A stretch of DNA of 58,953 nt from Actinomycetes bacterium (lineage in GTDB: Bacteria > Actinomycetota > Aquicultoria > UBA3085 > Oleimmundimicrobiaceae). This document shows, piece after piece, positions 1 through 58,953 of the stretch (its first letter is position 1; each line of letters begins with the position of its first letter). The position numbers were made by a program, and so were the translations under genes. Location of the stretch: NCBI GenBank assembly GCA_030614255.1, contig JAUWKI010000008.1:1-58953 (forward strand). Reading direction: 5' to 3'. The notes beneath the pieces were generated by a model. It did not search any database. It had not been told where the DNA came from and was given only the letters and a program-made list of their open reading frames with translations.

Positions 1-45
1 CGCAATGACACCCCCACCCCTGCCAGAGGCGGGCAGGCGCAATGA
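1..45. repeat. Dispersed G+C-rich intergenic repeat fragment
   Basis: The window opens inside a spacer repeat. A CACCCCCACCCCTGCC segment runs into a CCTGCC...GGCAGG inverted repeat flanked by two GCAATGAC words. The same words recur near 781-862, 18820-18920, 19018-19077 and 29088-29151, so this is one copy of a dispersed family and not a gene. No coding role is visible. Confidence 0.7.
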
Positions 46-89
46 CAAAAAGTGACAGTTCACAATGCCGAGGAGAGTTGACATTGCTC

Positions 90-350
90 TTATTTGTATG
101 TTCGCTCATCCCTCTTGGTTATATCAAGAATTTCCAGAACTTTGTGGTTGTCATTTATATCAAATATAATACGGTAATTTCCCACTCGATACCGATAAGC
201 CCCCACCGGCGCATTTTCGAGTTTGATTGTCCCGGCACAACGTGGCTCATTTTGCAATTTAATTATTGCTTCTTTAATCCGTTTTGCTTCCCTTTGCTGC
301 AACTTTAAATATGCTCTTTCAGCTCTTCGAGAAAAAATTCCCCCGTACAC
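90..350 (-). CDS. RelE/ParE-family toxin of a type II toxin-antitoxin pair
   Basis: The 86-codon product resembles RelE/ParE toxins. It has a basic N-terminal helical half rich in Lys and Arg, followed by a beta-rich C-terminal half containing the typical YRYRVGNYRIIFDI segment. RelE members cleave mRNA on the ribosome and ParE members poison gyrase; sequence alone does not decide which this is. The start is GTG, placed directly after the TAA of the antitoxin gene with no gap, and an AAAGGA-like site lies inside the antitoxin's last codons. This arrangement suggests translational coupling. It is full length for the family. Confidence 0.85.
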   Translation of the reverse strand: MYGGIFSRRAERAYLKLQQREAKRIKEAIIKLQNEPRCAGTIKLENAPVGAYRYRVGNYRIIFDINDNHKVLEILDITKRDERTYK

Positions 351-635
351 TTAAAGTCCTTTCTTTTTGAAAACTTCTTCAGCAGGAATGCCCTTTCCTT
401 CTCTAATCTCAGTTTTCGCTTCCAAAAGAGCTTTAATATAGCTCGGGTCAGAAAATTCCTTAAAAGCTTGCTGCTCTTCCAAATATCTATCAATGCTGGT
501 TAGCACCGCCACCGGCTCGCCCCGGTGTGTAACAATTACCTCGCCTTGCTCTTTCTTTAAAGCCTTTATGAGAGAAGTTAATTTTTTTCGAAGTTTATCG
601 GTTCCTATAAAGGGCAACCCAAGCACATTTAACAT
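351..635 (-). CDS. Phd/YefM-family antitoxin
   Basis: This 94-codon protein has the Phd/YefM fold signature: a helix containing LRKKLTSLIKAL, then EVIVTHRGEPVAVL, the usual strand-turn-strand of the DNA-binding domain, and a charged C-terminal tail that would wrap the toxin. It should neutralise the adjacent RelE/ParE toxin and repress its own promoter. The start ATG follows a clear AAGGAGG site. It is the first gene of a two-gene operon, the normal antitoxin-first order. Confidence 0.85.
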   Translation of the reverse strand: MLNVLGLPFIGTDKLRKKLTSLIKALKKEQGEVIVTHRGEPVAVLTSIDRYLEEQQAFKEFSDPSYIKALLEAKTEIREGKGIPAEEVFKKKGL

Positions 636-673
636 TTTAACATCCTCCTTTACCTAAAGTATCCCTAAGGAAA

Positions 674-702
674 ACAATAGCAATAATTTAACATTTTTTC
701 AA
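674..702 (-). promoter_or_regulatory. Sigma-70-type promoter of the toxin-antitoxin operon
   Basis: Reading the minus strand, TTGAAA (702 to 697) and TATTGT (679 to 674) are separated by 17 bases. They lie about 40-65 bases upstream of the antitoxin ATG. This is a good match to the -35 and -10 consensus in an A+T-rich stretch. It is inferred from sequence only. Confidence 0.5.
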
Positions 703-1054
703 CAAAATAAACTATCTGCCAAATTATGTGATGTATATTCTAATTTATTTACCAAAAAACTATGCTGTTATCATTACATACGAGATTGCTTCGGTCGCTT
801 ATGCTCCTCCCGCCTGCCAACGTCTGACCCACTGCGGGTTGACGGGCAGGCGCAATGACGGGAAATAATGGCACAGCCCTGCCAGATACTGGTCTGTATC
901 AGATACCAAGATTCATAATGACAGGGTTGGTGGCATTCACCCTTCTGTTTCCTCGCACATTTTCAAAAGATAATCTTTTAAGCTCTCGCTTAAATCATCG
1001 CAAGTTAAAGCTAATCCAATGTTTACTATAAACCAACCAAGTTTATCTCCAATA
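703..1054. repeat. Spacer with dispersed inverted repeats
   Basis: No gene is visible between the antitoxin and the epimerase gene. Positions 781-862 hold a composite repeat: CGAGATTGCTTCGGTCG, then a CGCCTGCC...GGGCAGGCG inverted repeat, then GCAATGACGGG. The same modules recur near 15365-15465 and 18820-18920. Around 886-912 a short ATACTGG/ATACCAAG inverted element is followed by TAATGACAGGG. The remainder is A+T-rich and featureless. Confidence 0.6.
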
Positions 1055-2020
1055 TTATATTTTTTCTCGCCAGTAATTAAGAGTATCTTCTAAGGTTTTC
1101 TCAAAAGGAATCTCTGGTTGCCAGCCCGTCTTTTCTCTAAATTTAGTAGAATCACCCAAGAGAATAGGGACATCAGACGGTCTCATTCGCGAAGCATCTT
1201 TCTTTATTTCAACTTTTACACTACTCATCTCAAGCAGCATATTTAGCATATCTCTTATCTTTACCGCTCTGCCAGAAGCAATGTTATAAACATCTCCCGG
1301 CTCTCCTTTTTCTAAAGCTAACCAATAAGCTTTAGCTATATCCCGCACATCCGTGAAGTCCCTAGAAGACTCAAGATTTCCAACTTTTATAACGGGTTCA
1401 CTTAACCCCTTCTCTATCATAGCAATCTGCTTGGCAAAATTAGAAACAACAAAAACTTCTCCCCGTCGAGGCCCTTCATGATTAAACGCGCGAGTGCGAA
1501 CTATATGCATTCCATAACTCTGATGATATTGGTATCCCAATAAATCCTGAGCAACCTTGCTTACCCCATAGGGACTCAAAGGTCTTAGGGGGTTCGTCTC
1601 CTTTACGGGAATTTCGCTTTCATAAACCATACCGTACTCCTCAGAAGAGCAAGCAAGCTGAATTCGAGTATCTAATTTAAGCTCCCTTACTGCTTCAAAG
1701 ATATCCACTTCCCCGATAATATTGGTTGTTAAAGTTTCTGCAGGCGCTTTCCAGGATGTAGGCACAAAAGACTGAGCCGCCAGATGAAAGATGTAATCAG
1801 GTCTAGTTTCTGCCAACACGCTTGATGCAGAAGATGCATCTCTAATATCACAATCTAAAAGATGCAATTTATCCTTTATGTGGTCGATATTTTCCATGCG
1901 ACTTCTCCATCTTATCGTGCCAAAAACTTCAGCATCTTTAGTCAAACAGTATTCCGCCAAATGACTTCCCGCAAATCCCGATATTCCCGTAATCAAAACC
2001 TTCAAACCTTTGGTTCCCAT
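1055..2020 (-). CDS. GDP-mannose 4,6-dehydratase / NDP-sugar epimerase family (extended SDR)
   Basis: The 321-codon protein is an extended short-chain dehydrogenase acting on a nucleotide sugar. An N-terminal Rossmann motif TGISGFAGSH (residues 11-20) binds NAD(P). A Ser-rich SSEEYG motif (125-130) and YGVSK (151-155) give the catalytic Ser/Tyr/Lys set. RTRAFNHEGPRRGEVFVV and RDFTDVRD are typical of the GDP-mannose dehydratase/RMD group. The likely role is making a 6-deoxyhexose donor for surface glycans. The start ATG follows AAGGAGC. It clusters with two glycosyltransferases and wecB. It could be either GDP-mannose 4,6-dehydratase or GDP-4-keto-6-deoxymannose reductase. Confidence 0.85.
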   Translation of the reverse strand: MGTKGLKVLITGISGFAGSHLAEYCLTKDAEVFGTIRWRSRMENIDHIKDKLHLLDCDIRDASSASSVLAETRPDYIFHLAAQSFVPTSWKAPAETLTTNIIGEVDIFEAVRELKLDTRIQLACSSEEYGMVYESEIPVKETNPLRPLSPYGVSKVAQDLLGYQYHQSYGMHIVRTRAFNHEGPRRGEVFVVSNFAKQIAMIEKGLSEPVIKVGNLESSRDFTDVRDIAKAYWLALEKGEPGDVYNIASGRAVKIRDMLNMLLEMSSVKVEIKKDASRMRPSDVPILLGDSTKFREKTGWQPEIPFEKTLEDTLNYWREKI

Positions 2021-2079
2021 CTCACCAGCTCCTTAAAATTTAATCTTTTTGACGACTTCCACTTATATAAAGACAAAAT

Positions 2080-2805
2080 CTAAAACCCTCGAACCTTAAA
2101 TTTAAAAATCATCTTGAGATACCTGGCAATAGTTATAGGAATATTAATTTTGCTGGTACTTTTTTTAGCATCGTATTTGAGGATGAAGGGGACTTCTTTA
2201 AACTTAGCATTAAACCGACGTAGCTTTATTAAAATTTCTGGTGTGGCAGAAAATCCCTTCTCCGTAATAAATTGCTCATTGTAATCTTGAAAAGCTTTCT
2301 TAAGAGTCTCAGCTTTAAATGCTCTATAACCGCTGGTGTAATCGCGCAAATCCTTTATCGGAAAGGCACATCTTAAAAGAAACCCGGCTCCACGACTTAA
2401 AATTTTCCTGAGACTTGAAAGTCCCCGCTCGCCCGCCCCTGGGAGAAATCTGGAAGCTATTACCACATCGGCACCATTAATTTTCTCGACCATTGAGGGA
2501 ATATAATTAGGATCATGGGTGACATCTCCATCCATGGTAATAATCACATCGCCCTTCGAGCTCAACTTAACAGCTTCCTTTAAACCATTGCGCAAAGTAA
2601 TGCCAAGTCCTTGGTTAGGCACATTGTGAAGACATCGGATTGGATACTTGGAGGCCATTTCTTCGACAATATCACCCGTTTTATCGGTGCTTCCATCGTT
2701 GACAACTACCGCCAGGTATTTACCTTTTAACACATCATCAATTTGTTTTAAAAGTGAGCCGATATTCTTCTCTTCATCATATGCTGGAATAACAATGTAA
2801 ATCAC
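2080..2805 (-). CDS. Family 2 glycosyltransferase (dolichol-phosphate mannosyltransferase-like)
   Basis: The 241-codon protein has a GT-A fold. It starts with IVIPAYDEEKNI, has VVNDGSTDKTGDIV for nucleotide binding and ITMDGDVTHDP as the DxD metal site. This pattern matches polyprenyl-phosphate mannosyl/glucosyltransferases. No C-terminal membrane helices are present, so it is a soluble or peripheral enzyme. It probably loads a sugar onto a lipid phosphate, which the GT39-type membrane enzyme further along the operon could use. The start is GTG, 21 bases after the wecB stop codon. Confidence 0.85.
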   Translation of the reverse strand: MIYIVIPAYDEEKNIGSLLKQIDDVLKGKYLAVVVNDGSTDKTGDIVEEMASKYPIRCLHNVPNQGLGITLRNGLKEAVKLSSKGDVIITMDGDVTHDPNYIPSMVEKINGADVVIASRFLPGAGERGLSSLRKILSRGAGFLLRCAFPIKDLRDYTSGYRAFKAETLKKAFQDYNEQFITEKGFSATPEILIKLRRFNAKFKEVPFILKYDAKKSTSKINIPITIARYLKMIFKFKVRGF

Positions 2806-2826
2806 TCGCAGAAAATCCCTTCTACT

Positions 2827-3984
2827 TTATCGTGAGACCCGTTCCGGGCAAACCGACTCTCTTAGCACTGCAACAATTCTCTTGGATGATTTCCCATCAC
2901 CATATGGATTAACTGCTCTTGCCATCTTTTTATATTCACTCTGATCATTTAAAAGTCTCTCAGTTTCAGCTACGATGTTTTCCATGTCTGTTCCTACCAC
3001 TTTGACGGTTCCAGCCTCAACGCCTTCGGGACGCTCCGTCACTTCTCTTAAAACGAGGACGGGTTTTCCTAAAGAAGGAGCTTCTTCTTGTATCCCTCCG
3101 GAATCCGTCAAGATGATATGAGATTTGTTCATCAACTGGACGAAGGGTTCATAATCTAATGGGTCAATGAGGTGAATTCTTTCGGTATTCTTTAACACAG
3201 AGTAAGCAACTTCCCTCACTTGAGGATTCAGATGAACGGAAAAGACCACCTCAATTTCGGGATGTAACTTGGCAATCCTACTGATGGCTTCACAGATATT
3301 TTTTAGAGGTTTCCCCCAGCTCTCTCTGCGATGAGCGGTTACGAGCACGGTTCTTTTTGAATTAAAATCAATCTTGCTTAAAACAGGATGTTTAAAGATA
3401 TAATCTCTTTTAACTACCTCCAATAGAGCATCGATAACAGTATTGCCGGTAACATAAATTTTATCGGTTGGAATATTTTCTTTGAGCAAATTTTCCTTTG
3501 CAGTCTGAGTTGGAGCAAAATGCATGTCCGCCAAGTGGGTAGTTAATACTCTATTTGTTTCTTCTGGGAAAGGCCGGTATTTGTTAAATGTTCGTAAACC
3601 TGCTTCGACATGCCCCACTGAAATCTTTAAGTAAAAAGCTGCAAGGGCTGCCGCAAAGGTGGTGGTGGTATCTCCTTGAACTAAAACCATATCGGGCTTT
3701 TCTTGGAGAAAAACTTCTCTTAAATCGTGAAGCACCTTCCCGGTTACATCAAAGAGACTTTGCTTTGGACGCATGATATCCAAATCGTAATCGGGCACGA
3801 TTTCAAATAGTCTTAAAACTTGGTCGAGCATCTCTCGATGTTGAGCGGTTGCCACAGTTATCGAATGGAGCTCGGGAGATATCTCAAGTTCTTTTATGAC
3901 CGGTGCAAGTTTTATAGCCTCTGGTCTCGTACCAAAGACTGTTAATATCCGCGGTTTAAGCACAGTTCCTGTATCAGGGTTCAC
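2827..3984 (-). CDS. wecB: UDP-N-acetylglucosamine 2-epimerase (non-hydrolysing)
   Basis: The 385-codon protein interconverts UDP-GlcNAc and UDP-ManNAc. Diagnostic stretches are TVFGTRPEAIKLAPVI near the N terminus, VQGDTTT, GHVEAGLRT, FPEETNR, VTAHRRES and DSGGIQEEAP, in the order seen in WecB/MnaA. Length is normal for the family. The start is GTG, chosen because GAGGAG lies five bases upstream. It sits between a glycosyltransferase and a small EamA transporter, consistent with surface polysaccharide or teichoic-acid-like linkage synthesis. Confidence 0.95.
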   Translation of the reverse strand: MNPDTGTVLKPRILTVFGTRPEAIKLAPVIKELEISPELHSITVATAQHREMLDQVLRLFEIVPDYDLDIMRPKQSLFDVTGKVLHDLREVFLQEKPDMVLVQGDTTTTFAAALAAFYLKISVGHVEAGLRTFNKYRPFPEETNRVLTTHLADMHFAPTQTAKENLLKENIPTDKIYVTGNTVIDALLEVVKRDYIFKHPVLSKIDFNSKRTVLVTAHRRESWGKPLKNICEAISRIAKLHPEIEVVFSVHLNPQVREVAYSVLKNTERIHLIDPLDYEPFVQLMNKSHIILTDSGGIQEEAPSLGKPVLVLREVTERPEGVEAGTVKVVGTDMENIVAETERLLNDQSEYKKMARAVNPYGDGKSSKRIVAVLRESVCPERVSR

Positions 3985-3996
3985 AAAATCTCCTCG

Positions 3997-4368
3997 CTAA
4001 CTTTTTGCTACAAAAAATACTCCCACACAGATTATAAAAACACCCAACCAACGCAAAAGAGAAACGCTCTCCTTCAAGTAAACCCAAGATACGAGAACAA
4101 CCAGCACGTAACCCAGCGCGGCAAAAGGATAGGCAAAGCTCAAATCAACCCTTGATAAAACTATCAGCCAAGAGATGGCTGAGATAACGTAAAACAACAA
4201 TCCCAACCAAACCTGAGGGACCACGGCAATTTTAAACAATGTTTCTCGCCAATTTATAACACTGGAGCCACCAATCGCTCCAACTTGAGTCATTCCAATT
4301 TTTAAAAGTATCTGACCCGCGACTGCAAGACAAACACTAACTAAAATCAATAAAATAGATTTATTCAC
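3997..4368 (-). CDS. Small EamA/DMT-family transporter (ArnE-like)
   Basis: This 123-codon protein has four predicted membrane helices and matches the half-size drug/metabolite transporter group that includes ArnE/ArnF and SMR proteins. Motifs include VAGQILLKIGMTQVG near the N terminus, SRVDLSFAYPFAALGYVLV in the third helix, and a Gly-rich last helix. Members of this type flip lipid-linked sugars, which fits the glycosyltransferase context. A single four-helix unit would have to form a dimer. The substrate is not known. Confidence 0.75.
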   Translation of the reverse strand: MNKSILLILVSVCLAVAGQILLKIGMTQVGAIGGSSVINWRETLFKIAVVPQVWLGLLFYVISAISWLIVLSRVDLSFAYPFAALGYVLVVLVSWVYLKESVSLLRWLGVFIICVGVFFVAKS

Positions 4369-4469
4369 ACTTCCCCCTTAAGCCGAAACCCTCAAATTTC
4401 GCCAGACCAGTTCCTGGCAAACAATACAGCAATTATATACCAAGTCATTCATAATTAAGATTTTTAATT

Positions 4470-5996
4470 TTATGTTCCTTTGAGTTCAACTAGAATAAAA
4501 GTTGGAACCCTAATTTCCTCCAAACCAAAGGAAACTGATGTCCCAATCTTCTCAATTACCAATCTGTTCTGCCCAAACCCATGTATATTACTTGGTTCAC
4601 AATAAACAGCGTAGCCAAGGATTATGGGGAGAAAGTGCGACTCATTGAAAGAAATTATGTTCCCTTCTAACTGCCCTCTGTATCTACTGCCGAAATCAAC
4701 GTAATAATCGGCTTCAATTTCCCTTGCCATTACTTCATCTTGAACTTCTCTAAGATCAATCTTTGAAGAATAGAATTTTAATATTGGCCCGTAACTCCCA
4801 TGAAGCAAATCGCTGGTAGCAACCACAACTTCTTTAGAACTATCCTTATTTATAAAATTCGCAACATTTCTTAAACCATCAAAACCATATTTGCATGATG
4901 CCATCAACAGTAAAGACGAAAATAAGACAACAGCCAAAGAAGTTACTAAAACTAAGTTAGAAGTCAACTTCTTTTTAATCAAAGAAAGATAACCGGCCGC
5001 CATAATTGAAGCAAAAGGAAGGATGGGTAAGAGATAATATGTATGAAAGTGAGCAAAGAAATAGAATAGAAAATATGTTCCGAACAGCAATATAATGAGA
5101 TAGTCAGACTCGCTCCGCCGCAAGATTAAGACGATTAAACCACAACAGGAGAGCAAAAAAAGAAGTGGTGAGATTGCATAGAATATTTCCTTTAAAACAA
5201 TATTGTAAATAACGTAAGCATTCGGAATTTCAAAAACTTTTTCAAAAATTCCTGTTTGAGTTCCTGCTAATGAACTGGGGCTAAAAATTAAGTGATACAA
5301 AACCCATGGAAGAGGAACTATAAAGGGTATCGTGATAAAAGAGATAAAAGATGGCTTAATCCATTTAAAATTCCTATTTCTGATAATTTCCCAAACAATG
5401 ATGGCACCGATTATTAAAATTGACGGCAACTTTGAAAATAATCCAAAGCCCAACAAAACCCCTGCTATAATTCTATTCTTCCATTCGTTTTCCTTTCCAG
5501 ATTTAATATAAAAATAGAGAGCAGCCAAGATAAACGCCATGAAGACTGACTCTATCTGAACATTTCTACCAACGAGGATAAATGCCGGGCAAAAAGCCAA
5601 AAACGCAGCTCCAAACAGAGCCACCTTTTTGTTGTAAAGCAAAAAGCCGATTTTGTAGGTAAAATAAACAGAGACCGCCGAGAAAAATATTGGGACAATT
5701 CTAGATGATGCCTCACTTACCCCAAACAACTTATAACTAATGTATAAGAAGATAGAGAAAAGCGGAGGATTATTAAAATCAGTTGATTCTTTTAGAATAT
5801 TGATTATTGATTGATCCAAAAACGATTTAGCATAGGAAGCATAATGAGACTCGTTAAATGAATGAAACCCTCCGAAAGCGTCTCCAATTCGATAAAGTTG
5901 GAACAAGACTGATGCGGTCATAATGAGCGCAAGCCAAAACCAATCTTTTTTTAATATCTTCTCGATTTTAGCTCGATTTAAAACCGGCCCCTGCAA
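4470..5996 (-). CDS. GT39/ArnT-type membrane glycosyltransferase
   Basis: This 508-codon integral membrane protein has about ten to twelve hydrophobic segments and the layout of the dolichyl-phosphate-mannose mannosyltransferase (GT39/PMT_2) family. An early extracytoplasmic loop (about residues 43-75) carries acidic and Asn residues including FNESHYASYAKSF and DFNNPPLF, where the catalytic acid is expected. A C-terminal soluble part follows residue 380. It would transfer a sugar from a polyprenyl phosphate outside the membrane. The start is TTG, supported by GGAGGG six bases upstream. The acceptor cannot be deduced. Confidence 0.75.
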   Translation of the reverse strand: MQGPVLNRAKIEKILKKDWFWLALIMTASVLFQLYRIGDAFGGFHSFNESHYASYAKSFLDQSIINILKESTDFNNPPLFSIFLYISYKLFGVSEASSRIVPIFFSAVSVYFTYKIGFLLYNKKVALFGAAFLAFCPAFILVGRNVQIESVFMAFILAALYFYIKSGKENEWKNRIIAGVLLGFGLFSKLPSILIIGAIIVWEIIRNRNFKWIKPSFISFITIPFIVPLPWVLYHLIFSPSSLAGTQTGIFEKVFEIPNAYVIYNIVLKEIFYAISPLLFLLSCCGLIVLILRRSESDYLIILLFGTYFLFYFFAHFHTYYLLPILPFASIMAAGYLSLIKKKLTSNLVLVTSLAVVLFSSLLLMASCKYGFDGLRNVANFINKDSSKEVVVATSDLLHGSYGPILKFYSSKIDLREVQDEVMAREIEADYYVDFGSRYRGQLEGNIISFNESHFLPIILGYAVYCEPSNIHGFGQNRLVIEKIGTSVSFGLEEIRVPTFILVELKGT

Positions 5997-6018
5997 TAAA
6001 TTCCCTCCACATTGTTTT

Positions 6019-7314
6019 TCAGGTGCTCTTTTTCAAATTTCTTAGCGAATCACTTGCAGCCGCTATCGTTTTCTCAATATCTTCATCGCTATGAGCGGTT
6101 GAAACAAAACATGCCTCAAATTGAGAGGGAGCGAGGTAAATGCCCTTTTCCAGCATATTTTGAAAGTATAGGGCGTACTTTTCAGTACTTGAATTTCTAG
6201 CAGTTTTATAATCAACTACCTTTGAACCGTTAAAAAACATGCAGCTCACTGAGCCTACCCTGGTACAATAAACGTTCATGCCGGCATCCATGGCCGCTTT
6301 TTTGAGCCCCTCCGATAATTTTGCAGATTTTCTCTCAAGCTCCTTATAAATATCTCCCTGGGCCAAAATCCTAAGCGTCGCTAGTCCCGCTGCCATTGCC
6401 ACGGGGTTGCCAGAAAGTGTTCCCGCTTGGTAAACAGGCCCCACAGGAGCAAGATGTTGCATAATCTCTCTCCTGCCACCAAAAGCTCCTACCGGAAAAC
6501 CACCACCAATAATCTTGCCTAAGCAGGTTAAATCGGGAGTCACCCCGTAAATTTCTTGAGCGCCACCGTAAGATACACGAAAACCGGTGATAACCTCATC
6601 AAAGATGAGTAAAATACCGTGTTCCTTTGTTATCTTCCTTAAACCTTCAAGAAATCCGGGTTCAGGTGGGACAACACCCATATTGGCCGCAATCGGCTCC
6701 AGTATCACACATGCTATTTCCTCATGTTGTTTAGTTATTACATCTTCAACTGATTCGAGGTCATTATAGTCTAAGATAATCGTATCTTCGGCCGCTCCCT
6801 TTGTAACTCCAGGACTCCCTGGAATCCCAAGTGTAGCAACACCCGAACCTGCAGCAACGAGCATACTATCGGAATGGCCATGATAACAACCATCGAATTT
6901 TACAATTTTATTTCGGCCAGTATAGCCCCTCGCCAACCTTATGGCGCTCATGACGGCTTCCGTTCCGGAACTTACCATCCTAACTTCATCGATGGAGGGA
7001 ACGGCTTCCGCCACTTGCTTCGCCATTTCAACTTCCAATTCCGTCGGAGCCCCAAAACTGGCTCCCCTGCTCAAAACTTCCTCAACTTTGTCAATGACCT
7101 CTGGGTGAGCGTGCCCTAGAATGAGTGGCCCCCAGGAACAGACGTAATCGATAAATACATTTTCATCGGTATCGTATATTTTTGAACCCTTACCTCTCGT
7201 GATAAATAGGGGTTCCATGTTTACCGATTTAAACGCCCTAACGGGACTATTTACCCCGCCGGGAATATATTTTTTAGCATCTTCAAATAATTTCTTCGAA
7301 TCTTCAGTATTCAA
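6019..7314 (-). CDS. hemL: Glutamate-1-semialdehyde 2,1-aminomutase
   Basis: HemL converts glutamate-1-semialdehyde to 5-aminolevulinate, the second step after HemA. The protein is full length (about 431 residues). [11 protein letters not shown] is the family N terminus, [13 protein letters not shown] forms part of the PLP phosphate site, FDEVITGFR holds the PLP-binding Asp, and the Lys in [10 protein letters not shown] is the Schiff-base lysine (about residue 267). Two TTG starts are possible: 7332, overlapping the stop of the upstream gene, and 7314, which has GAGGGGTGA at good distance. I prefer 7314. It is last of the heme genes on this side. Confidence 0.95.
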
Positions 7315-7328
7315 ATTTCTTTCACCCC

Positions 7329-8354
7329 TCAAATTATCTTTTTATGATAACTTTCTTCGACAAAATATTTCATGCTGACTTTCTTAAGCTCTTTCGTACT
7401 ATATAAAAGCTTATAATCTTCGATACCAGTTGCCTTAGATATATCTTCGGCTACATCTTCGCATTCCTTACAGCTTCTACCATGAATCATGGTAAACAGA
7501 TTATATGGCCATTCTGGATATGTTGGACGTTCGTAACAATGACTAACTTCTTTAAATGAAGCCATAACCCTTCCCGCCTCATCAACCTTCGCTACGGGAA
7601 CTACCCATGCACCCATGGCATTGTATGTAAAGCCAACCTCTTTGTGCCTCAAGATTGCACCAAAACGCCTAATCAAACCCTCATCTTTCCAAGTCCTAAC
7701 TTTTTCAATAACTTCTTTTTCCGCCATATTAATCTCATCGGCTATTGTCCTAAAAGACTCAGGACTTAGGGGGATATCTTCTTGAATTTGCTTTATTAAA
7801 TTTATTTCTTTTTCATTAAATTCATGCTTTTGAGCTTCAGTTTCTAATTTTTGGCCTACTGATTCTCGACCCCCAGCCTGCCTGCCAGTAGGCACGGCCT
7901 CAGGCTTCTCCAAATCAAACTTTACTCCTATCTTAAAAAGTTTCGTAGCGGGAAGAAAAAGTAGGTCAGAGATACCGGTCTTAGTTTTAATTTCCTCGAT
8001 TATCGACTTCAACTTCTTCTCCGAGGAAGCAGTTAAAGTAAACCAGATATTGTAATCGTGATTTCTAAGGTAGTTATGTGTTACACCATCATAGCTATTA
8101 ATTAAATTTGCGACTTCTTCAATCCGCTGCCCTGGAACCTTTATCGCCAAAAGCGTGCTCACATAGCCCAAGCTTTTAGAATTAAAAACGGCGCCTAAGC
8201 GCCGAATGATTCCGTCTTTTTTTAACTTACCGATACGGGAAGTAATTTCTTCCTCAGTTGAATCAAGTTCTTGAGCAAGCAGATAGAAAGGTTTTTTATC
8301 TATCGGGAATTTAGATTGAATGATGTCTAATAATTGCTTGTCGATTTTATCCAT
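7329..8354 (-). CDS. ahbAB: Siroheme decarboxylase, AhbA-AhbB fusion
   Basis: The 341-codon protein contains two Lrp/AsnC-like siroheme decarboxylase modules in one chain. Module one (about residues 1-148) has an HTH and [13 protein letters not shown]. Module two (about 178-341) has [16 protein letters not shown] and MIHGRSC. Known AhbA and AhbB are separate subunits that together remove the C12 and C18 acetate carboxylates of siroheme, giving 12,18-didecarboxysiroheme. The linker near residues 152-163 ([12 protein letters not shown]) is the translation of a dispersed repeat found across the window. ahbD lies upstream and hemL downstream. Confidence 0.9.
7876..7895. repeat. Inverted repeat copy inside the ahbA-ahbB linker
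   Basis: A copy of the GCCTGCCTGCC...GGCAC repeat lies in frame in the fusion gene, where it encodes the linker residues PTGRQAGG. It falls between the two folded modules, where an insertion can be tolerated. Related copies occur at 8845-8863 and 25711-25730 inside other genes. Confidence 0.8.
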
Positions 8355-8432
8355 ACTATATCAGCTTCCAGTCCCCAGCTTCCAGCTATCAGCCTATTAA
8401 TTGTCTGGCGGCTGACGACTGGTAACTGGTAG

Positions 8433-9491
8433 CTATTTCTTACCCTTTACCTTTGGCTCGTACACACAATACGGTTCCTCGGCAAGATAGTTTCCGGTTC
8501 TTGCGTAAGCACGAGCCCTGCAACCACCACAGACCTTCTTGTACTCGCAGATACCGCATTTTCCTTCCAGTTTGGAAAAATCTCTCAAATCGTTAAAAAC
8601 TTTTGAATTTTCCCAGATTTCTTTGAAGGGTTTTTCTCTTACGTTTCCGCAGTCAATTTCAAGATAACCGCAGGGTTGAACTTGACCAAGGTGCGAGACG
8701 AAGCAAAAAGCCGTTCCGCCAAGACAACCCCTCGTCATCGCATCTAAGCCATGAGTTTGGACAGAAATTTTTTCTCCTTCTTCTTTCGCTCGCTGTCTCA
8801 TAATGCGGTAGAAATGAGGAGCGCAAGTCGCTTTGAGTTGGATTCCTGCCTGCCGGTAGGCACGGGGCACTTCCTTTTTTTTGTCGTAAAACCAATTGAG
8901 CACCTTCTCATAGTCCTCAGGAGAAATTTCTTCTCCCGCAAGATCTTTTCCGCGACCTGTCGGAACCAACAAAAATATGTGATGGGCAACAGCTCCTATT
9001 TTTATAGCAAGGTTTAAAATATCTTCAATTTCATCGATGTTTCTTTTGGTAATAGTAGTGTTTATTTGAAACTCAACACCTGCCCTCTTGGTCTCCTCTA
9101 GACCTTTAAGTGAAGCTTCAAATGCCCCTTTCACCCCTCTAAATTCATCGTGAACTTCAGGGATTGCACTATCTAAACTTACACTTATGCGAGGAATACC
9201 AACTTTGGCCATATCTCTAGCAACCTCATTGGTAATAAGGGTGCCGTTTGGGGCCATAACCACGCGTAAACCCTTATCCATACCATATTTTGCAATATCA
9301 AACACATCTTCTCTCATCAAGGGTTCGCCGCCAGTTAAGATGATTACGGGGCTACTAAAACTTGCTATGTTATCGATTAAAGCAAAACACTCTTCGGTAG
9401 AAAGCTCATTAGGATCTCTTTCGCTTATTGCTGATGCCCGACAATGAGCGCATTTCAGATTGCAAACGCCCGTTATTTCCCAGGCAATCAT
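8433..9491 (-). CDS. ahbD: Radical SAM heme synthase AhbD (Fe-coproporphyrin III decarboxylase)
   Basis: AhbD oxidatively decarboxylates two propionates of iron-coproporphyrin III to vinyls, the last step of siroheme-dependent heme synthesis. WEITGVCNLKCAHC carries the CxxxCxxC radical SAM cluster, and TGGEPL is the SAM motif. A C-terminal SPASM-type Cys set (CLGG, CGYLEIDCG, CGICEYKKVCGGC) binds a second cluster. ATG at 9491 leaves only nine residues before the first Cys. TTG at 9602 (AAGGA upstream, 13-base overlap with hemB) is an alternative, but would translate through repeat sequence. Residues near 210-216 (PRAYRQAG) derive from a repeat. Confidence 0.88.
   Translation of the reverse strand: MIAWEITGVCNLKCAHCRASAISERDPNELSTEECFALIDNIASFSSPVIILTGGEPLMREDVFDIAKYGMDKGLRVVMAPNGTLITNEVARDMAKVGIPRISVSLDSAIPEVHDEFRGVKGAFEASLKGLEETKRAGVEFQINTTITKRNIDEIEDILNLAIKIGAVAHHIFLLVPTGRGKDLAGEEISPEDYEKVLNWFYDKKKEVPRAYRQAGIQLKATCAPHFYRIMRQRAKEEGEKISVQTHGLDAMTRGCLGGTAFCFVSHLGQVQPCGYLEIDCGNVREKPFKEIWENSKVFNDLRDFSKLEGKCGICEYKKVCGGCRARAYARTGNYLAEEPYCVYEPKVKGKK
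8845..8863. repeat. Inverted repeat copy inside ahbD
   Basis: CCTGCCTGCCGGTAGGCAC lies in frame in ahbD and encodes PRAYRQAG-like residues between the core radical SAM barrel and the SPASM domain. It is the same element as in the ahbA-ahbB linker, read in the same orientation but another frame. Confidence 0.75.
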
Positions 9492-9589
9492 CCGAAGCTG
9501 GCCAGTTTGGGGTCTGGAATGGGAATTGGGGGATATAGTGCATTGTTGCTTTTCGTCTACCGACTCCCGACTCCCAACTATCGACTTAT

Positions 9590-10561
9590 TTACTTCAGCC
9601 AATTGGCTACATCCTTTGCGTGGTAAGTTAAAATCATATCCGCACCGGCTCTTTTGATGCCGGTCAAAATTTCCATTACTACCTTCTTTTCGTCTATCCA
9701 ATTTTTTGCAGCCGCTGCCTTCACCATAGAAAACTCGCCACTTACATTGTAGGCCGCGACAGGATAACCTGTCTCCGACTTTACAAGTTGAATTATGTCC
9801 ATGTAAGCCATGGCGGGTTTTACCATTATTATATCAGCGCCTTCTTCCATATCTAACATTGCTTCACGCAAGGCCTCAAGCGCGTTTGGCGAATCCATTT
9901 GATAAGAACGTCTATCTCCAAACTGAGGAGCAGACTCAGCCGCTTCTCTAAATGGTCCATAGAAAGCCGAGGCATATTTCGCCGCATATGACATGATGGG
10001 TGAATCTTGATGACCGTTTTCATCAAGAGTAGCTCTTACGGCAGCTACACGACCATCCATCATATCCGATGGTGCCACCATATCGGCTCCCGCCTCAGCA
10101 TGAGAAAGTGCGGTTTTTGCCAACAATTCTAGCGTTAAGTCATTTAGAACCTGACCATCTTTAACAATGCCACAATGACCGTGGCTCATGTACTCACACA
10201 AACAGACATCGGTTATGACCAAGATATCCGGAACTGCTTTCTTTATCGCGCGAATAGCTTCCTGGACAATCCCTTTATCATCATAAGCTTCTGAGGCCGC
10301 TTCGTCTTTCTCTTCAGGTAAACCAAATAAGATAATGGCGGGGATGCCTAAATCCCTTGCTTTCTTAACTTCTTCCGTCAGTTTATCTATAGAAAAATGA
10401 TAATTACCCGGCATAGAAGAAATCTCTTTCTTGATTCCTTTGCCATGAGTTACAAACAACGGATAAATCAAGTCGTTGATGGTTAGAGAGGTTTCTCTAA
10501 TCATTCGACGAAAGTTTTCATTTTGTCTTAACCTTCGAGGACGATACTCAGGAAAATACAT
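9590..10561 (-). CDS. hemB: Delta-aminolevulinic acid dehydratase (porphobilinogen synthase)
   Basis: HemB condenses two 5-aminolevulinate molecules to porphobilinogen in the cytoplasm. The 323-codon protein has the zinc-site cysteines in [14 protein letters not shown] (Cys120, Cys122, Cys130) and both active-site lysines, Lys195 in [12 protein letters not shown] and Lys248 in [10 protein letters not shown]. Length is normal. The start ATG has AAGGAGG upstream. It is upstream of ahbD and is separated from the other heme genes (ahbC and beyond) by the accessory island at 10.8-15.3 kb. Confidence 0.97.
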
Positions 10562-10577
10562 TATTTATGCCTCCTTC

Positions 10578-10811
10578 CTATGCCTCTTTCTTAACTTTCT
10601 TAACTTCTTTTTTCTCTTTTTTAACTTCTTCTTTTTTAACTTTTGGCTGTATCACAACCCCAGTTTGTTTAGGAGCCATGTGATCAACTAATCGTTTAAA
10701 CTCTTTGTAAGCTAAAAATAAAATCAAAATCAAAAAAATCGGATATAAAATGCTCACAATTTCTTTAGCCCAACCTATAGCAATATAATACCATGGAGTA
10801 GGTCCCATCAT
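10578..10811 (-). CDS. Small membrane protein with Lys-rich tail, unknown function
   Basis: The 77-codon protein has one hydrophobic helix (about residues 8-40) that begins with aromatic residues. A C-terminal third is built almost entirely of Lys, Glu and Val repeats (KKEEVKKEKKEVKK). A strong GAGGAGGTG site precedes the start. It sits 16 bases upstream of hemB and could be cotranscribed with it. I do not recognise a family. The charged tail might form a coiled coil or bind an acidic partner. Confidence 0.6.
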   Translation of the reverse strand: MMGPTPWYYIAIGWAKEIVSILYPIFLILILFLAYKEFKRLVDHMAPKQTGVVIQPKVKKEEVKKEKKEVKKVKKEA

Positions 10812-11034
10812 AATACTTCACCTCCTCAAATCAGTTTATAATTTATAGTTCGTCGATTATAATTAATACGTATTATATATTTTTTAAACAAAGGTTCCAA
10901 TAGACAAAAGAGATATATAAAAATAACAACCCTATAAAGCCATGATTTTCTTGGTGGACTTTCCAAAGCAGCTTCCAAACTATTTTTGTTGTAAAAAGAT
11001 TGCTCACGCCTACAAGAATTTTATTAAAAAAATT
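10812..11034. other. A+T-rich spacer with no visible gene
   Basis: This spacer lies between the small membrane protein and an unknown gene. It is strongly A+T-rich, with AATTAATACGTATTATATATTTTTT at its start, and probably contains promoter elements. No repeat of the G+C-rich families and no RNA gene can be recognised. Confidence 0.4.
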
Positions 11035-11964
11035 TTATTCATACAGGTCATTCAGTATTTCACTGGGATTATCAGGGTTTCGATATCCGCCAACCGTAGG
11101 ATCATAGGAAGTTAAAGGTAGTGTATAGGTTCGTCCGGTAGAAGGTGACATAAGATCTGACTCTTGCCCCATTATCGCATCAGAAAACTCGTGTGAAGTT
11201 CGATCCTGCGACCTATTTTTATACTCCCATGATTCCATCAATGGTGATGAATCATTTGCTAAATCCGTAGCAGTTGGCAAACGAACTTTGTCAATTCCTC
11301 CTGCTTTTGACGGGTTAATGATAGTAATCGATTGGGCTATTCTTTCCAAAGTCGGTGCCCATTTACCCCATTTTTCAGGCGTTGTCTGAAAAGCTGTTAT
11401 CATTCCCATAAATTGTCCATACCCATTCAGCACTCCCGCACTTGCCTTTGCTTTTAATCTTTGGCCATTTTTATCAAAAGTAAACGTCTTTGTTTTCATT
11501 ACCCACGAAAGTCCGGAGACCGGGTCTTTTACAGTTTCTTCGGCTGACTGATTTTCATACTGCACTCCCGTTGCCCCAATAGCTTCTAGCATAAAACTAA
11601 TAAAACCGTCCGGTGTCTGATAACCGTACCAACCAACAGCTATTACTCCAGAAACTCCTACATTGGAATCTATTGGATTAACTACTTCAATACCGCTTTC
11701 ATTATCAGTAACATCCCAGCCCTGAGGCACTTTTGCACCGAAAACTGACCCCTTATAAAAAATTAGAGTGTAGGGATATTCCACCGGTTTATCTTCCGGT
11801 TTCTTTTCTTCCTGACCATTCGTTGTTTTTGTGCTCCCATTATTTCCTTTTCTTACCTCTGAGATATAGAAATATCTCAACATAAAAAAGGTGCTTAAAA
11901 TCAACGATAAGCTGGCAGAAACAACAATTACAATAACTAGTTTTTTATTAAATTTTATTTTCAT
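11035..11964 (-). CDS. Membrane-anchored extracytoplasmic protein, unknown
   Basis: The 309-codon protein begins with a basic stretch (MKIKFNKK) and one hydrophobic segment (about residues 9-33), so it is an anchored or exported protein. A low-complexity linker rich in Asn, Thr, Lys and Glu follows (about 38-60). The globular part holds FGAKVPQGWDVTDNESGIEVV, a pattern resembling PsbP/DUF-type stress proteins that begin with a predicted-effect 'VPxGW' strand. The C-terminal 70 residues are polar. I do not recognise a family. It lies in the accessory island and has no evident link to heme synthesis. Confidence 0.6.
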   Translation of the reverse strand: MKIKFNKKLVIVIVVSASLSLILSTFFMLRYFYISEVRKGNNGSTKTTNGQEEKKPEDKPVEYPYTLIFYKGSVFGAKVPQGWDVTDNESGIEVVNPIDSNVGVSGVIAVGWYGYQTPDGFISFMLEAIGATGVQYENQSAEETVKDPVSGLSWVMKTKTFTFDKNGQRLKAKASAGVLNGYGQFMGMITAFQTTPEKWGKWAPTLERIAQSITIINPSKAGGIDKVRLPTATDLANDSSPLMESWEYKNRSQDRTSHEFSDAIMGQESDLMSPSTGRTYTLPLTSYDPTVGGYRNPDNPSEILNDLYE

Positions 11965-12025
11965 TTTTCCCCTACAGTTAAAATCTCTTTGGCAGCGAAC
12001 CCGGGCTGATTTCTTTAATCAAAAG

Positions 12026-13069
12026 TTATTTTACTTTCTCTATAGTAAAATCAATCCCTTTTGATCTTAGCTCCTGATAATCAAATTCCGTATCTGAAAA
12101 ATCATTAACACCCGCGTCATTAAAATATTGCTCTAATATATATCTATTCTCATTGAATAAGGCTAAATTGTCCCTTGTCTTTTGATTGAAAAGACCTTCA
12201 CTGTCTGCCATCAACAATTCTGTCTCAGCCATCTTAACCAGTCTCATAATAATATAAGCAAATCCTCTGTTGTTCTGTATAGCCAAATAAGTACTTGGCT
12301 GATTTTTCTTAATATATTTAATGTGTAAAGTAATAAAATAGAGTTGTCTGGCTAAATTCGATGATGCCGACACGGTACCACCAGATTCACTCTTACCCTT
12401 GAAATTTCGTGAATTTCGGACACTCTTTGTATACGCGTTAACTTCATCAACTGATACTAATAAATTTTGTTTATTCTCTGAAAGATACTTGAGATCAAAG
12501 TCGGTTGGTTCGTTTATATATTGCAATAAAACTTCCCCCGAGGGGAGCATTCCAACTAAATTTAATTCATCTTTAATGGAAATTTTCTTATCTTCTATTA
12601 AAAAAGCGTCACCAAAGAAAGCAACGTGTGTCAGTTCGTGAGACAAGAAAACACTCACATCTTCATCATTATTCTTAAAATTATTATATATATTTATAAA
12701 AATATCTTGATTGTCAAAAAGCCCATGAACAATTACAAAATATCCTTCAGGATATATTTCTTTGATTCTCAGCATTTTTTCTTTTGCTTCTTCATAATCA
12801 TCTTTGGAGAATATCTTTGAAAGCGTACTAAAAAATTCTGCTTCTTTTGCATTTGATATCGTATAATCCGGTGGGTTGTTTTTAATAAATAATTCTGTCT
12901 TATTTTTATTCTTTTGATAATTGTCTGTTGACTTGTTTAATAAATATATTGACACTATCGTCAGCCCAACAGTCGCTACAAATACCAAAAGACACGCGAT
13001 TAAGCAACCTTTTACAAAACAACTTTTACGTGTTTTCCCTGGTAGCATTATATTATTTTCTTTTCCCAT
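12026..13069 (-). CDS. Membrane-anchored protein with HExxH metallopeptidase motif
   Basis: The 347-codon protein has a short N-terminal cytoplasmic part, one membrane helix (about residues 20-46) and a large outside domain. The sequence VFLSHELTHVAFFG (near residue 150) contains HELTH, the HExxH zinc site of many metallopeptidases. A following Glu or Asp ligand cannot be fixed by eye. The rest is rich in Asn, Lys and Ile, in keeping with local A+T-rich composition. It may be a zinc peptidase, possibly of the predicted DUF2268-like or gluzincin type. I do not recognise the family precisely. Confidence 0.6.
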   Translation of the reverse strand: MGKENNIMLPGKTRKSCFVKGCLIACLLVFVATVGLTIVSIYLLNKSTDNYQKNKNKTELFIKNNPPDYTISNAKEAEFFSTLSKIFSKDDYEEAKEKMLRIKEIYPEGYFVIVHGLFDNQDIFINIYNNFKNNDEDVSVFLSHELTHVAFFGDAFLIEDKKISIKDELNLVGMLPSGEVLLQYINEPTDFDLKYLSENKQNLLVSVDEVNAYTKSVRNSRNFKGKSESGGTVSASSNLARQLYFITLHIKYIKKNQPSTYLAIQNNRGFAYIIMRLVKMAETELLMADSEGLFNQKTRDNLALFNENRYILEQYFNDAGVNDFSDTEFDYQELRSKGIDFTIEKVK

Positions 13070-13407
13070 AAATAAATTATACTATAAATAATCGCTATAT
13101 ATGACTTCGCCAAGACCACAACGGGACAAACTTCGCTCTAACACTAGCTTGCCATTCGAAGCTCGAAAGATATTTGTAAAATTTCTTAAACGATTTTTTT
13201 GCCCTCTTTCGCTTAAGAAAAACTACGGAAGGACATTCTCCGCCTTTCAGGCGGAGAATGGTGGACCTAACGGGACACTATCTGAACGATATTATAACTG
13301 CATATAAGCAATTAGAAAAGCTGATTAGTTAACATTCTTATTTTTGGTCCGAAGGTCTAGTTAAGTCTAAGTGGCTTAATTGGAACTTCCTCTTGGACAT
13401 TCTACAG
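13070..13407. other. Spacer with a perfect hairpin, no convincing gene
   Basis: The main feature is a perfect 11-base-pair hairpin at 13224-13250 (CATTCTCCGCC, loop TTTCA, GGCGGAGAATG). It is not followed by a T-run on either strand, so it is not an obvious terminator. A 68-codon plus-strand frame crosses it but has no family resemblance and no ribosome site. The stretch 13320-13405 has no visible pattern. Confidence 0.45.
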
Positions 13408-14259
13408 CTAGAAAAGACTACCAAGAAGAGACCTTAAATCGTCTTCGACTTCACTGAATGATGTAAGGCTAATAACTTGTCTTCTAATTGACGGTTCCCA
13501 GGTAAGTCTGTGTGACTCAAGTAGTTCCGGTTTAAAGAAACCCTCCACACTTTTAAACTCAACACTTTTGTACTTGCATTTCTTTTGAAAAACATCTCTA
13601 ACGGTAAACAAATCAAGTTTGTCTTTATGGAATTTCAAAAGATTCCATAAATCGTAGATATCTCTGGAACGCTGTCTTTGAAGAATCGCCCTTAATTTTT
13701 CAGCCACTATTTCTTCTAGCCTGTAAACATAAACCGTTGCTTGGCAGTCAGCAGCATCAGAATATAAATGAATTAAAGACAGCTTGTTAGATGGAAGGAT
13801 TACTTCCTCATAAAAGGTTATATCCAGTTTTATCCTTGGCAGGCTACCGGTGCGATGACCTCGTGGCCCAACAAATTGTATCTTCCCTAGGAAAGCTTCT
13901 TCATTCAGCTCGTCTCTTGTTTGCTTAAAATCAACGATTTTTAGCTCAATGCCTGATTCTTGATAAACATTACCGCAAATGGTTTCCAGGTTTTCTTTAA
14001 TTTTTGCCCCGCTAAGTTCTGAAAGAGGCCTGATTGTGGTAAAGTCCAAATCTTCAGAGAATCGATAATTGGGAAAATAAGTTTTGCGAAGAGCCGTGCC
14101 ACCTTTAAAAACCAACCCATCTTTTAAAACAGGATTATCGTAGATTCCTTTAAGAACCCAAGAAATCACATAGTCGCGCTCAAGAACGCTAATATCAACT
14201 CGGCTCTCTTCTGATTTAGTTTTCAGTTCGGATAAGCTAATCATTAATGCACTTTCCAC
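13408..14259 (-). CDS. abiEii: AbiEii-type nucleotidyltransferase toxin
   Basis: This 283-codon protein belongs to the AbiEii/AbiGii nucleotidyltransferase family. VFKGGTALRKTYF is motif I of the fold and FSEDLDFTT supplies the catalytic acidic pair; YRLEEIVAEKLRAILQRQRSRDIYDLWNL is the typical C-terminal helical signature. AbiE family toxins block growth during phage infection, some by modifying tRNA ends. Its start overlaps the end of the AbiEi-like gene by about 16 bases, as in known AbiE operons. It is full length for the family. Confidence 0.88.
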   Translation of the reverse strand: MESALMISLSELKTKSEESRVDISVLERDYVISWVLKGIYDNPVLKDGLVFKGGTALRKTYFPNYRFSEDLDFTTIRPLSELSGAKIKENLETICGNVYQESGIELKIVDFKQTRDELNEEAFLGKIQFVGPRGHRTGSLPRIKLDITFYEEVILPSNKLSLIHLYSDAADCQATVYVYRLEEIVAEKLRAILQRQRSRDIYDLWNLLKFHKDKLDLFTVRDVFQKKCKYKSVEFKSVEGFFKPELLESHRLTWEPSIRRQVISLTSFSEVEDDLRSLLGSLF

Positions 14260-15068
14260 TCAGTGAGGTCTTCCTCACCGACGTTGATTCTTAAATTCCA
14301 TTTAGAGTTATGTTTGCCTGTCTTTGAAGAAAGCGGGTCAAGGAAAGTATAACCAGGAGATATCAACTCATGCCACTTTTCAAGATAGTCAGCTACCGGC
14401 AATTTTAGAACTTCTGAGAGATAGCCCAATCTCTTGAAAATGGTTTTATTTTCCATCTTCTTGGCGTACATCGTTAGCTTCTCAAAATCAATTTTATCGT
14501 CAAGCGCATTAGCAAGTCCTTTAGCTATTTCGGTAATTCCTCCGCAATATTCAGAATGATCTAAGCAATCAACAATCGTCTTTTCTTTGCCAGTGATTGC
14601 TACCTTCTTGTTGCCAAACCAAACGATTGTGGAGCCAAAAAACTTGTGTGGCTTAAGGGTTACAAACTTGTAAGGGATGCCTAAAATTTCAGTTTCAGCT
14701 TTAAACTTTCTTCTAGTCGTTGAAATAAAAACTGTTCTAGGAATTTGTTCAGTATAACCATAGTAATTAAGAGCTGACCAATAAGAAATCATATAAGGGT
14801 CAACTAGATGGGAGGCAATTACAAAGGCTTCCTCTGACCAGGCTCCTTGAGCTATTCCTTCTAAAGGAACTATTAGGTACTTACCTCGCTCAAGGTTTTT
14901 AATCCAACCCTTTTCTGTCAGGATATAAATTACTTGCTTGACCCTGCTTCGTTCTCCGGCAAGGATTCTTTTAACATCATCATAGGCAAAGACATTCTTG
15001 CCTTCGGCACTAAGGGTAGCAAGTAACTTGGTTTCACTTTTGCTCAGACTTCTTATATTCTGTGCCAT
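14244..15068 (-). CDS. abiEi: AbiEi-type antitoxin / transcriptional regulator
   Basis: The roughly 274-residue protein carries an N-terminal winged helix (SKSETKLLATL to GWIKNLERGKYLIVPLEG) followed by the AbiEi C-terminal domain (VASHLVDPYMISYWSALNYYGYTEQIPRTVFIST). It should neutralise the AbiEii toxin and repress the operon. ATG at 15068 is preferred over 15086, because GAGGAG lies six bases upstream. A short inverted repeat TGATAGTC...GACTATCA lies at 15068-15095 and could be its operator; this is inferred from position. Confidence 0.85.
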   Translation of the reverse strand: MAQNIRSLSKSETKLLATLSAEGKNVFAYDDVKRILAGERSRVKQVIYILTEKGWIKNLERGKYLIVPLEGIAQGAWSEEAFVIASHLVDPYMISYWSALNYYGYTEQIPRTVFISTTRRKFKAETEILGIPYKFVTLKPHKFFGSTIVWFGNKKVAITGKEKTIVDCLDHSEYCGGITEIAKGLANALDDKIDFEKLTMYAKKMENKTIFKRLGYLSEVLKLPVADYLEKWHELISPGYTFLDPLSSKTGKHNSKWNLRINVGEEDLTEWKVH

Positions 15069-15096
15069 GATAGTCTCCTCATACATTGACTATCAT
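15068..15096. promoter_or_regulatory. Candidate operator: inverted repeat at the abiEi start
   Basis: TGATAGTC and GACTATCA form an eight-base inverted repeat separated by about 12 bases that covers the ribosome-binding region of abiEi. AbiEi proteins are known to bind inverted repeats in their own promoters. The assignment to autoregulation is inference. Confidence 0.4.
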
Positions 15097-15259
15097 ACCA
15101 CACACTATAACTATGTCAACGGTGAAAATATACCTGAAGTGCTTGGCCAAAGACAATCCTGTATAGAAGAAAAATGCCTAATAACTCTCCGGCTTTGAAA
15201 AAGCTCGAAGTCCGATTACCTGTCAAACAAAATTATGGCTCTGTACAGGCAAAATGTTT

Positions 15260-15334
15260 TGGTGGAGGTGAGCGGATTTGAACCGCCGACTTCTACCTTG
15301 CGAAGGTAGCGCTCTCCCACTGAGCTACACCCCC
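15260..15334 (-). tRNA. tRNA-Ala, anticodon CGC
   Basis: A complete cloverleaf is readable on the minus strand. The acceptor is GGGGGTG pairing with CACCTCC, including the G3:U70 pair that marks alanine tRNAs. The D arm is present (GCTCAGTGGGAGAGC), the anticodon stem is CTACC/GGTAG with loop TTCGCAA and anticodon CGC, and the T arm contains GGTTCAAATCC. Discriminator A and an encoded CCA follow. It sits at the edge of the accessory island, a common place for integration. Confidence 0.95.
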
Positions 15335-15364
15335 ATATTAGTTATTAGTAAATAAAAACTAACA

Positions 15365-15465
15365 GAGATTGCCGCGCTCCCTTTGGCCCGCCTGCCTACG
15401 CCTATTATGCCGTCAGGCATTGGCGGGCAGGTCGCTCGCCGTGCCTACCGGCAGGCAGGCAATGA
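15365..15465. repeat. Composite dispersed repeat between tRNA-Ala and ahbC
   Basis: This contains GAGATTGCCGCGCTCCC, a CCCGCCTGCC...GGCGGGCAGG inverted element and GTGCCTACCGGCAGGCAGGC followed by AATGACG. It is the same modular family as at 781-862 and 18820-18920. Downstream, 15490-15530 holds copies of the CTATCAGC/ATCTGCC short repeat. A 105-codon plus-strand frame here is only repeat translation. Confidence 0.7.
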
Positions 15466-15546
15466 CGTTCCTCTTTTTATCCTTTACCCTCTACCATCAG
15501 CTATATGCTATAAGCCATCTGCCCCACCAGAGGCGGGGACTATCAA

Positions 15547-16731
15547 CTAAACAAGGCCTATCTCTTCATCGGTCAAATAACATGCAGGGTCAGAAGCCCA
15601 CACATCGTTATAGTATGACTCGGCCCTTGCCCGAAAATTACCGTTACAAATATTTAACCATTTGCATTTGGCACATTTTCCTTTGATAAGCGGTTTTCTG
15701 TTCTTGAGGCCGGCCATCAATGGATTTGATGTATCCATCCATATTTCGCTAAATTTTCTCTCTCTTACATTACCAAGCACGTGCTGTCTCCAAAATTGGT
15801 CAGGATGAACGGCCCCGTCCCAACTAATACAACCAATTCCAATTCCCGTGCTGTTACCCTCATTCATTTGAAGCAACTCATAAACATCTTCGGCTTTTTT
15901 GGAGTCCTCTTTTAATAAACGCAGGTAAACATAGGGACCATCGGCATGATTATCAACGGTTAAAACTTCTTTTTCAAGGCCTCGATTAAAAAGGCCTTTG
16001 GTTTTATCCATGATTAAATCCACTGTCTTTCTGGTTTCCTCATGGGTTAAATCCTCTTCTATCAGCTTACTGCCTCTACCGGAATAAACTAAATGATAAA
16101 AACAAACCCTGGGAATATCCTCTTCTTCAAGCAATTTAAATATGCTCGGTATCTCTTGAGCATTGCGTTTGTTTATTGTAAACCTAAGGCCTACCTTAAT
16201 TCCCTCTTTTTTACAGTTTCGCATGCCCTCGATAGCTCTGTCGAATGCTCCTTCAACCCCTCGAAATTTATCGTGAACTTTCTTCATGCCATCAAGACTA
16301 ATGCCAACGTATGATAGGCCAATTTCCTTTAAAACTTTTGCTTTCTCCGGTGTTATTAATGTGCCATTGGTTGATATTACCGCTCTTATCCCTTTCTCCC
16401 TTGCGTAGGAAGCAAGTTCAGGCAAGTCTTTTCTCATCATCGGCTCGCCTCCGGAAAAGAGAATAACCGGAACCCCAAAATCAGCTAAATCATCTATTAA
16501 AGCTTTGCCTTCCTCAGTTGTAAGTTCTCCTTTGTAATCAATATTTTTAGACTGAGCATAGCAATGAACGCACTTTAAATTACATTTTCGAGTACAATTC
16601 CAAACAACCACCGGTTTTTTATCCTTCGAAAATTGAAGAAGATGTGAGGGAAGCTTACTAGAATCTCTTTCATATCTTAGTGCATCGGAAGGTTCCACCG
16701 CTCCACAATAAAGTTTAGAAATACCTATCAT
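15547..16731 (-). CDS. ahbC: Radical SAM 12,18-didecarboxysiroheme deacetylase AhbC
   Basis: AhbC removes the two remaining acetate side chains of 12,18-didecarboxysiroheme to give iron-coproporphyrin III. The N-terminal block MIGISKLYCGAV...LPSHLLQFSKDK is characteristic of AhbC/NirJ. Cys50, Cys54 and Cys57 of CNLKCVHC bind the radical SAM cluster, and FSGGEPMM is the SAM-binding motif. The C terminus has a SPASM-type Cys set (GIGCISWDG, CAKCKWLNIC, ACY). The 394-codon length is normal. It is downstream of cobA-hemD and the four-helix-bundle gene, split from ahbD by the accessory island. Confidence 0.95.
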   Translation of the reverse strand: MIGISKLYCGAVEPSDALRYERDSSKLPSHLLQFSKDKKPVVVWNCTRKCNLKCVHCYAQSKNIDYKGELTTEEGKALIDDLADFGVPVILFSGGEPMMRKDLPELASYAREKGIRAVISTNGTLITPEKAKVLKEIGLSYVGISLDGMKKVHDKFRGVEGAFDRAIEGMRNCKKEGIKVGLRFTINKRNAQEIPSIFKLLEEEDIPRVCFYHLVYSGRGSKLIEEDLTHEETRKTVDLIMDKTKGLFNRGLEKEVLTVDNHADGPYVYLRLLKEDSKKAEDVYELLQMNEGNSTGIGIGCISWDGAVHPDQFWRQHVLGNVRERKFSEIWMDTSNPLMAGLKNRKPLIKGKCAKCKWLNICNGNFRARAESYYNDVWASDPACYLTDEEIGLV

Positions 16732-16736
16732 TTTTT

Positions 16737-16796
16737 AGCCTCCAGCTACCAGTTACCAGTCACCAGCCATCAGTCGCCAGCTTCTAGCCACCAGTT
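16737..16796. repeat. Short tandem-like CAGCxACCAGT spacer repeat
   Basis: The spacer between ahbC and the four-helix-bundle gene consists of degenerate CCAGC/CCAGT words (AGCTACCAGTTACCAGTCACCAGCC and on). The same family is seen at 8365-8432, 17170-17203 and 58795-58828. It is an intergenic repeat with no evident coding or structural role. Confidence 0.65.
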
Positions 16797-17159
16797 TTAT
16801 TTTAAAGAATTTATTAAACCATTTATAAGTTTTCCAACTTCAGATGTTTGTTTTTCTAATCTGTTAAATCCACCTACTGTAAGGTAACCAAGATCCTTAG
16901 CGATTTCCAGGAAAACTTCTACTTCAGCTAAAGAACCGCGCGCAATATATAAAAACTGAACAAATTCCTTGTCATATTGTCTTTCTTTCCCCTCGGCAAT
17001 ATTGGCCGGCACACTAAGAGCTGCCCTTCGAAGTTGAGAAGTCAATCCAAACACTTCAGACTGGGGAAATTTGTTTGTTTCAGCATATATTTGCAGAACA
17101 AGTTCCTTTGCTTTCTGCCAAACAACGAGACCTCGATAACCTTCTTGCCCCACTTCCAT
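16797..17159 (-). CDS. Four-helix-bundle protein (23S rRNA intervening-sequence family)
   Basis: The 120-residue protein matches the four-helix-bundle family first found in 23S rRNA intervening sequences. Signature blocks are YRGLVVWQKAKELVLQIY, FPQSEVFGLTSQLRRAALSVPANIAEG and FLYIARGSLAEVEVFLEIAKDLGYL. Structure is known for the family but function is not; it often travels with mobile spacers. The start ATG at 17159 shares one base with the TAA of cobA-hemD (TAATG) and has GGAGG four bases upstream. Its position in the middle of a heme operon, flanked by repeats, suggests insertion. Confidence 0.88.
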   Translation of the reverse strand: MEVGQEGYRGLVVWQKAKELVLQIYAETNKFPQSEVFGLTSQLRRAALSVPANIAEGKERQYDKEFVQFLYIARGSLAEVEVFLEIAKDLGYLTVGGFNRLEKQTSEVGKLINGLINSLK

Positions 17160-18745
17160 TATTCCTCCACCCGGCAACTGGCGGCTGGGAGCTGGTAGCT
17201 GGATAAAATTGCTTCAACCAATCCTCTTATCGTATATTCTTCTGCAGATATGTCAACTTTTAAACCCAATCCTTCGACAGTTTTAGATGTGATGGGACCA
17301 ATGCTCGCCACCGTCACATTTTCCAATGTTTTCTTTAGATCAATTTCCTTTAAAAGTTCGGCGAAGTTTTTAACGGTTGATGAGCTTGTAAATGTTACGA
17401 TATCGACCTCTTCTTTCTCAAGCATTTCTTTAACCTTATCGACGTAAGAGTCATTGATTACGGTTTGGTACGTCGTGACCACGTCAACCTGAGCCCCGAA
17501 CTCTCGAAGCTTCTCCGGCAAAATCTCCCTGGCAACTTTGGCTCTTGGGATAAGGATTTTTGTATCCCTACCAACTTCATCCTTTAGCCCATCGATAACC
17601 GATTCTGCTCTATAGTTAGATGGGATATAGTCAACATTTAGTCCCAATTTCTTTAATTTCTCGGCAGTCGCAGGGCCTATCGCGGCAAGCTTTATATCTT
17701 TTAAATCACGAATATCAGCATCTAAGTGATACATCCTTTTGATAAAATAGTTGACTCCATTTACACTCGTGAAGATAATCCAGTCATAAGACAGTGGGGA
17801 GCCGGGAGTTGGGAATCGGGAGCTTAAAATCTTTTTAATGGCGTTATCCAATTCATCATAACTTTGAGGCGGAATAATTTTAATTGTCGGAAACTCGATT
17901 GCTTCCGCCCCAAGATTCTCAAGAATGTCTACCAATTCACTTGCTTGGTTCCTCGACCTCGTTACGATAATCTTCTTTCCAAAAAGCGGTTTATCTTCAA
18001 ACCACTTGAGTTTTTCTCGTAAATTCACAACATCACCCACTATAGTTATCGCGGGTGGTTTAAGATTAGCTTTTTTTACTTTATCAACCACATCTGCCAA
18101 CGTACCAACTATCGTTTCTTGACGTGTTGTGGTTCCCCATCTAATAAGAGCAATTGGGGTGTCCGAAGACCTTCCATGTTCTATTAATTTATCCACTATA
18201 AGAGGTAGATTTTTAACCCCCATAAGAAAAACCAGGGTTCTTACTCCACGAGCCAGTTTTTCCCAGTTTATATCGCTATCGGGTTTGGTGGGATCTTCGT
18301 GGCCCGTTATAAATGCAACCGATGACGAAATCCCTCGATGTGTCACAGGAATCCCAGCATAAGCGGGAACCGCATAAGCAGAAGATATGCCAGGGATAAA
18401 TTCAAACCAAATACCGTTTTTTGCCAATTCCAATGCCTCTTCCCCGCCTCTTCCAAAGATAAGGGGATCTCCACCCTTCAATCGAGCCACAACATTACCT
18501 TCTTTGGCTTTATCGACTAAAAGGCGGTTGATATCTTTCTGCTCCATCGTGTGTTTGCTGCCGCTCTTGCCAACATAAATTATCTCCGCCTCGGGCCTGG
18601 CGCACTCAAGCAAACGTGAGCTGGCCAAATAGTCATAGACGATAACATCCGCCTCTTTTATGCACTCCAGTCCTTTCACGGTTATTAGTTTTGGGTCCCC
18701 CGGACCGGCACCAATTAAATAAACTTTACCTGTTTTTTTCTTCAT
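17159..18745 (-). CDS. cobA-hemD: Uroporphyrinogen-III C-methyltransferase / uroporphyrinogen-III synthase fusion
   Basis: The first half (about residues 1-245) is a SUMT: VYLIGAGPGDPKLITVKG, ARLKGGDPLIFGRGGEE and PVTHRGISS. It methylates uroporphyrinogen III to precorrin-2. The second half (about 255-528) is HemD, cyclising hydroxymethylbilane, with FTSVNGVNYF and FTSSSTVKNF. Such fusions are common in anaerobes. Two repeat-derived pieces are visible: an insertion near residues 307-317 (SSRFPTPGSPLS) and the last residues QLPAASC, which come from a spacer repeat that lengthens the C terminus. Confidence 0.95.
   Translation of the reverse strand: MKKKTGKVYLIGAGPGDPKLITVKGLECIKEADVIVYDYLASSRLLECARPEAEIIYVGKSGSKHTMEQKDINRLLVDKAKEGNVVARLKGGDPLIFGRGGEEALELAKNGIWFEFIPGISSAYAVPAYAGIPVTHRGISSSVAFITGHEDPTKPDSDINWEKLARGVRTLVFLMGVKNLPLIVDKLIEHGRSSDTPIALIRWGTTTRQETIVGTLADVVDKVKKANLKPPAITIVGDVVNLREKLKWFEDKPLFGKKIIVTRSRNQASELVDILENLGAEAIEFPTIKIIPPQSYDELDNAIKKILSSRFPTPGSPLSYDWIIFTSVNGVNYFIKRMYHLDADIRDLKDIKLAAIGPATAEKLKKLGLNVDYIPSNYRAESVIDGLKDEVGRDTKILIPRAKVAREILPEKLREFGAQVDVVTTYQTVINDSYVDKVKEMLEKEEVDIVTFTSSSTVKNFAELLKEIDLKKTLENVTVASIGPITSKTVEGLGLKVDISAEEYTIRGLVEAILSSYQLPAASCRVEE
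17796..17825. repeat. GGGAGTxGGGA repeat copy inside the hemD domain
   Basis: GGGGAGCCGGGAGTTGGGAATCGGGAGCTT is a copy of the spacer family that reads AGTCGGGAGT elsewhere. It is in frame and encodes about ten extra residues just before the conserved YDWIIFTS of uroporphyrinogen-III synthase. It adds a proline- and glycine-rich loop without breaking the frame. Confidence 0.7.
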
Positions 18746-19211
18746 TTTTACCTCTATCTCTAAATCTGCTATTTACTTCGAGCCCTTAGTCATCAGTCAG
18801 TAGTCTCATACTTATCAACCGTCATTGCGAGTCCCTGTTATATGGGGCGCGGCAATCTCTAGATTGCTTCGGTCGTTACACTCCCTCGCCTGCCTGCCGG
18901 TAGGCACGGCAATGACGGGGGTGTCGCTTTGCTCCCTCACAATGGACCAATTCATCTCTCGTTCCTCGTCTCCATGCTCTAAGCTCTATTAGTCGGTAGT
19001 CTCTTAGTCGGGAGTTCACCCCCACCCCTGCCTACCGGCAGGCAGGCTAACCCTCCCCCGTCAAGGGGGAGGGAGGTAAGAAGAGTTTAGCTTTTAACTA
19101 TCAGCCATCTGCCATTTGCTATATACCATCTGTCCCACCAGAGGCGGGCAAGCGGGAGTCGGGAGTTTCTTAGCCAGATTGCTGGTTTTACCATACTCTA
19201 TACTCTCCGCT
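18746..19211. repeat. Repeat-filled spacer between hemC and cobA-hemD
   Basis: No gene is present in these 466 bases. In order they contain CAGTCAGTAGTC words, a composite CGTCATTGCGAG...GCAATCTCTAGATTGCTTCGGTCG element ending in CCTGCCTGCCGGTAGGCAC (18820-18920), GCTCTAAGCTC words, TTAGTCGGTAGTC/TTAGTCGGGAGT (18989-19015), a CACCCCCACCCCTGCC element with the CCTGCCTACCGG palindrome and a CCTCCCCC/GGGGGAGG hairpin (19018-19077), and CTATCAGCCATCTGCC words (19098-19135). The only recognisable units are repeats. Confidence 0.75.
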
Positions 19212-20135
19212 CTAAGCTCTTATCTCATTTAATATTTCATCTGCTCCGTTTTCAATTAACCGTTCAGCCAGGTTAATCCCCATAATCTCTGCTTGAGAAG
19301 GATTGCCGGAAATTGAATCTCTTATCAATCTTTTTCCGTCCAAACTGGCTGCCATTCCGGTAAGTTTAAGCAAGTCTCCCTCAATAATACCGAGGGAGCC
19401 GATGGGAATTTGACATCCTCCCTCTAACCTCTTGAGTAATGCACGTTCGGCAGTAACCGCATAATATGTGGGAAGATGATTTAATTTTCCAACCAGTTCC
19501 CTGATTATATCATCGTCCTCCCTTGTCTCAATTCCAATTGCCCCTTGGCCAACTGCAGGAAGAATTACCTCTGTAGATATTCTCTCTGAAATCTTATCCG
19601 ACCAACCCATCCTGTCTATCCCGGCCGCAGCCAATATCATGGCTCCAAAATCACCCGACTCCATCTTTTTCAATCGTGTATCGAGATTTCCACGGACGTC
19701 GACGATTATAAAATCTGAGCGAAAACTTAACAGTTGAGCTCTCCGCCTCAAGCTGCTCGTTCCAACTCTGGTACCTTTCGGTAAATCGGAAAGGGAGTCT
19801 TTCTTTTTGGAGATAAGAACGTCCCTTGGGTCCTCTCGTTTCATAATCGAGGATATCATTAAACCAACAGGTAATTCGGTGGGCACATCCTTCATGCTAT
19901 GGACCGCTAAATCAACCTCTTTTTTACTCAACGCCAACTCAATTTCTTTTACAAAAAGTCCCTTATCCCCAATCTTTGCAAGGGGTGTGTCAAGTATCTT
20001 GTCACCTTGTGTCTTTATTTTTTTAATTAAGATTTCAGCATCGGTAAATTGTTTTAAGCTTTTAGCAACAAAGTTTGCTTGCCATAATGCAAGTTTGCTG
20101 CCGCGGGTTCCAATCACAATCTTCTTTTTACTCAC
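19212..20135 (-). CDS. hemC: Porphobilinogen deaminase (hydroxymethylbilane synthase)
   Basis: HemC polymerises four porphobilinogens to hydroxymethylbilane. KIVIGTRGSKLALWQA opens the protein, LAVHSMKDVPTELP and GTSSLRRRAQL line the active site, and Cys241 in LEGGCQIPIGS anchors the dipyrromethane cofactor. The start is GTG at 20135, supported by GAGG nine bases upstream inside the end of hemA. An ATG at 20162 would overlap hemA by 23 bases and add an unusual basic N terminus. It directly follows hemA in the operon. Confidence 0.96.
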   Translation of the reverse strand: MSKKKIVIGTRGSKLALWQANFVAKSLKQFTDAEILIKKIKTQGDKILDTPLAKIGDKGLFVKEIELALSKKEVDLAVHSMKDVPTELPVGLMISSIMKREDPRDVLISKKKDSLSDLPKGTRVGTSSLRRRAQLLSFRSDFIIVDVRGNLDTRLKKMESGDFGAMILAAAGIDRMGWSDKISERISTEVILPAVGQGAIGIETREDDDIIRELVGKLNHLPTYYAVTAERALLKRLEGGCQIPIGSLGIIEGDLLKLTGMAASLDGKRLIRDSISGNPSQAEIMGINLAERLIENGADEILNEIRA

Positions 20136-20139
20136 AAAC

Positions 20140-21420
20140 TTATTCCTCGCCCTCTTTTTCACTCAAATCAAATAAATACCTCAGTGATTCGGTATATATA
20201 TAACTGTCTTTCTTATTCGCGCTTTCCTTTAAACCAACTATCGGTTTGTGCAACACTTTATTCATAATCGCATTGGTAAGCGCATCTATGAGATTTTTAT
20301 CCTTAGAAGAAAGATGTTTTAATCTTGCAAGAACCTTCTCCATTTCCGCCATCCTTATCTCTTCAACTTCACGCCTTAAAGCAGAAATTGTCGGAACCAC
20401 TTCTAATGAATTTATCCAAGAAAGAAACTTGCTTACCTCTTTGTCGATAATCTTTTCTGCCTTGTTCGCTTCTTTCTCACGCTCCGCTAGATTAACGTCG
20501 ACTACGGATTGCAAGTCATCAATATCATAAAGAAAGACGTTGTAAACTTCGCCAACCTCGGGCTCAATATCCCGAGGAACAGCTATATCGATAAAGAAAA
20601 TCGGTTTATTCTTCCGTCTACGCATCGCTTTTGAAACAACATCGCTATGAATAACATAGTGAGGAGCTCCCGTGGAACTTATTACTATATCAGCATCTTT
20701 TAAAAACTCTTGACAATCATCAAATTTTATTGCCTTTCCGTTAAATTTCGCAGCCAGCTCAACCGCCCTCTCATGAGTTCTGTTTGCAACCAAAACTGCA
20801 CTTACACCATTTGCCAAGAGATGCTGAGCGGTAAGTTCACTCATCTCGCCAGCTCCTATAACCAAAACAGTATGACCCTTTAAATCCTCAAAAACCTTTT
20901 TAGCAAGCTGGACAGCGGCATAACTTATCGATACAGCATTCTCGCCGATGCCCGTCTCTGTCCGAACTTTTTTGCCAACCGATATTGCCTCTCGAAATAA
21001 CCTATTTAAAACAACGCTTGTTCCTTGAACTTCAAACGAGCTTTGATAAGCTTCTTTCACTTGACCTAAAATTTGAGCTTCTCCGACAATCATTGAATCA
21101 AGACTTGAAGAAACTTTGAAAAGATGACGGATGGCATTCTCCTGCTCTTTGAAGTAAAGATAATTTAACAATTCGCTTTTATCTAACGCGCAAACACCGC
21201 TTAAGAAATTTACAACTTCATCTTTTCCCTTGCTGAAATCCGAAACAACGGCATAAATCTCAGTGCGATTACACGTCGAGAGGATCACCCCTTCGGCCAC
21301 ATTCTCACAAGAAATAAGCTGTCGAAGAGCTCCCCCCTGCTCTTGAGCTGGAAATGTCAATTTCTCTCTTATCTCAACAGGGGCTGTTTTATGACTTAAA
21401 CCAACAACCGCTATATGCAC
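20140..21420 (-). CDS. hemA: Glutamyl-tRNA reductase
   Basis: HemA reduces glutamyl-tRNA to glutamate-1-semialdehyde, the committed step of the C5 pathway. The 426-codon protein opens with the family block GLSHKTAPVEIREKL. Cys50 in LSTCNRTEIYAV is the catalytic nucleophile, LIVIGAGEMSEL-like sequence (VLVIGAGEMSELTAQ) is the NADPH site, and a C-terminal dimerisation helix follows. Its start overlaps the end of the precorrin-2 dehydrogenase gene by ten bases. With hemL it makes 5-aminolevulinate. Confidence 0.97.
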   Translation of the reverse strand: MHIAVVGLSHKTAPVEIREKLTFPAQEQGGALRQLISCENVAEGVILSTCNRTEIYAVVSDFSKGKDEVVNFLSGVCALDKSELLNYLYFKEQENAIRHLFKVSSSLDSMIVGEAQILGQVKEAYQSSFEVQGTSVVLNRLFREAISVGKKVRTETGIGENAVSISYAAVQLAKKVFEDLKGHTVLVIGAGEMSELTAQHLLANGVSAVLVANRTHERAVELAAKFNGKAIKFDDCQEFLKDADIVISSTGAPHYVIHSDVVSKAMRRRKNKPIFFIDIAVPRDIEPEVGEVYNVFLYDIDDLQSVVDVNLAEREKEANKAEKIIDKEVSKFLSWINSLEVVPTISALRREVEEIRMAEMEKVLARLKHLSSKDKNLIDALTNAIMNKVLHKPIVGLKESANKKDSYIYTESLRYLFDLSEKEGEE

Positions 21421-22034
21421 TCTTCTATTCGCTCCTTAACAAGTCCGTCTTTACCTTCTCGAATCAAATCGAGAATATCCGACTCCAAAATACGATGCCA
21501 GGCATCGTTTCTTTCATCAGAAGATTCATATTTTTGTTTGATTTTTTCTCTTACCTCTTCCAGTAAATTTAGATAGGTCTCGTACTCCTGTCCAAATATC
21601 TCTTCAAGCTCGAGACGAATTTTCTTAGCCAAAGCAGGGGCCTTTCCTGAAGTTGAAATACTTATTGTTAAATCGCCTCTTCGCACAATTGAGGGAACGA
21701 TAAAGTTACATATTTTCGGAACATCTACGATGTTTACTAAAAGATTTAAGGCACTCGCTTCTTTATAAATCGCCCTATTCACTGAAGGACTGTCGGTTGC
21801 TCCAATTACAACAAAAGCTCCTTCTAAATCGCCTTCCTTATACTCCCGCTCTATATGCTCAATCTTTCCCTTAGATTTTAATTCTTCAAGCAACTCAATT
21901 AAATTGGGGCTAATTACGACAACCCTGGCTTCACAATCGATAAGAGACAAAACTTTTCTTTCCGCAACGCTCCCCCCACCGACCACGACACACTTTTTAC
22001 CTTTTAAATTCAAATAAATTGGGTAATATGTCAT
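21411..22034 (-). CDS. Precorrin-2 dehydrogenase (possible sirohydrochlorin ferrochelatase)
   Basis: The 207-codon protein corresponds to the Met8p-like N-terminal module of CysG. YYPIYLNLKGKKCVVVGGGSVAERKV is the NAD-binding signature, and DVPKICNFIVPSIVRRGDLTISISTSGKAPALAKKIR is the second conserved block. It oxidises precorrin-2 to sirohydrochlorin; some relatives also insert iron to make siroheme. No CbiK/SirB chelatase is visible in this window, so it may perform both steps here, or the chelatase is elsewhere. It leads into hemA. Confidence 0.9.
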   Translation of the reverse strand: MTYYPIYLNLKGKKCVVVGGGSVAERKVLSLIDCEARVVVISPNLIELLEELKSKGKIEHIEREYKEGDLEGAFVVIGATDSPSVNRAIYKEASALNLLVNIVDVPKICNFIVPSIVRRGDLTISISTSGKAPALAKKIRLELEEIFGQEYETYLNLLEEVREKIKQKYESSDERNDAWHRILESDILDLIREGKDGLVKERIEECI

Positions 22035-22084
22035 CTATCTTCTCCTAACAAACTCAACTTAATAAAATAAAAAGGCCTACTCGG

Positions 22085-22108
22085 GTCAAAAAATAAACTA
22101 TCTTGACC
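22085..22108. other. Hairpin between the HemX/CcsA-like gene and precorrin-2 dehydrogenase
   Basis: GGGTCAA and TTGACCC form a seven-base-pair stem with a ten-base A+T-rich loop in the 89-base spacer. It lacks a T-run in the direction of transcription. It may be an RNA-processing or attenuation hairpin, or a DNA-binding site; nothing in the sequence decides. Confidence 0.3.
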
Positions 22109-22123
22109 CCAAGAGCCCATTTC

Positions 22124-22945
22124 TTATCCTTTGAAACCGTGCAAAAAGCTCATATAAGGCACCACTAAAAATCTGATGCTAATGACGAACAAAAAACCAG
22201 CCAAAGCTAGGATTGCCGATCTCCTCCCCATCCAACCGACCGCAACTCTTAACACCAGGTAAAAAGCATAAATTGCCCACGTTAAAAAAGTAGCTATTAC
22301 AATAGCATCGAAAAAAGTCCCCCAAACTTGATATGCCCTTATGGCTCCCGTTATGAGAGTAGTAGTTAAAAACAAGAAGCCAACAATGATCGATTTGTGT
22401 CCAACATCATCCAAAATCTGCAAAGAGGGAAGTCTTCCAAGGATTGAATCTGACTTTTTTCTTTTAAAATGCCATTCCTGCAAAAGATAGAGAACAGCAG
22501 CCCCCGCGGCTATCGCAAAGGCAGCAGAAGCCACAAACATCGACATAAAGTGAGCACTTATAAAAGAGCCCCGCAACACTTCTATTCTGGGACCGGGCGG
22601 ATGATAATAGCTCCACGCTTTTATCAGAAAGATGCAGACAAGTGGAGTTACAAACATTCCCAACGTTTTTAAGTCAGCAAAATGCTCGATAACGAGATAA
22701 CCGATAATTACAAACCAAGCAACGATAACAAGCGACTCATAAGCACTCGCTCCCAAAGACTGTTTTGAGGATAACCAGCGGGAAAATAGCGAGCCGGTTT
22801 GAATTAGCCCTCCGCAAACAGTAATCGCTGTGGCCAAAGTCCCTGTAATTTGCTTTCTGGAGATGAAGTAACTAGCATAAAATGCAAAAGCTGCCGCATA
22901 GACAAAAATCGCCAACCAGAGAAGAAAAACACTCACCTTTTCCAT
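22124..22945 (-). CDS. HemX/CcsA-family cytochrome c assembly membrane protein
   Basis: The 273-codon protein has about eight membrane helices and the layout of the CcsA/ResC/HemX family of heme-handling proteins (PF01578). Conserved features include FSRWLSSKQSLGASAYESL in an outside loop, a central PPGPRIEVLRGSFISAHFMSMF with an invariant-type His, and HKSIIVGFLFLTTTLITGAIRAYQVWG near the C terminus. HemX-like proteins are often encoded with hemA, as here. Its ATG shares one base with the TAA of ccmD. A role in heme delivery or in regulating HemA levels is inferred from context. Confidence 0.85.
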   Translation of the reverse strand: MEKVSVFLLWLAIFVYAAAFAFYASYFISRKQITGTLATAITVCGGLIQTGSLFSRWLSSKQSLGASAYESLVIVAWFVIIGYLVIEHFADLKTLGMFVTPLVCIFLIKAWSYYHPPGPRIEVLRGSFISAHFMSMFVASAAFAIAAGAAVLYLLQEWHFKRKKSDSILGRLPSLQILDDVGHKSIIVGFLFLTTTLITGAIRAYQVWGTFFDAIVIATFLTWAIYAFYLVLRVAVGWMGRRSAILALAGFLFVISIRFLVVPYMSFLHGFKG

Positions 22946-23082
22946 TAAGATTTCTCCCTTTTTACAACTTCTTTCAAGTGGTTTAAGTCTCTTCCTAAAA
23001 CCGCAAGTTTTCTTTCAATATAGAAAACATATAAAAATAGAATCAACCAAGCGGCAAAATAAGCGGCTTCAAAATAGGACAT
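22945..23082 (-). CDS. ccmD: CcmD-like heme exporter small subunit
   Basis: This short gene encodes 45 residues: an N terminus MSYFEAAYFAAWLILFLYVF that forms one membrane helix, then IERKLAVLGRD and a basic tail. CcmD proteins are tiny single-helix subunits that keep heme-loaded CcmE attached to CcmABC. Placement directly after ccmC (two-base gap) is the standard ccmABCD order. The TAA overlaps the ATG of the next gene by one base. The match is by size, topology and location, since CcmD sequences are poorly conserved. Confidence 0.8.
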   Translation of the reverse strand: MSYFEAAYFAAWLILFLYVFYIERKLAVLGRDLNHLKEVVKREKS

Positions 23083-23084
23083 GA

Positions 23085-23780
23085 CTAACCTCCGATCTCA
23101 TCTTTTAAATCCTGAATTTCTTCTTGTAAGTTAATCATGTTCACCCTTTGTCCTAAAAGGTAAACATAAAAGAGCGTCATAGACGCCAAAAAAATCAAAG
23201 TTGGTATCCACATTTGCATATCGAGTGCTTCACCAAGCGCTATCTTTGCTGGCGTAAATATCAACGGATGAGCAGTTCTCCACCACCTAATCGACATGAA
23301 CGAGATGGGAACACTTATGAAGGCAACTATGCCAAATACTGCGGTAAGACGGGGTCTGCGCTCAATGTCTCCAACCGAAAAGTGGAGCATAAGATACCCC
23401 GCGTAAAGCAACCACATTATTAAAGAGGTAGTAATCCTTGGCTCCCAAACCCACCAGACTCCCCAGGTGGGTTTATTAAAGATGGTCCCAGTTACCAAAA
23501 GCGCTGTATCGATAACCAGCCCTATCTCCGCCGAAGCATACGCAATCTTATCCCACTTTCTATCCCTGGTCTTTAAATAAAGGATGCTACATACAAACAC
23601 CACGAAAAAAGCAAAATAAGGAACAATTGCAACCGGAAAGTGGATATAAAATATCTTTTGAACGATTCCAAGATTCTTATCTAGAGGAGCACGAAAGACC
23701 GTATAAAGAGATATAAAAATTCCGATAAATGAGGCCATACCGAGAAGTCTTCTAGTAACTCTGTCCTTCAAACCCATCAC
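23085..23780 (-). CDS. ccmC: Heme exporter protein CcmC
   Basis: The 231-codon protein has six membrane helices. It presents heme on the outer face of the membrane and passes it to CcmE. The tryptophan-rich heme motif is WGVWWVWEPRITTSLIMW, with flanking histidines in YIHFPVAI near the N terminus and WWRTAHPLI in a later loop. CcmC is normal length. It overlaps ccmB by four bases and sits second to last in the ccmFABCD group. Confidence 0.95.
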   Translation of the reverse strand: MMGLKDRVTRRLLGMASFIGIFISLYTVFRAPLDKNLGIVQKIFYIHFPVAIVPYFAFFVVFVCSILYLKTRDRKWDKIAYASAEIGLVIDTALLVTGTIFNKPTWGVWWVWEPRITTSLIMWLLYAGYLMLHFSVGDIERRPRLTAVFGIVAFISVPISFMSIRWWRTAHPLIFTPAKIALGEALDMQMWIPTLIFLASMTLFYVYLLGQRVNMINLQEEIQDLKDEIGG

Positions 23781-24472
23781 TCCTCTATAACATATTCAAA
23801 GGTCAGAAAACCAACCAATGCAAAAATAATATCATAAATAGCAAGCGTTCTCAGCCATACAGTAATATCTATCCAAAATTGCTGAGTATCAATTGAAGAA
23901 ACTGATAAGACCAACTCCGTTGATTTCACCGCCGCCACCAATATCGGCACAATTACAGGTAAAAAGAGTATCGGCAGCATGAGGTCTCTTGCTTTCGTGT
24001 TAATCGAGATGGCAGAGAGAAGTGTTCCGACCACAGATAACCCTATGTTACTCAAGACTAAGATGATGATTAAAAGCCACAGGTGGGAGAGAAAGCTCTC
24101 TTGTATAAAAAATATCGTAAAGATGGGGAGCGCTATGATTTCAACCAAAGAAAGAAATATGAAGCTGGATATGGCCTTACTAAAGTAAATTGCCGAGCGA
24201 TCTATGGGACAAAGCATTAGCCCGTCAAGACAGTTTTCATCCTTCTCGTGAACGAAAATCCGGTTCAAGCCCAAGAGGGACGCGAACAAGAAGGCAATCC
24301 AAAGAAGACCTGAGGAGACGGCCTTCATAGCAGAGCTACTTCCAAAAGCAAAGTTGAACATAACCATGGTTAACAAAGCAAAGATTAACATTGAGTTAAG
24401 CATCTCTTTAGTTCTTAGCTCAGCAATTATATCTTTTTGAACCAGCGCCATTATGTGCCGCAAATAACTCAT
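23777..24472 (-). CDS. ccmB: Heme exporter ABC permease CcmB
   Basis: The 231-codon membrane protein has six helices and the CcmB pattern: LRHIMALVQKDIIAELRTKEML at the N terminus, and LNRIFVHEKDENCLDGLMLCPID after the second helix. It forms the membrane part of the CcmAB transporter, which releases holo-CcmE from CcmC. Four-base overlaps join it to ccmA and ccmC. Length and motif order are normal. Confidence 0.95.
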   Translation of the reverse strand: MSYLRHIMALVQKDIIAELRTKEMLNSMLIFALLTMVMFNFAFGSSSAMKAVSSGLLWIAFLFASLLGLNRIFVHEKDENCLDGLMLCPIDRSAIYFSKAISSFIFLSLVEIIALPIFTIFFIQESFLSHLWLLIIILVLSNIGLSVVGTLLSAISINTKARDLMLPILFLPVIVPILVAAVKSTELVLSVSSIDTQQFWIDITVWLRTLAIYDIIFALVGFLTFEYVIEE

Positions 24473-25191
24473 GCTTTGTCTCCCGCATATTCGTAATATA
24501 TGCTTTTAAAATCATCTGAATCGGGCAAATTTCCTCTTTTTGAGTAAACTATTTTGCCCCCACTGAGTATGGCCACACTATTCGCGTGAGCGAGACCTAT
24601 TTCAATGTTGTGAGTGGTCATAATCAAAGTGTGATTACCCTTCTTAAAATCCTCCAACATATCGTCAAGAACACCACTTGCGTGGACATCCAGCCCGCTG
24701 AAGGGTTCGTCCAAAAAAATTATCTCAGGATTATGCAATAGAGCTCTAGCAATTGAAAGCCGCTGTTGCATGCCTCTGGAGAAAGACCCAACGACATCAA
24801 ATTTTCGATGATCGAGCTCCACTTTCTGCAAAAGTTCAGAAATCCTATTTTCCGGCGAAGGAATATTGTACATCTTACCGTAAAAACGCAAATTTTCGTA
24901 GGCGTTAAGGTCCTTGTAGAGAAGGAGATTGTGGGAGATAAAACCAATTTTTTCTCTAATCTCAGCGGGATTTTCTTTTATTTCAAAACCATCGATGACA
25001 ATAGAACCGGAAGAAAATCCAGAAAGTGTAGATAGTATCCTTAAAAGAGTAGTTTTTCCCGCCCCGTTTGGTCCAAATATCGTTAAGAACTCACCTTTAC
25101 AGACATCTAAACTGAGCCCGTTTAATACCTTGCGTCTTCCAAAATCTTTATCCAAAGAATCTATGCAAATAAAGGGAGGAGTTTTCGACAA
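24469..25191 (-). CDS. ccmA: Heme exporter ABC ATPase CcmA
   Basis: This 240-codon ATPase has Walker A FGPNGAGKTTLLRIL, signature SFSRGMQQRLSIARAL, Walker B EIIFLDEPFSGLD and the switch His in MTTHNIEIG. With CcmB it powers release of heme-loaded CcmE. It is one base downstream of ccmF and overlaps ccmB by four bases. It is intact and of normal length, though slightly longer than the shortest CcmA proteins. Confidence 0.95.
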   Translation of the reverse strand: MSKTPPFICIDSLDKDFGRRKVLNGLSLDVCKGEFLTIFGPNGAGKTTLLRILSTLSGFSSGSIVIDGFEIKENPAEIREKIGFISHNLLLYKDLNAYENLRFYGKMYNIPSPENRISELLQKVELDHRKFDVVGSFSRGMQQRLSIARALLHNPEIIFLDEPFSGLDVHASGVLDDMLEDFKKGNHTLIMTTHNIEIGLAHANSVAILSGGKIVYSKRGNLPDSDDFKSIYYEYAGDKA

Positions 25192-25192
25192 C

Positions 25193-27151
25193 TTATTTTA
25201 CCTCACTCAATCGTGTTCTGAATTTATCGGGCCAAAAAGCAAGCGTGGTTCCAGCAAAAAGGATGATAGCTCCCGTCCAAATCCAAGACAGGAGGGGATT
25301 AAGTTTAACTTGAATACGCACAGATTCATCTTGACCATAACTTGCCAGGATAACAAATATATCTCTTACAACTCCACTCTCTATGTGGACCTTTGAAGTC
25401 CAAGTATCCTGTTTGAAATGATAAATCATCCTGGGAGTAAGCTCTCCCTTATATTTTCCATCTACACTTAATGCCAGATTTGCTCCTATTATCTCTTTTA
25501 AGGGCTCACTATTATCGACAAATAGCCCCCCATTCTTAACGGTTACATCCTTAACCTTTAAGCTTTCCCCTTTTTTCAGGGTCACTTCGCTTTCCGCAAG
25601 ATAGAAAGTGGAGCCAATGAGTCCGACAAAAATTATTATGATACCAATATGAGAAATCATTCCGCCATACCTTGCCCTGTTCGCTTTAATTTTATGCCAG
25701 AGGTTTCTCACCTGCCTACCGGCAGGCAGGCCATGCTTTTTTCCTGCTGTAACATCTTTATATAGAGTTTCAAATGTGGTGATGCCCGCAAATATGCAGA
25801 AGAAGAAACCGATACTCCCCCACAAGTTTTTATCCCAGAAAAAAAAGATGGCTAAAGCACCCACTAAACTTAAAATTAACGGAACTGTAATTTTTTTAAT
25901 AAATCTTGAGGTATCGGTTGTTTTCCAGCCTAAAAGAGGACATATGCCAATAAAAAACAGATATATATAGCCCAGTGGAGAAGCAAGCTTATTGTAGAAA
26001 GACGGCCCCAAGGATATTTGATTGTTGATGAGCAGCTCCGTTATTACAGGATAAAAAGTTCCGATGATAACTATTGCCGTAAAAAAAAGCAGAATCATGT
26101 TGTTTAAGTAAAATCCGTAGTCTTTGGAGATCAAAGACTGGATTTCATTACCTTTAAAGCTTTCGCGACGGTACAAAATTAAAAAAATGTATCCAAGGGT
26201 AAAAATTATCATAAACCAGAAGAAGTAGGCCGCGATTGACGACTGCCCAAAGGCGTGAACTGACTCTATTATGCCGCTTCTAGTAATAAAAGTACCGAGA
26301 ATACACATCAAAAATGTCGTCAAAGACAAAACTGAGGCCCATATCTTAAACATTTTTCTCTTTTTATAAACCGCCAGAGAGTGAAGAAATGCCGTGCCGG
26401 TAAGCCAGGGGAGCAGTGAAGCATTCTCAACCGGGTCCCAAGCCCAGTATCCTCCAAAAGCAAGCTCATCATAGGCCCAAAGGGAACCCAAAAATATTCC
26501 AATGCCCAAGAATAGCCAGGCAAATAATGCCCACCTTCTACACCTGGAGACCCAGGGTCCATCGGGTTGATTTGTTATCAGAGCCGCGGCCGTCAACGCA
26601 AAGGGAATGGAGAATGCCGCGTAACCGATAAACAGAGTCGGGGGATGAAAGACCATCTGAAGATGCAGAAGTAAAGGGTTCAATCCGCTGCCATCGGAAA
26701 GAACCATTGGGGCAACTTCAAATGGATTAGCCGGAAGAGCTAAGAGAAGCAGAAAGAAAGCCTGGTTAGCAACGAGTATGGACAAAGCGTACTGGGTTAA
26801 TTTGCCTTTCCTGTTTGCCAAAAGAAATATGAGCGTAAAAAGAGAAAGCAATAATTGCCAGAAAAGGAGCGAGCCTTCCTGCCCTCCCCAAAAAGCGGTT
26901 ATCTTATAAAGAAGGGGTAAGTCTCTGCTTGAATAGCCAAAAACATAAAGAATGGAGAAATCATTTACGAGAAAAGCCCTTAAAAGAATAAATGATGCGA
27001 CGCTTGAAAGAATAAAAAGAGCCCATATGCCTGTATGGCCCGTCTTAACCATCCTGCTATTTTTGGTTTTTAAGCCATATAATAAAAGGGCAGTAGCCGT
27101 AACCGCCACTGCCAATGAAAGCCAAATTGTTAGCTCTCCTAATTTTGCCAT
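25193..27151 (-). CDS. ccmF: Cytochrome c heme lyase CcmF
   Basis: The 652-codon protein has about 15 membrane helices. It transfers heme from CcmE to the CxxCH sites of apocytochromes. The tryptophan-rich motif is GGYWAWDPVENASLLPW; conserved His residues include those in MVFHPPTLFIGY and ESVHAFGQSS. A large outside domain lies before the last helix. Residues near 474-480 (GLPAGRQV) come from an in-frame copy of the CCTGCCTACCGG repeat placed in a loop. It is the second gene of the ccm operon. Confidence 0.95.
   Translation of the reverse strand: MAKLGELTIWLSLAVAVTATALLLYGLKTKNSRMVKTGHTGIWALFILSSVASFILLRAFLVNDFSILYVFGYSSRDLPLLYKITAFWGGQEGSLLFWQLLLSLFTLIFLLANRKGKLTQYALSILVANQAFFLLLLALPANPFEVAPMVLSDGSGLNPLLLHLQMVFHPPTLFIGYAAFSIPFALTAAALITNQPDGPWVSRCRRWALFAWLFLGIGIFLGSLWAYDELAFGGYWAWDPVENASLLPWLTGTAFLHSLAVYKKRKMFKIWASVLSLTTFLMCILGTFITRSGIIESVHAFGQSSIAAYFFWFMIIFTLGYIFLILYRRESFKGNEIQSLISKDYGFYLNNMILLFFTAIVIIGTFYPVITELLINNQISLGPSFYNKLASPLGYIYLFFIGICPLLGWKTTDTSRFIKKITVPLILSLVGALAIFFFWDKNLWGSIGFFFCIFAGITTFETLYKDVTAGKKHGLPAGRQVRNLWHKIKANRARYGGMISHIGIIIIFVGLIGSTFYLAESEVTLKKGESLKVKDVTVKNGGLFVDNSEPLKEIIGANLALSVDGKYKGELTPRMIYHFKQDTWTSKVHIESGVVRDIFVILASYGQDESVRIQVKLNPLLSWIWTGAIILFAGTTLAFWPDKFRTRLSEVK
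25711..25730. repeat. Perfect palindromic repeat copy inside ccmF
   Basis: CCTGCCTACCGGCAGGCAGG lies in frame in ccmF and encodes LPAGRQV in a cytoplasmic or periplasmic loop. The same 20-mer recurs in spacers near 19029-19048, 28951-28970, 29100-29119 and 32298-32317. Confidence 0.85.
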
Positions 27152-27160
27152 GTTATACCT

Positions 27161-27544
27161 CTACTCTTCAGACGTATATTTTGACGGGCATTTAGCTAAT
27201 AGACTTTCCGCTTTGATGCCCGAATCGGATTCATAAACACCTTCGACAATTACTTCTGCGTCTTTTTTGAAAGCACTTGGCAAAACCCCAGCGTAAACGA
27301 CACTAACCGAGTTCTCCCCGTCGGTAATCATAAACTTATAAATGCCTTCGCTCTCCTCTATGGCATTACCCACAACCTTCCCTGACACCTTTACGGACTT
27401 GCCATATAAGGATTCGTCCGCAATAACCTCGCTGGGAGTCCTGTAATACAGAAAAGAACTGCCTACGGTGGTATAGAGAAGAATTCCAAAGAAAACTATT
27501 ATTATAGCACTGGTAATAACAACACGCTTACGTCTTGCCTTCAT
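27161..27544 (-). CDS. ccmE: Heme chaperone CcmE, CxxxY variant
   Basis: CcmE carries heme covalently between CcmC and CcmF. The 127-codon protein has an N-terminal anchor helix (residues 8-29) and an OB-fold domain with FMITDGENSVSVVYAGVLPSAF. In most bacteria the heme attaches through His in HxxxY; here the position is Cys119 in AKCPSKYTSEE, giving CxxxY. Such Cys-type CcmE proteins are known from some Desulfovibrio and archaea, usually without CcmH. No ccmG or ccmH gene is found in this window. It is the first gene of the ccm operon. Confidence 0.93.
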   Translation of the reverse strand: MKARRKRVVITSAIIIVFFGILLYTTVGSSFLYYRTPSEVIADESLYGKSVKVSGKVVGNAIEESEGIYKFMITDGENSVSVVYAGVLPSAFKKDAEVIVEGVYESDSGIKAESLLAKCPSKYTSEE

Positions 27545-27777
27545 ACAAACCTCCCGTTTTCAAAGAAAGCTGATTTATTATACAAAATATAACTATTTAA
27601 GACAAACAAGTCGCTACCTATGCCTGACGGCAGGCACGCGCTCCAGTGCAAAATGTAAATTTAAAAGATAAATGCAGCCTTTTAAACCAGCCTTTCGATT
27701 CAGCCTTTAAACCAGCTCTTGGCCAATAGCTATTATGGATAAAACGAGATTACTTCGCCAGTGACTTATAACACTAA
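27545..27777. repeat. Spacer upstream of ccmE with a repeat copy
   Basis: The spacer contains GCCTGACGGCAGGC (27620-27634), a short form of the inverted repeat, and duplicated CAGCCTTT...AAACCAGC words (27672-27716). It likely holds the ccm promoter. No gene or RNA structure is recognised. Confidence 0.45.
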
Positions 27778-28392
27778 TCAATCAGTTTCCTTCATTATCC
27801 AAATTAAAATCAACGAAGCTGCGGATAAAAGCCCAACAATTACAAAGAAACTTAAGCGAATAAGCAGATTGGGCGAAGAGCGTGCCGGACCAGTTGGGTG
27901 AAAAATTGCGGAGCCAGCGGTTGAGTAAAGCCATATCACAACACACGAAAGAATAACATTTAAAATGGATACTATCTTTCTATCTTTTGCCCAAAGCGAA
28001 AGAAGGTAAAAGAGAGGCGCGAGAACCAAAATAAAGATGGTAATTTTAAAACGAGGCTCCGCTAGAAACAACCACTTCCCCCAGATCATCTTGGTAACAA
28101 AAGCAGCTAGTAGCCCATTTAAAACCCAAATTAAAACTGCTATTTTTTGTGAAGATTTGGACCACTTACTAAAGGAGGTTTTGTTCGAAATAAGATGCAA
28201 TACTCCAAAGATGCCGGCTAGAACAAACACCATTACACCAACCCAGGCAAGTCCCGCATGGATATAAAGAACCTTAATCCAATCACCCAATGTACTTTCG
28301 GCTGGAGAGAGAAGAGAAATGAGCAAAACAAGAACACCGGTGAGTCCGACCAGATAAAGCCCATTTTTCTTATTTAGTCGCACACTCCCCAC
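27778..28392 (-). CDS. CcmC-like six-helix membrane protein
   Basis: The 204-codon protein has about six membrane helices. KVLYIHAGLAWVGVMVF and WGKWLFLAEPRFKITIFIL resemble the corresponding CcmC segments, including the His and the W..EPR part, but the tryptophan-rich motif is weaker. A loop with AIFHPTGPARSSPN has the HPxxP pattern of CcmC. It overlaps mogA by 23 bases and starts with GTG. It may be a diverged paralogue of CcmC with a role in heme presentation. The function is inferred from similarity only. Confidence 0.65.
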   Translation of the reverse strand: MGSVRLNKKNGLYLVGLTGVLVLLISLLSPAESTLGDWIKVLYIHAGLAWVGVMVFVLAGIFGVLHLISNKTSFSKWSKSSQKIAVLIWVLNGLLAAFVTKMIWGKWLFLAEPRFKITIFILVLAPLFYLLSLWAKDRKIVSILNVILSCVVIWLYSTAGSAIFHPTGPARSSPNLLIRLSFFVIVGLLSAASLILIWIMKETD

Positions 28393-28858
28393 CTTCGCCT
28401 CGTAAAATTTTAATTCCGTGAGGAATGGCAGGAAGCACCACTTCTAAACATTCCCTTACCGCCTTGGGACTACCAGGAAGATTTATTATAAGTGTTTTGC
28501 CTCTTATCCCGCTTACGGCTCGAGAAAGCATGGCATTCGGCGTTATTTTTAAGCTTTCAGCTCTCATCGCTTCCGTAAATCCAGGAACTACCTTATCTAT
28601 TACGGAAAGTGTTGCCTCAGGCGTAACATCCCTTAGAGAGAAACCTGTTCCACCGGTCGTTAAGATCAAGTCAACTTTCTCATTGTCGACTAAAATTCTT
28701 AAATCTTTTGCGATGAGTCTTTTCTCATCAGGGATTACTTGGTAAAAAACAACCTCATTGCCTTCCTTTTCCATCATTTCCTTAATGATTTTCCCGCTTT
28801 CATCGACTCGCTCTCCCCGCGAGCCCTTATCACTTACGGTTAAGATTGCAACCCTCAC
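28370..28858 (-). CDS. mogA: Molybdopterin adenylyltransferase MogA/MoaB family
   Basis: The 162-codon protein activates molybdopterin by adenylation before metal insertion by MoeA. The family motifs are ILTVSDKGSRGERVDESG, TTGGTGFSLRDVTPEAT and LIINLPGSPKAVRECLE, in normal order. Length fits MogA/MoaB. It starts a short run toward the CcmC-like gene and is separated from moaC by a repeat-filled spacer. Confidence 0.93.
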   Translation of the reverse strand: MRVAILTVSDKGSRGERVDESGKIIKEMMEKEGNEVVFYQVIPDEKRLIAKDLRILVDNEKVDLILTTGGTGFSLRDVTPEATLSVIDKVVPGFTEAMRAESLKITPNAMLSRAVSGIRGKTLIINLPGSPKAVRECLEVVLPAIPHGIKILRGEGGECATK

Positions 28859-29269
28859 GCTTTCACCTCCAATTAGTCGGTAGTCTGTTAGTCGGGAGTG
28901 AGGAGTAAGTTCAAATAAAAAATAAAATATAAGAATGCCATGCCTGCCGCCCTGCCTACCGGCAGGCAGGGCAGGCAGGAAAAACGATATAGAAAAATTC
29001 TAAAAGGTAAACTCTTCAAAACTACGTTCAAAATCATTTTTATTTTTTCATTATCACTTTTCACTTTTCATTTTTATTTTTTACCCCTTCACCCCCACCC
29101 CTGCCTACCGGCAGGCAGGTTAATCCTCCCCCATCAAGGGGGAGGGAAGTTTGGCCATCTGCTATCAGCCATTTAGTCGGTAGTCTATTAGTCGAGAGTT
29201 GGGCGTTTGTTTGTTTTTTCCTTTACCCTCTCAACTTTCTATCAGCTATCTGCCATCTGCTATATGCCA
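28859..29269. repeat. Repeat-filled spacer between mogA and moaC
   Basis: This spacer contains TTAGTCGGTAGTC/TTAGTCGGGAGT words (28873-28900), a CCTGCCGCCCTGCCTACCGGCAGGCAGGGCAGG array (28941-28979), an A+T-rich stretch with TTTTCATT words, a copy of the CACCCCCACCCCTGCC composite with the CCTCCCCC/GGGGGAGG hairpin (29088-29151), another TTAGTCGGTAGTC (29172-29192) and CTATCTGCCATCTGC words (29243-29280). A 78-codon plus-strand frame is repeat translation. No other gene is visible. Confidence 0.75.
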
Positions 29270-29761
29270 TCAGCTATCTGTCCTCACAAAAGTTCCGCTT
29301 TTGCCGCCACTTTTCTTCATGAGTTTTATCTCTTGAATCTCCATTCTCTTATCAACAGCTTTACACATATCATAGATTGTTAAAGCAGCAATTGCTACAG
29401 CCGTGAGCGCTTCCATCTCTATCCCCGTTCTATCCATCGTCTTAGTTGTTGCCAAAATTTCGATGGAAGAATGCTCCTCGTCTATCTTAAAATCGATATC
29501 CACACCCGTTATTTGAATGGGGTGGCACATTGGTATAATATCGCAGGTTTTTTTCGCTCCCATAATTCCCGCAACTTGAGCAACGGCAAGAACGTCGCCC
29601 TTTTTGACATCGCCGGCTTTAACAAGTTCAAGGGTTTCTTTTTCCATTCTAATTAAACCCCTGGCAACTGCTTTCCGAGCTGTCACTTCCTTCTCGCTAA
29701 CATCAACCATTCTCGCTCTTCCTTGCTCATCTATATGAGTTAAACTGTGTTTGTTTTCCAT
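29270..29761 (-). CDS. moaC: Cyclic pyranopterin monophosphate synthase
   Basis: MoaC converts 3',8-cyclo-GTP to cyclic pyranopterin monophosphate, the second step after MoaA. The protein opens with [18 protein letters not shown], has [14 protein letters not shown], and [24 protein letters not shown], all standard. ATG at 29761 is chosen because GGAGG lies five bases upstream and it clears the moaA stop by one base; the longer frame from 29794 would overlap moaA. The last six residues come from repeat-adjacent sequence. Confidence 0.96.
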
Positions 29762-29762
29762 C

Positions 29763-30749
29763 TCATCCTCCAATCTGAGACATTGTGCGCACAAAATGAT
29801 CTTTTCGAGCTGTCGAATGATCTTTTGGTTTAACTTTTAGCGCTTCTCTTAAAACCTCTTCGACCGCTTTTTCAGGGTGATTATTTCTCATGGGACCGAT
29901 TACATCTATTTCGTCATTAGAAAAAAGACATGTTTTAAGTTTACCATCAACCGTAAGTCTTAACCTGTTACACTCAGGACAAAAGTGATTGCTCATTGGA
30001 GAAATGAACCCGATTGTCCCAAGGGCACCTCTAAATTTCATATATCTGGCTGGTCCCGAGCCCCTGGGGGAATCTACATCTTCAAGCTCTCCGAATTTCT
30101 TTAATCTTTCTATCATTTCAGAACAGGGCAAGCACATATCAAGTCCCATCTGTTTGCTAAAAGGCATGTATTCAATAAACCTGACATGAACCGGATAATC
30201 AAAAGTGAGTTTAGCAAAATCTTTAAAATCGCTTGGACTATCGTTTATTTCTTTTAAAACCACCGCATTTATTTTCACCGGATTAAAACCGACTTCAAAA
30301 GCTTTTTGAAGCCCCTTCATCACAATACTTAAATTTCCAACTCGCGTTATATGTTTAAATTTCTCATGATTCAGAGAATCAATGCTTATATTGATGCGCT
30401 TGAGCCCTGCTTCATATAAGTCCTCCGCAAAATCGGCCAAAAGAACGCCATTTGTGGTAAGCGACATATCATGAAGCTCAGACATACTCGACAAATTTTT
30501 TATAAAATCTACAACATCTCTTCTTATTAACGGCTCTCCACCTGTTAATCTAACCCTTGAAATTCCCTGCTTTATTGCATGATAAACGAAAATCTCAATT
30601 TCCTCATATGTGAAAATATCTTCGTGTTTTTTTAAATCTGCAAGACCCTCCTCCGGCATACAATATATGCAACGCAAGTTGCACTTATCAGTAATAGAAA
30701 CTCGAAGGTAATCTATTCGTCTATTATGATTATCGAATAATTCCGGCAA
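29763..30749 (-). CDS. moaA: GTP 3',8-cyclase (radical SAM)
   Basis: MoaA starts molybdopterin synthesis by converting GTP to 3',8-cyclo-GTP. The N-terminal cluster is Cys23, Cys27 and Cys30 (CNLRCIYC), TGGEPLIR binds SAM, and the C-terminal cluster uses [18 protein letters not shown]. The usual GG C-terminal pair is present at the end (SQIGG). TGA is a true stop here. It is eight to ten bases from moeA and adjacent to moaC. Confidence 0.97.
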
Positions 30750-30761
30750 TTATTCTCCTTT

Positions 30762-31988
30762 TTAATGGTCCTCTGGCAAATCAATCAAGTGAACTTTAAC
30801 CTTATCGCCAGTCTTGACTAGGGTTGTCTCCGATGGAATTATGGCTATCCCGTTGGCCAACGACATCGACTTCAAAATGCCTGAGCCCTGAGGCCCCGTC
30901 AAAGAAACATAGTGCTTTCCATCTTTTGTTTTTACATTAACTCTCACAAAAAATGCTCTACCCGATTTCTTTTGCAAATCGTGCTCAAATATGGCGTCCA
31001 CTTCAGGACGAAAAATATGACTTCTTCCCATCATCTTCAAGATAATCGGTCGAACATATTCTTCAAAACAGACGATCGTGGAAACCGGATTTCCCGGCAG
31101 ACCAAAAATAAGCTTCTCGCCAAGACGCCAAAAAGCCAATGGCATACCCGGTTTTTGAGCCACCTTCCAAAACTTAAGCTCCGCGCCGAGGTCATCTAAG
31201 ACATCTTTAACCACATCATAATCGCCCATCGACACTCCGCCGGTTGTTAGTAAGGTATCGGAAACCTCTAGACCTTTTTCGATTAATCTCTTTGTAGCAT
31301 CGACGTTGTCACGAGCTATCTCTAAAGGAAAAGGTCTAGCACCACAGGAGATTACCTGGGCCATAAGGGAATATGTGTTGCTATTTCTGATTTTTCCCGG
31401 TGCAAGCGGCTCATCGATTTCTACCAACTCATCACCAGTGCTCAATATTGCAACGGTAGGCAGTTTAAAGACCTTAACCTTGCTTTTCCCCAAAGAAGCA
31501 AGCAACCCTATCTCTTGAGGTCTTATATGAACTCCTGTGGGGAAAATCCTCTCGCCTTTGATGACATCTTCCCCTGCCAAGCGAATATTTTTGCCTTTTT
31601 CAACTTCACAAAAGATCGAGACTTCATCGTCGCCTAAATCCGTATCTTCTTTTTTAACAACCGTATCTGCACCAAGGGGAATAGGGGCGCCCGTCATAAT
31701 CTTCAATGCAAAACCAGAAGTAACTTCAAAATTGGATACATCTCCTGCTTTTAGCTCCCCCAAAATCTTCAACCTACGCAAAGATTTCTTCGACGCACCA
31801 GCGGTATCAGAAGCAACAATTGCGTAACCATCCATGGCCGAATTGTCAAAAGGAGGTACGTTTATGTCGGAAATAACATCCTCTGCAAGAACTCTTCCAA
31901 AGGAGTCAATCAGCTCGACTTCTTCAAAAGGCTGAATTCTTACTTCTTCTAAAATTATTCTTAGCGCCTCTTCTGGTTTAATCATCAA
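30762..31988 (-). CDS. moeA: Molybdopterin molybdenumtransferase
   Basis: MoeA inserts molybdate or tungstate into adenylated molybdopterin. The 408-codon protein has the full domain set. PPFDNSAMDGYAIVASD is the N-terminal signature, IMTGAPIPLGADTVV follows, TTGGVSMGDYDVVKDVL is the substrate site, and FGLPGNPVSTIVCFEEYVRPI precedes the C-terminal beta domain. It is of normal length. It leads the moeA-moaA-moaC run, with the tungstate transporter genes upstream. Confidence 0.97.
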   Translation of the reverse strand: MMIKPEEALRIILEEVRIQPFEEVELIDSFGRVLAEDVISDINVPPFDNSAMDGYAIVASDTAGASKKSLRRLKILGELKAGDVSNFEVTSGFALKIMTGAPIPLGADTVVKKEDTDLGDDEVSIFCEVEKGKNIRLAGEDVIKGERIFPTGVHIRPQEIGLLASLGKSKVKVFKLPTVAILSTGDELVEIDEPLAPGKIRNSNTYSLMAQVISCGARPFPLEIARDNVDATKRLIEKGLEVSDTLLTTGGVSMGDYDVVKDVLDDLGAELKFWKVAQKPGMPLAFWRLGEKLIFGLPGNPVSTIVCFEEYVRPIILKMMGRSHIFRPEVDAIFEHDLQKKSGRAFFVRVNVKTKDGKHYVSLTGPQGSGILKSMSLANGIAIIPSETTLVKTGDKVKVHLIDLPEDH

Positions 31989-32478
31989 ATCTCACCCGTT
32001 AGTCCGTTAGTCGGTAGTTGGGAGTCGATAGCAAATTAAAATAATAGCTCTTAGCTTCCAACCCTCAGCTAATTAAATTAAAAACTAAAAATGTAAAATT
32101 AAAAACGATATAGAAAAATTTAAAATGTTAAAAACAGCCCTTGAGATCAGCTTTTTAGTTCAGCCCTTAAAACCATCCTTTTTAATTAGAGAATAAAAAC
32201 GAAAACTAAAAGATAAAATTCTTAAAAAGAGTATCCTCCGGATACTGGTCTTACAATAAAAACTTTTTTAATTCTTAATTACCGTGCCTGCCTGCCCTGC
32301 CTACCGGCAGGCAGGGCAGGCAGGGCAGGCAGGTCATTTTTCATTCTTCATTCTCCATTTTTCATTTCTTCTATACCTCAAGCTCTCCGCTCTAAGCTCT
32401 CTGCTATAATTTCTCTATTCATTTTTGTCTTGCTGAAAGCTGGGGGCTGAACTCTGTTACCCTTTACTTTTTCCCCAA
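31989..32478. repeat. Repeat-rich spacer between wtpC and moeA
   Basis: No gene is found in 490 bases. Near 31998-32028 are TTAGTCGGTAGTTGGGAGTC words. The central part is A+T-rich with AAAACTAAAAATG and TTTTAAATT words resembling those near 28920-29080. An expanded CCTGCC/GGCAGG array occupies 32284-32334, and CTCTCCGCTCTAAGCTC words lie near 32380-32400. No stable RNA is recognised. Confidence 0.65.
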
Positions 32479-33537
32479 TCATTGCCTAATCACATGTACT
32501 GCCGTAGCCTTGAAACTCACCACTGCTTCTTCTTTTTCCTCCAGTCCAATCTCCTCAACAGACTGCTTGGTAATGAGTGCCACTAGCGGAAAGCCACAAT
32601 CAAGATTAACTTTAACCACCGCGCCAAGTGGTGTCAACTTTATAACTTTGGCAATAAAATTATTTCTTGCACTCGAACTTTTTCTTTCTCTAACTACGCT
32701 TAGGGTAACATTTTCAGGTCTTATCCCCAAAAGAACCCGCTCTCCAACAGGAACATCGGCAACAACCTCGATTTTAACTCTATTCACATCAACAACGACC
32801 AGTCCATCAAGGTAAGACGCAACCTTGCCTTCCAAAACCGTTTCAACCCCAACAAAGCTGGCAACATACTCGTTGACGGGAGTATTAAAAATCTCTTCCG
32901 GCTTACCAATCTGGACAATTCTTCCGTCATACATAACGCCGATTCTATCGGCGATTACCAGAGCTTCCGTTTGATCGTGGGTAACAAAAAGAGACGTTTG
33001 TTTCATCTTTTTTAAAATAATCCTAAGCTCATCCCTCAAACCTTCCCTAACTCGCTCGTCAAGAGAGCTTAACGGTTCGTCAAATAAAAGGAGCCCGGGC
33101 TCCATGATTAGAGCTCTAGCAAGACTCACCCGTTGCTGCTCACCACCACTTAAAGTTTTAGAATACCTATGCAAGATATTATTGATGCTCAAGGTAGTAA
33201 CAATTTTATCGAATTTTTCCTCAACATCATCGATCTGCCTATAGCGGGTACCGAAAAGAATATTCTCTCTTACGGTAAGATGAGGAAATAAAGCATAGTC
33301 TTGAAAAATAAAACCTATATTTCGCCTTTCGGGAGGTAAATCATTTGCAAGATTCCCATTTAAAATTATGCTTCCCCTCTTTGGAGGAAAAAATCCCACA
33401 ACCGTCTCAAGAAGAACCGTTTTGCCCGCTCCGCTTGGGCCGAGAATCACAAAAATTTCCCCCTCATCGATAGAGAGGTTTACGTCTCGTAATCTAAATT
33501 CGCCCAAGTCAATATCTAAGTCTTTAATTTCTATCAT
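32479..33537 (-). CDS. wtpC: Tungstate/molybdate ABC transporter ATPase with TOBE domain
   Basis: The 352-codon ATPase has Walker A LGPSGAGKTVLLE, Q-loop FIFQDYALFPHL, signature TLSGGEQQRVSLARAL, Walker B LLLFDEPLSSLD and switch His VTHDQTEAL. After residue 230 a C-terminal regulatory part with a TOBE-like domain follows (RPENVTLS, NFIAKVIKLTPLGAVVKVNLDCG). TOBE domains bind molybdate or tungstate and inhibit transport. It overlaps the permease gene by four bases. Metal choice cannot be decided, so ModC is an alternative name. Confidence 0.9.
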   Translation of the reverse strand: MIEIKDLDIDLGEFRLRDVNLSIDEGEIFVILGPSGAGKTVLLETVVGFFPPKRGSIILNGNLANDLPPERRNIGFIFQDYALFPHLTVRENILFGTRYRQIDDVEEKFDKIVTTLSINNILHRYSKTLSGGEQQRVSLARALIMEPGLLLFDEPLSSLDERVREGLRDELRIILKKMKQTSLFVTHDQTEALVIADRIGVMYDGRIVQIGKPEEIFNTPVNEYVASFVGVETVLEGKVASYLDGLVVVDVNRVKIEVVADVPVGERVLLGIRPENVTLSVVRERKSSSARNNFIAKVIKLTPLGAVVKVNLDCGFPLVALITKQSVEEIGLEEKEEAVVSFKATAVHVIRQ

Positions 33538-34337
33538 CTTTTACCGCTCTTTCCTATTCCACCAAAAGCAAGAAATCTAAATATCACGAAACCAGCCAGA
33601 CAAATAACTAGAAAGAGAACCGCCACCGCCGAAGAATGTTTCAAATCAAGCTGAGTGAAGACATCGTACACTTTTATCGGCGCAGTCATCGGATGATAAG
33701 CTAAAATTATAACAGCCCCAAACTCGCTTATCGCCCGTGCCCAAGTAAGAACCCAACCCGTTAGCACTCCTCTAATCGCAAGTGGAAGAGAGACTCTACG
33801 GAAAACCTCAAAAGGAGTGGCTCCCAAAGTACTCGCAACCTGCTCCAACCTCACATCAACCATCTCAAATCCTTCCCTAGCGTAATTAACCATAAAAGGC
33901 AAGCTTACAAAGAGCATGGCAACTATTATTCCTAGCTTGGTACCTACAAATCTTAAGCTGAAAAACCTCTCAAAGAGGACACCCACCATTCCATACCGTC
34001 CGAAAACAAACAACAACAAAATACCAGCCACCGTATGTGGAATAGCAAGAGGTAAATCGACTATCGATTCAATAAACGATTTCCCAAAAAACTTTTTCCG
34101 GGCAAGAATATAAGCCAAAGGAACTCCAAAAAGAGCAGCTATGGTTGCCGAAACAACTGCAAGAAAAACACTGTTAAATATCGCCTCTTGAACTCCCTTA
34201 TCGGTTGCCTCTTTGATTAAAATGGAGGGAGTTTGGGCCAAAAATGAGCGAAGGATGGGGAGCAGTATAAATAAAATCAACAAACCACCCATGAGCGAAA
34301 AGATATAATACATTGCATTAACTCGCTTAAATTTCAT
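33534..34337 (-). CDS. wtpB: Tungstate/molybdate ABC transporter permease
   Basis: The 267-residue permease has six membrane helices and the EAA-type loop GATPFEVFRRVSLPLAIRGVLTGWVLTWARAISEFGAVIIL, characteristic of molybdate/tungstate transporters (ModB/WtpB). The start is ATG at 34337, since GGAGAGGG lies five bases upstream; a TTG at 34352 is a weaker choice. It lies between wtpA and wtpC. A possible terminator follows wtpA, so wtpBC may depend on read-through or their own promoter. Confidence 0.9.
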   Translation of the reverse strand: MKFKRVNAMYYIFSLMGGLLILFILLPILRSFLAQTPSILIKEATDKGVQEAIFNSVFLAVVSATIAALFGVPLAYILARKKFFGKSFIESIVDLPLAIPHTVAGILLLFVFGRYGMVGVLFERFFSLRFVGTKLGIIVAMLFVSLPFMVNYAREGFEMVDVRLEQVASTLGATPFEVFRRVSLPLAIRGVLTGWVLTWARAISEFGAVIILAYHPMTAPIKVYDVFTQLDLKHSSAVAVLFLVICLAGFVIFRFLAFGGIGKSGKR

Positions 34338-34423
34338 ATTGTCCCTCTCCAAAATACCCGATTAATTTCCAAAACTTCTATGCAGATAATAACAAATAAT
34401 TGTTTAAGGCAATATAAATATTA

Positions 34424-34460
34424 GTAAAAAGCAAGGGGGACGACCAATATCCCCCTTGCC
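34424..34460 (-). terminator. Intrinsic terminator after wtpA
   Basis: On the minus strand GCAAGGGGGA and TCCCCCTTGC form a perfect ten-base-pair stem with a nine-base loop, followed by TTTTT. It starts a few bases after the wtpA stop. This would set the ratio of binding protein to membrane parts of the transporter. Confidence 0.85.
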
Positions 34461-34469
34461 TAAAATGAA

Positions 34470-35498
34470 TTAGCTCTCAACCTTCACAATACCTTTCAAC
34501 TCAGAAGGCAGCGTGTCGCCATCTTTTGTAAGAGGCGGGTTATAGGGTGGTTGACCGGCATCATCCATAATCTTCTGACCATTCTCACTCAAAAGCATTT
34601 TTACAAAGGCCATGGCAACCTCAGGATTTTCGGAATTTTTGGGGATGGTTACCCCATAGACAATAAATTTACCTTTCTTGGTTGCACCATCCGCCAACGT
34701 TATGGATGCCTGAGAGTAAAAATCGGCGAGCTCTTCCTTCTCAAGATTAATCTCCTCAGGCAATTCCAAAATCTTCAAACCGTGCTGCTTCGCAACGGAA
34801 AGATATTCGAAGGCATAATCGAGGTCACCAGATTGAAGTAGCGATATAAGCTCAACTGACTTGGGCCTTATATTCTCTTTGGGACAATGATCAATCAGAG
34901 TTTGATCCAAACCATCCACGCCGTAATGTTCCTCGGCCAACTGAAAGACCAGGCGGCTTCGGTAACCACAAGGGTCAGAATCGGGATCAGAATGACCATA
35001 CATCACACCGTCTCTTTGGAATATTTCATACCAATTATCTTTGGTTATCTCGCCCGCATACTTGCTTTTATCAGTATAGGCAATAACCATTCTGTTACTT
35101 GCGAATTTTACATTCCAATCAGCATAGTCCGGTTTAAGAAGTTCATCTATGACCGTATAGTCAGCTGAAGCCATAACGTCACAATTTTTATTCAGCTCAC
35201 ATATTTTTTTGGCACAATCGCGACTCCCAGCGCCTTCGAGAAGAACATTAACACTTGGGTGTTCTTTCTCAAATTCAGCCTTAAGCACCTCAAAAGGCAC
35301 CTTGAGACTCCCAGCATGAAATACAATCAAATCACCCTTTAATGTATCTTTTTCTTCAACCTTTTCATTGGTTTCTTTAACTGCATTCTCCTCATTTCCT
35401 GATTTTTGACAACCAACAATTCCAAAAAGTAACGCACCAATGATAAGTGATGAAACTAAAATGATTATCAAGTTTCTTTTATTAAATCTTTTAAACAA
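34470..35498 (-). CDS. wtpA: Tungstate/molybdate-binding lipoprotein
   Basis: The protein captures tungstate or molybdate outside the cell and delivers it to WtpBC. A lipoprotein signal ends in LFGIVGC, with Cys as the lipid anchor. The mature part begins LIVFHAGSLKVPFEVL, the WtpA/ModA oxyanion-site signature, and continues with LLEGAGSRDCAKKI, DVMASADYTVID, GHSDPDSDPCGYRSRL and LDYAFEYLSVAKQHG; these agree with the archaeal WtpA group. The start is TTG at 35498 with AAAGGAGG seven bases upstream; an ATG at 35537 is the alternative. A Moco-type riboswitch and terminator precede it. Confidence 0.92.
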   Translation of the reverse strand: MFKRFNKRNLIIILVSSLIIGALLFGIVGCQKSGNEENAVKETNEKVEEKDTLKGDLIVFHAGSLKVPFEVLKAEFEKEHPSVNVLLEGAGSRDCAKKICELNKNCDVMASADYTVIDELLKPDYADWNVKFASNRMVIAYTDKSKYAGEITKDNWYEIFQRDGVMYGHSDPDSDPCGYRSRLVFQLAEEHYGVDGLDQTLIDHCPKENIRPKSVELISLLQSGDLDYAFEYLSVAKQHGLKILELPEEINLEKEELADFYSQASITLADGATKKGKFIVYGVTIPKNSENPEVAMAFVKMLLSENGQKIMDDAGQPPYNPPLTKDGDTLPSELKGIVKVES

Positions 35499-35576
35499 CT
35501 TTCTTCCTCCTTTGAGTAGTTTATAACTTCCGTCCATTTCTTCTGTATCCTCTGTAAAATCACCTCCTTTTAAAAG

Positions 35577-35616
35577 AATAAAAGACTAGCAATCACTGTG
35601 TGACTGCTAGTCTTTT
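35577..35616 (-). terminator. Attenuator-type terminator in the wtpA leader
   Basis: On the minus strand GACTAGCAGTCAC and GTGATTGCTAGTC form a 13-base-pair stem (one G-T pair) with a three-base loop, followed by TTTTATT. It lies just after the riboswitch and before the wtpA start, as expected for a transcriptional off-switch. Confidence 0.88.
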
Positions 35617-35617
35617 T

Positions 35618-35732
35618 AAAACCAGTCTCCTTTCCGTCACGGGAGGCAATACCGTTTCCAGTAGAACCCTATCGGTCACCCTCCATATCCCACAAGAATC
35701 TTGCGGAATTTAGGTCAAGTGACTCGGAGAAA
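35618..35732 (-). promoter_or_regulatory. Moco/tungsten-cofactor-type riboswitch upstream of wtpA
   Basis: The minus strand reads ACTCCGAGTCA near its 5' end, a CCGCAAG/CTTGTGG hairpin, GACCGATAGGGTT, GGAAACGGTATTGCCTCCCGT and GACGGAAAGGAGAC at the 3' end. CTCCGAG, the CTCC...GAAAGGAG pairing and the internal GATAGGGT are shared by two further leaders in this window (36172-36320 and 53268-53356), all before molybdenum/tungsten or formate dehydrogenase genes. The pattern agrees with the Moco RNA family; whether it senses Moco or tungsten cofactor cannot be said. Confidence 0.85.
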
Positions 35733-35763
35733 AAACATATTTAATTAAATTATTAAAAAACTA

Positions 35764-35952
35764 TTAAAAACAACCGAGCTGGCAACCGTAAAGTTTTATC
35801 TCAAGCTCGTTTACAACGTCGCCAACCACTTTCGGGGATACACCCAACTCTTTTGCTATTTTATGAGCCATTGGGCAGGAAATTCTCCCCTCTTTAGTTT
35901 TCTCTTTAACCATCTCTCTAACTTTATCTAAACTACATGATGCAGAAGACAT
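35764..35952 (-). CDS. Small HTH-like protein with Cys-rich tail, riboswitch-controlled
   Basis: The 62-codon protein has a predicted winged or simple helix-turn-helix core (CPMAHKIAKELGVSPKVVGDVVNELEIKL) and a C-terminal Cys motif GCQLGCF. Two further Cys residues are near the N terminus and in ISCPMA, so metal or cluster binding is possible. AAAGGAGGG lies eight bases upstream of the ATG. A Moco-type riboswitch with terminator precedes it at 36136-36320, and the wtpA riboswitch follows 32 bases after its stop codon. A role as a cofactor-linked regulator is plausible but unproven. I do not recognise a named family. Confidence 0.75.
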   Translation of the reverse strand: MSSASCSLDKVREMVKEKTKEGRISCPMAHKIAKELGVSPKVVGDVVNELEIKLYGCQLGCF

Positions 35953-35967
35953 CTATAAAACCCTCCT

Positions 35968-36130
35968 TTTATAGTCAGGAGTCTGTTAGTCGGAAGTCAG
36001 TAGTTTTTTGATTCGCTTGTTGGGTAGCTTGTTTGTTTTTTGACTCTAAGCTCTCCGATCTATGCTCCATGCTCTTAGCTTTACCATACTCCACACACCC
36101 TACACTCTTTTAACTTTCCACCTTCCTCTT
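35968..36130. repeat. Dispersed repeats inserted in the leader of the 62-codon gene
   Basis: The stretch between the second riboswitch terminator and the 62-codon gene consists of AGTCAGGAGTCTGTTAGTCGGAAGTC words (35971-36003), an unrelated TTGTTGGGTAGCTTG segment, and GCTCTCCGATC/GCTCCATGCTC words (36050-36090). These are the same families as in spacers elsewhere. They lengthen the untranslated leader by about 150 bases. Confidence 0.65.
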
Positions 36131-36135
36131 TCAAC

Positions 36136-36168
36136 TAAAAACGCCATTCCCACATATGGAAATGGCGT
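36136..36168 (-). terminator. Terminator of the second Moco-type riboswitch
   Basis: On the minus strand GACGCCATTTCC and GGGAATGGCGT form a long stem (one mismatch) around ATATGT, followed by TTTTT. It directly follows the riboswitch GGAAAGGAG element, in the position of an expression-platform terminator. Confidence 0.85.
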
Positions 36169-36171
36169 CAC

Positions 36172-36320
36172 CTTAAGACACTCCTTTCCAAATACGGGAG
36201 ACACAAAAATTTCTTCTTGCACCCTACGGACTCCTTGACTAAAGGCCCTACGGTCATATTCCGTAACCCGCCCCGTAGCATTTCTGCGGGGTAAATCTTA
36301 GGAATAATGACTCGGAGTTT
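36172..36320 (-). promoter_or_regulatory. Second Moco/tungsten-cofactor-type riboswitch
   Basis: The minus strand has AAACTCCGAGTCA at the 5' side, then a strong CCCCG...CGGGG hairpin, GGAATATGACCGTAGGGC, a CCGTAGGGTGC segment, and GTGTCTCCCGTATTTGGAAAGGAGTGT at the 3' side. The CTCCGAGTCA start and the CTCCC...GGAAAGGAG end match the wtpA leader. It controls the 62-codon gene and perhaps wtpA by read-through. The CCCCG stem is longer than in the other two copies, which could reflect a ligand difference. Confidence 0.8.
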
Positions 36321-36407
36321 ATAACTCTTAAATTTTTTTAAATCTATATCTTGTATCTTTAAAATTCTATCCTAATACTTCTTTTCCTTTAAAATTATCA
36401 AAAAATT

Positions 36408-37274
36408 TTATTCTGCAACACAAATTTTATTTCTGCCACTTTCTTTCGCTTCATAAAGCGCCTCATCGGCTTTTACAACTAACCCGGAAGCATCTTCCGC
36501 GTCGTGAGGATACACGGAAACACCGCCGCTTATTGTCTTCTTTACAACCGGTTGTTCTCTGTTCCCCGGAAATTCAAGAGATTCAACCGCTTTCCGTATC
36601 CTCTCAGCAACGACAACGGCTTGCTCCCTTGAGGCACGAGGAAGTAAAATTACAAACTCCTCCCCGCCGTATCTAGAAACAACATCGATATCCCTGGTGT
36701 TTTTCCTAATCGTCTTGGCTATCTTTTTTAGCACCACATTCCCTTGCTCGTGACCAAAAGTATCGTTGTAATGTTTAAAATGATCTATATCCATCATGAT
36801 AAACGACAGTTCCTTTTCGTATCTATCCGCTCTTTTCTTTTCTTCCTCCATCCTATCTAGGAAATAGCTGTAATTAAAGAGCCCTGTAAGGCGATCATGA
36901 ATAGAGAGGAGTTCTAACGCTATCTGTTGTTTCTTCTGCTTCTTCGAAAGAACCCCCAAAATTGAACCCACGATTAAAAAGATTGACATGCCAATAGCTA
37001 TTTCTAAAATCGTACTCTCCACGCTTAAAGCTCGATAAAATTCAGGGGAGCTCACGCTTGAGTAAAGCCACCATGAAACCGCCCCCGTGCTCACCAAGCC
37101 AATAGCAACCACTCCATAAATATCATATACAATAGCAGCAATCACCAAAGGTACTACATAAAGTGTCCAATAAGTGAGAACACCGTGAGGATAAGAGAAA
37201 TAGATTGCAAGATTTGCGAAAGCAAATGTCAATACGATGAGTAATACGCTCCGCAAATATTTACCTCGTTTCAC
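36408..37274 (-). CDS. Membrane diguanylate cyclase (GGDEF)
   Basis: The 288-codon protein has about four membrane helices (residues 8-100) and a cytoplasmic GGDEF domain. SRYGGEEFVILLP holds the active-site GGEEF, and RDID five residues earlier is the RxxD inhibitory site. ISGGVSVYPHDAED and ADEALYEAKESGRNKI complete the domain. It should make cyclic di-GMP in response to an unknown signal sensed at the membrane. It starts 11 bases after the last antiporter gene, so it is probably cotranscribed with that operon. Confidence 0.92.
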   Translation of the reverse strand: MKRGKYLRSVLLIVLTFAFANLAIYFSYPHGVLTYWTLYVVPLVIAAIVYDIYGVVAIGLVSTGAVSWWLYSSVSSPEFYRALSVESTILEIAIGMSIFLIVGSILGVLSKKQKKQQIALELLSIHDRLTGLFNYSYFLDRMEEEKKRADRYEKELSFIMMDIDHFKHYNDTFGHEQGNVVLKKIAKTIRKNTRDIDVVSRYGGEEFVILLPRASREQAVVVAERIRKAVESLEFPGNREQPVVKKTISGGVSVYPHDAEDASGLVVKADEALYEAKESGRNKICVAE

Positions 37275-37285
37275 AATTGCCTCCT

Positions 37286-39349
37286 TTAGCCTATTAGTTT
37301 AATGGAAACAAAACACAATACCAACAAAAATAAGATTAAAAATATGCTGAAATTTAAATCCTCAATATAAAGGTTAAATTCTTTTTTGGTCTCACTTGCA
37401 GATAAACTACGGTATGTTTTAGCCAAGAAACCGCTCCATAGACTTTTTATAATATAGTTGGCTCTTGCTACGATGTAAGTTTCAACCCTTAAATAAATCT
37501 TTTTAACATGTCTCTTTGAAATAAAAATAAGTGACCTTAAAACATAGGATTCTCCTTCAATAAGTGCCTCCGTCGAACGCCCCTTTTTCGCAATCATTTC
37601 TTTAATTTCTCTCGTTGCCCTCGAAGTATGCATTTCAATTAAGTGACTTTCTTCATGTAACAAGAAATAAACCCCTAAAGCAAATTGCTCAAACCAGTAA
37701 TTGACACCAAACCACCGGGGGAAACGAAGGTGAAAAAGACCATATCTTGTTCCCACAGTAAATATAAATATGCCCACAGCCAGTGAGATAACCAAGCTTT
37801 GGATATCATGCAACGTCAAAATATTTACCGTTCTTATACTGCTTAAAGCAGTTCCCGTGTATCCCAGATGTTTTAAAAGAGGAAGTATAAAAAACGTCCA
37901 AAAACGTCCGGGGAAAATGCCCAAAGCAAAAACCATGATGGCCAGCGCCATAATTCCAACAAGCATGGAAGACGATGCATCCTTAACTTTCTCATATTTT
38001 TTCGGCGCCCTACCTAAAAAAACGAGAGTAAACAGCTTGATAAAAGAGGCGATTGTTCCTCCACAAGTTACAATGAAAAGAACATTAACCAGACCGACCC
38101 ACCCGCCATGACCTAAATGAGCCAATGCTTGATGAATAAGCGTTTTGCTGGCATATCCGTTAAAAAGAGGGACACCGCTAATCCCCAATGAAGCAACAAG
38201 CGTGCAAAAAGCGACGATGGGCATCTTTTTAACCAAACCACCCAGCTTATACATGTTAAGCTCGCCAGTTCGATAGTAAACTGCTCCCACGGTCAAAAAG
38301 AGACATGATTTAAAGAGAGCGTGGTTAACTATATGGTACATGCTGCCACCAAGAGCTAAGGCCCCTTCAACCCCCAGATATGCTGCACACCCTACCCCCA
38401 AAACAATGTAACCCATTTGGCTGATGCTGTGGTAGGCCAACATCTTTTTAGCGTTCTCTTGCAATAGAGCCATAAACACCGCAACAAGCATGGTGATGAT
38501 GCCCACCCAAATCACAATAGACCCAACGACAATTGAGCTCTGCTCTGGTCCAAAGATTGAAAACAGAGACCTGATAATACCGTAAACCCCAACCTTTATC
38601 ATTACCCCGGAAAGAAGAGCGCTTGCTGGAGTTGGGGCAACAGGATGAGCGTCCGGAAGCCAGATGTGAAATGGTATCACGCCAGCTTTAACGCCAAAAC
38701 CGATACCCATTAATGCAAATATAATAAATTTAATATATTCAGAAGTTCCTTTTATGCCCGTAGCAAAATCAATGTTGCCTGTAACCTTACAATAAAGAAG
38801 AATTCCCATCAAAAGAGCTATATCTCCCAGAAACACCATTACAAGATATTTCGCGCCCGCCTTAAATGCTTTCTTGTCCTCGTTATGCACTATCAAAGGA
38901 TAAGCAGATATTCCCAGAATTTCGAAGAAGATAAACAAGGTTAAAAAGTTTCCCGCTAAAAAAACTCCCAAATTAGCCGAAAAAGCTAGTAATAAGAAAG
39001 CATAAAAACGCCCTTGATTAGATGAACTCTTCAAATAAGTAAAGGAGTAAAGCGTAGCGGCAGTCCAAATAAAAGCAGTCAAAAAAGCCAGCAAGGCACT
39101 CATCGGGTTGATGGAAAATCTTATCTCGGCAAAGGAAAGAAAGGGATATCCAACTACAATTGCCTCACCTTTGCTGAAGCAATACAATATTGAGGTTAAA
39201 ATCAATGTAACAATGGTTAGCGATGCCGCTAGATAGTTTCTCAACATAGCGGACTTAGAACTAACCCAATAAACTAAACCTGCCCCAAAAAGAGGCAATA
39301 ATATTATCGTTGCCAGCAAAACAAATTGAAAAAACACTTCAACCTCCAA
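37286..39349 (-). CDS. Mrp/NuoL-type antiporter subunit, large (687 codons)
   Basis: The protein has about 16 membrane helices. HNEDKKAFKAGAKYLVMVFLGDIALL, GIGFGVKAGVIPFHIWLPDAHPVAPTPASALLSGVMIKVGVYG and MLAYHSISQMGYIVLGVG are the hallmark blocks of NuoL/M/N and MrpA/D ion channels. A C-terminal extension of some 150 residues carries the long amphipathic region and a last helix, as in NuoL/MrpA. It probably moves protons or sodium as part of the complex encoded upstream. It is the third such large subunit in the operon. Confidence 0.9.
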   Translation of the reverse strand: MEVEVFFQFVLLATIILLPLFGAGLVYWVSSKSAMLRNYLAASLTIVTLILTSILYCFSKGEAIVVGYPFLSFAEIRFSINPMSALLAFLTAFIWTAATLYSFTYLKSSSNQGRFYAFLLLAFSANLGVFLAGNFLTLFIFFEILGISAYPLIVHNEDKKAFKAGAKYLVMVFLGDIALLMGILLYCKVTGNIDFATGIKGTSEYIKFIIFALMGIGFGVKAGVIPFHIWLPDAHPVAPTPASALLSGVMIKVGVYGIIRSLFSIFGPEQSSIVVGSIVIWVGIITMLVAVFMALLQENAKKMLAYHSISQMGYIVLGVGCAAYLGVEGALALGGSMYHIVNHALFKSCLFLTVGAVYYRTGELNMYKLGGLVKKMPIVAFCTLVASLGISGVPLFNGYASKTLIHQALAHLGHGGWVGLVNVLFIVTCGGTIASFIKLFTLVFLGRAPKKYEKVKDASSSMLVGIMALAIMVFALGIFPGRFWTFFILPLLKHLGYTGTALSSIRTVNILTLHDIQSLVISLAVGIFIFTVGTRYGLFHLRFPRWFGVNYWFEQFALGVYFLLHEESHLIEMHTSRATREIKEMIAKKGRSTEALIEGESYVLRSLIFISKRHVKKIYLRVETYIVARANYIIKSLWSGFLAKTYRSLSASETKKEFNLYIEDLNFSIFLILFLLVLCFVSIKLIG

Positions 39350-40814
39350 AATAACACATGGTCACATTGTTAACCAATAAAAGTAAGCCCTTCGGGAATA
39401 TGCCAAAGACTAAACCCATTAAAACCCCTGCTCCTATTGGAAAAAGCATCGTCCAGTTTAGTTGTAAATCGCAAACAAAATCAACATTAGATTGCTTAAA
39501 AAAGAGTACGTAAACTACATATAGCAAATAGAAAGCGCATAAAATAGCACCGGCAATAAGAACTCCCATCGCGCTTGGCTGACCTGTCTCCATCGGCCCT
39601 TGCCAAAGATACCATTTGCCCACAAAACCTAAGGTTAAGGGCATTCCAATTAACCCCAAAGAACCAATCGCAAAACAAGTTGAGACAAAGGGCAGTCTAC
39701 GGCCTATGCCTGAAAGTTCACTAACCTTTGTCTTTCCTGTCTGGATATCAATAGCTCCCGCGCAGAAGAAAAGGGAAAGCTTTAAAAAAGCATGAGTTAC
39801 CAGAAGGAGAAGCCCCCCAACAAGTGCAGTGGGACTTAGAAGAGCCAGCCCTAAAATAGGGTAAGAAATATAATCAACAGTGGAAAACGCCAACCTTCTC
39901 TTAAGATCATCTTGTCTAAGCGCCATCAATGAGCCATAGATAATTGTTGCGCCAGATATAAAAACCAGCAGAACCCCAACGCCCATACTTCGAACCAACT
40001 CTATACCAAATACATTTAAAATCACGCGCATAATTCCATAAACTCCCACATTTACCACCGCAACAGCATGCAACAATCCGGTTACAGGAGTTGGCGCTAT
40101 CGATACCGTGGGCAACCAATTGCTGAAGGGGAAAATTGCTGCCTTGATTCCAAACCCTACAATATAGCTACAGAATAGGACAAGAAGCATCTTCGATCCG
40201 ATTTCGGAAGAGATTAATCCAATTTTTGCAAAAGCCCGCGGTCCTGCAAATTCAGGAGTTGATAATACAGCAAATAACAAAAACATTTCTCCTATTAAAA
40301 GATAGACCAAATATTTCTTGCCTGCTTTTAACGCTGCCGGAGTTTCGGCATGAACCACCAAAGGGTAGGTAAAGATGGTCAATAGTTCATATAGAGCAAA
40401 TAGAGTTAGCATGTTCCCGGCCATCGTTACACCTATAGCAGTGGCCGCGCTCAAAGTAAAAAACCCGAAGAACCTGGCTCTAGAGTCAGGAAACTTCATT
40501 TCCATATATTTTATGGAATAAGGGATACTCGCCACCCATAAAAGAGAAGTGATGCCCGCAAAAAACAGACCAAGCCAATCTACCCTAAAACAGAAGGTGA
40601 AACCCGCGCCAAAACAGATGGGGCAGCAAACATCCATATTCCCCCGCACCAACATGGAATATAATGCAGATACGAGAGCAAGAGATAGAAGTGCGGCAAT
40701 CGAACTCAAAAATCCCATTAGCTTTTTGTTTTTGCCCGTAAAAAAGATGGCAATTCCAATTAGAAAAGGCAACGCAACAGCAGTAATGGGTATCATGCTG
40801 ACCATTTGATTCAT
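39339..40814 (-). CDS. Mrp/NuoM-type antiporter subunit
   Basis: This 491-codon protein has about 14 helices and the shared antiporter blocks HAETPAALKAGKKYLVYLLIGEMFLL, GFGIKAAIFPFSNWLPTVSIAPTPVTGLLHAVAVVNVGVYG and LAFSTVDYISYPILGLAL. It lies between two other antiporter subunits, overlapping the next gene by 11 bases. It appears intact. Ion specificity cannot be read by eye. Confidence 0.9.
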   Translation of the reverse strand: MNQMVSMIPITAVALPFLIGIAIFFTGKNKKLMGFLSSIAALLSLALVSALYSMLVRGNMDVCCPICFGAGFTFCFRVDWLGLFFAGITSLLWVASIPYSIKYMEMKFPDSRARFFGFFTLSAATAIGVTMAGNMLTLFALYELLTIFTYPLVVHAETPAALKAGKKYLVYLLIGEMFLLFAVLSTPEFAGPRAFAKIGLISSEIGSKMLLVLFCSYIVGFGIKAAIFPFSNWLPTVSIAPTPVTGLLHAVAVVNVGVYGIMRVILNVFGIELVRSMGVGVLLVFISGATIIYGSLMALRQDDLKRRLAFSTVDYISYPILGLALLSPTALVGGLLLLVTHAFLKLSLFFCAGAIDIQTGKTKVSELSGIGRRLPFVSTCFAIGSLGLIGMPLTLGFVGKWYLWQGPMETGQPSAMGVLIAGAILCAFYLLYVVYVLFFKQSNVDFVCDLQLNWTMLFPIGAGVLMGLVFGIFPKGLLLLVNNVTMCYFGG

Positions 40815-40818
40815 TTAC

Positions 40819-42297
40819 TCACCTCAAAAAACCTAGGATTTCTTTTACACCAGGCTCTATCAGAACAAAAGCAGCCCTAGGAAACACGCCAAAGAAAATA
40901 GTTAAAAAAGCTAGCACCCCTAAAGGAAGAAGCATTTTCAGAGGAGCTTCCTTTACTTCTACCTTAGAATCCGGCTTTTCAAAAAAGATACAACTAATGA
41001 TTCGAAGACAGTACAAGAGGGAAAGAAAACCCCCCAGCAAAATCGCCCCAACTGACCCCCATAATCCTTGCTTAATGGCTGCGAGGCACAGATAATATTT
41101 ACTCACAAAACCACATGTCATGGGAATACTTGCAATCGACGCTAAACCAATTGCAAAAAATCCCATTGTAATAGGCATTCTTTTCCCAATACCTTTCATT
41201 TCATCAAGATTTCTAAATCCCGTCTTATAAATTACCGCTCCAGCGCCAAGAAAAAGAGCTGATTTAGCAAAAGCGTGATTTAAAAGCTGCAGCATGCTTC
41301 CCATTAGACCAGAGTATGAGAAGAAAAATACTCCGATGGCCGCAAACCCGATTTGACTTATGCTGGACTGAGCTAAAAGAATCTTTAAATCATTTTCAAA
41401 TAGGGCAAAAATGGCACCTAAAATTATTCCAACAGATATCAAGCCCCTGAAAAACACCACAAAACTAACAGGATACACACCGGGTAAAATGTAATAGACA
41501 ACCTTAATCATTCCAAAAACGCCAATTCCTATGACCAAGCCGGACAAGAGCGCGCTAACGGGAGCGGGGGCTTTGCCATGAGCTTTTGGCAACCATACGT
41601 GTAATGGAAATATGGCCGCCTCGATAATAAACGCGACTATCAATAATAACGCTCCCGTCTGAATAACCGTTAAATCAGAGAGCTCCTTTACTCTAAGAGC
41701 TATTTGAGTAAAATTAAGGGTCCCCGTCACAGAGTATATAAAACCTAAGCCCAATAAAATGAAAAGCGAGGAAACTATCCCCATTACCAGATATCTAAAA
41801 CCAGCTCTCAACGCTTCCCTGTCTCCCGATATTGCAACCAGTGAATAGCTACTTAATGAAAGGATTTCAAAAAATATAAACATGTTAAAAATATCGCCAG
41901 ATATAACGAAACCAACTATCGAACCTATAAGGAAAAGAACTAACATGTAGTAAAAGGGGATTTTTTGATGGTCAAGCACTTTTTTAATATAAAGTTCAGA
42001 ATAGATAATCGAAATTAAACCAACGATAGCTATTAAGAGAAGCATATATACTGAAAGACGGTCTATGAATATCTCTATTCCCCAGGGAGGAGGCCAATCA
42101 CTCACGTAGTATACAAAAGAACCCTCCGTTATTACCTTCACCATCAAAAAAAGAGATGAAATAAGACAAAATATCATCGTCAAAACGGATAGAACAAAGG
42201 CAATGTTTCTTTTAAAAGTCAACAAAACAGAGATTAAAACAGCCACAGCTATGGGTACCGCCACCATTAATACCGGTAAGTGAAGAACAAAACTCAT
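40819..42297 (-). CDS. mrpD: Mrp antiporter subunit D (MrpD/MbhH-like)
   Basis: The 492-codon protein has about 14 membrane helices. SGDREALRAGFRYLVMGIVSSLFILLGLGFIYSVTGTLNF, EAAIFPLHVWLPKAHGKAPAPVSALLSGLVIGIGVFG and LAQSSISQIGFAAIGVF mark it as a proton-conducting MrpD/NuoN-type subunit. It overlaps mrpC by four bases, the usual order C then D. It is of normal length for MrpD. Confidence 0.92.
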   Translation of the reverse strand: MSFVLHLPVLMVAVPIAVAVLISVLLTFKRNIAFVLSVLTMIFCLISSLFLMVKVITEGSFVYYVSDWPPPWGIEIFIDRLSVYMLLLIAIVGLISIIYSELYIKKVLDHQKIPFYYMLVLFLIGSIVGFVISGDIFNMFIFFEILSLSSYSLVAISGDREALRAGFRYLVMGIVSSLFILLGLGFIYSVTGTLNFTQIALRVKELSDLTVIQTGALLLIVAFIIEAAIFPLHVWLPKAHGKAPAPVSALLSGLVIGIGVFGMIKVVYYILPGVYPVSFVVFFRGLISVGIILGAIFALFENDLKILLAQSSISQIGFAAIGVFFFSYSGLMGSMLQLLNHAFAKSALFLGAGAVIYKTGFRNLDEMKGIGKRMPITMGFFAIGLASIASIPMTCGFVSKYYLCLAAIKQGLWGSVGAILLGGFLSLLYCLRIISCIFFEKPDSKVEVKEAPLKMLLPLGVLAFLTIFFGVFPRAAFVLIEPGVKEILGFLR

Positions 42298-42623
42298 CTC
42301 TTCTCCCCATTTTCACATTCGAATAATCTAACAGCTAAAATTAAAGCAAGAGCCGTAGTCCCCACGCCTACCACTAAAGCCATGAGAACCATAGCTTGAG
42401 GAAAGGGATTAACATACTTTTCAATACCTTCAACAACCAGAGGCGATGCTCCACCCTTCTTGTTTCCAATGCCTATTAAGAAAAGAAAAATGGCCGTTTC
42501 CATAATATTTATTCCGATAATTTTCTTAATTAAGCTTGGTCGCATCGCAACAGCATAAAATCCGATAAGAAAGAGAATCATAGAAACCACATAAATTAAG
42601 TTAGAAAAGCTCGCCTTGAGCAT
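42294..42623 (-). CDS. mrpC: Mrp antiporter subunit C (NuoK-like)
   Basis: The 109-codon protein has three membrane helices. IGINIMETAIFLFLIGIG has the membrane Glu conserved in MrpC/NuoK, and PFPQAMVLMALVVGVGTTALALILAVRL is the C-terminal signature. It couples to MrpD and forms part of the ion path. It lies between mrpB-type and mrpD genes with one- to four-base overlaps. Confidence 0.92.
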   Translation of the reverse strand: MLKASFSNLIYVVSMILFLIGFYAVAMRPSLIKKIIGINIMETAIFLFLIGIGNKKGGASPLVVEGIEKYVNPFPQAMVLMALVVGVGTTALALILAVRLFECENGEKR

Positions 42624-43333
42624 TATTCCCTCTCCACCTTCTTTAAAATGTAAAATAAGGAGGCAATTGCCACACCGCTTGTAAGGCCGAGGCTAATCTC
42701 TAATATTAAGGTAAGAAAATTTCGGAAATGGGACACGCTGGAGAAGTTTAAATTCAAGAAATTTGTGCCTGCTAATATGGACATAAAACCTACTACCACA
42801 AAACAGAGAGGAGCTAGACCTTCAAACAATATCCTCCTTTTGGGAGGAAATTTTCTTACTGCTTCATCATACCCGAATACAAGAGCATAAATAACCAGAA
42901 CAGAGGCCAAAATAACTCCCCCTTGAAAACCGCCGCCTATTGAATTAAAACCATGAATTGCCACATAAAAAGCAAAAACTATAAAAAAGGGAATATAAAT
43001 AATCATAATTGTACTCACTAAAGGGCTGGGGCTAACTTTCAACGGAGAAACTCCCTCCCCAGCTTTTTCTCTACCTAAAATAGCCAGTGCGGCAGTTAAG
43101 GTTACAAAAATGACCGTTATTTCCCCAAACGTATCGTAAACACGGTAATTTAATATGATAGCGGAAACCAAATTATTGCAACCGGTTTCCTGAGGTCCTT
43201 TAGCTATATATCGAGAAGTAGCAATTGCGTTTGTAGGACTATCCGGATCTCCCATGATTGGCATTTTAGAAACCGCCAGTAATAGGAAGAGGCCGACCAA
43301 GACCAAAAGCACGATTACAATAAATTTTTTCAT
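42623..43333 (-). CDS. mrpB: Mrp subunit B with MbhE-like N-terminal domain
   Basis: The 236-codon protein joins two parts. Residues 1-90 resemble MbhE, the small module that corresponds to the end of MrpA (LVSAIILNYRVYDTFGEITVIFVTLTAALA). Residues 100-236 are MrpB/MbhF (HGFNSIGGGFQGGVILASVLVIYALVFGYDEA). In Mbh-type operons these are two genes; here they are one frame. It fits the complex between MbhD-like and MrpC subunits. Confidence 0.88.
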   Translation of the reverse strand: MKKFIVIVLLVLVGLFLLLAVSKMPIMGDPDSPTNAIATSRYIAKGPQETGCNNLVSAIILNYRVYDTFGEITVIFVTLTAALAILGREKAGEGVSPLKVSPSPLVSTIMIIYIPFFIVFAFYVAIHGFNSIGGGFQGGVILASVLVIYALVFGYDEAVRKFPPKRRILFEGLAPLCFVVVGFMSILAGTNFLNLNFSSVSHFRNFLTLILEISLGLTSGVAIASLFYILKKVERE

Positions 43334-43572
43334 TCTACATCATCCTTAGAAGTTCGAAAAACTGAAACTACAAAAAGAACCGAAATTATTCCCGATTCGA
43401 CCACCACTTCCGCCAACGCAAGCACAGGTGCTCCAAGTTGTTGCCATACCAGGGCCATAATCAGCCCATAAGCAGAAAAAAGAATAATGGACGCAAGCAA
43501 GTTTCTACTTACAACCACAAAAATGGATAAAATAATCAAACATAAGGATAATAAAATAATGAGTACCGTCAT
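43330..43572 (-). CDS. MbhD-like antiporter subunit (MrpA C-terminal fragment homologue)
   Basis: The 80-codon protein has two to three membrane helices and the DUF4040 pattern: ASIILFSAYGLIMALVWQQLGAPVLALAEVVVESGIISVLFVVSVF. In MrpA this segment is part of a large protein; in membrane hydrogenases it is a separate MbhD. Separate gene status puts this operon with Mbh-like rather than classic Mrp layouts. It overlaps both neighbours by about four bases. Confidence 0.88.
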   Translation of the reverse strand: MTVLIILLSLCLIILSIFVVVSRNLLASIILFSAYGLIMALVWQQLGAPVLALAEVVVESGIISVLFVVSVFRTSKDDVE

Positions 43573-43934
43573 ACCTTAAAAATCTCCCTAAATAGTTTTT
43601 CTTTCTCCAACATAATTTTTTCTTCGCGGTTTTCATGCCAAAACACCAAGTCTGTTCGTCGAGCCGCCCTTGCAATAGCATGCCCTATAACCAAACTTGA
43701 ACTTAGAAGAAGTGCGGCTATGGCCAAAAGCTTAAGTGCATCAAAAGAGAAGCCCTCGTAGATTATGAGTCCTATAAGCACTAAACCAGCTCCGAGAATA
43801 TCACATTTGGTGGCAGCATGAAGGCGAGAATAGATATCGGGAAACCTTATAATCCCAACTATGCCCACCCATAGAAAAAAAACTCCGACGCTTAGAAATA
43901 AAACCACTACAGAGTTGCTAATTACCTCAAACAT
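43569..43934 (-). CDS. mrpG: Mrp antiporter subunit G
   Basis: The 121-codon protein has three membrane helices. FFLWVGIVGIIRFPDIYSRLHAATKCDILGAGLVLIGLIIYEG is the MrpG/MnhG block. A polar C-terminal tail of about 30 residues, rich in Lys, Arg and Glu, extends into the cytoplasm. It adjoins mrpF directly. Confidence 0.92.
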   Translation of the reverse strand: MFEVISNSVVVLFLSVGVFFLWVGIVGIIRFPDIYSRLHAATKCDILGAGLVLIGLIIYEGFSFDALKLLAIAALLLSSSLVIGHAIARAARRTDLVFWHENREEKIMLEKEKLFREIFKV

Positions 43935-44195
43935 CTATAATTTCCCCTTACTCTCAACGTACCTTGCTATAACAACTATCGAAATGAAACTCAATAAAGC
44001 ATACGCCAAAGCCACATCGAGAAAGGTATGCTTATAGATATAACCAATTAACATCAAAATAACCAAAGTATTGGTGCCGATGAGACTTACGGCTAAAACT
44101 CTGTCTAAAACATCAGGGCCTTTAAAGGCCCTGTACAACGCAACAAAAACTCCTATTAACAAAACAACGCTCATACCAATAAAAAAGGGAGTCAT
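43935..44195 (-). CDS. mrpF: Mrp antiporter subunit F
   Basis: The 86-codon protein has three helices with the MrpF/MnhF signature ALYRAFKGPDVLDRVLAVSLIGTNTLVILMLIGYIYK, then DVALAYALLSFISIVVIARYVE. It lies between mrpE and mrpG with gaps of only zero to three bases. It is of normal size and intact. Confidence 0.93.
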   Translation of the reverse strand: MTPFFIGMSVVLLIGVFVALYRAFKGPDVLDRVLAVSLIGTNTLVILMLIGYIYKHTFLDVALAYALLSFISIVVIARYVESKGKL

Positions 44196-44198
44196 CTA

Positions 44199-44738
44199 CT
44201 AATTCTCCTTAAATATCCACTCAACTAAATTTTCCAGTTTTCTTTCCATAAGTTCCTTGGCAAATTCATCCGCGATACAATGAACATATATCACATCGCC
44301 CTCAAAATCTACCGCCAGTGTTCCTGGTCTCAAAGTGATAAAGCATGCCAAGACAACCTTTGGCAATAAACCTGGGAGATTCGATTTGAATTTAATCACG
44401 GCAGGGCTGATGGGCATTTTGGGGTCCATAACCCTTTCTCCCACATCCGTATTCGCCTGAAAAACGTCTTTTACTATCCGCATGGTACATATACAGAAAC
44501 GCCAGAATTTTCGAAAATTAACATCTTCCATGCATGACCAGTGGTCTCTAAGAAGTGAATAAGAAAGGCATGAGACGATTAAGGCAATTAAAACACCCAG
44601 AAGTAAATTCAAAAAAGCAAAACTCTCTGTTAAGATAATCCAGAAAACAAAAATTATGAGAGCTAAAATCCGTACTCGCTTATCGGTCCAGTCCATTAAG
44701 CCCCTTCCGAAATAATATTTACTTATAACATTACTCAT
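44199..44738 (-). CDS. mrpE: Mrp antiporter subunit E
   Basis: The 179-codon protein has two N-terminal helices and a cytoplasmic domain with MDPKMPISPAVIKFKSNLPGLLPKVVLACFITLRPGTLAVDFEGDVIYVHCIADE, the MrpE/MnhE signature. It is the first gene of the ten-gene antiporter/GGDEF operon, which reads E, F, G, D-type, B, C, D, two further large subunits, then GGDEF. Confidence 0.93.
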   Translation of the reverse strand: MSNVISKYYFGRGLMDWTDKRVRILALIIFVFWIILTESFAFLNLLLGVLIALIVSCLSYSLLRDHWSCMEDVNFRKFWRFCICTMRIVKDVFQANTDVGERVMDPKMPISPAVIKFKSNLPGLLPKVVLACFITLRPGTLAVDFEGDVIYVHCIADEFAKELMERKLENLVEWIFKEN

Positions 44739-44777
44739 TATTATCGGTTTAACTGGATACTTACTTTAATGGAAAAT

Positions 44778-44809
44778 AAAAAAAGGCCGGAAAAACTCGG
44801 CCTTTTTTT
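44778..44809. terminator. Bidirectional-looking terminator after tatA
   Basis: AAAAAAAGGCCG and CGGCCTTTTTTT flank an eight-base loop, so the hairpin has a T-run on either strand. Transcription on the minus strand from tatA would end here, separating it from mrpE, whose start lies 40 bases further on. Confidence 0.9.
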
Positions 44810-44832
44810 ATAAAATATATTTTTAGACTAAA

Positions 44833-45084
44833 TTATTCTTCCTTCTTAGCTTCCTTGACTTCCTTTTTTGTCTCTTCTTTTGTTTCCTCTTTGCTTTTTT
44901 CTTTAGCCTTTGCCGACTCCTCGTCTTTACCCTCCGCCCCTTTTTTCAGCTCTCTGATACCAGAGCCAAGCGCCTTACCAATTTCAGGCAACTTTTTGGG
45001 ACCAAAAAGTAAAAGAACGATAACCAAAATTATTAAAAGTTCAGGAACACCTAAACCCGGAAGAAATGCACCCAATACTGTCAT
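44833..45084 (-). CDS. tatA: Twin-arginine translocase subunit TatA
   Basis: The 83-codon protein has the TatA arrangement: a short helix ([19 protein letters not shown]), the hinge [23 protein letters not shown], and a Lys/Glu-rich tail. TatA forms the pore that exports folded proteins with twin-arginine signals. The nearby fdhA has such a signal, so placing tatA at the end of the formate dehydrogenase cluster makes sense. No tatC is in the window. Confidence 0.93.
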
Positions 45085-45179
45085 TTACACCACTTTCCTT
45101 CTTAATTAATTTACTAAACAATATAAAATATATACACGAAAAACAGACTCATGTCAAAGAAAGGGCCCAAACAAAAACG

Positions 45180-45680
45180 TCACCTAACCATAAATTTTTT
45201 CTCGATATAATCCGTCAATTTTTTAATCTCTTTGAAAGAAAACAGCGGCACTTCCACATTCACTTCATCATCACTCACAACTGCTATAAGCTCATCGTCC
45301 AAGCTCAAAGGAGTTTTATGAACCGCTTTTCTAAACACTTCTATTTTTGGCTTATCTTGCCTTTTAAACCCCTCGGCAATTATGATATCGACATCATTTA
45401 AATAACAACTTGCTATCTCATCCAGAGAAAGTTCTTCATCCAACTTTTTTATTACTGCCATTTTGTTGGCCGATGAAATTACCACACTATCAGCTCCCGC
45501 TCGAGCATGCTTCCACGAATCCTTCCCGGGAACATCTATATCAAATCCGTGAACATCATGCTTAATAGTAGCAACTTTATATCCACGCTTTTTAATCTCT
45601 GGGATGAGCTTCTCAATTAAAGTAGTCTTACCGCTATCTGATTTTCCTACTACCGATATAATAGGAGGTTTTTTCATCAT
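45180..45680 (-). CDS. mobB: Molybdopterin-guanine dinucleotide biosynthesis adaptor MobB
   Basis: The 166-codon P-loop protein has Walker A VVGKSDSGKTTLIEKLI, TIKHDVHGFDIDVPGKDSWKHARAGADSVVIS and IIAEGFKRQDKPKIEVFR, matching MobB. It helps make or deliver the bis-MGD form of the cofactor needed by formate dehydrogenase. A separate mobA gene is close by. Length is normal. Confidence 0.93.
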   Translation of the reverse strand: MMKKPPIISVVGKSDSGKTTLIEKLIPEIKKRGYKVATIKHDVHGFDIDVPGKDSWKHARAGADSVVISSANKMAVIKKLDEELSLDEIASCYLNDVDIIIAEGFKRQDKPKIEVFRKAVHKTPLSLDDELIAVVSDDEVNVEVPLFSFKEIKKLTDYIEKKFMVR

Positions 45681-45737
45681 TTAACCCCTTCAGTCGATAG
45701 TCTGCTAGTCGGTAGTCCCACCAGAGGCGAGCAGGCA

Positions 45738-46511
45738 TCAGCCATTCTCATCCATCTCTATTCTTTCCGGATGCGTATAAACATACATCTTGCCAGCCCT
45801 CACATAACCTATCACGGAAACTCCAAACCTTTTTCCAATCTCAATTGAAACATCTGTTGGAGTAGAGTGAGAAGCTACAACCGGTATTCCCACCTTCGCC
45901 GATTTGTAAAGCATCTCCGAGGAGATACGACCAGTCGTAAAAATCATCTTATCTTCGGTGGAAATATCACCTATCAATATATCCCCCAAAACTTTATCAA
46001 TAGTATTATGACGACCGATATCCTCCTGGATTGACAAAATATCGTTTTCACTACAGAGTGCCGAGCAATGAACTCCCCCTGTCGAGCGATGAATTTCCAT
46101 AGACCGTAAAAATTTCGCCATTAGATTAATAATTCTTTTCGCGGAAAAAACTTTTGAAGAGGAAATTGTTTTTAATCCCTTCTCATTAAGAGGGTCCGAA
46201 AAGGTCACTCCTTTGCCAAATCCTGATGTAAATATCTTATTTTTCGGTTTTCGCAAAACCGAGTCAGCCCTTACTTTAACTGTGCTATTTTCTTCATCAG
46301 ACGATATCACCTCTACGCCTTTTATCTCATCGATAAAACCCTCAGCGTAAAGAAATCCCAGGGCCAACTCCCTAAGGTTTTTTGGGGTCGCCATGAGAGT
46401 AACAAGATTCTCATCATTCAGAATAATCGTAATGGGTTTCTCTTCCGGAACCGTCATAGACACTTTTGAAACAATTCCGTCATATTTAATTACAGTAAAG
46501 TCGGTTGTCAT
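45738..46511 (-). CDS. fdhD: Formate dehydrogenase accessory sulfurtransferase FdhD
   Basis: FdhD moves sulfur from IscS to the molybdenum/tungsten cofactor of formate dehydrogenase. The 257-codon protein shows the family blocks LRELALGFLYAEGFI, STGGVHCSALCSENDI with two Cys residues, IQEDIGRHNTIDKVLG, and TTGRISSEMLYKSAKVGIPVVASHS. The Cys pair spaced CSALC is at the position of the sulfur-transfer cysteines. It abuts the mobA stop. Confidence 0.95.
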   Translation of the reverse strand: MTTDFTVIKYDGIVSKVSMTVPEEKPITIILNDENLVTLMATPKNLRELALGFLYAEGFIDEIKGVEVISSDEENSTVKVRADSVLRKPKNKIFTSGFGKGVTFSDPLNEKGLKTISSSKVFSAKRIINLMAKFLRSMEIHRSTGGVHCSALCSENDILSIQEDIGRHNTIDKVLGDILIGDISTEDKMIFTTGRISSEMLYKSAKVGIPVVASHSTPTDVSIEIGKRFGVSVIGYVRAGKMYVYTHPERIEMDENG

Positions 46512-47114
46512 TTAGCCCTCCTCAAACCCAACATAAATCTCTTTTGCTCGCTCAAAATCCTCAAAAGTATTTATGTTAAAAAAAGAAAGAGCGTTCGGAT
46601 CAAACTCAGTAACCTTATCTTTCTTTATCTCCTTAACTCTAACATCTTTGAAAAAAGAAATTATTTTAAAATCTTGTCTTCTTATTCTATCTTCAATGTA
46701 ATCTATGCAACCCCTAGAGTATATAGCTTGAAGTGGCTCTAATCCAAGTCGCGATTCAGGAATAACCACATCAAATCCCTCCGCTTCGGCAATTAAATAC
46801 CTGGTAAGGTTGAGGTTAAGAAACGGGGTATCGCAAGAGACGATAAAATTATAAAAATAGTTTGAAGCCTTAAGGCCGGCCAGTATTCCACCCAATGGCC
46901 CCTGGTGAGGAATTTCGTCCCGAGTAACCTCTGCCCCACTCATTTGGTGAGATTTAGGAGTATTTGAAACTAAAATAACTTCTTCGCACAACGAAGAGAG
47001 CTTACCAACCAAACCCTCCAAAATTGTCTTTGCTCCAAGTTTTAAAAGACACTTATCCGTGCCCAACCTGGAACTTTTCCCACCTGTAAGGATGATACCG
47101 GCTATCTTTCTCAT
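46512..47114 (-). CDS. mobA: Molybdenum cofactor guanylyltransferase MobA
   Basis: MobA adds GMP to molybdopterin. The 200-codon protein has the nucleotide-binding opening GIILTGGKSSRLGTDKCLLKLG, VTRDEIPHQGPLGGILAGL, and VSCDTPFLNLNLT, with the catalytic Asp in SCDTPF. It lies between fdhE and fdhD. Length is normal. Confidence 0.95.
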   Translation of the reverse strand: MRKIAGIILTGGKSSRLGTDKCLLKLGAKTILEGLVGKLSSLCEEVILVSNTPKSHQMSGAEVTRDEIPHQGPLGGILAGLKASNYFYNFIVSCDTPFLNLNLTRYLIAEAEGFDVVIPESRLGLEPLQAIYSRGCIDYIEDRIRRQDFKIISFFKDVRVKEIKKDKVTEFDPNALSFFNINTFEDFERAKEIYVGFEEG

Positions 47115-47121
47115 CTGTCGT

Positions 47122-48033
47122 TTAGTTCATTTCAATAGGAGGTTGTGCTATGGGGGAATAACCTTTCTTTTTCGCAACCGTATCAAGATGAATGGTTGCT
47201 ACGTCTTCCACCCTCAAAATAACATCGCGTCCCAACTCTTTTTCATTCGACAACTTTGCATATTTTTTACACTTATCGCAGAGCTCAACTTGATGACCCT
47301 TGTCGTCTTCAGGATAGAAAATTGAGAGCAGCTTGCTATCAACATTATTACAGAAAGCACAACGGACGCGCTGCGTCCACCATTCAGTTCTACAAACAGA
47401 ACAACTTAAAAGTTTTAATCCATCTTTCTTTCTCAATCTCATAATATAAGGACGATTGCCACATATCGGACAAAACTCTTTTCCCCAATAGTGATGGTTA
47501 ATCCTTGGTCTTAAACCTTTAGAATATGCTTCATAAAACGGACTAAGAGTATGTGTAATCATGAACAAAAGAACATCTTTATTGATATCTTTTTCTTTAC
47601 TTAAACTCTCAAAAAAGGAATTGTCCCCCTCCTCAAATTTTTCGATAAGTAAACCGATGCTTTCGCTCTTTAACTCATCAGCTTCCAAAATCTTATCTAA
47701 GGTCACAGGTTTTTGAAGACTTTTTTCTTTAATTATCTCAGTTAACCTAATAAACAATTCTCTAAATAATTCCGGGGGAATCTCTCCTCTTTTAGTTAAT
47801 AAAAGTGGCTTCCCTTCTTTTAGGGTCTCGGTTATCTCGTCATCCGAAAAATCAAATTCAGAGACATCAATCTTGTCAACATATTCGGTCTGCAATTCAA
47901 AAATCGACTCGAATAAATCAAGAATTCCCTCCAACGTCGGAAACTTCTTTTTGTAAAATTTGATTTCTCCCTCGATATCTTTTCTTGAGGGTATTTTTTG
48001 CTCTAGCTTAAGAATCGCAAACACTCCTTTCAC
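47122..48033 (-). CDS. fdhE: Formate dehydrogenase accessory protein FdhE
   Basis: The 303-codon protein has an N-terminal helical part and a C-terminal rubredoxin-like zinc region with four Cys pairs (CPICGNRP, CSVCRTEWW, CAFCNNVD, CDKCKKY). FdhE is needed for assembly or folding of exported formate dehydrogenases before Tat export. It lies after the fdh structural genes, separated by the terminator at 48101-48131. The start GTG at 48033 is uncertain because the Shine-Dalgarno-like AAAGGAG lies just inside the frame. Confidence 0.9.
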   Translation of the reverse strand: MKGVFAILKLEQKIPSRKDIEGEIKFYKKKFPTLEGILDLFESIFELQTEYVDKIDVSEFDFSDDEITETLKEGKPLLLTKRGEIPPELFRELFIRLTEIIKEKSLQKPVTLDKILEADELKSESIGLLIEKFEEGDNSFFESLSKEKDINKDVLLFMITHTLSPFYEAYSKGLRPRINHHYWGKEFCPICGNRPYIMRLRKKDGLKLLSCSVCRTEWWTQRVRCAFCNNVDSKLLSIFYPEDDKGHQVELCDKCKKYAKLSNEKELGRDVILRVEDVATIHLDTVAKKKGYSPIAQPPIEMN

Positions 48034-48100
48034 CGTTCAAAATTAAAGCAATTATGCTACTTAACTTTGCGATTATATCCCAAATTTTGAAGATTAGCAA

Positions 48101-48131
48101 AAAAAACAGCCCCCCGTTGGGGGGCTGTTTT
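48101..48131. terminator. Strong intrinsic terminator after the formate dehydrogenase genes
   Basis: ACAGCCCCCC and GGGGGGCTGT flank a three-base loop, with A-runs before and T-runs after, so it can work on either strand. On the minus strand it lies 17 bases after the NrfD-type gene and about 70 bases before fdhE. It ends the fdhA-fdhB-nrfD transcript; fdhE and later genes need read-through or their own promoter. Confidence 0.93.
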
Positions 48132-48147
48132 TCTGTCTTAACTTAGC

Positions 48148-49047
48148 TTACCTTATTACTTGTCCTCCATATAGGAACATCCATCTTACGATGAATCCAC
48201 CAACAAGTACGAGAACTGAAGCAAGCATGCTTAGCCCCGCTGGAGGATGTGCTTTCTTAGCAACGCTCATACCATAAAGTTCAAGCGCAAGGGGTGCAAG
48301 CAATCCAATTAGGATTATGCCCACCCAGAACATCATGGCATATTCTCCACCGGTTATTACGGCAGATGCATCGGCAGCTAGACCGCCAGCGCCACTCAGA
48401 GCAAAGATTAAAAGCGCGAAGGCGATAAGCTCAATAACTATAACTATTGAGTCAGCCTTCTCCAATGCTCCTATCGCCCCTTCATCCTTCTCAGCCGAAA
48501 GACTGCAAAAGAGAAGAATTAAAGCAATTCCAGTAGATGTAGCAGAAGCTACAAAAATCGCCGGTAGAAATGGTGTTGCGCCCCACATCGGCACAGCCTT
48601 CACCGAAAGAAGCACGCCCGTATACCCTACGACACCAATTCCCAAAATGGCTCCTATCCACTGAAAAACCTTCCTTGCTCCATCTTTTCCTTTCAGGAAA
48701 GATAGCGCATCGACCTTCTCAGACAAGAAGAAGGCGGGAACGATTACCCCACCAACTATAGCAAAGAGGGTAAGCAACCACGTACCTTGGCTCATGAGTG
48801 AACTTGGCACGAACGTGATTATAAATCGCCAGAATTGAAGCGGACGAGCCAGGTCCAGAACCAAGATTATTAAACTCAAAACGATGATGGGAAGCACGCA
48901 GTAAGATCCTATCTCAGCGACCTTTTTATATCTGCCCTTGCTAAATGCTTCCGCAAAAGTACCCGTATAAGCACAAGCACCAGCCAAACCTCCAAGAAAG
49001 AGGTATACGGCTAGCAACCAGTGCCAGTAGTGAGTTCCTTCATGCAT
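48148..49047 (-). CDS. NrfD-family membrane subunit of formate dehydrogenase
   Basis: The 299-codon protein has about eight to nine membrane helices and belongs to the NrfD/PsrC family. The N terminus GTHYWHWLLAVYLFLGGLAGACAYTG and the RPLQFWRFIITF loop are typical. It takes the place of cytochrome b as membrane anchor and would pass electrons from FdhB to menaquinone. It directly follows fdhB (two-base gap). Confidence 0.92.
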   Translation of the reverse strand: MHEGTHYWHWLLAVYLFLGGLAGACAYTGTFAEAFSKGRYKKVAEIGSYCVLPIIVLSLIILVLDLARPLQFWRFIITFVPSSLMSQGTWLLTLFAIVGGVIVPAFFLSEKVDALSFLKGKDGARKVFQWIGAILGIGVVGYTGVLLSVKAVPMWGATPFLPAIFVASATSTGIALILLFCSLSAEKDEGAIGALEKADSIVIVIELIAFALLIFALSGAGGLAADASAVITGGEYAMMFWVGIILIGLLAPLALELYGMSVAKKAHPPAGLSMLASVLVLVGGFIVRWMFLYGGQVIR

Positions 49048-49049
49048 CT

Positions 49050-49883
49050 TTACTCACCCCCCTTTCCTTCAGCTTCCGCGGCTTTAAATACCATCCAGAA
49101 CGGAACGATGGTAAGTATGCCCGCAGTGATGAGACCAGTTAGCCACTTGGTAACCATATCGGCCGTCGAGACTTGTGGGTCTTCAGGTAGACCATAAACC
49201 TCTGGGTCATCGGTCAGAACATAAATAACACCCGTTCCGCCGACACCGGAAGGATTATAGACCTGAGCCTTAGTCTCGCCGCGTTCTTTTAGAAGTGCCA
49301 CGCGCTCATTTGCGACGTTGAGCATTTCCCCTTTTTCTCCGAATTGAAGAGCATCTGGAGGACATGTTGTAACACATGCCGGCTCAAGACCATTTTTAAC
49401 CCGGTCTACACAGCCACGGCATTTGAACATGGTACCCGCAACTCTTTTGCCGGGTATCTTATTGCCATGGTCCATCCACTCTTCCTCGCCCTCGGAGATT
49501 TCCTCTCTGAAGCGAGGAACGCCTTCCCAGAATGGGCAGGCATAGTGACAGTTTTTGCAACCTAAACACTTGTCGTTATCGATTAGGACAAAGCCCGTTT
49601 CTGAGTCTTTCGTGATGGCTCCAGCAGCACAGACATTTGCACAACTCGGCTCAGCACAATGCATACATCTCTGGCTGATAAAATGCCATCTGAAGCGGTC
49701 CGGGTCATCCTTTTCAATAAAGTCGATTAGGTTCCAAGTAGTTCCATCAAGAGCCAAGGCATTGTAGTAAGTTCCCAACTTTTTTACCTCGGCTGCTGCC
49801 AACACATTCCACTGCTTACAGGCAACGTAACAGGCGCGACATGCAGTACATTTAGATGCATCATAAAGTATCGCTTTTGCCAT
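49050..49883 (-). CDS. fdhB: Formate dehydrogenase iron-sulfur subunit FdhB
   Basis: The 277-codon protein has four [4Fe-4S] motifs: CTACRACYVAC near the N terminus, CMHCAEPSCANVC, CLGCKNCHYAC, and CRGCVDRVKNGLEPACVTTC. A single C-terminal membrane helix (about residues 244-268) anchors it, as in FdnH/HybA-type subunits. It carries electrons from FdhA to the NrfD-type subunit. It starts one base after the fdhA stop, with ATG. No Tat signal of its own is seen, so it is likely exported with FdhA. Confidence 0.95.
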   Translation of the reverse strand: MAKAILYDASKCTACRACYVACKQWNVLAAAEVKKLGTYYNALALDGTTWNLIDFIEKDDPDRFRWHFISQRCMHCAEPSCANVCAAGAITKDSETGFVLIDNDKCLGCKNCHYACPFWEGVPRFREEISEGEEEWMDHGNKIPGKRVAGTMFKCRGCVDRVKNGLEPACVTTCPPDALQFGEKGEMLNVANERVALLKERGETKAQVYNPSGVGGTGVIYVLTDDPEVYGLPEDPQVSTADMVTKWLTGLITAGILTIVPFWMVFKAAEAEGKGGE

Positions 49884-49884
49884 C

Positions 49885-52800
49885 TTACTTCACCTTCCTT
49901 ATGTCCACGAGAAACGCCTTGTATTCAGGAATCATGGTGTTGGCGTCACCCACGTGTGGAGTGAGTTGGTTAGCGGAATAGTTAAGCGTCGGACACGCAC
50001 CACCGGTACAAAGTCCGGCATAACCGTAACACCAGGGAAGACCGGCAAAGTGAACCGTCTTGCCATTGATATTCATTGGTTTTACACGTCCGGTAACTAT
50101 AGCTACCGCTTGCAGAGAACCTCGAGCGTTAAACACCTCGACAGTTTCACCGGGCTCAATGTTCTTCTCATCGGCAAGTTCCTTGCTGATTTCAACGAAC
50201 ATCTCGGGCATCAAATCGACAAGCCACGGTTGGTTCCTGGTCATGATACCGGTCTGCCAGTGCTCGGTGACTCTGTAGGTTGAGCCAACGATTGGATACT
50301 CATCAGCAGTTCCAATCTTGGTATCCGGATTGACTTCATGCCAGAGCTTGATGCACGGGTTGTTCTGCTGACCGGACATGATGTTGTCAACAGGGGCTTC
50401 AACCGGCTCGTAGTGCTCAGGGAAAGGACCCTCAGCACGAGCAGCAAAGAGTCTGAAAACTCCCTCGTTTAGCATTATAGCCGGCAGGTCTCCACCCGCA
50501 GCGCTCGGTGCCTTGGTGCCTCCAAAGTCTGGAATGTCGTTACCTACCCACTTGCCTTGAGCCTCATCCCACCAAATCTCGGGAATTTCCGGATTCCATG
50601 GTTTTCCTTCAAGGTCACAGGAAGCGCGGTTGTAAACGATTCTCCTATTGACCGGCCACGCGTAAGCCCACCCAAGGTTGTTTCCAATACCTTCTGCCTC
50701 GGGCTCTCTTCTCTGCATGAGATTTTCACCCTCTTCGGTGAATGTCCCAGAGAAGAGCCAGTTACCACAGGCCGTCGTTCCGTCTTTTTCAAGCTTGGTG
50801 AAGTTCTTAACCAGCTTGTTCCTGTCGGGCCACGTGTAACCATTACAGGCCTTCGCAACCTCAACAACATCAGGGTCTCCGTTAGGTCCAGAGTAATCCC
50901 AGTAGATGTTGGTGATGATTTCAGCGGCAGCACCGCCTTCGGCCGCATAAAGCGCCTTGACCTCTTTCATGATTAGGTCAGTTATTTCAAGATCAGTCTT
51001 GCAATCGCCAAGGGGTTCGCAACCCTTCCAGCGCCATTGAATCCAACGACCGGAGTTACTGATGGAACCATCTTTCTCGCAAGAGTCGGCCGCCGGAAGT
51101 CTCCAAACCTCGGTTTGAACGGCCTCGGGATCACATCCCGGGCGTTTCCAGAAGCTGTTGCTTTCGGTCTCCCAGAGGTTAAGGTCGACCAGCCACTCAA
51201 GGTTATCCATGGCAGCAGTCTCAATGTTAGAGTTAGGCCCACCAATAGCCGGGTTTTGACCCAAGAGAAGCATGCCTTTGATTTCTCCAGCATACATCGC
51301 TTCAAATAGAGCTATGTGGGAGTAACCTGCTCCCGAGAAGCCGCCGCCAATCTTACCCATCCAGTCAAAGCGGTAACCGTTATCGGCGGTTGCTGCGTCT
51401 CCCCACCACTCCTTAAGAAGACTTACGAGATACTTCTCGCCATGTCTCCACCAGGAAGTTGAACCAGGAAGAACGTTCGCAGTAGCTTTCCCGACCGTGT
51501 ATGCATCCGCGTAACCCCTGAAGGTCTGTCCAGCCTTTGGAGTCGATAAATAAGCCGGAATGATGTGGAAGAGCAAAGCATGGTCGGTTGAACCCTGAAC
51601 ATTGGGCTCACCCCTCAGAGCGTTAACTCCACCGCCAGGCCTTCCCATGTTGCCGAGAAGCAACTGGAGCATAGCGAAAGCACGGATGTTTTCCGTTCCA
51701 ACCGTATGTTGTGTCCAACCCATGGCGTAGCAGATGGTTCCAGCTTTCTCGGGAGCTCCCGTCTTTGAGAACTCTTCACAGATTTCAATGAATTTATCCT
51801 TTGGAGTCCCACAGATTTTCTCGACCATCTCAGGAGTATAGCGAGCAGCATGTTTCTTGAGAAGCTGCCATACGCAATTGGGGTCGGACATACTCATATC
51901 CCTCTTTGGAGAGTGGATAATTCCACCTGGAGCTTTTTCGTCTACGTTATCTTCCGTCTGATAGCCCCAAGATGCCGTATCGTACTTCCTCGCCGTGGAA
52001 TCATATCCACTAAAGAGACCGTTCAAATCCCCAGGCATCTTAAATTCGGGATTAATCAACATAGCAGCATTTGTATAGCGCTTCACATATTCCTCATGGT
52101 ACTTATTGTTTTGAATTACGTAGTTGACCATGCCCATGATGAAGGGGACATCCGTACCCGAACGGATAGGTGCGTAGATGTCTGCCCTAGCGGCGGAGCG
52201 GGTAAACCTCGGGTCTACACAGATTAATTTAGCTCCCCTCTCCTCCATGGCCTTAGTTATCCATTTGAAGGACATCGGGTGATTTTCTGCGGCATTACCA
52301 CCCATGACTACAACGCAATCAGTGTTCTTCAAATCGATCCAGTGATTAGTCATACAACCTCTACCAAACGTCGGTCCCAAAGCTGCGACCGTGGCAGAGT
52401 GTCATATACGTGCTTGGTGGTCGATGTAGACAAGCCCGAGAGTTCTCATAGCTTTTACCCAAAGATAGCACTCTTCGTTGTTTACAGCCGCTCCACCTAA
52501 AGACGCAATAGTTTCGACGCGATTGACAACGTTTCCGTCCGCGTCTTTTTCGATGAAGTACTTGTCCCTAGTATCTTTTATTTTGCGAGCAATATCGGTA
52601 ATTGCGTCATCCCAGGACCTTTCCTCCCACTCACAACCGCCCGGTCCGCGATAGAGTACTTTAGTGTTTCTTTTGCCAGCTGAGTCCGCTGCCACCTGAA
52701 ACATTGAAGCGCCCTTGGAACACAAGCTACCCAGGTTCGTTGGATGATCCGGGTCACCATCTATAGCGATTGGATGACCATGTTCATCAGAATAGATTAT

Positions 52801-52977
52801 AGCGCCACAACCACAAGAACAATAAGGACAAATAGTATACGCGGTCTTTAGGCCAGTCGTCCTGAGCTCTTCTGCCTCAGCCGCAACCGCTGCCATATTA
52901 TAACCAAATTCTACAAGAGCAGTTGTCGCTACCGAAGCACCTGTAAGCTTTAAAAAACTTCTTCGTGTGAGCTTCAC
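49885..52977 (-). CDS. fdhA: Selenocysteine formate dehydrogenase catalytic subunit (TGA at 52402-52404)
   Basis: The 1030-residue protein is read through an in-frame TGA at residue 192. The Tat signal TRRSFLK is at residues 4-10. A [4Fe-4S] site uses Cys50, Cys53, Cys57 and Cys86. The TGA lies in QARI-U-HSATVAALGPTFGRG, the exact active-site context of selenocysteine formate dehydrogenases, where Sec ligates Mo or W. A hairpin follows at SECIS distance (52372-52391). Conserved NHWIDLKN and later molybdopterin-binding blocks continue without other breaks. The start is GTG. It would otherwise be called as two fragments. It oxidises formate outside the membrane. Confidence 0.96.
52372..52391 (-). 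promoter_or_regulatory. SECIS-like hairpin downstream of the fdhA TGA
   Basis: On the minus strand CGGTC, a ten-base loop GCAGCTTTGG and GACCG form a perfect five-base-pair stem. It begins about 11 bases after the TGA, in the range of bacterial SECIS elements that recruit SelB. The stem sits within codons for a conserved peptide, so it is a candidate, not proof. Confidence 0.7.
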
Positions 52978-53239
52978 GTTTATGGCTCACTCCTTTCTAA
53001 AATAGTATGTGGCTTTCATATAAAGCCAAAAAAACACTCTCGGAAACCCCAATATTAATTAAAGTAAGGCGACTAGTGCGATGTATGCTAAGTTGATTGT
53101 GCAACCTTGAATGGATATCATTAGGGGTCCCGATTTTTTTCTCTTCTTTCTGGCCTCACCCCCCCCCTCTCTCTGATTTTTGCATCGGGTTTACTTATAT
53201 TGACAAACTCAATGCAAATCAAACTGATTACCGCATAAT
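52978..53239. other. Long untranslated leader of fdhA, no gene
   Basis: These 262 bases separate the riboswitch terminator from the fdhA GTG. They contain GGCTTT...AAAGCC (53013-53029), a nine-base C-run inside a pyrimidine tract (53150-53180) flanked by GATTTTTT and CGGGTT words, and an AAAGGAG site before the start. No open frame with family resemblance is seen. Additional regulation here is possible. Confidence 0.45.
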
Positions 53240-53275
53240 AAAAAGAGACCCACAGCAAATATGCTTAGGATCTCC
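53240..53275 (-). terminator. Terminator of the fdhA riboswitch
   Basis: On the minus strand GAGATCC and GGGTCTC form the outer stem, AGCA/TGCT the inner stem, followed by TTTTTATT. Its 5' strand shares the GGAG of the riboswitch core, so ligand-stabilised folding and terminator formation would affect each other. Confidence 0.85.
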
Positions 53276-53356
53276 TTTGCAAATTGGCAGGCATAAAAAT
53301 TGCTCTTTATACCCTATCGCTCATGTCTCCCAAAGGGAGAAAATGAGTCGGAGATT
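53268..53356 (-). promoter_or_regulatory. Third Moco/tungsten-cofactor-type riboswitch, upstream of fdhA
   Basis: The minus strand reads ATCTCCGACTCATTTT, a TCTCCC/GGGAGA hairpin, CATGAGCGATAGGGTATAAAG, then GCCTGCCAATTTGCAAAGGAG. The CTCCGA(C)TCA start, GCGATAGGGT and AAAGGAG end match the two other leaders in this window (35618-35732 and 36172-36320). It is about 290-380 bases upstream of fdhA. The likely ligand is the metal cofactor that FdhA itself needs. Confidence 0.82.
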
Positions 53357-53428
53357 CTTTCAAAAAATTCCCCAATTTAGCCAAATTATTACTTGAGAGT
53401 AGTCTATTGTTTATTGTCGTTACTTTAA

Positions 53429-53457
53429 CTTATATATTATTTAACACGCTATAACAA
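53429..53457 (-). promoter_or_regulatory. Candidate promoter for the fdhA leader
   Basis: TTGTTA and TATAAG are separated by 17 bases on the minus strand, about 70 bases upstream of the riboswitch. Position and spacing fit a sigma-70-type promoter. It lies between rex and the riboswitch. Confidence 0.4.
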
Positions 53458-53537
53458 ATTCCTGCAAAATGCAATAAAAGAACTTTATAAAATTTGGTTT
53501 TAAAGATAATTAATCATACTTATAGAAGCTAGTAAAA

Positions 53538-54176
53538 CTAGACCTTGTCGTCACTTTTTTTAGATAGAAAATATAGAGTATATAACAATTCTTTAACCGG
53601 GTTGGTGTTGTGAACCTTAACCGTATCGGGAACCATAACAGTAACAGGAGTGTAATTAAGAACAATCTTTACCCCTGCTCCTACCAGTAAATTAGCGATA
53701 TTTTGAGCCTCCACGGCAGGAACCGCAATAACCCCAATAGTTATCTTTTTTTCTTTAATCACTTTTTTTAAACTTTTAATGTCGCCGACTTTATGTTTGC
53801 CGACTTTTTTGCCAATTTTAGTTGTATCGTTATCAAATATAGCCGACACAGAAAAACCGTGTACTGCAAACCCATCATAACCCACAATTGCTGAACCTAA
53901 ATTACCGGCTCCAACAACGGCTATCTTATGAGATTCATCTGACCCTAGTATATGTTTAATTCTCAAGATAAGATCATCTGTATTGTAACCTACACCCTTC
54001 TTCCCGAAAGTCCCAAAATGAGCTAAGTCACGTCGTATTTCGGCGGGGTTTATCTTCGTAAGTTCTCCAAGTCTTTTTGAGGATATAGTGACACAGTCAT
54101 TTTGTTTGAGTTCTATCAAAAAATCCAAATATATAGGAAGCCTTCCTATTACCCCTTCGGGAATTCTTTCACTCAT
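53538..54176 (-). CDS. rex: Redox-sensing transcriptional repressor Rex
   Basis: Rex senses the NADH/NAD ratio and represses fermentation and respiration genes when NAD dominates. The N-terminal winged helix contains RLGELTKINPAEIRRDLAHFGTFGKKGVGYN, and the NAD-binding domain has VVGAGNLGSAIVGYDGF and VHNTNPVKELLY at the domain-swapped end. The ATG at 54176 gives the family-typical MSERIPEGVIGRLPIYL; upstream in-frame starts to 54248 are less likely. It is divergent from the selenoprotein operon and upstream of fdhA. Confidence 0.93.
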   Translation of the reverse strand: MSERIPEGVIGRLPIYLDFLIELKQNDCVTISSKRLGELTKINPAEIRRDLAHFGTFGKKGVGYNTDDLILRIKHILGSDESHKIAVVGAGNLGSAIVGYDGFAVHGFSVSAIFDNDTTKIGKKVGKHKVGDIKSLKKVIKEKKITIGVIAVPAVEAQNIANLLVGAGVKIVLNYTPVTVMVPDTVKVHNTNPVKELLYTLYFLSKKSDDKV

Positions 54177-54336
54177 AATTTTATCTCTCATCTCCAATAG
54201 ATTATTAAGAATTCTATCACTTCTTAATATCACTGTCTTTTCGAGCAAACAACCAAGGATGAAATAATTTTTCTAGAAGATTTACTTAAGCATTTATGGT
54301 ATGATTTTGACAACAAGATAAAGGGGAGTGACGAAG
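54177..54336. other. Divergent spacer between rex and the selenoprotein operon
   Basis: The 160-base spacer should contain the promoters of both rex (minus) and the plus-strand operon. A TATGAT word at 54299-54304 could be a -10 element for the plus strand; no good -35 match is seen at the right distance. No clear Rex palindrome could be identified by eye. Confidence 0.4.
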
Positions 54337-54705
54337 ATGCGTAAGGTATTAGTCCTGCTTGCAATCTTTACTTTCTTGATTGTCACCGTAAGTGCAATAT
54401 CGTGTGGCCCACCTACCAAAGAACCTTCTGAAAGACCAACCATCATTGAATTTTACAGTGAGACCTGACCAATCTGCACAGAGCAGAAGCCCATCGTTGA
54501 TGGGCTAGAAAAAAAGTATGAAAAGAGCATAAACTTAACGAGAATTGAGCTTAGGTCTCCCGAGTGGAAAACCGAATCAGAAAAATACAACGTAACATCG
54601 GTACCCGCTTTTATCTTTCTTACCCCAGATGGAGAAGTGGTTGAAAAACTAGAGAACCTCCAAGAAAAAGCTACTCTTGAAAATAAAATCAAGAACCTTC
54701 TCTAA
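54337..54705 (+). CDS. Selenocysteine thioredoxin-like lipoprotein (TGA at 54466-54468), UxxC
   Basis: The 122-residue protein has a lipoprotein signal ending VSAISC, so Cys23 would be lipidated. A thioredoxin fold follows (IIEFYS). The active site is ET-U-P-I-C-T-E-Q, with the in-frame TGA as residue 44 replacing the first Cys of the CxxC pair. A cis-proline loop TSVPAFIFL is at the expected place. RBS AGGGGAG precedes the ATG by about seven bases. Reading starts fresh from ATG and continues to a TAA without other stops. It is the first gene of a three-gene plus-strand operon. A thiol/selenol reductase outside the membrane is likely. Confidence 0.85.
54488..54506 (+). promoter_or_regulatory. 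SECIS-like hairpin in the first selenothioredoxin gene
   Basis: AGCCCATC, loop GTT and GATGGGCT form a perfect eight-base-pair stem starting 19 bases after the TGA. The loop contains GU. The third gene of the operon has almost the same element at the same distance. Confidence 0.7.
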
Positions 54706-54722
54706 TCTGAGGAGCAATAAAG

Positions 54723-56051
54723 ATGAGAAGAATGACTTATCGTTTAATCATTTTTGCGGTAATTTTGATTTTAATTTCGGTCATTGCCTCATACACTAAG
54801 AAACCGGAAGAAACAGTTGAGTCCGATAAAATTATGTCGACAACGACGGTAAAAAGCGAAGGTTTCACAGAGCCCGAAGGATGCACCTGACATGCCCAAA
54901 TGTACGAGCACTGGAAGAGCTCGATGCTTAGCAGATCATATGAGGATGAACTATTTAGAAAACTTTACCTTCTCGGAAGCGAAGAAACGGACGGGTTAAT
55001 TGACGAGTTTTGCATGCGATGCCACTCCCCTGTTGGAGTTTACCTCAAAGAAATCCCACCCGCCGATGGCTCAAAGCTTAGTAAAATTGCAAAAAGAGGT
55101 GTATTTTGTGATTTTTGCCATACAATCTCCGGTTACGAAAAGATTGGAAATGGCACCTATGAGCTTTCACCCGGTATAGTAAAGCTGGGCCCTTTCGAAG
55201 AGTCAGAATCTCCCGGCCACGAAACTGCCTATTCTGAGCTTCACACAAAGTCGGAATTTTGTGGAATATGCCACAACCTGTATCACCCGACAAATAACAT
55301 ACCCTTGGAATTGACTTATACGGAGTGGGAAGAGGGACCATACGCTGAAGAGGGAATCCAGTGTCAGGATTGTCATATGAGGCAGAGCCCAGGCATCCCG
55401 GCTACTGGAACAACTGAGAGACCCGACTATCCGGGTATAGCCGGCGCGGGAGGAGGAAAGAGGCCCCATCTTTACACGCACTACTTTATAGGAGGTAATA
55501 CAATTTCTCAGATACAGACCGATGATGGATATACGCAGATGGCAATAGAACGTTTACAAGCAGCTGCGACTCTCGAAATAACCCCTCCCACAAATGTAAT
55601 AGCGGGCACGGAAAATACTGTCAAAGTCAAAATTACAAATGCCGGGGCTGGTCATTATCTCCCAACCGGCCTTACTGAACTCAGACAGATGTGGTTATAC
55701 ATAAAAATAACCGATGACTCCGGTAAAGTAATATATGAATCGGGGACTCTAGACAACGAGGGAAATATAGATCAGGTGTCCACCATATATCACTCGGTCT
55801 TTGCGGACAAAGATGGCAACCCAACTGAAAAGTTGTGGGAGATAGAAAGCCCCATCTCAGACAATCGCATCCCGCCTAAAGAATCCGCCACCGAGGAGTA
55901 TTTGTTCACCATTCCCATCGGAGCAACCTTGCCGCTCAATGTTGAAGCCACCTTAAAGTATCGTTCTGCACCCCAGCATTTGGTCGATGAACTATTTGGA
56001 AAAGACAAAGTCGTTCCCTTGGTGATTGACATGGTAACGGAAAAAAGTTAA
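54723..56051 (+). CDS. Multiheme c-type cytochrome with selenocysteine near its first heme site (TGA at 54888-54890)
   Basis: The 442-residue protein begins with a membrane or signal helix (residues 5-23). At residue 56 an in-frame TGA gives E-G-C-T-U-H-A-Q-M-Y-E-H-W-K-S-S. In related cytochromes this block reads CxxCHxxxYxxWxxS, so Sec takes the second Cys position and Gly the first. Four regular heme sites follow: CMRCH (97), CDFCH (129), CGICH (180) and CQDCH (214). A C-terminal Ig-like domain lies after residue 225. GGAG precedes the ATG. It lies 17 bases after the first selenothioredoxin gene. The role is unknown; electron transfer or reduction outside the membrane is likely. Confidence 0.82.
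54905..54923 (+). promoter_or_regulatory. SECIS-like hairpin in the selenocytochrome gene
   Basis: CGAGC, loop ACTGGAAGA and GCTCG form a five-base-pair stem starting 14 bases after the TGA. The distance and size fit bacterial SECIS elements. The stem falls in codons for YEHWKSS, so some of the pairing may reflect protein conservation. Confidence 0.6.
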
Positions 56052-56090
56052 ATAAACAGAGTGTCCATGTTGATAAAGACAGGAGAAGTT

Positions 56091-56483
56091 ATGAGCAAGG
56101 TATTCATAAAACTTATGGCCCTTTTAATATTCTGCTTTATGATGGCGATTGTTTTAAGCTCTTGCACTTCAACATCGAATGAACCTTTCGGCGAGTTCTC
56201 GGATAAACCTCTCGTCATAGAATTATACTCCCCTGGCTGACCAGCTTGCGTAGAGATGAAGCCCATCGTCGATGAGCTGAAGGAAAAATATCAGGAAGAA
56301 GTCGATTTTAAAATAATTGATATCAACAGCACGGAGGGTCAGGAAAAGGCCTCAAAATATGGGGTCTCATATATCCCTACATTTGTTTTTCAAAAAACAA
56401 ACAGTGAAATTAATGAAAAAATAGTGGGTCCAATGAGTAAAGAAGCTTTTGAGGTTAGAATAATTGAGCTTAAAGAAAATTAA
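56091..56483 (+). CDS. Second selenocysteine thioredoxin-like lipoprotein (TGA at 56238-56240), UxxC
   Basis: The 130-residue protein has a signal ending IVLSSC (Cys25 lipidated) and a thioredoxin fold. Residue 50 is the in-frame TGA in SPG-U-P-A-C-V-E-M, giving the same U-P-x-C arrangement as the first gene. VSYIPTFVF carries the cis-proline. The stretch KPIVDELKEKYQ is nearly the same as KPIVDGLEKKYE in the first gene, so the two are paralogues. AGGAG lies five bases upstream of the ATG. It ends one base before the convergent M50 protease gene, with no terminator between. Confidence 0.85.
56260..56278 (+). promoter_or_regulatory. SECIS-like hairpin in the second selenothioredoxin gene
   Basis: AGCCCATC, loop GTC and GATGAGCT form an eight-position stem with one mismatch, starting 19 bases after the TGA. 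It copies the element in the first gene (AGCCCATC-GTT-GATGGGCT). The same spacing and sequence in two genes argues for function. Confidence 0.65.
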
Positions 56484-56484
56484 T

Positions 56485-57606
56485 TTACATACCAAGCTCC
56501 GTCTTAACTTTGATTAGACGAATAATATCGGTCCTTGTCACAAGTCCAACCAATTTATCTTTCTCGTTAATCACCAACAAATGCCCTATTTCTTCTTGAG
56601 CCATCTGCATCAAAGCATGGATAGCATCATTATCAGGACTTATTGTGAAAGATTTTTTCGAGGATTGTAAAACCTCGCCGACATTGGTGGTAAACCACTT
56701 TTCACGAGAGACTTCTTTTATATCGTGAATGGTAATAACCCCTAAAAAATTATCTCCTTCAACAACCGGAAAGCGCCCAAATCTATGCTTGAGAAAATAA
56801 TTGTTTACCATTTCATCGAGAGTAATCGAGGGTTCAATGGTTAAAATATCCTTTGTCATTATCTCCGATACCTTTATCCCCGAAAGAGCCCTTTGGAGAA
56901 CGACCTGCTGATAGCTTCCTTGAGCAGCTTGATTTAAAAACCATCCAATCAAAATAAACCAAATTCCCCCAACCAATCCTTGTATAACCGACACGAACCC
57001 GACAAAGATTAAGAGATAAGCAAAACCTTGTCCCACAAGCGAGGCCACTTTCGTAGCCGGCTTAATATCCTTTAAAAAGAACCAGAGAGTTGCCCTAAAA
57101 AGACGCCCGCCATCAAGGGGAAAACCGGGTAAAAGATTGAAGATTGCCAGGGATAAATTTATTAAAGCAAGATAATATGAAGGAACGGTAATCACAAGCC
57201 CTAAATTAAGAAAACTTGCTAAGACGAAAACACCATAAAAAAACGCTGACAGAAAAAAACTTGAAAGAGGCCCCGCGATAGCCATTTTGAACTCTATTGC
57301 CGGTGTAGCAGGTTCTTTGGCCATCTCGGCCACTCCGCCAAATATAAACAAGGTAATTTTTTTTATAGGAAGATTATTTAACCTGGCAATGTAAGAGTGG
57401 CAAAGTTCATGAAACAGGAGCGAGGAAAAAAAGAGAAGAGTAGTTATTAGGCCAGTTAATACGCTTATTGGGAAAGAAGAAATCTCCGCATTTAAAATGT
57501 GTGTGAACTGAAAGAGAATAACCAAAAAAATGATAAACCACGTGTAGTTTATTTCTATATTAAATCCAAGTATCTTACCAATTTTAATTGAGGGAAGAGA
57601 AAACAT
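56485..57606 (-). CDS. Site-2 protease-like M50 metallopeptidase with two CBS domains
   Basis: The roughly 373-residue protein has a membrane protease core with LFHELCHSYIARL (HExxH, His66 and His70) and NLLPGFPLDGGRLFRA supplying the third zinc ligand. Two CBS domains follow at residues 245-370 (SEIMTKDILTIEPSITLDEM and LVGLVTRTDIIRLI). This layout matches the rhomboid-independent Rip/SpoIVFB-like group whose CBS part senses nucleotides. It cleaves membrane proteins within the bilayer. ATG at 57606 fits AAGGGGTAAAG upstream. Targets are unknown. Confidence 0.92.
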   Translation of the reverse strand: MFSLPSIKIGKILGFNIEINYTWFIIFLVILFQFTHILNAEISSFPISVLTGLITTLLFFSSLLFHELCHSYIARLNNLPIKKITLFIFGGVAEMAKEPATPAIEFKMAIAGPLSSFFLSAFFYGVFVLASFLNLGLVITVPSYYLALINLSLAIFNLLPGFPLDGGRLFRATLWFFLKDIKPATKVASLVGQGFAYLLIFVGFVSVIQGLVGGIWFILIGWFLNQAAQGSYQQVVLQRALSGIKVSEIMTKDILTIEPSITLDEMVNNYFLKHRFGRFPVVEGDNFLGVITIHDIKEVSREKWFTTNVGEVLQSSKKSFTISPDNDAIHALMQMAQEEIGHLLVINEKDKLVGLVTRTDIIRLIKVKTELGM

Positions 57607-57840
57607 CTTTACCCCTTTATTTGTCTTAAAAAGCACCCGGCAACCCAATTATGATTTAGCAAAACCTACTAACCAAGAAAGCATGGAGCATCGACGAGAA
57701 TATCTGAGCAATCAAGCACATAATCATAATATCACTTAGATTCTTATGGAAAGTCAAAATATTTTGATAATTTTACCCGTGTGAAAGATAAAAACAGAGA
57801 ACCAAGCTTTATAAAACAAAGACAGCAGCAACGATAATGC

Positions 57841-58791
57841 TTAAGAATCTATAGATGCATCAACAATTATCGATTCTCTTTTTTTATTGGGATGCCCGTA
57901 CCAAACTTCAACTCGTACCGCATCTCTTGCCTTGCCATATCTCATCGTAAGCTCTGCCGCCTTTTCTAACATTTTCCTGTTTGTCTTCCCCTTTAGAATA
58001 GTTTTGGGGCCAGGGTAGTTTTTAACTTGAAAAAGAAAATCATCATCTCTTGCCAATTCGGTTAATTTTTCATTCTCGTCTTGATTCCTAGAAACGACTA
58101 TTAAGGCTCCATTGATTGGAAAATGACGACCGTACTTCAATAACTCCAGCTCGTTTACGCCGGGCTCCGAATTTACTTTAAGCAAATCTCTCAATCGATT
58201 AGAAAAAGTATCATCTGTTAAGAGACAGCCACCTGCTGGGGTAGGAAAGTCCCGTAAATCATATTTCCTCGCCAACTCAAGTTGGATTTTTCGGGAGCGG
58301 CCATTGATGGAGAGTAACTCCTCCCTGTCAACCCACCCTTTTTCTTCTGGCACTGTAATCGGAAGAAGCTTTGAGGAGAGTGGGCGAAGGATATAACCCT
58401 CATAACCAGATTTCTTATCTACAGTTCGTAATGCAGTCTTGTTCTGAGACATTGGACGTTCCCCCAAAACATCACCAGAAATAATAAACGAAGCATCTTT
58501 TTCTCGCATAAAATCCCCTGCTTTTTTTGTCATAAGAATATGACAATCAAGGCAAGGATTCATATTTTTTCCGTAACCATGCTTTGGACTTTTTACGATC
58601 TTAAGATGCTCTTCCGTTATATCCTGAACTGTTAAAGAAAGATTTATCGTTCCAGCCATTCTTTCGGCAATTTTAGAATCAAAGAAAGGTGTGGTAAAAG
58701 TAATCCCTTCAACTTCAACCCCTTGCTCTTGAATTAATTTGGCTGCCAAGATGCTATCTAAACCGCCCGAAAAAAGTGCAACCGCCTTCAA
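57841..58791 (-). CDS. PP-loop tRNA thiolase-like ATPase with C-terminal NFACT-R-like domain
   Basis: The roughly 316-residue protein begins with the ATP-pyrophosphatase motif ALFSGGLDSILAAKL. MNPCLDCHILM and PAGGCLLTD hold Cys residues likely used in sulfur transfer, as in ThiI/MnmA relatives. The C-terminal third (KNYPGPKTILKG, MRYGKARDAVRVEVWYG) resembles the DUF814/NFACT-R RNA-binding domain. It probably adds sulfur to tRNA; the exact position modified is unknown. TTG at 58791 is chosen because GGAGAC lies upstream, and earlier codons are repeat sequence. Confidence 0.82.
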   Translation of the reverse strand: MKAVALFSGGLDSILAAKLIQEQGVEVEGITFTTPFFDSKIAERMAGTINLSLTVQDITEEHLKIVKSPKHGYGKNMNPCLDCHILMTKKAGDFMREKDASFIISGDVLGERPMSQNKTALRTVDKKSGYEGYILRPLSSKLLPITVPEEKGWVDREELLSINGRSRKIQLELARKYDLRDFPTPAGGCLLTDDTFSNRLRDLLKVNSEPGVNELELLKYGRHFPINGALIVVSRNQDENEKLTELARDDDFLFQVKNYPGPKTILKGKTNRKMLEKAAELTMRYGKARDAVRVEVWYGHPNKKRESIIVDASIDS

Positions 58792-58794
58792 ATT

Positions 58795-58828
58795 AGTCTC
58801 CAGTCTCCAGCTTACAGTCGCCAGCAAA
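58795..58828. repeat. Spacer repeat before the thiolase-like gene
   Basis: AGTCTCCAGTCTCCAGCTTACAGTCGCCAGC belongs to the CCAGC/CCAGT family also seen at 8365-8432 and 16737-16796. It lies between the gene start and the insertion-sequence end. Confidence 0.6.
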
Positions 58829-58831
58829 TAG

Positions 58832-58857
58832 ATACCCACGCCCTTACAGGCGTGGTA
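58832..58857 (-). mobile_element. Subterminal hairpin of an IS200/IS605-type element (right end)
   Basis: CCACGCC, loop CTTACA and GGCGTGG form a seven-base-pair stem six bases after the transposase stop. IS200/IS605 elements carry such hairpins close to each end for recognition by TnpA. The element's other end lies outside the window. Confidence 0.6.
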
Positions 58858-58862
58858 CTTAC

Positions 58863-58953
58863 CTAAATTTCAAGCTCCGCTTGTCCTGCATCTTCTCTTC
58901 CTTGCATCTCAACGTATCTTTTTATTGTCTTTTCATTTATCCCTACAGTGGAA
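58863..58953 (-). CDS. tnpA: IS200/IS605-family transposase TnpA, C-terminal fragment
   Basis: The window ends inside this gene. The visible 29 codons read STVGINEKTIKRYVEMQG and REDAGQAELEI, then TAG. This matches the end of Y1-type IS200 transposases, where a similar helix carries catalytic Tyr upstream of this part. The catalytic residues themselves are outside the window. The adjoining hairpin supports the identification. Confidence 0.72.
   Translation of the reverse strand, partial: STVGINEKTIKRYVEMQGREDAGQAELEI

Follow-up and report, generated by a model that had tools for sequence, protein, structure and literature searches.

Why would a selenocysteine sit in the heme-attachment motif of a multiheme cytochrome, and why would the gene be flanked by two thioredoxins that also appear to contain this residue? 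Selenocysteine (Sec) is known chiefly from the catalytic sites of oxidoreductases, and few protein motifs are as constrained as heme c sites. The 58,953-nt stretch of actinomycetotal DNA analyzed here (the window) carries, near its 3′ end, a predicted selenocytochrome whose first heme motif holds Sec, is shortened and has dropped a candidate ligand, with seleno-thioredoxins on both sides. The locus can be regarded as a natural experiment, implying either that the motif was converted to a selenol redox site connected to hemes or that heme is naturally bound through selenium.

Organization of the Locus

The contig containing the window is part of a 1.44-Mb genome in 52 contigs, estimated to be 97% complete. 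Three plus-strand frames, 54337-54705, 54723-56051 and 56091-56483, are each open apart from a single in-frame TGA, and are separated by gaps of only 17 and 39 nt. Shine-Dalgarno-like sequences precede the three ATG codons (GGGGAG, GAGGAG and CAGGAG in gene order), bearing out a previous sequence-only reading that had described three plus-strand genes, each with one in-frame TGA and its own ribosome site and start. The first frame encodes a 122-aa exported UxxC thioredoxin (trx1; SETUPIC, with a looser lipobox, SAISC) in which the TGA at 54466-54468 corresponds to Sec44. The second encodes a 442-aa cytochrome of the pentaheme c552/ExtKL type with a C-terminal beta domain, and the third a 130-aa UxxC thioredoxin lipoprotein (trx2; SPGUPAC, lipobox LSSC) with the TGA of Sec50 at 56238-56240.

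The divergent neighbor of the operon is a Rex-type redox-sensing repressor (53538-54248, minus strand; PF06971 and PF02629), which is not found at the corresponding place in one of the other genomes carrying the operon (G117). A promoter and terminator scan gave no signal above chance and no operon promoter. Elsewhere in the window, on the minus strand, are cytochrome c maturation genes of system I (CcmE, CcmF and CcmC-type; 22124-28392), which support export and heme attachment, and the genome encodes three CcdA/DsbD-type membrane proteins. Both heme attachment and a transmembrane supply of thiol electrons would thus be possible. The window also contains a formate dehydrogenase alpha subunit (49885-52977, minus strand), interrupted by one in-frame TGA (52402-52404; ARIUHSATV), with iron-sulfur and NrfD-type membrane subunits downstream; this is a further, ordinary selenoprotein.

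Reading of TGA as Selenocysteine

The genome has the components for Sec insertion: a tRNA-Sec (74 bits against a cut-off of 47), selA and selB directly adjoining it (identified by eye from their translations), and selD (365.6 bits), which carries a TGA itself. Absence of this machinery, named in the sequence-only reading as grounds for refutation, is therefore not what we found. TGA also serves as an ordinary terminator, as had been claimed, ending 14 of the 48 window open reading frames longer than 150 aa.

The window genome belongs to the family Candidatus Oleimmundimicrobiaceae (Actinomycetota, Ca. Aquicultoria), from which five genomes were sampled. The three-gene order, for which a search in related genomes had been proposed, occurs with TGA at all three sites in four of them (the window genome, G306, G117 and G138). 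These four span three genera and include Ca. Oleimmundimicrobium americanum; the fifth (G005) is the only sampled family genome without the cytochrome. In non-Sec homologues all three TGA codons align with cysteines, that of trx1 with a cysteine of CxxC in all four genomes. Downstream of the TGA, dN/dS across all genome pairs was approximately 0.07-0.10 (cytochrome), 0.06-0.12 (trx1) and 0.09-0.20 (trx2), by a rough Nei-Gojobori estimate with dS near saturation and with ranges given only where dS could be estimated. With values well below 1, purifying selection acts on the sequence past the TGA in all three genes. Homologues retain conserved sequence beyond each codon, in contrast to the plain stop that the sequence-only reading had named as its other ground for refutation. 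Insertion of Sec at the three sites is, on these comparisons, almost certainly the correct prediction.

A genome-wide search for more Sec genes by codon bias was uninformative, its scores carrying no signal in this genome. A motif scan added just one candidate, a second FdhA judged by eye; a formate dehydrogenase-like frame on the minus strand near position 3845 of another locus (L237; G000 C43 120001-129490) has TGA at the Sec position (ARLUHAPTVAG).

Hairpins resembling bacterial SECIS elements were sought with the published rule as summarized in PMC13188914. The rule is passed by all four Sec cytochrome genes, as opposed to 5 of the 53 Cys homologues examined at the corresponding codon; the loops read GGA, GGAA or GGAC, invariably 22 nt past the TGA (in the window, 54902-54927 with loop GGA). 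For the thioredoxins a hairpin 27 nt past the TGA covaries across 17 genes of the class, with 12 double-change cells compared with 2.9 +/- 1.5 in shuffles and a covariation score of 0.323 compared with 0.132, a value reached by 0 of 500 shuffles and approached by no slid version, the shuffles taking no account of relatedness among genes. Window trx1 (54488-54506, loop GTT) passes the energy rule and trx1 of the other three genomes misses it. In several individual thioredoxin genes the hairpin has weak folding energy, window trx2 (56260-56278) among them, where the sequence is borderline on the energy rule with a different fold. The case for a SECIS-like hairpin is thus clear in the cytochrome gene, comes from covariation across the thioredoxins taken together, and is weak in trx2 by itself.

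The Flanking Thioredoxins

Both thioredoxins match PF00085 (47.1 bits for trx1 and 58.2 for trx2; cut-off 23.5) with active sites UPIC and UPAC, and both fall below the TIGR01068 thioredoxin cut-off (44.7 and 51.2 vs 96.8 bits). Together with the single thioredoxin of G005 they form one clade (support 95/95), and they arose by duplication within the family. The neighborhood in G005 (L154, C7 8000-23000) comprises a ThiI-like gene, an M50 peptidase, the thioredoxin, Rex and an FdhA split as if by Sec, with no cytochrome. Since this neighborhood is kept without it, the cytochrome may have been gained between the duplicated thioredoxins or lost in G005.

Exported UxxC thioredoxins recur in the class, where most are lone genes in different surroundings with no adjoining cytochrome (neighbors named by eye), for example beside a thioredoxin reductase (G234) or beside a cytosolic thioredoxin (f2 genomes). 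As they are common in this form, trx1 and trx2 are not new in themselves. The class loci L154-L163 hold such genes, and the copy at L162 (G181) has a plain Cys. Three class UxxC thioredoxins that were scanned (from L153, L155 and L156) reached no NCBIfam cut-off.

The Pentaheme-Type Cytochrome and Its First Heme Motif

By profile, the cytochrome is closest among solved structures to the penta-heme cytochrome c552 of Thermochromatium tepidum (5ze8, E 2.5e-26), followed by MccSep structures (9wt8 and others). An AlphaFold2 model built from 53 sequences, without heme or Sec, had a pLDDT of 86.7 and a pTM of 0.83 and aligned with 5ze8 by Foldseek (E 1.4e-18, TM 0.60/0.68), matching both its fold and the C-terminal beta domain. 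ExtKL and cytochromes of cable bacteria have been placed in one pentaheme family structurally similar to the T. tepidum protein (PMC11976967). Homologues are widespread, occurring in ANME and other Methanosarcinales, anammox planctomycetes, Nitrospirota and other Actinomycetota; no relatives were found on viral contigs. The start of the gene (54723-54830) encodes Tyr (IASY) at the place of the lipobox Cys (IASC) of the three relatives, so the window cytochrome may not be lipidated and may instead be secreted or anchored in the membrane.

The sequence contains four CXXCH motifs, CMRCH (55011-55025), CDFCH (55107-55121), CGICH (55260-55274) and CQDCH (55362-55376), and one CxUH. The latter is heme motif 1, Cys54-Thr-Sec56-His57 (GCTUHAQ; 54882-54893, TGA at 54888-54890), as identified by comparison with Cys homologues, nearly all of which have CxxCH there, the exceptions being two with CxCH (L023 and L024). 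Outside the family no homologue compared has a TGA at this place. In the Sec clade, Sec stands in for the second cysteine of the motif and the spacer is one residue shorter; Cys54, the proximal His57 and Trp64 are retained. The sequence-only reading had put each TGA at a redox-active position. This holds for the thioredoxins, where Sec aligns with a CxxC cysteine, and not for the cytochrome, where it replaces a heme-motif cysteine that is no known catalytic residue. The description of a selenocytochrome was sound as to the selenoprotein, and overlooked both the location of Sec inside the heme-1 CxUH and the accompanying loss of a conserved histidine.

That histidine belongs to a set of five outside the motifs (69, 166, 188, 253 and 311) that are invariant across 50 aligned Cys homologues. 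Because they equal the hemes in number, they are candidate axial ligands. His69 is the only one of the five lost in the Sec clade, which has Leu there (54927-54929 in the window), His being present in 50/50 Cys homologues. Nearby, the Sec clade has His63 (54909-54911 in the window) where 45/50 have Gln. The remaining four candidate ligands are retained, as are the four CXXCH motifs. Two comparisons qualify this pattern. More distant homologues outside the 50-sequence alignment (L028-L030) have Met at the His69 place, so the absence of this His, taken by itself, does not set the Sec clade apart. The two CxCH sequences, which are from Actinomycetota, lack Sec and retain the later His; they indicate that a shortened spacer can arise without Sec, and heme sites may be able to accommodate it. 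The combination of motif change, His69 to Leu and Gln63 to His fits a site that would no longer hold an ordinary bis-His heme.

Possible Roles of the Altered Site

The explanation we favor, with a probability of about 0.48, is that the heme-1 site has turned into a redox-active Cys-x-Sec pair that is connected to four hemes and works with the seleno-thioredoxins. Three SelB-decoded, exported selenoproteins would be made from one operon. With the heme-1 attachment site changed to Cys-x-Sec-His and the candidate axial His gone, heme 1 would be lost or altered, and the Cys54/Sec56 pair could act as a selenol/selenylsulfide redox center at the end of the remaining four-heme wire. This pair would presumably exchange electrons with both seleno-thioredoxins, which in turn may pass electrons on to, or draw them from, thiol, disulfide or oxidized substrates outside the cytoplasmic membrane. 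The UxxC thioredoxins on both sides and the conservation of the operon in the family appear to support such a redox site. Several observations seem to count against it: the protein still has Cys54 and the proximal His57, both of which heme attachment would require, CxCH occurs in L023 and L024, Met occurs in L028-L030, the trx2 hairpin is weak, and G005 has no cytochrome. Gene order alone suggests that the three are functional partners. The electron path put forward in the sequence-only reading, extracytoplasmic and selenol-dependent, is plausible, and the operon is a candidate for joining heme wires to thiol chemistry beyond the cytoplasmic membrane. Elsewhere in the genome, two loci (L204, G000 C24 1-20000, and L258) hold clustered genes for large multiheme cytochromes with up to 14 CxxCH per protein, a possible extracellular electron route.

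Retention of Cys54, His57 and Trp64 could instead mean that heme 1 is still anchored, through a thioether at Cys54 and a selenoether at Sec56, with the thioredoxins acting as dedicated CcmG/ResA-type reductants that keep the motif reduced for attachment. The existence of CxCH relatives, the Ccm genes within the window and the exported thiol/selenol reductants encoded on both flanks would all suit this arrangement. Yet Sec would bring no obvious benefit to a structural heme link, and the candidate ligand His69 has been lost. Nor did the open-access literature searched hold any precedent or account of Sec at a heme motif, its absence being weak evidence as subscription journals were largely uncovered. 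On balance we consider a selenoether heme unlikely, though it is the foremost competitor of the redox-site reading.

Loss of His69 with the proximal His57 kept and a new His63 would also suit a heme 1 bound without its distal His, leaving an open iron beside Sec56 (and His63) as a catalytic heme-selenol site for a small oxidant such as selenite, peroxide, polysulfide or nitrite, with the thioredoxins re-reducing Sec. The related ExtKL has been linked to selenite reduction in Geobacter (PMC5877670). However, there are no ext neighbors around the operon, and His69 is a candidate ligand that may serve another heme; we rank this possibility behind heme attachment through selenium and doubt it somewhat more.

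It is improbable that the proteins are true selenoproteins whose adjacency is functionally incidental, with the thioredoxins acting in general repair of disulfides or methionine sulfoxide and the cytochrome as an independent electron carrier. Such a view could draw on the single exported UxxC thioredoxins of other class genomes, which have no such cytochrome adjoining, but four genomes from three genera have preserved the order and tight spacing, even as the thioredoxin pair was duplicated around the cytochrome. Least credible, and rejected here, is the proposal that the TGA codons are true stops, sequencing errors or a reassigned codon, which has no support beyond the codons themselves and is opposed by identical TGAs in four separately assembled genomes, low downstream dN/dS, normal TGA stops elsewhere, the full Sec machinery and the loss of the signal peptide that a restart at ATG 54900, just past the cytochrome TGA, would entail.

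Comparison with Known Selenoprotein Systems

Searches of the open-access literature, with subscription journals largely uncovered, returned no description of this three-gene selenoprotein operon, in keeping with the sequence-only reading, which knew of none, and nothing relevant on MccSep and Ca. Oleimmundimicrobium. Sec thioredoxins are already catalogued (PMC13188914), and trx1 and trx2 are of the same kind as the known UxxC seleno-thioredoxins (PF00085), from which they are distinguished by being exported and paired around a cytochrome. The Tso and SAO operons likewise place several selenoproteins side by side, thioredoxin-like ones included (PMC13188914). The window proteins reached none of their cut-offs (SaoT 19.8/65, TsoX 21.2/52 and TsoC 13.5/45 bits, with TsoB also below).

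The T. tepidum c552 (5ze8) shares the fold of the window cytochrome but has no reported Sec, a CxxCH-type heme 1 and the following His. Octaheme OTR selenocytochromes (TIGR04315) are similarly multiheme and Sec-containing. Theirs are eight heme motifs with Sec at NNFU, in contrast to five motif sites in the window cytochrome, whose NCBIfam matches do not include TIGR04315; because the NNFU Sec lies outside the motifs, we rejected these proteins as a precedent for Sec in a heme motif. Octaheme cytochromes with Sec at NNFU, or Cys in others, were seen at L286, L289, L290, L294, L296, L298, L302 and L303, and the Sec forms are frequent in the sampled genomes of their phylum.

A further parallel is ExtKL/MccSep (NF040886; PDB 9wt8, U325), a related pentaheme selenocytochrome of comparable size with a C-terminal beta domain. 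Its Sec is in that domain (GHxIPDGU), where the window cytochrome reads GHYLPTGL and instead has Sec in heme motif 1. The window protein scores 49.3 bits against NF040886 (cut-off 250), and plain ExtKL membership was rejected on this score and the position of Sec. As Sec lies outside the heme motifs in both catalogued types tested (ExtKL and octaheme), the window cytochrome would represent a third type of selenocytochrome with a new kind of Sec position.
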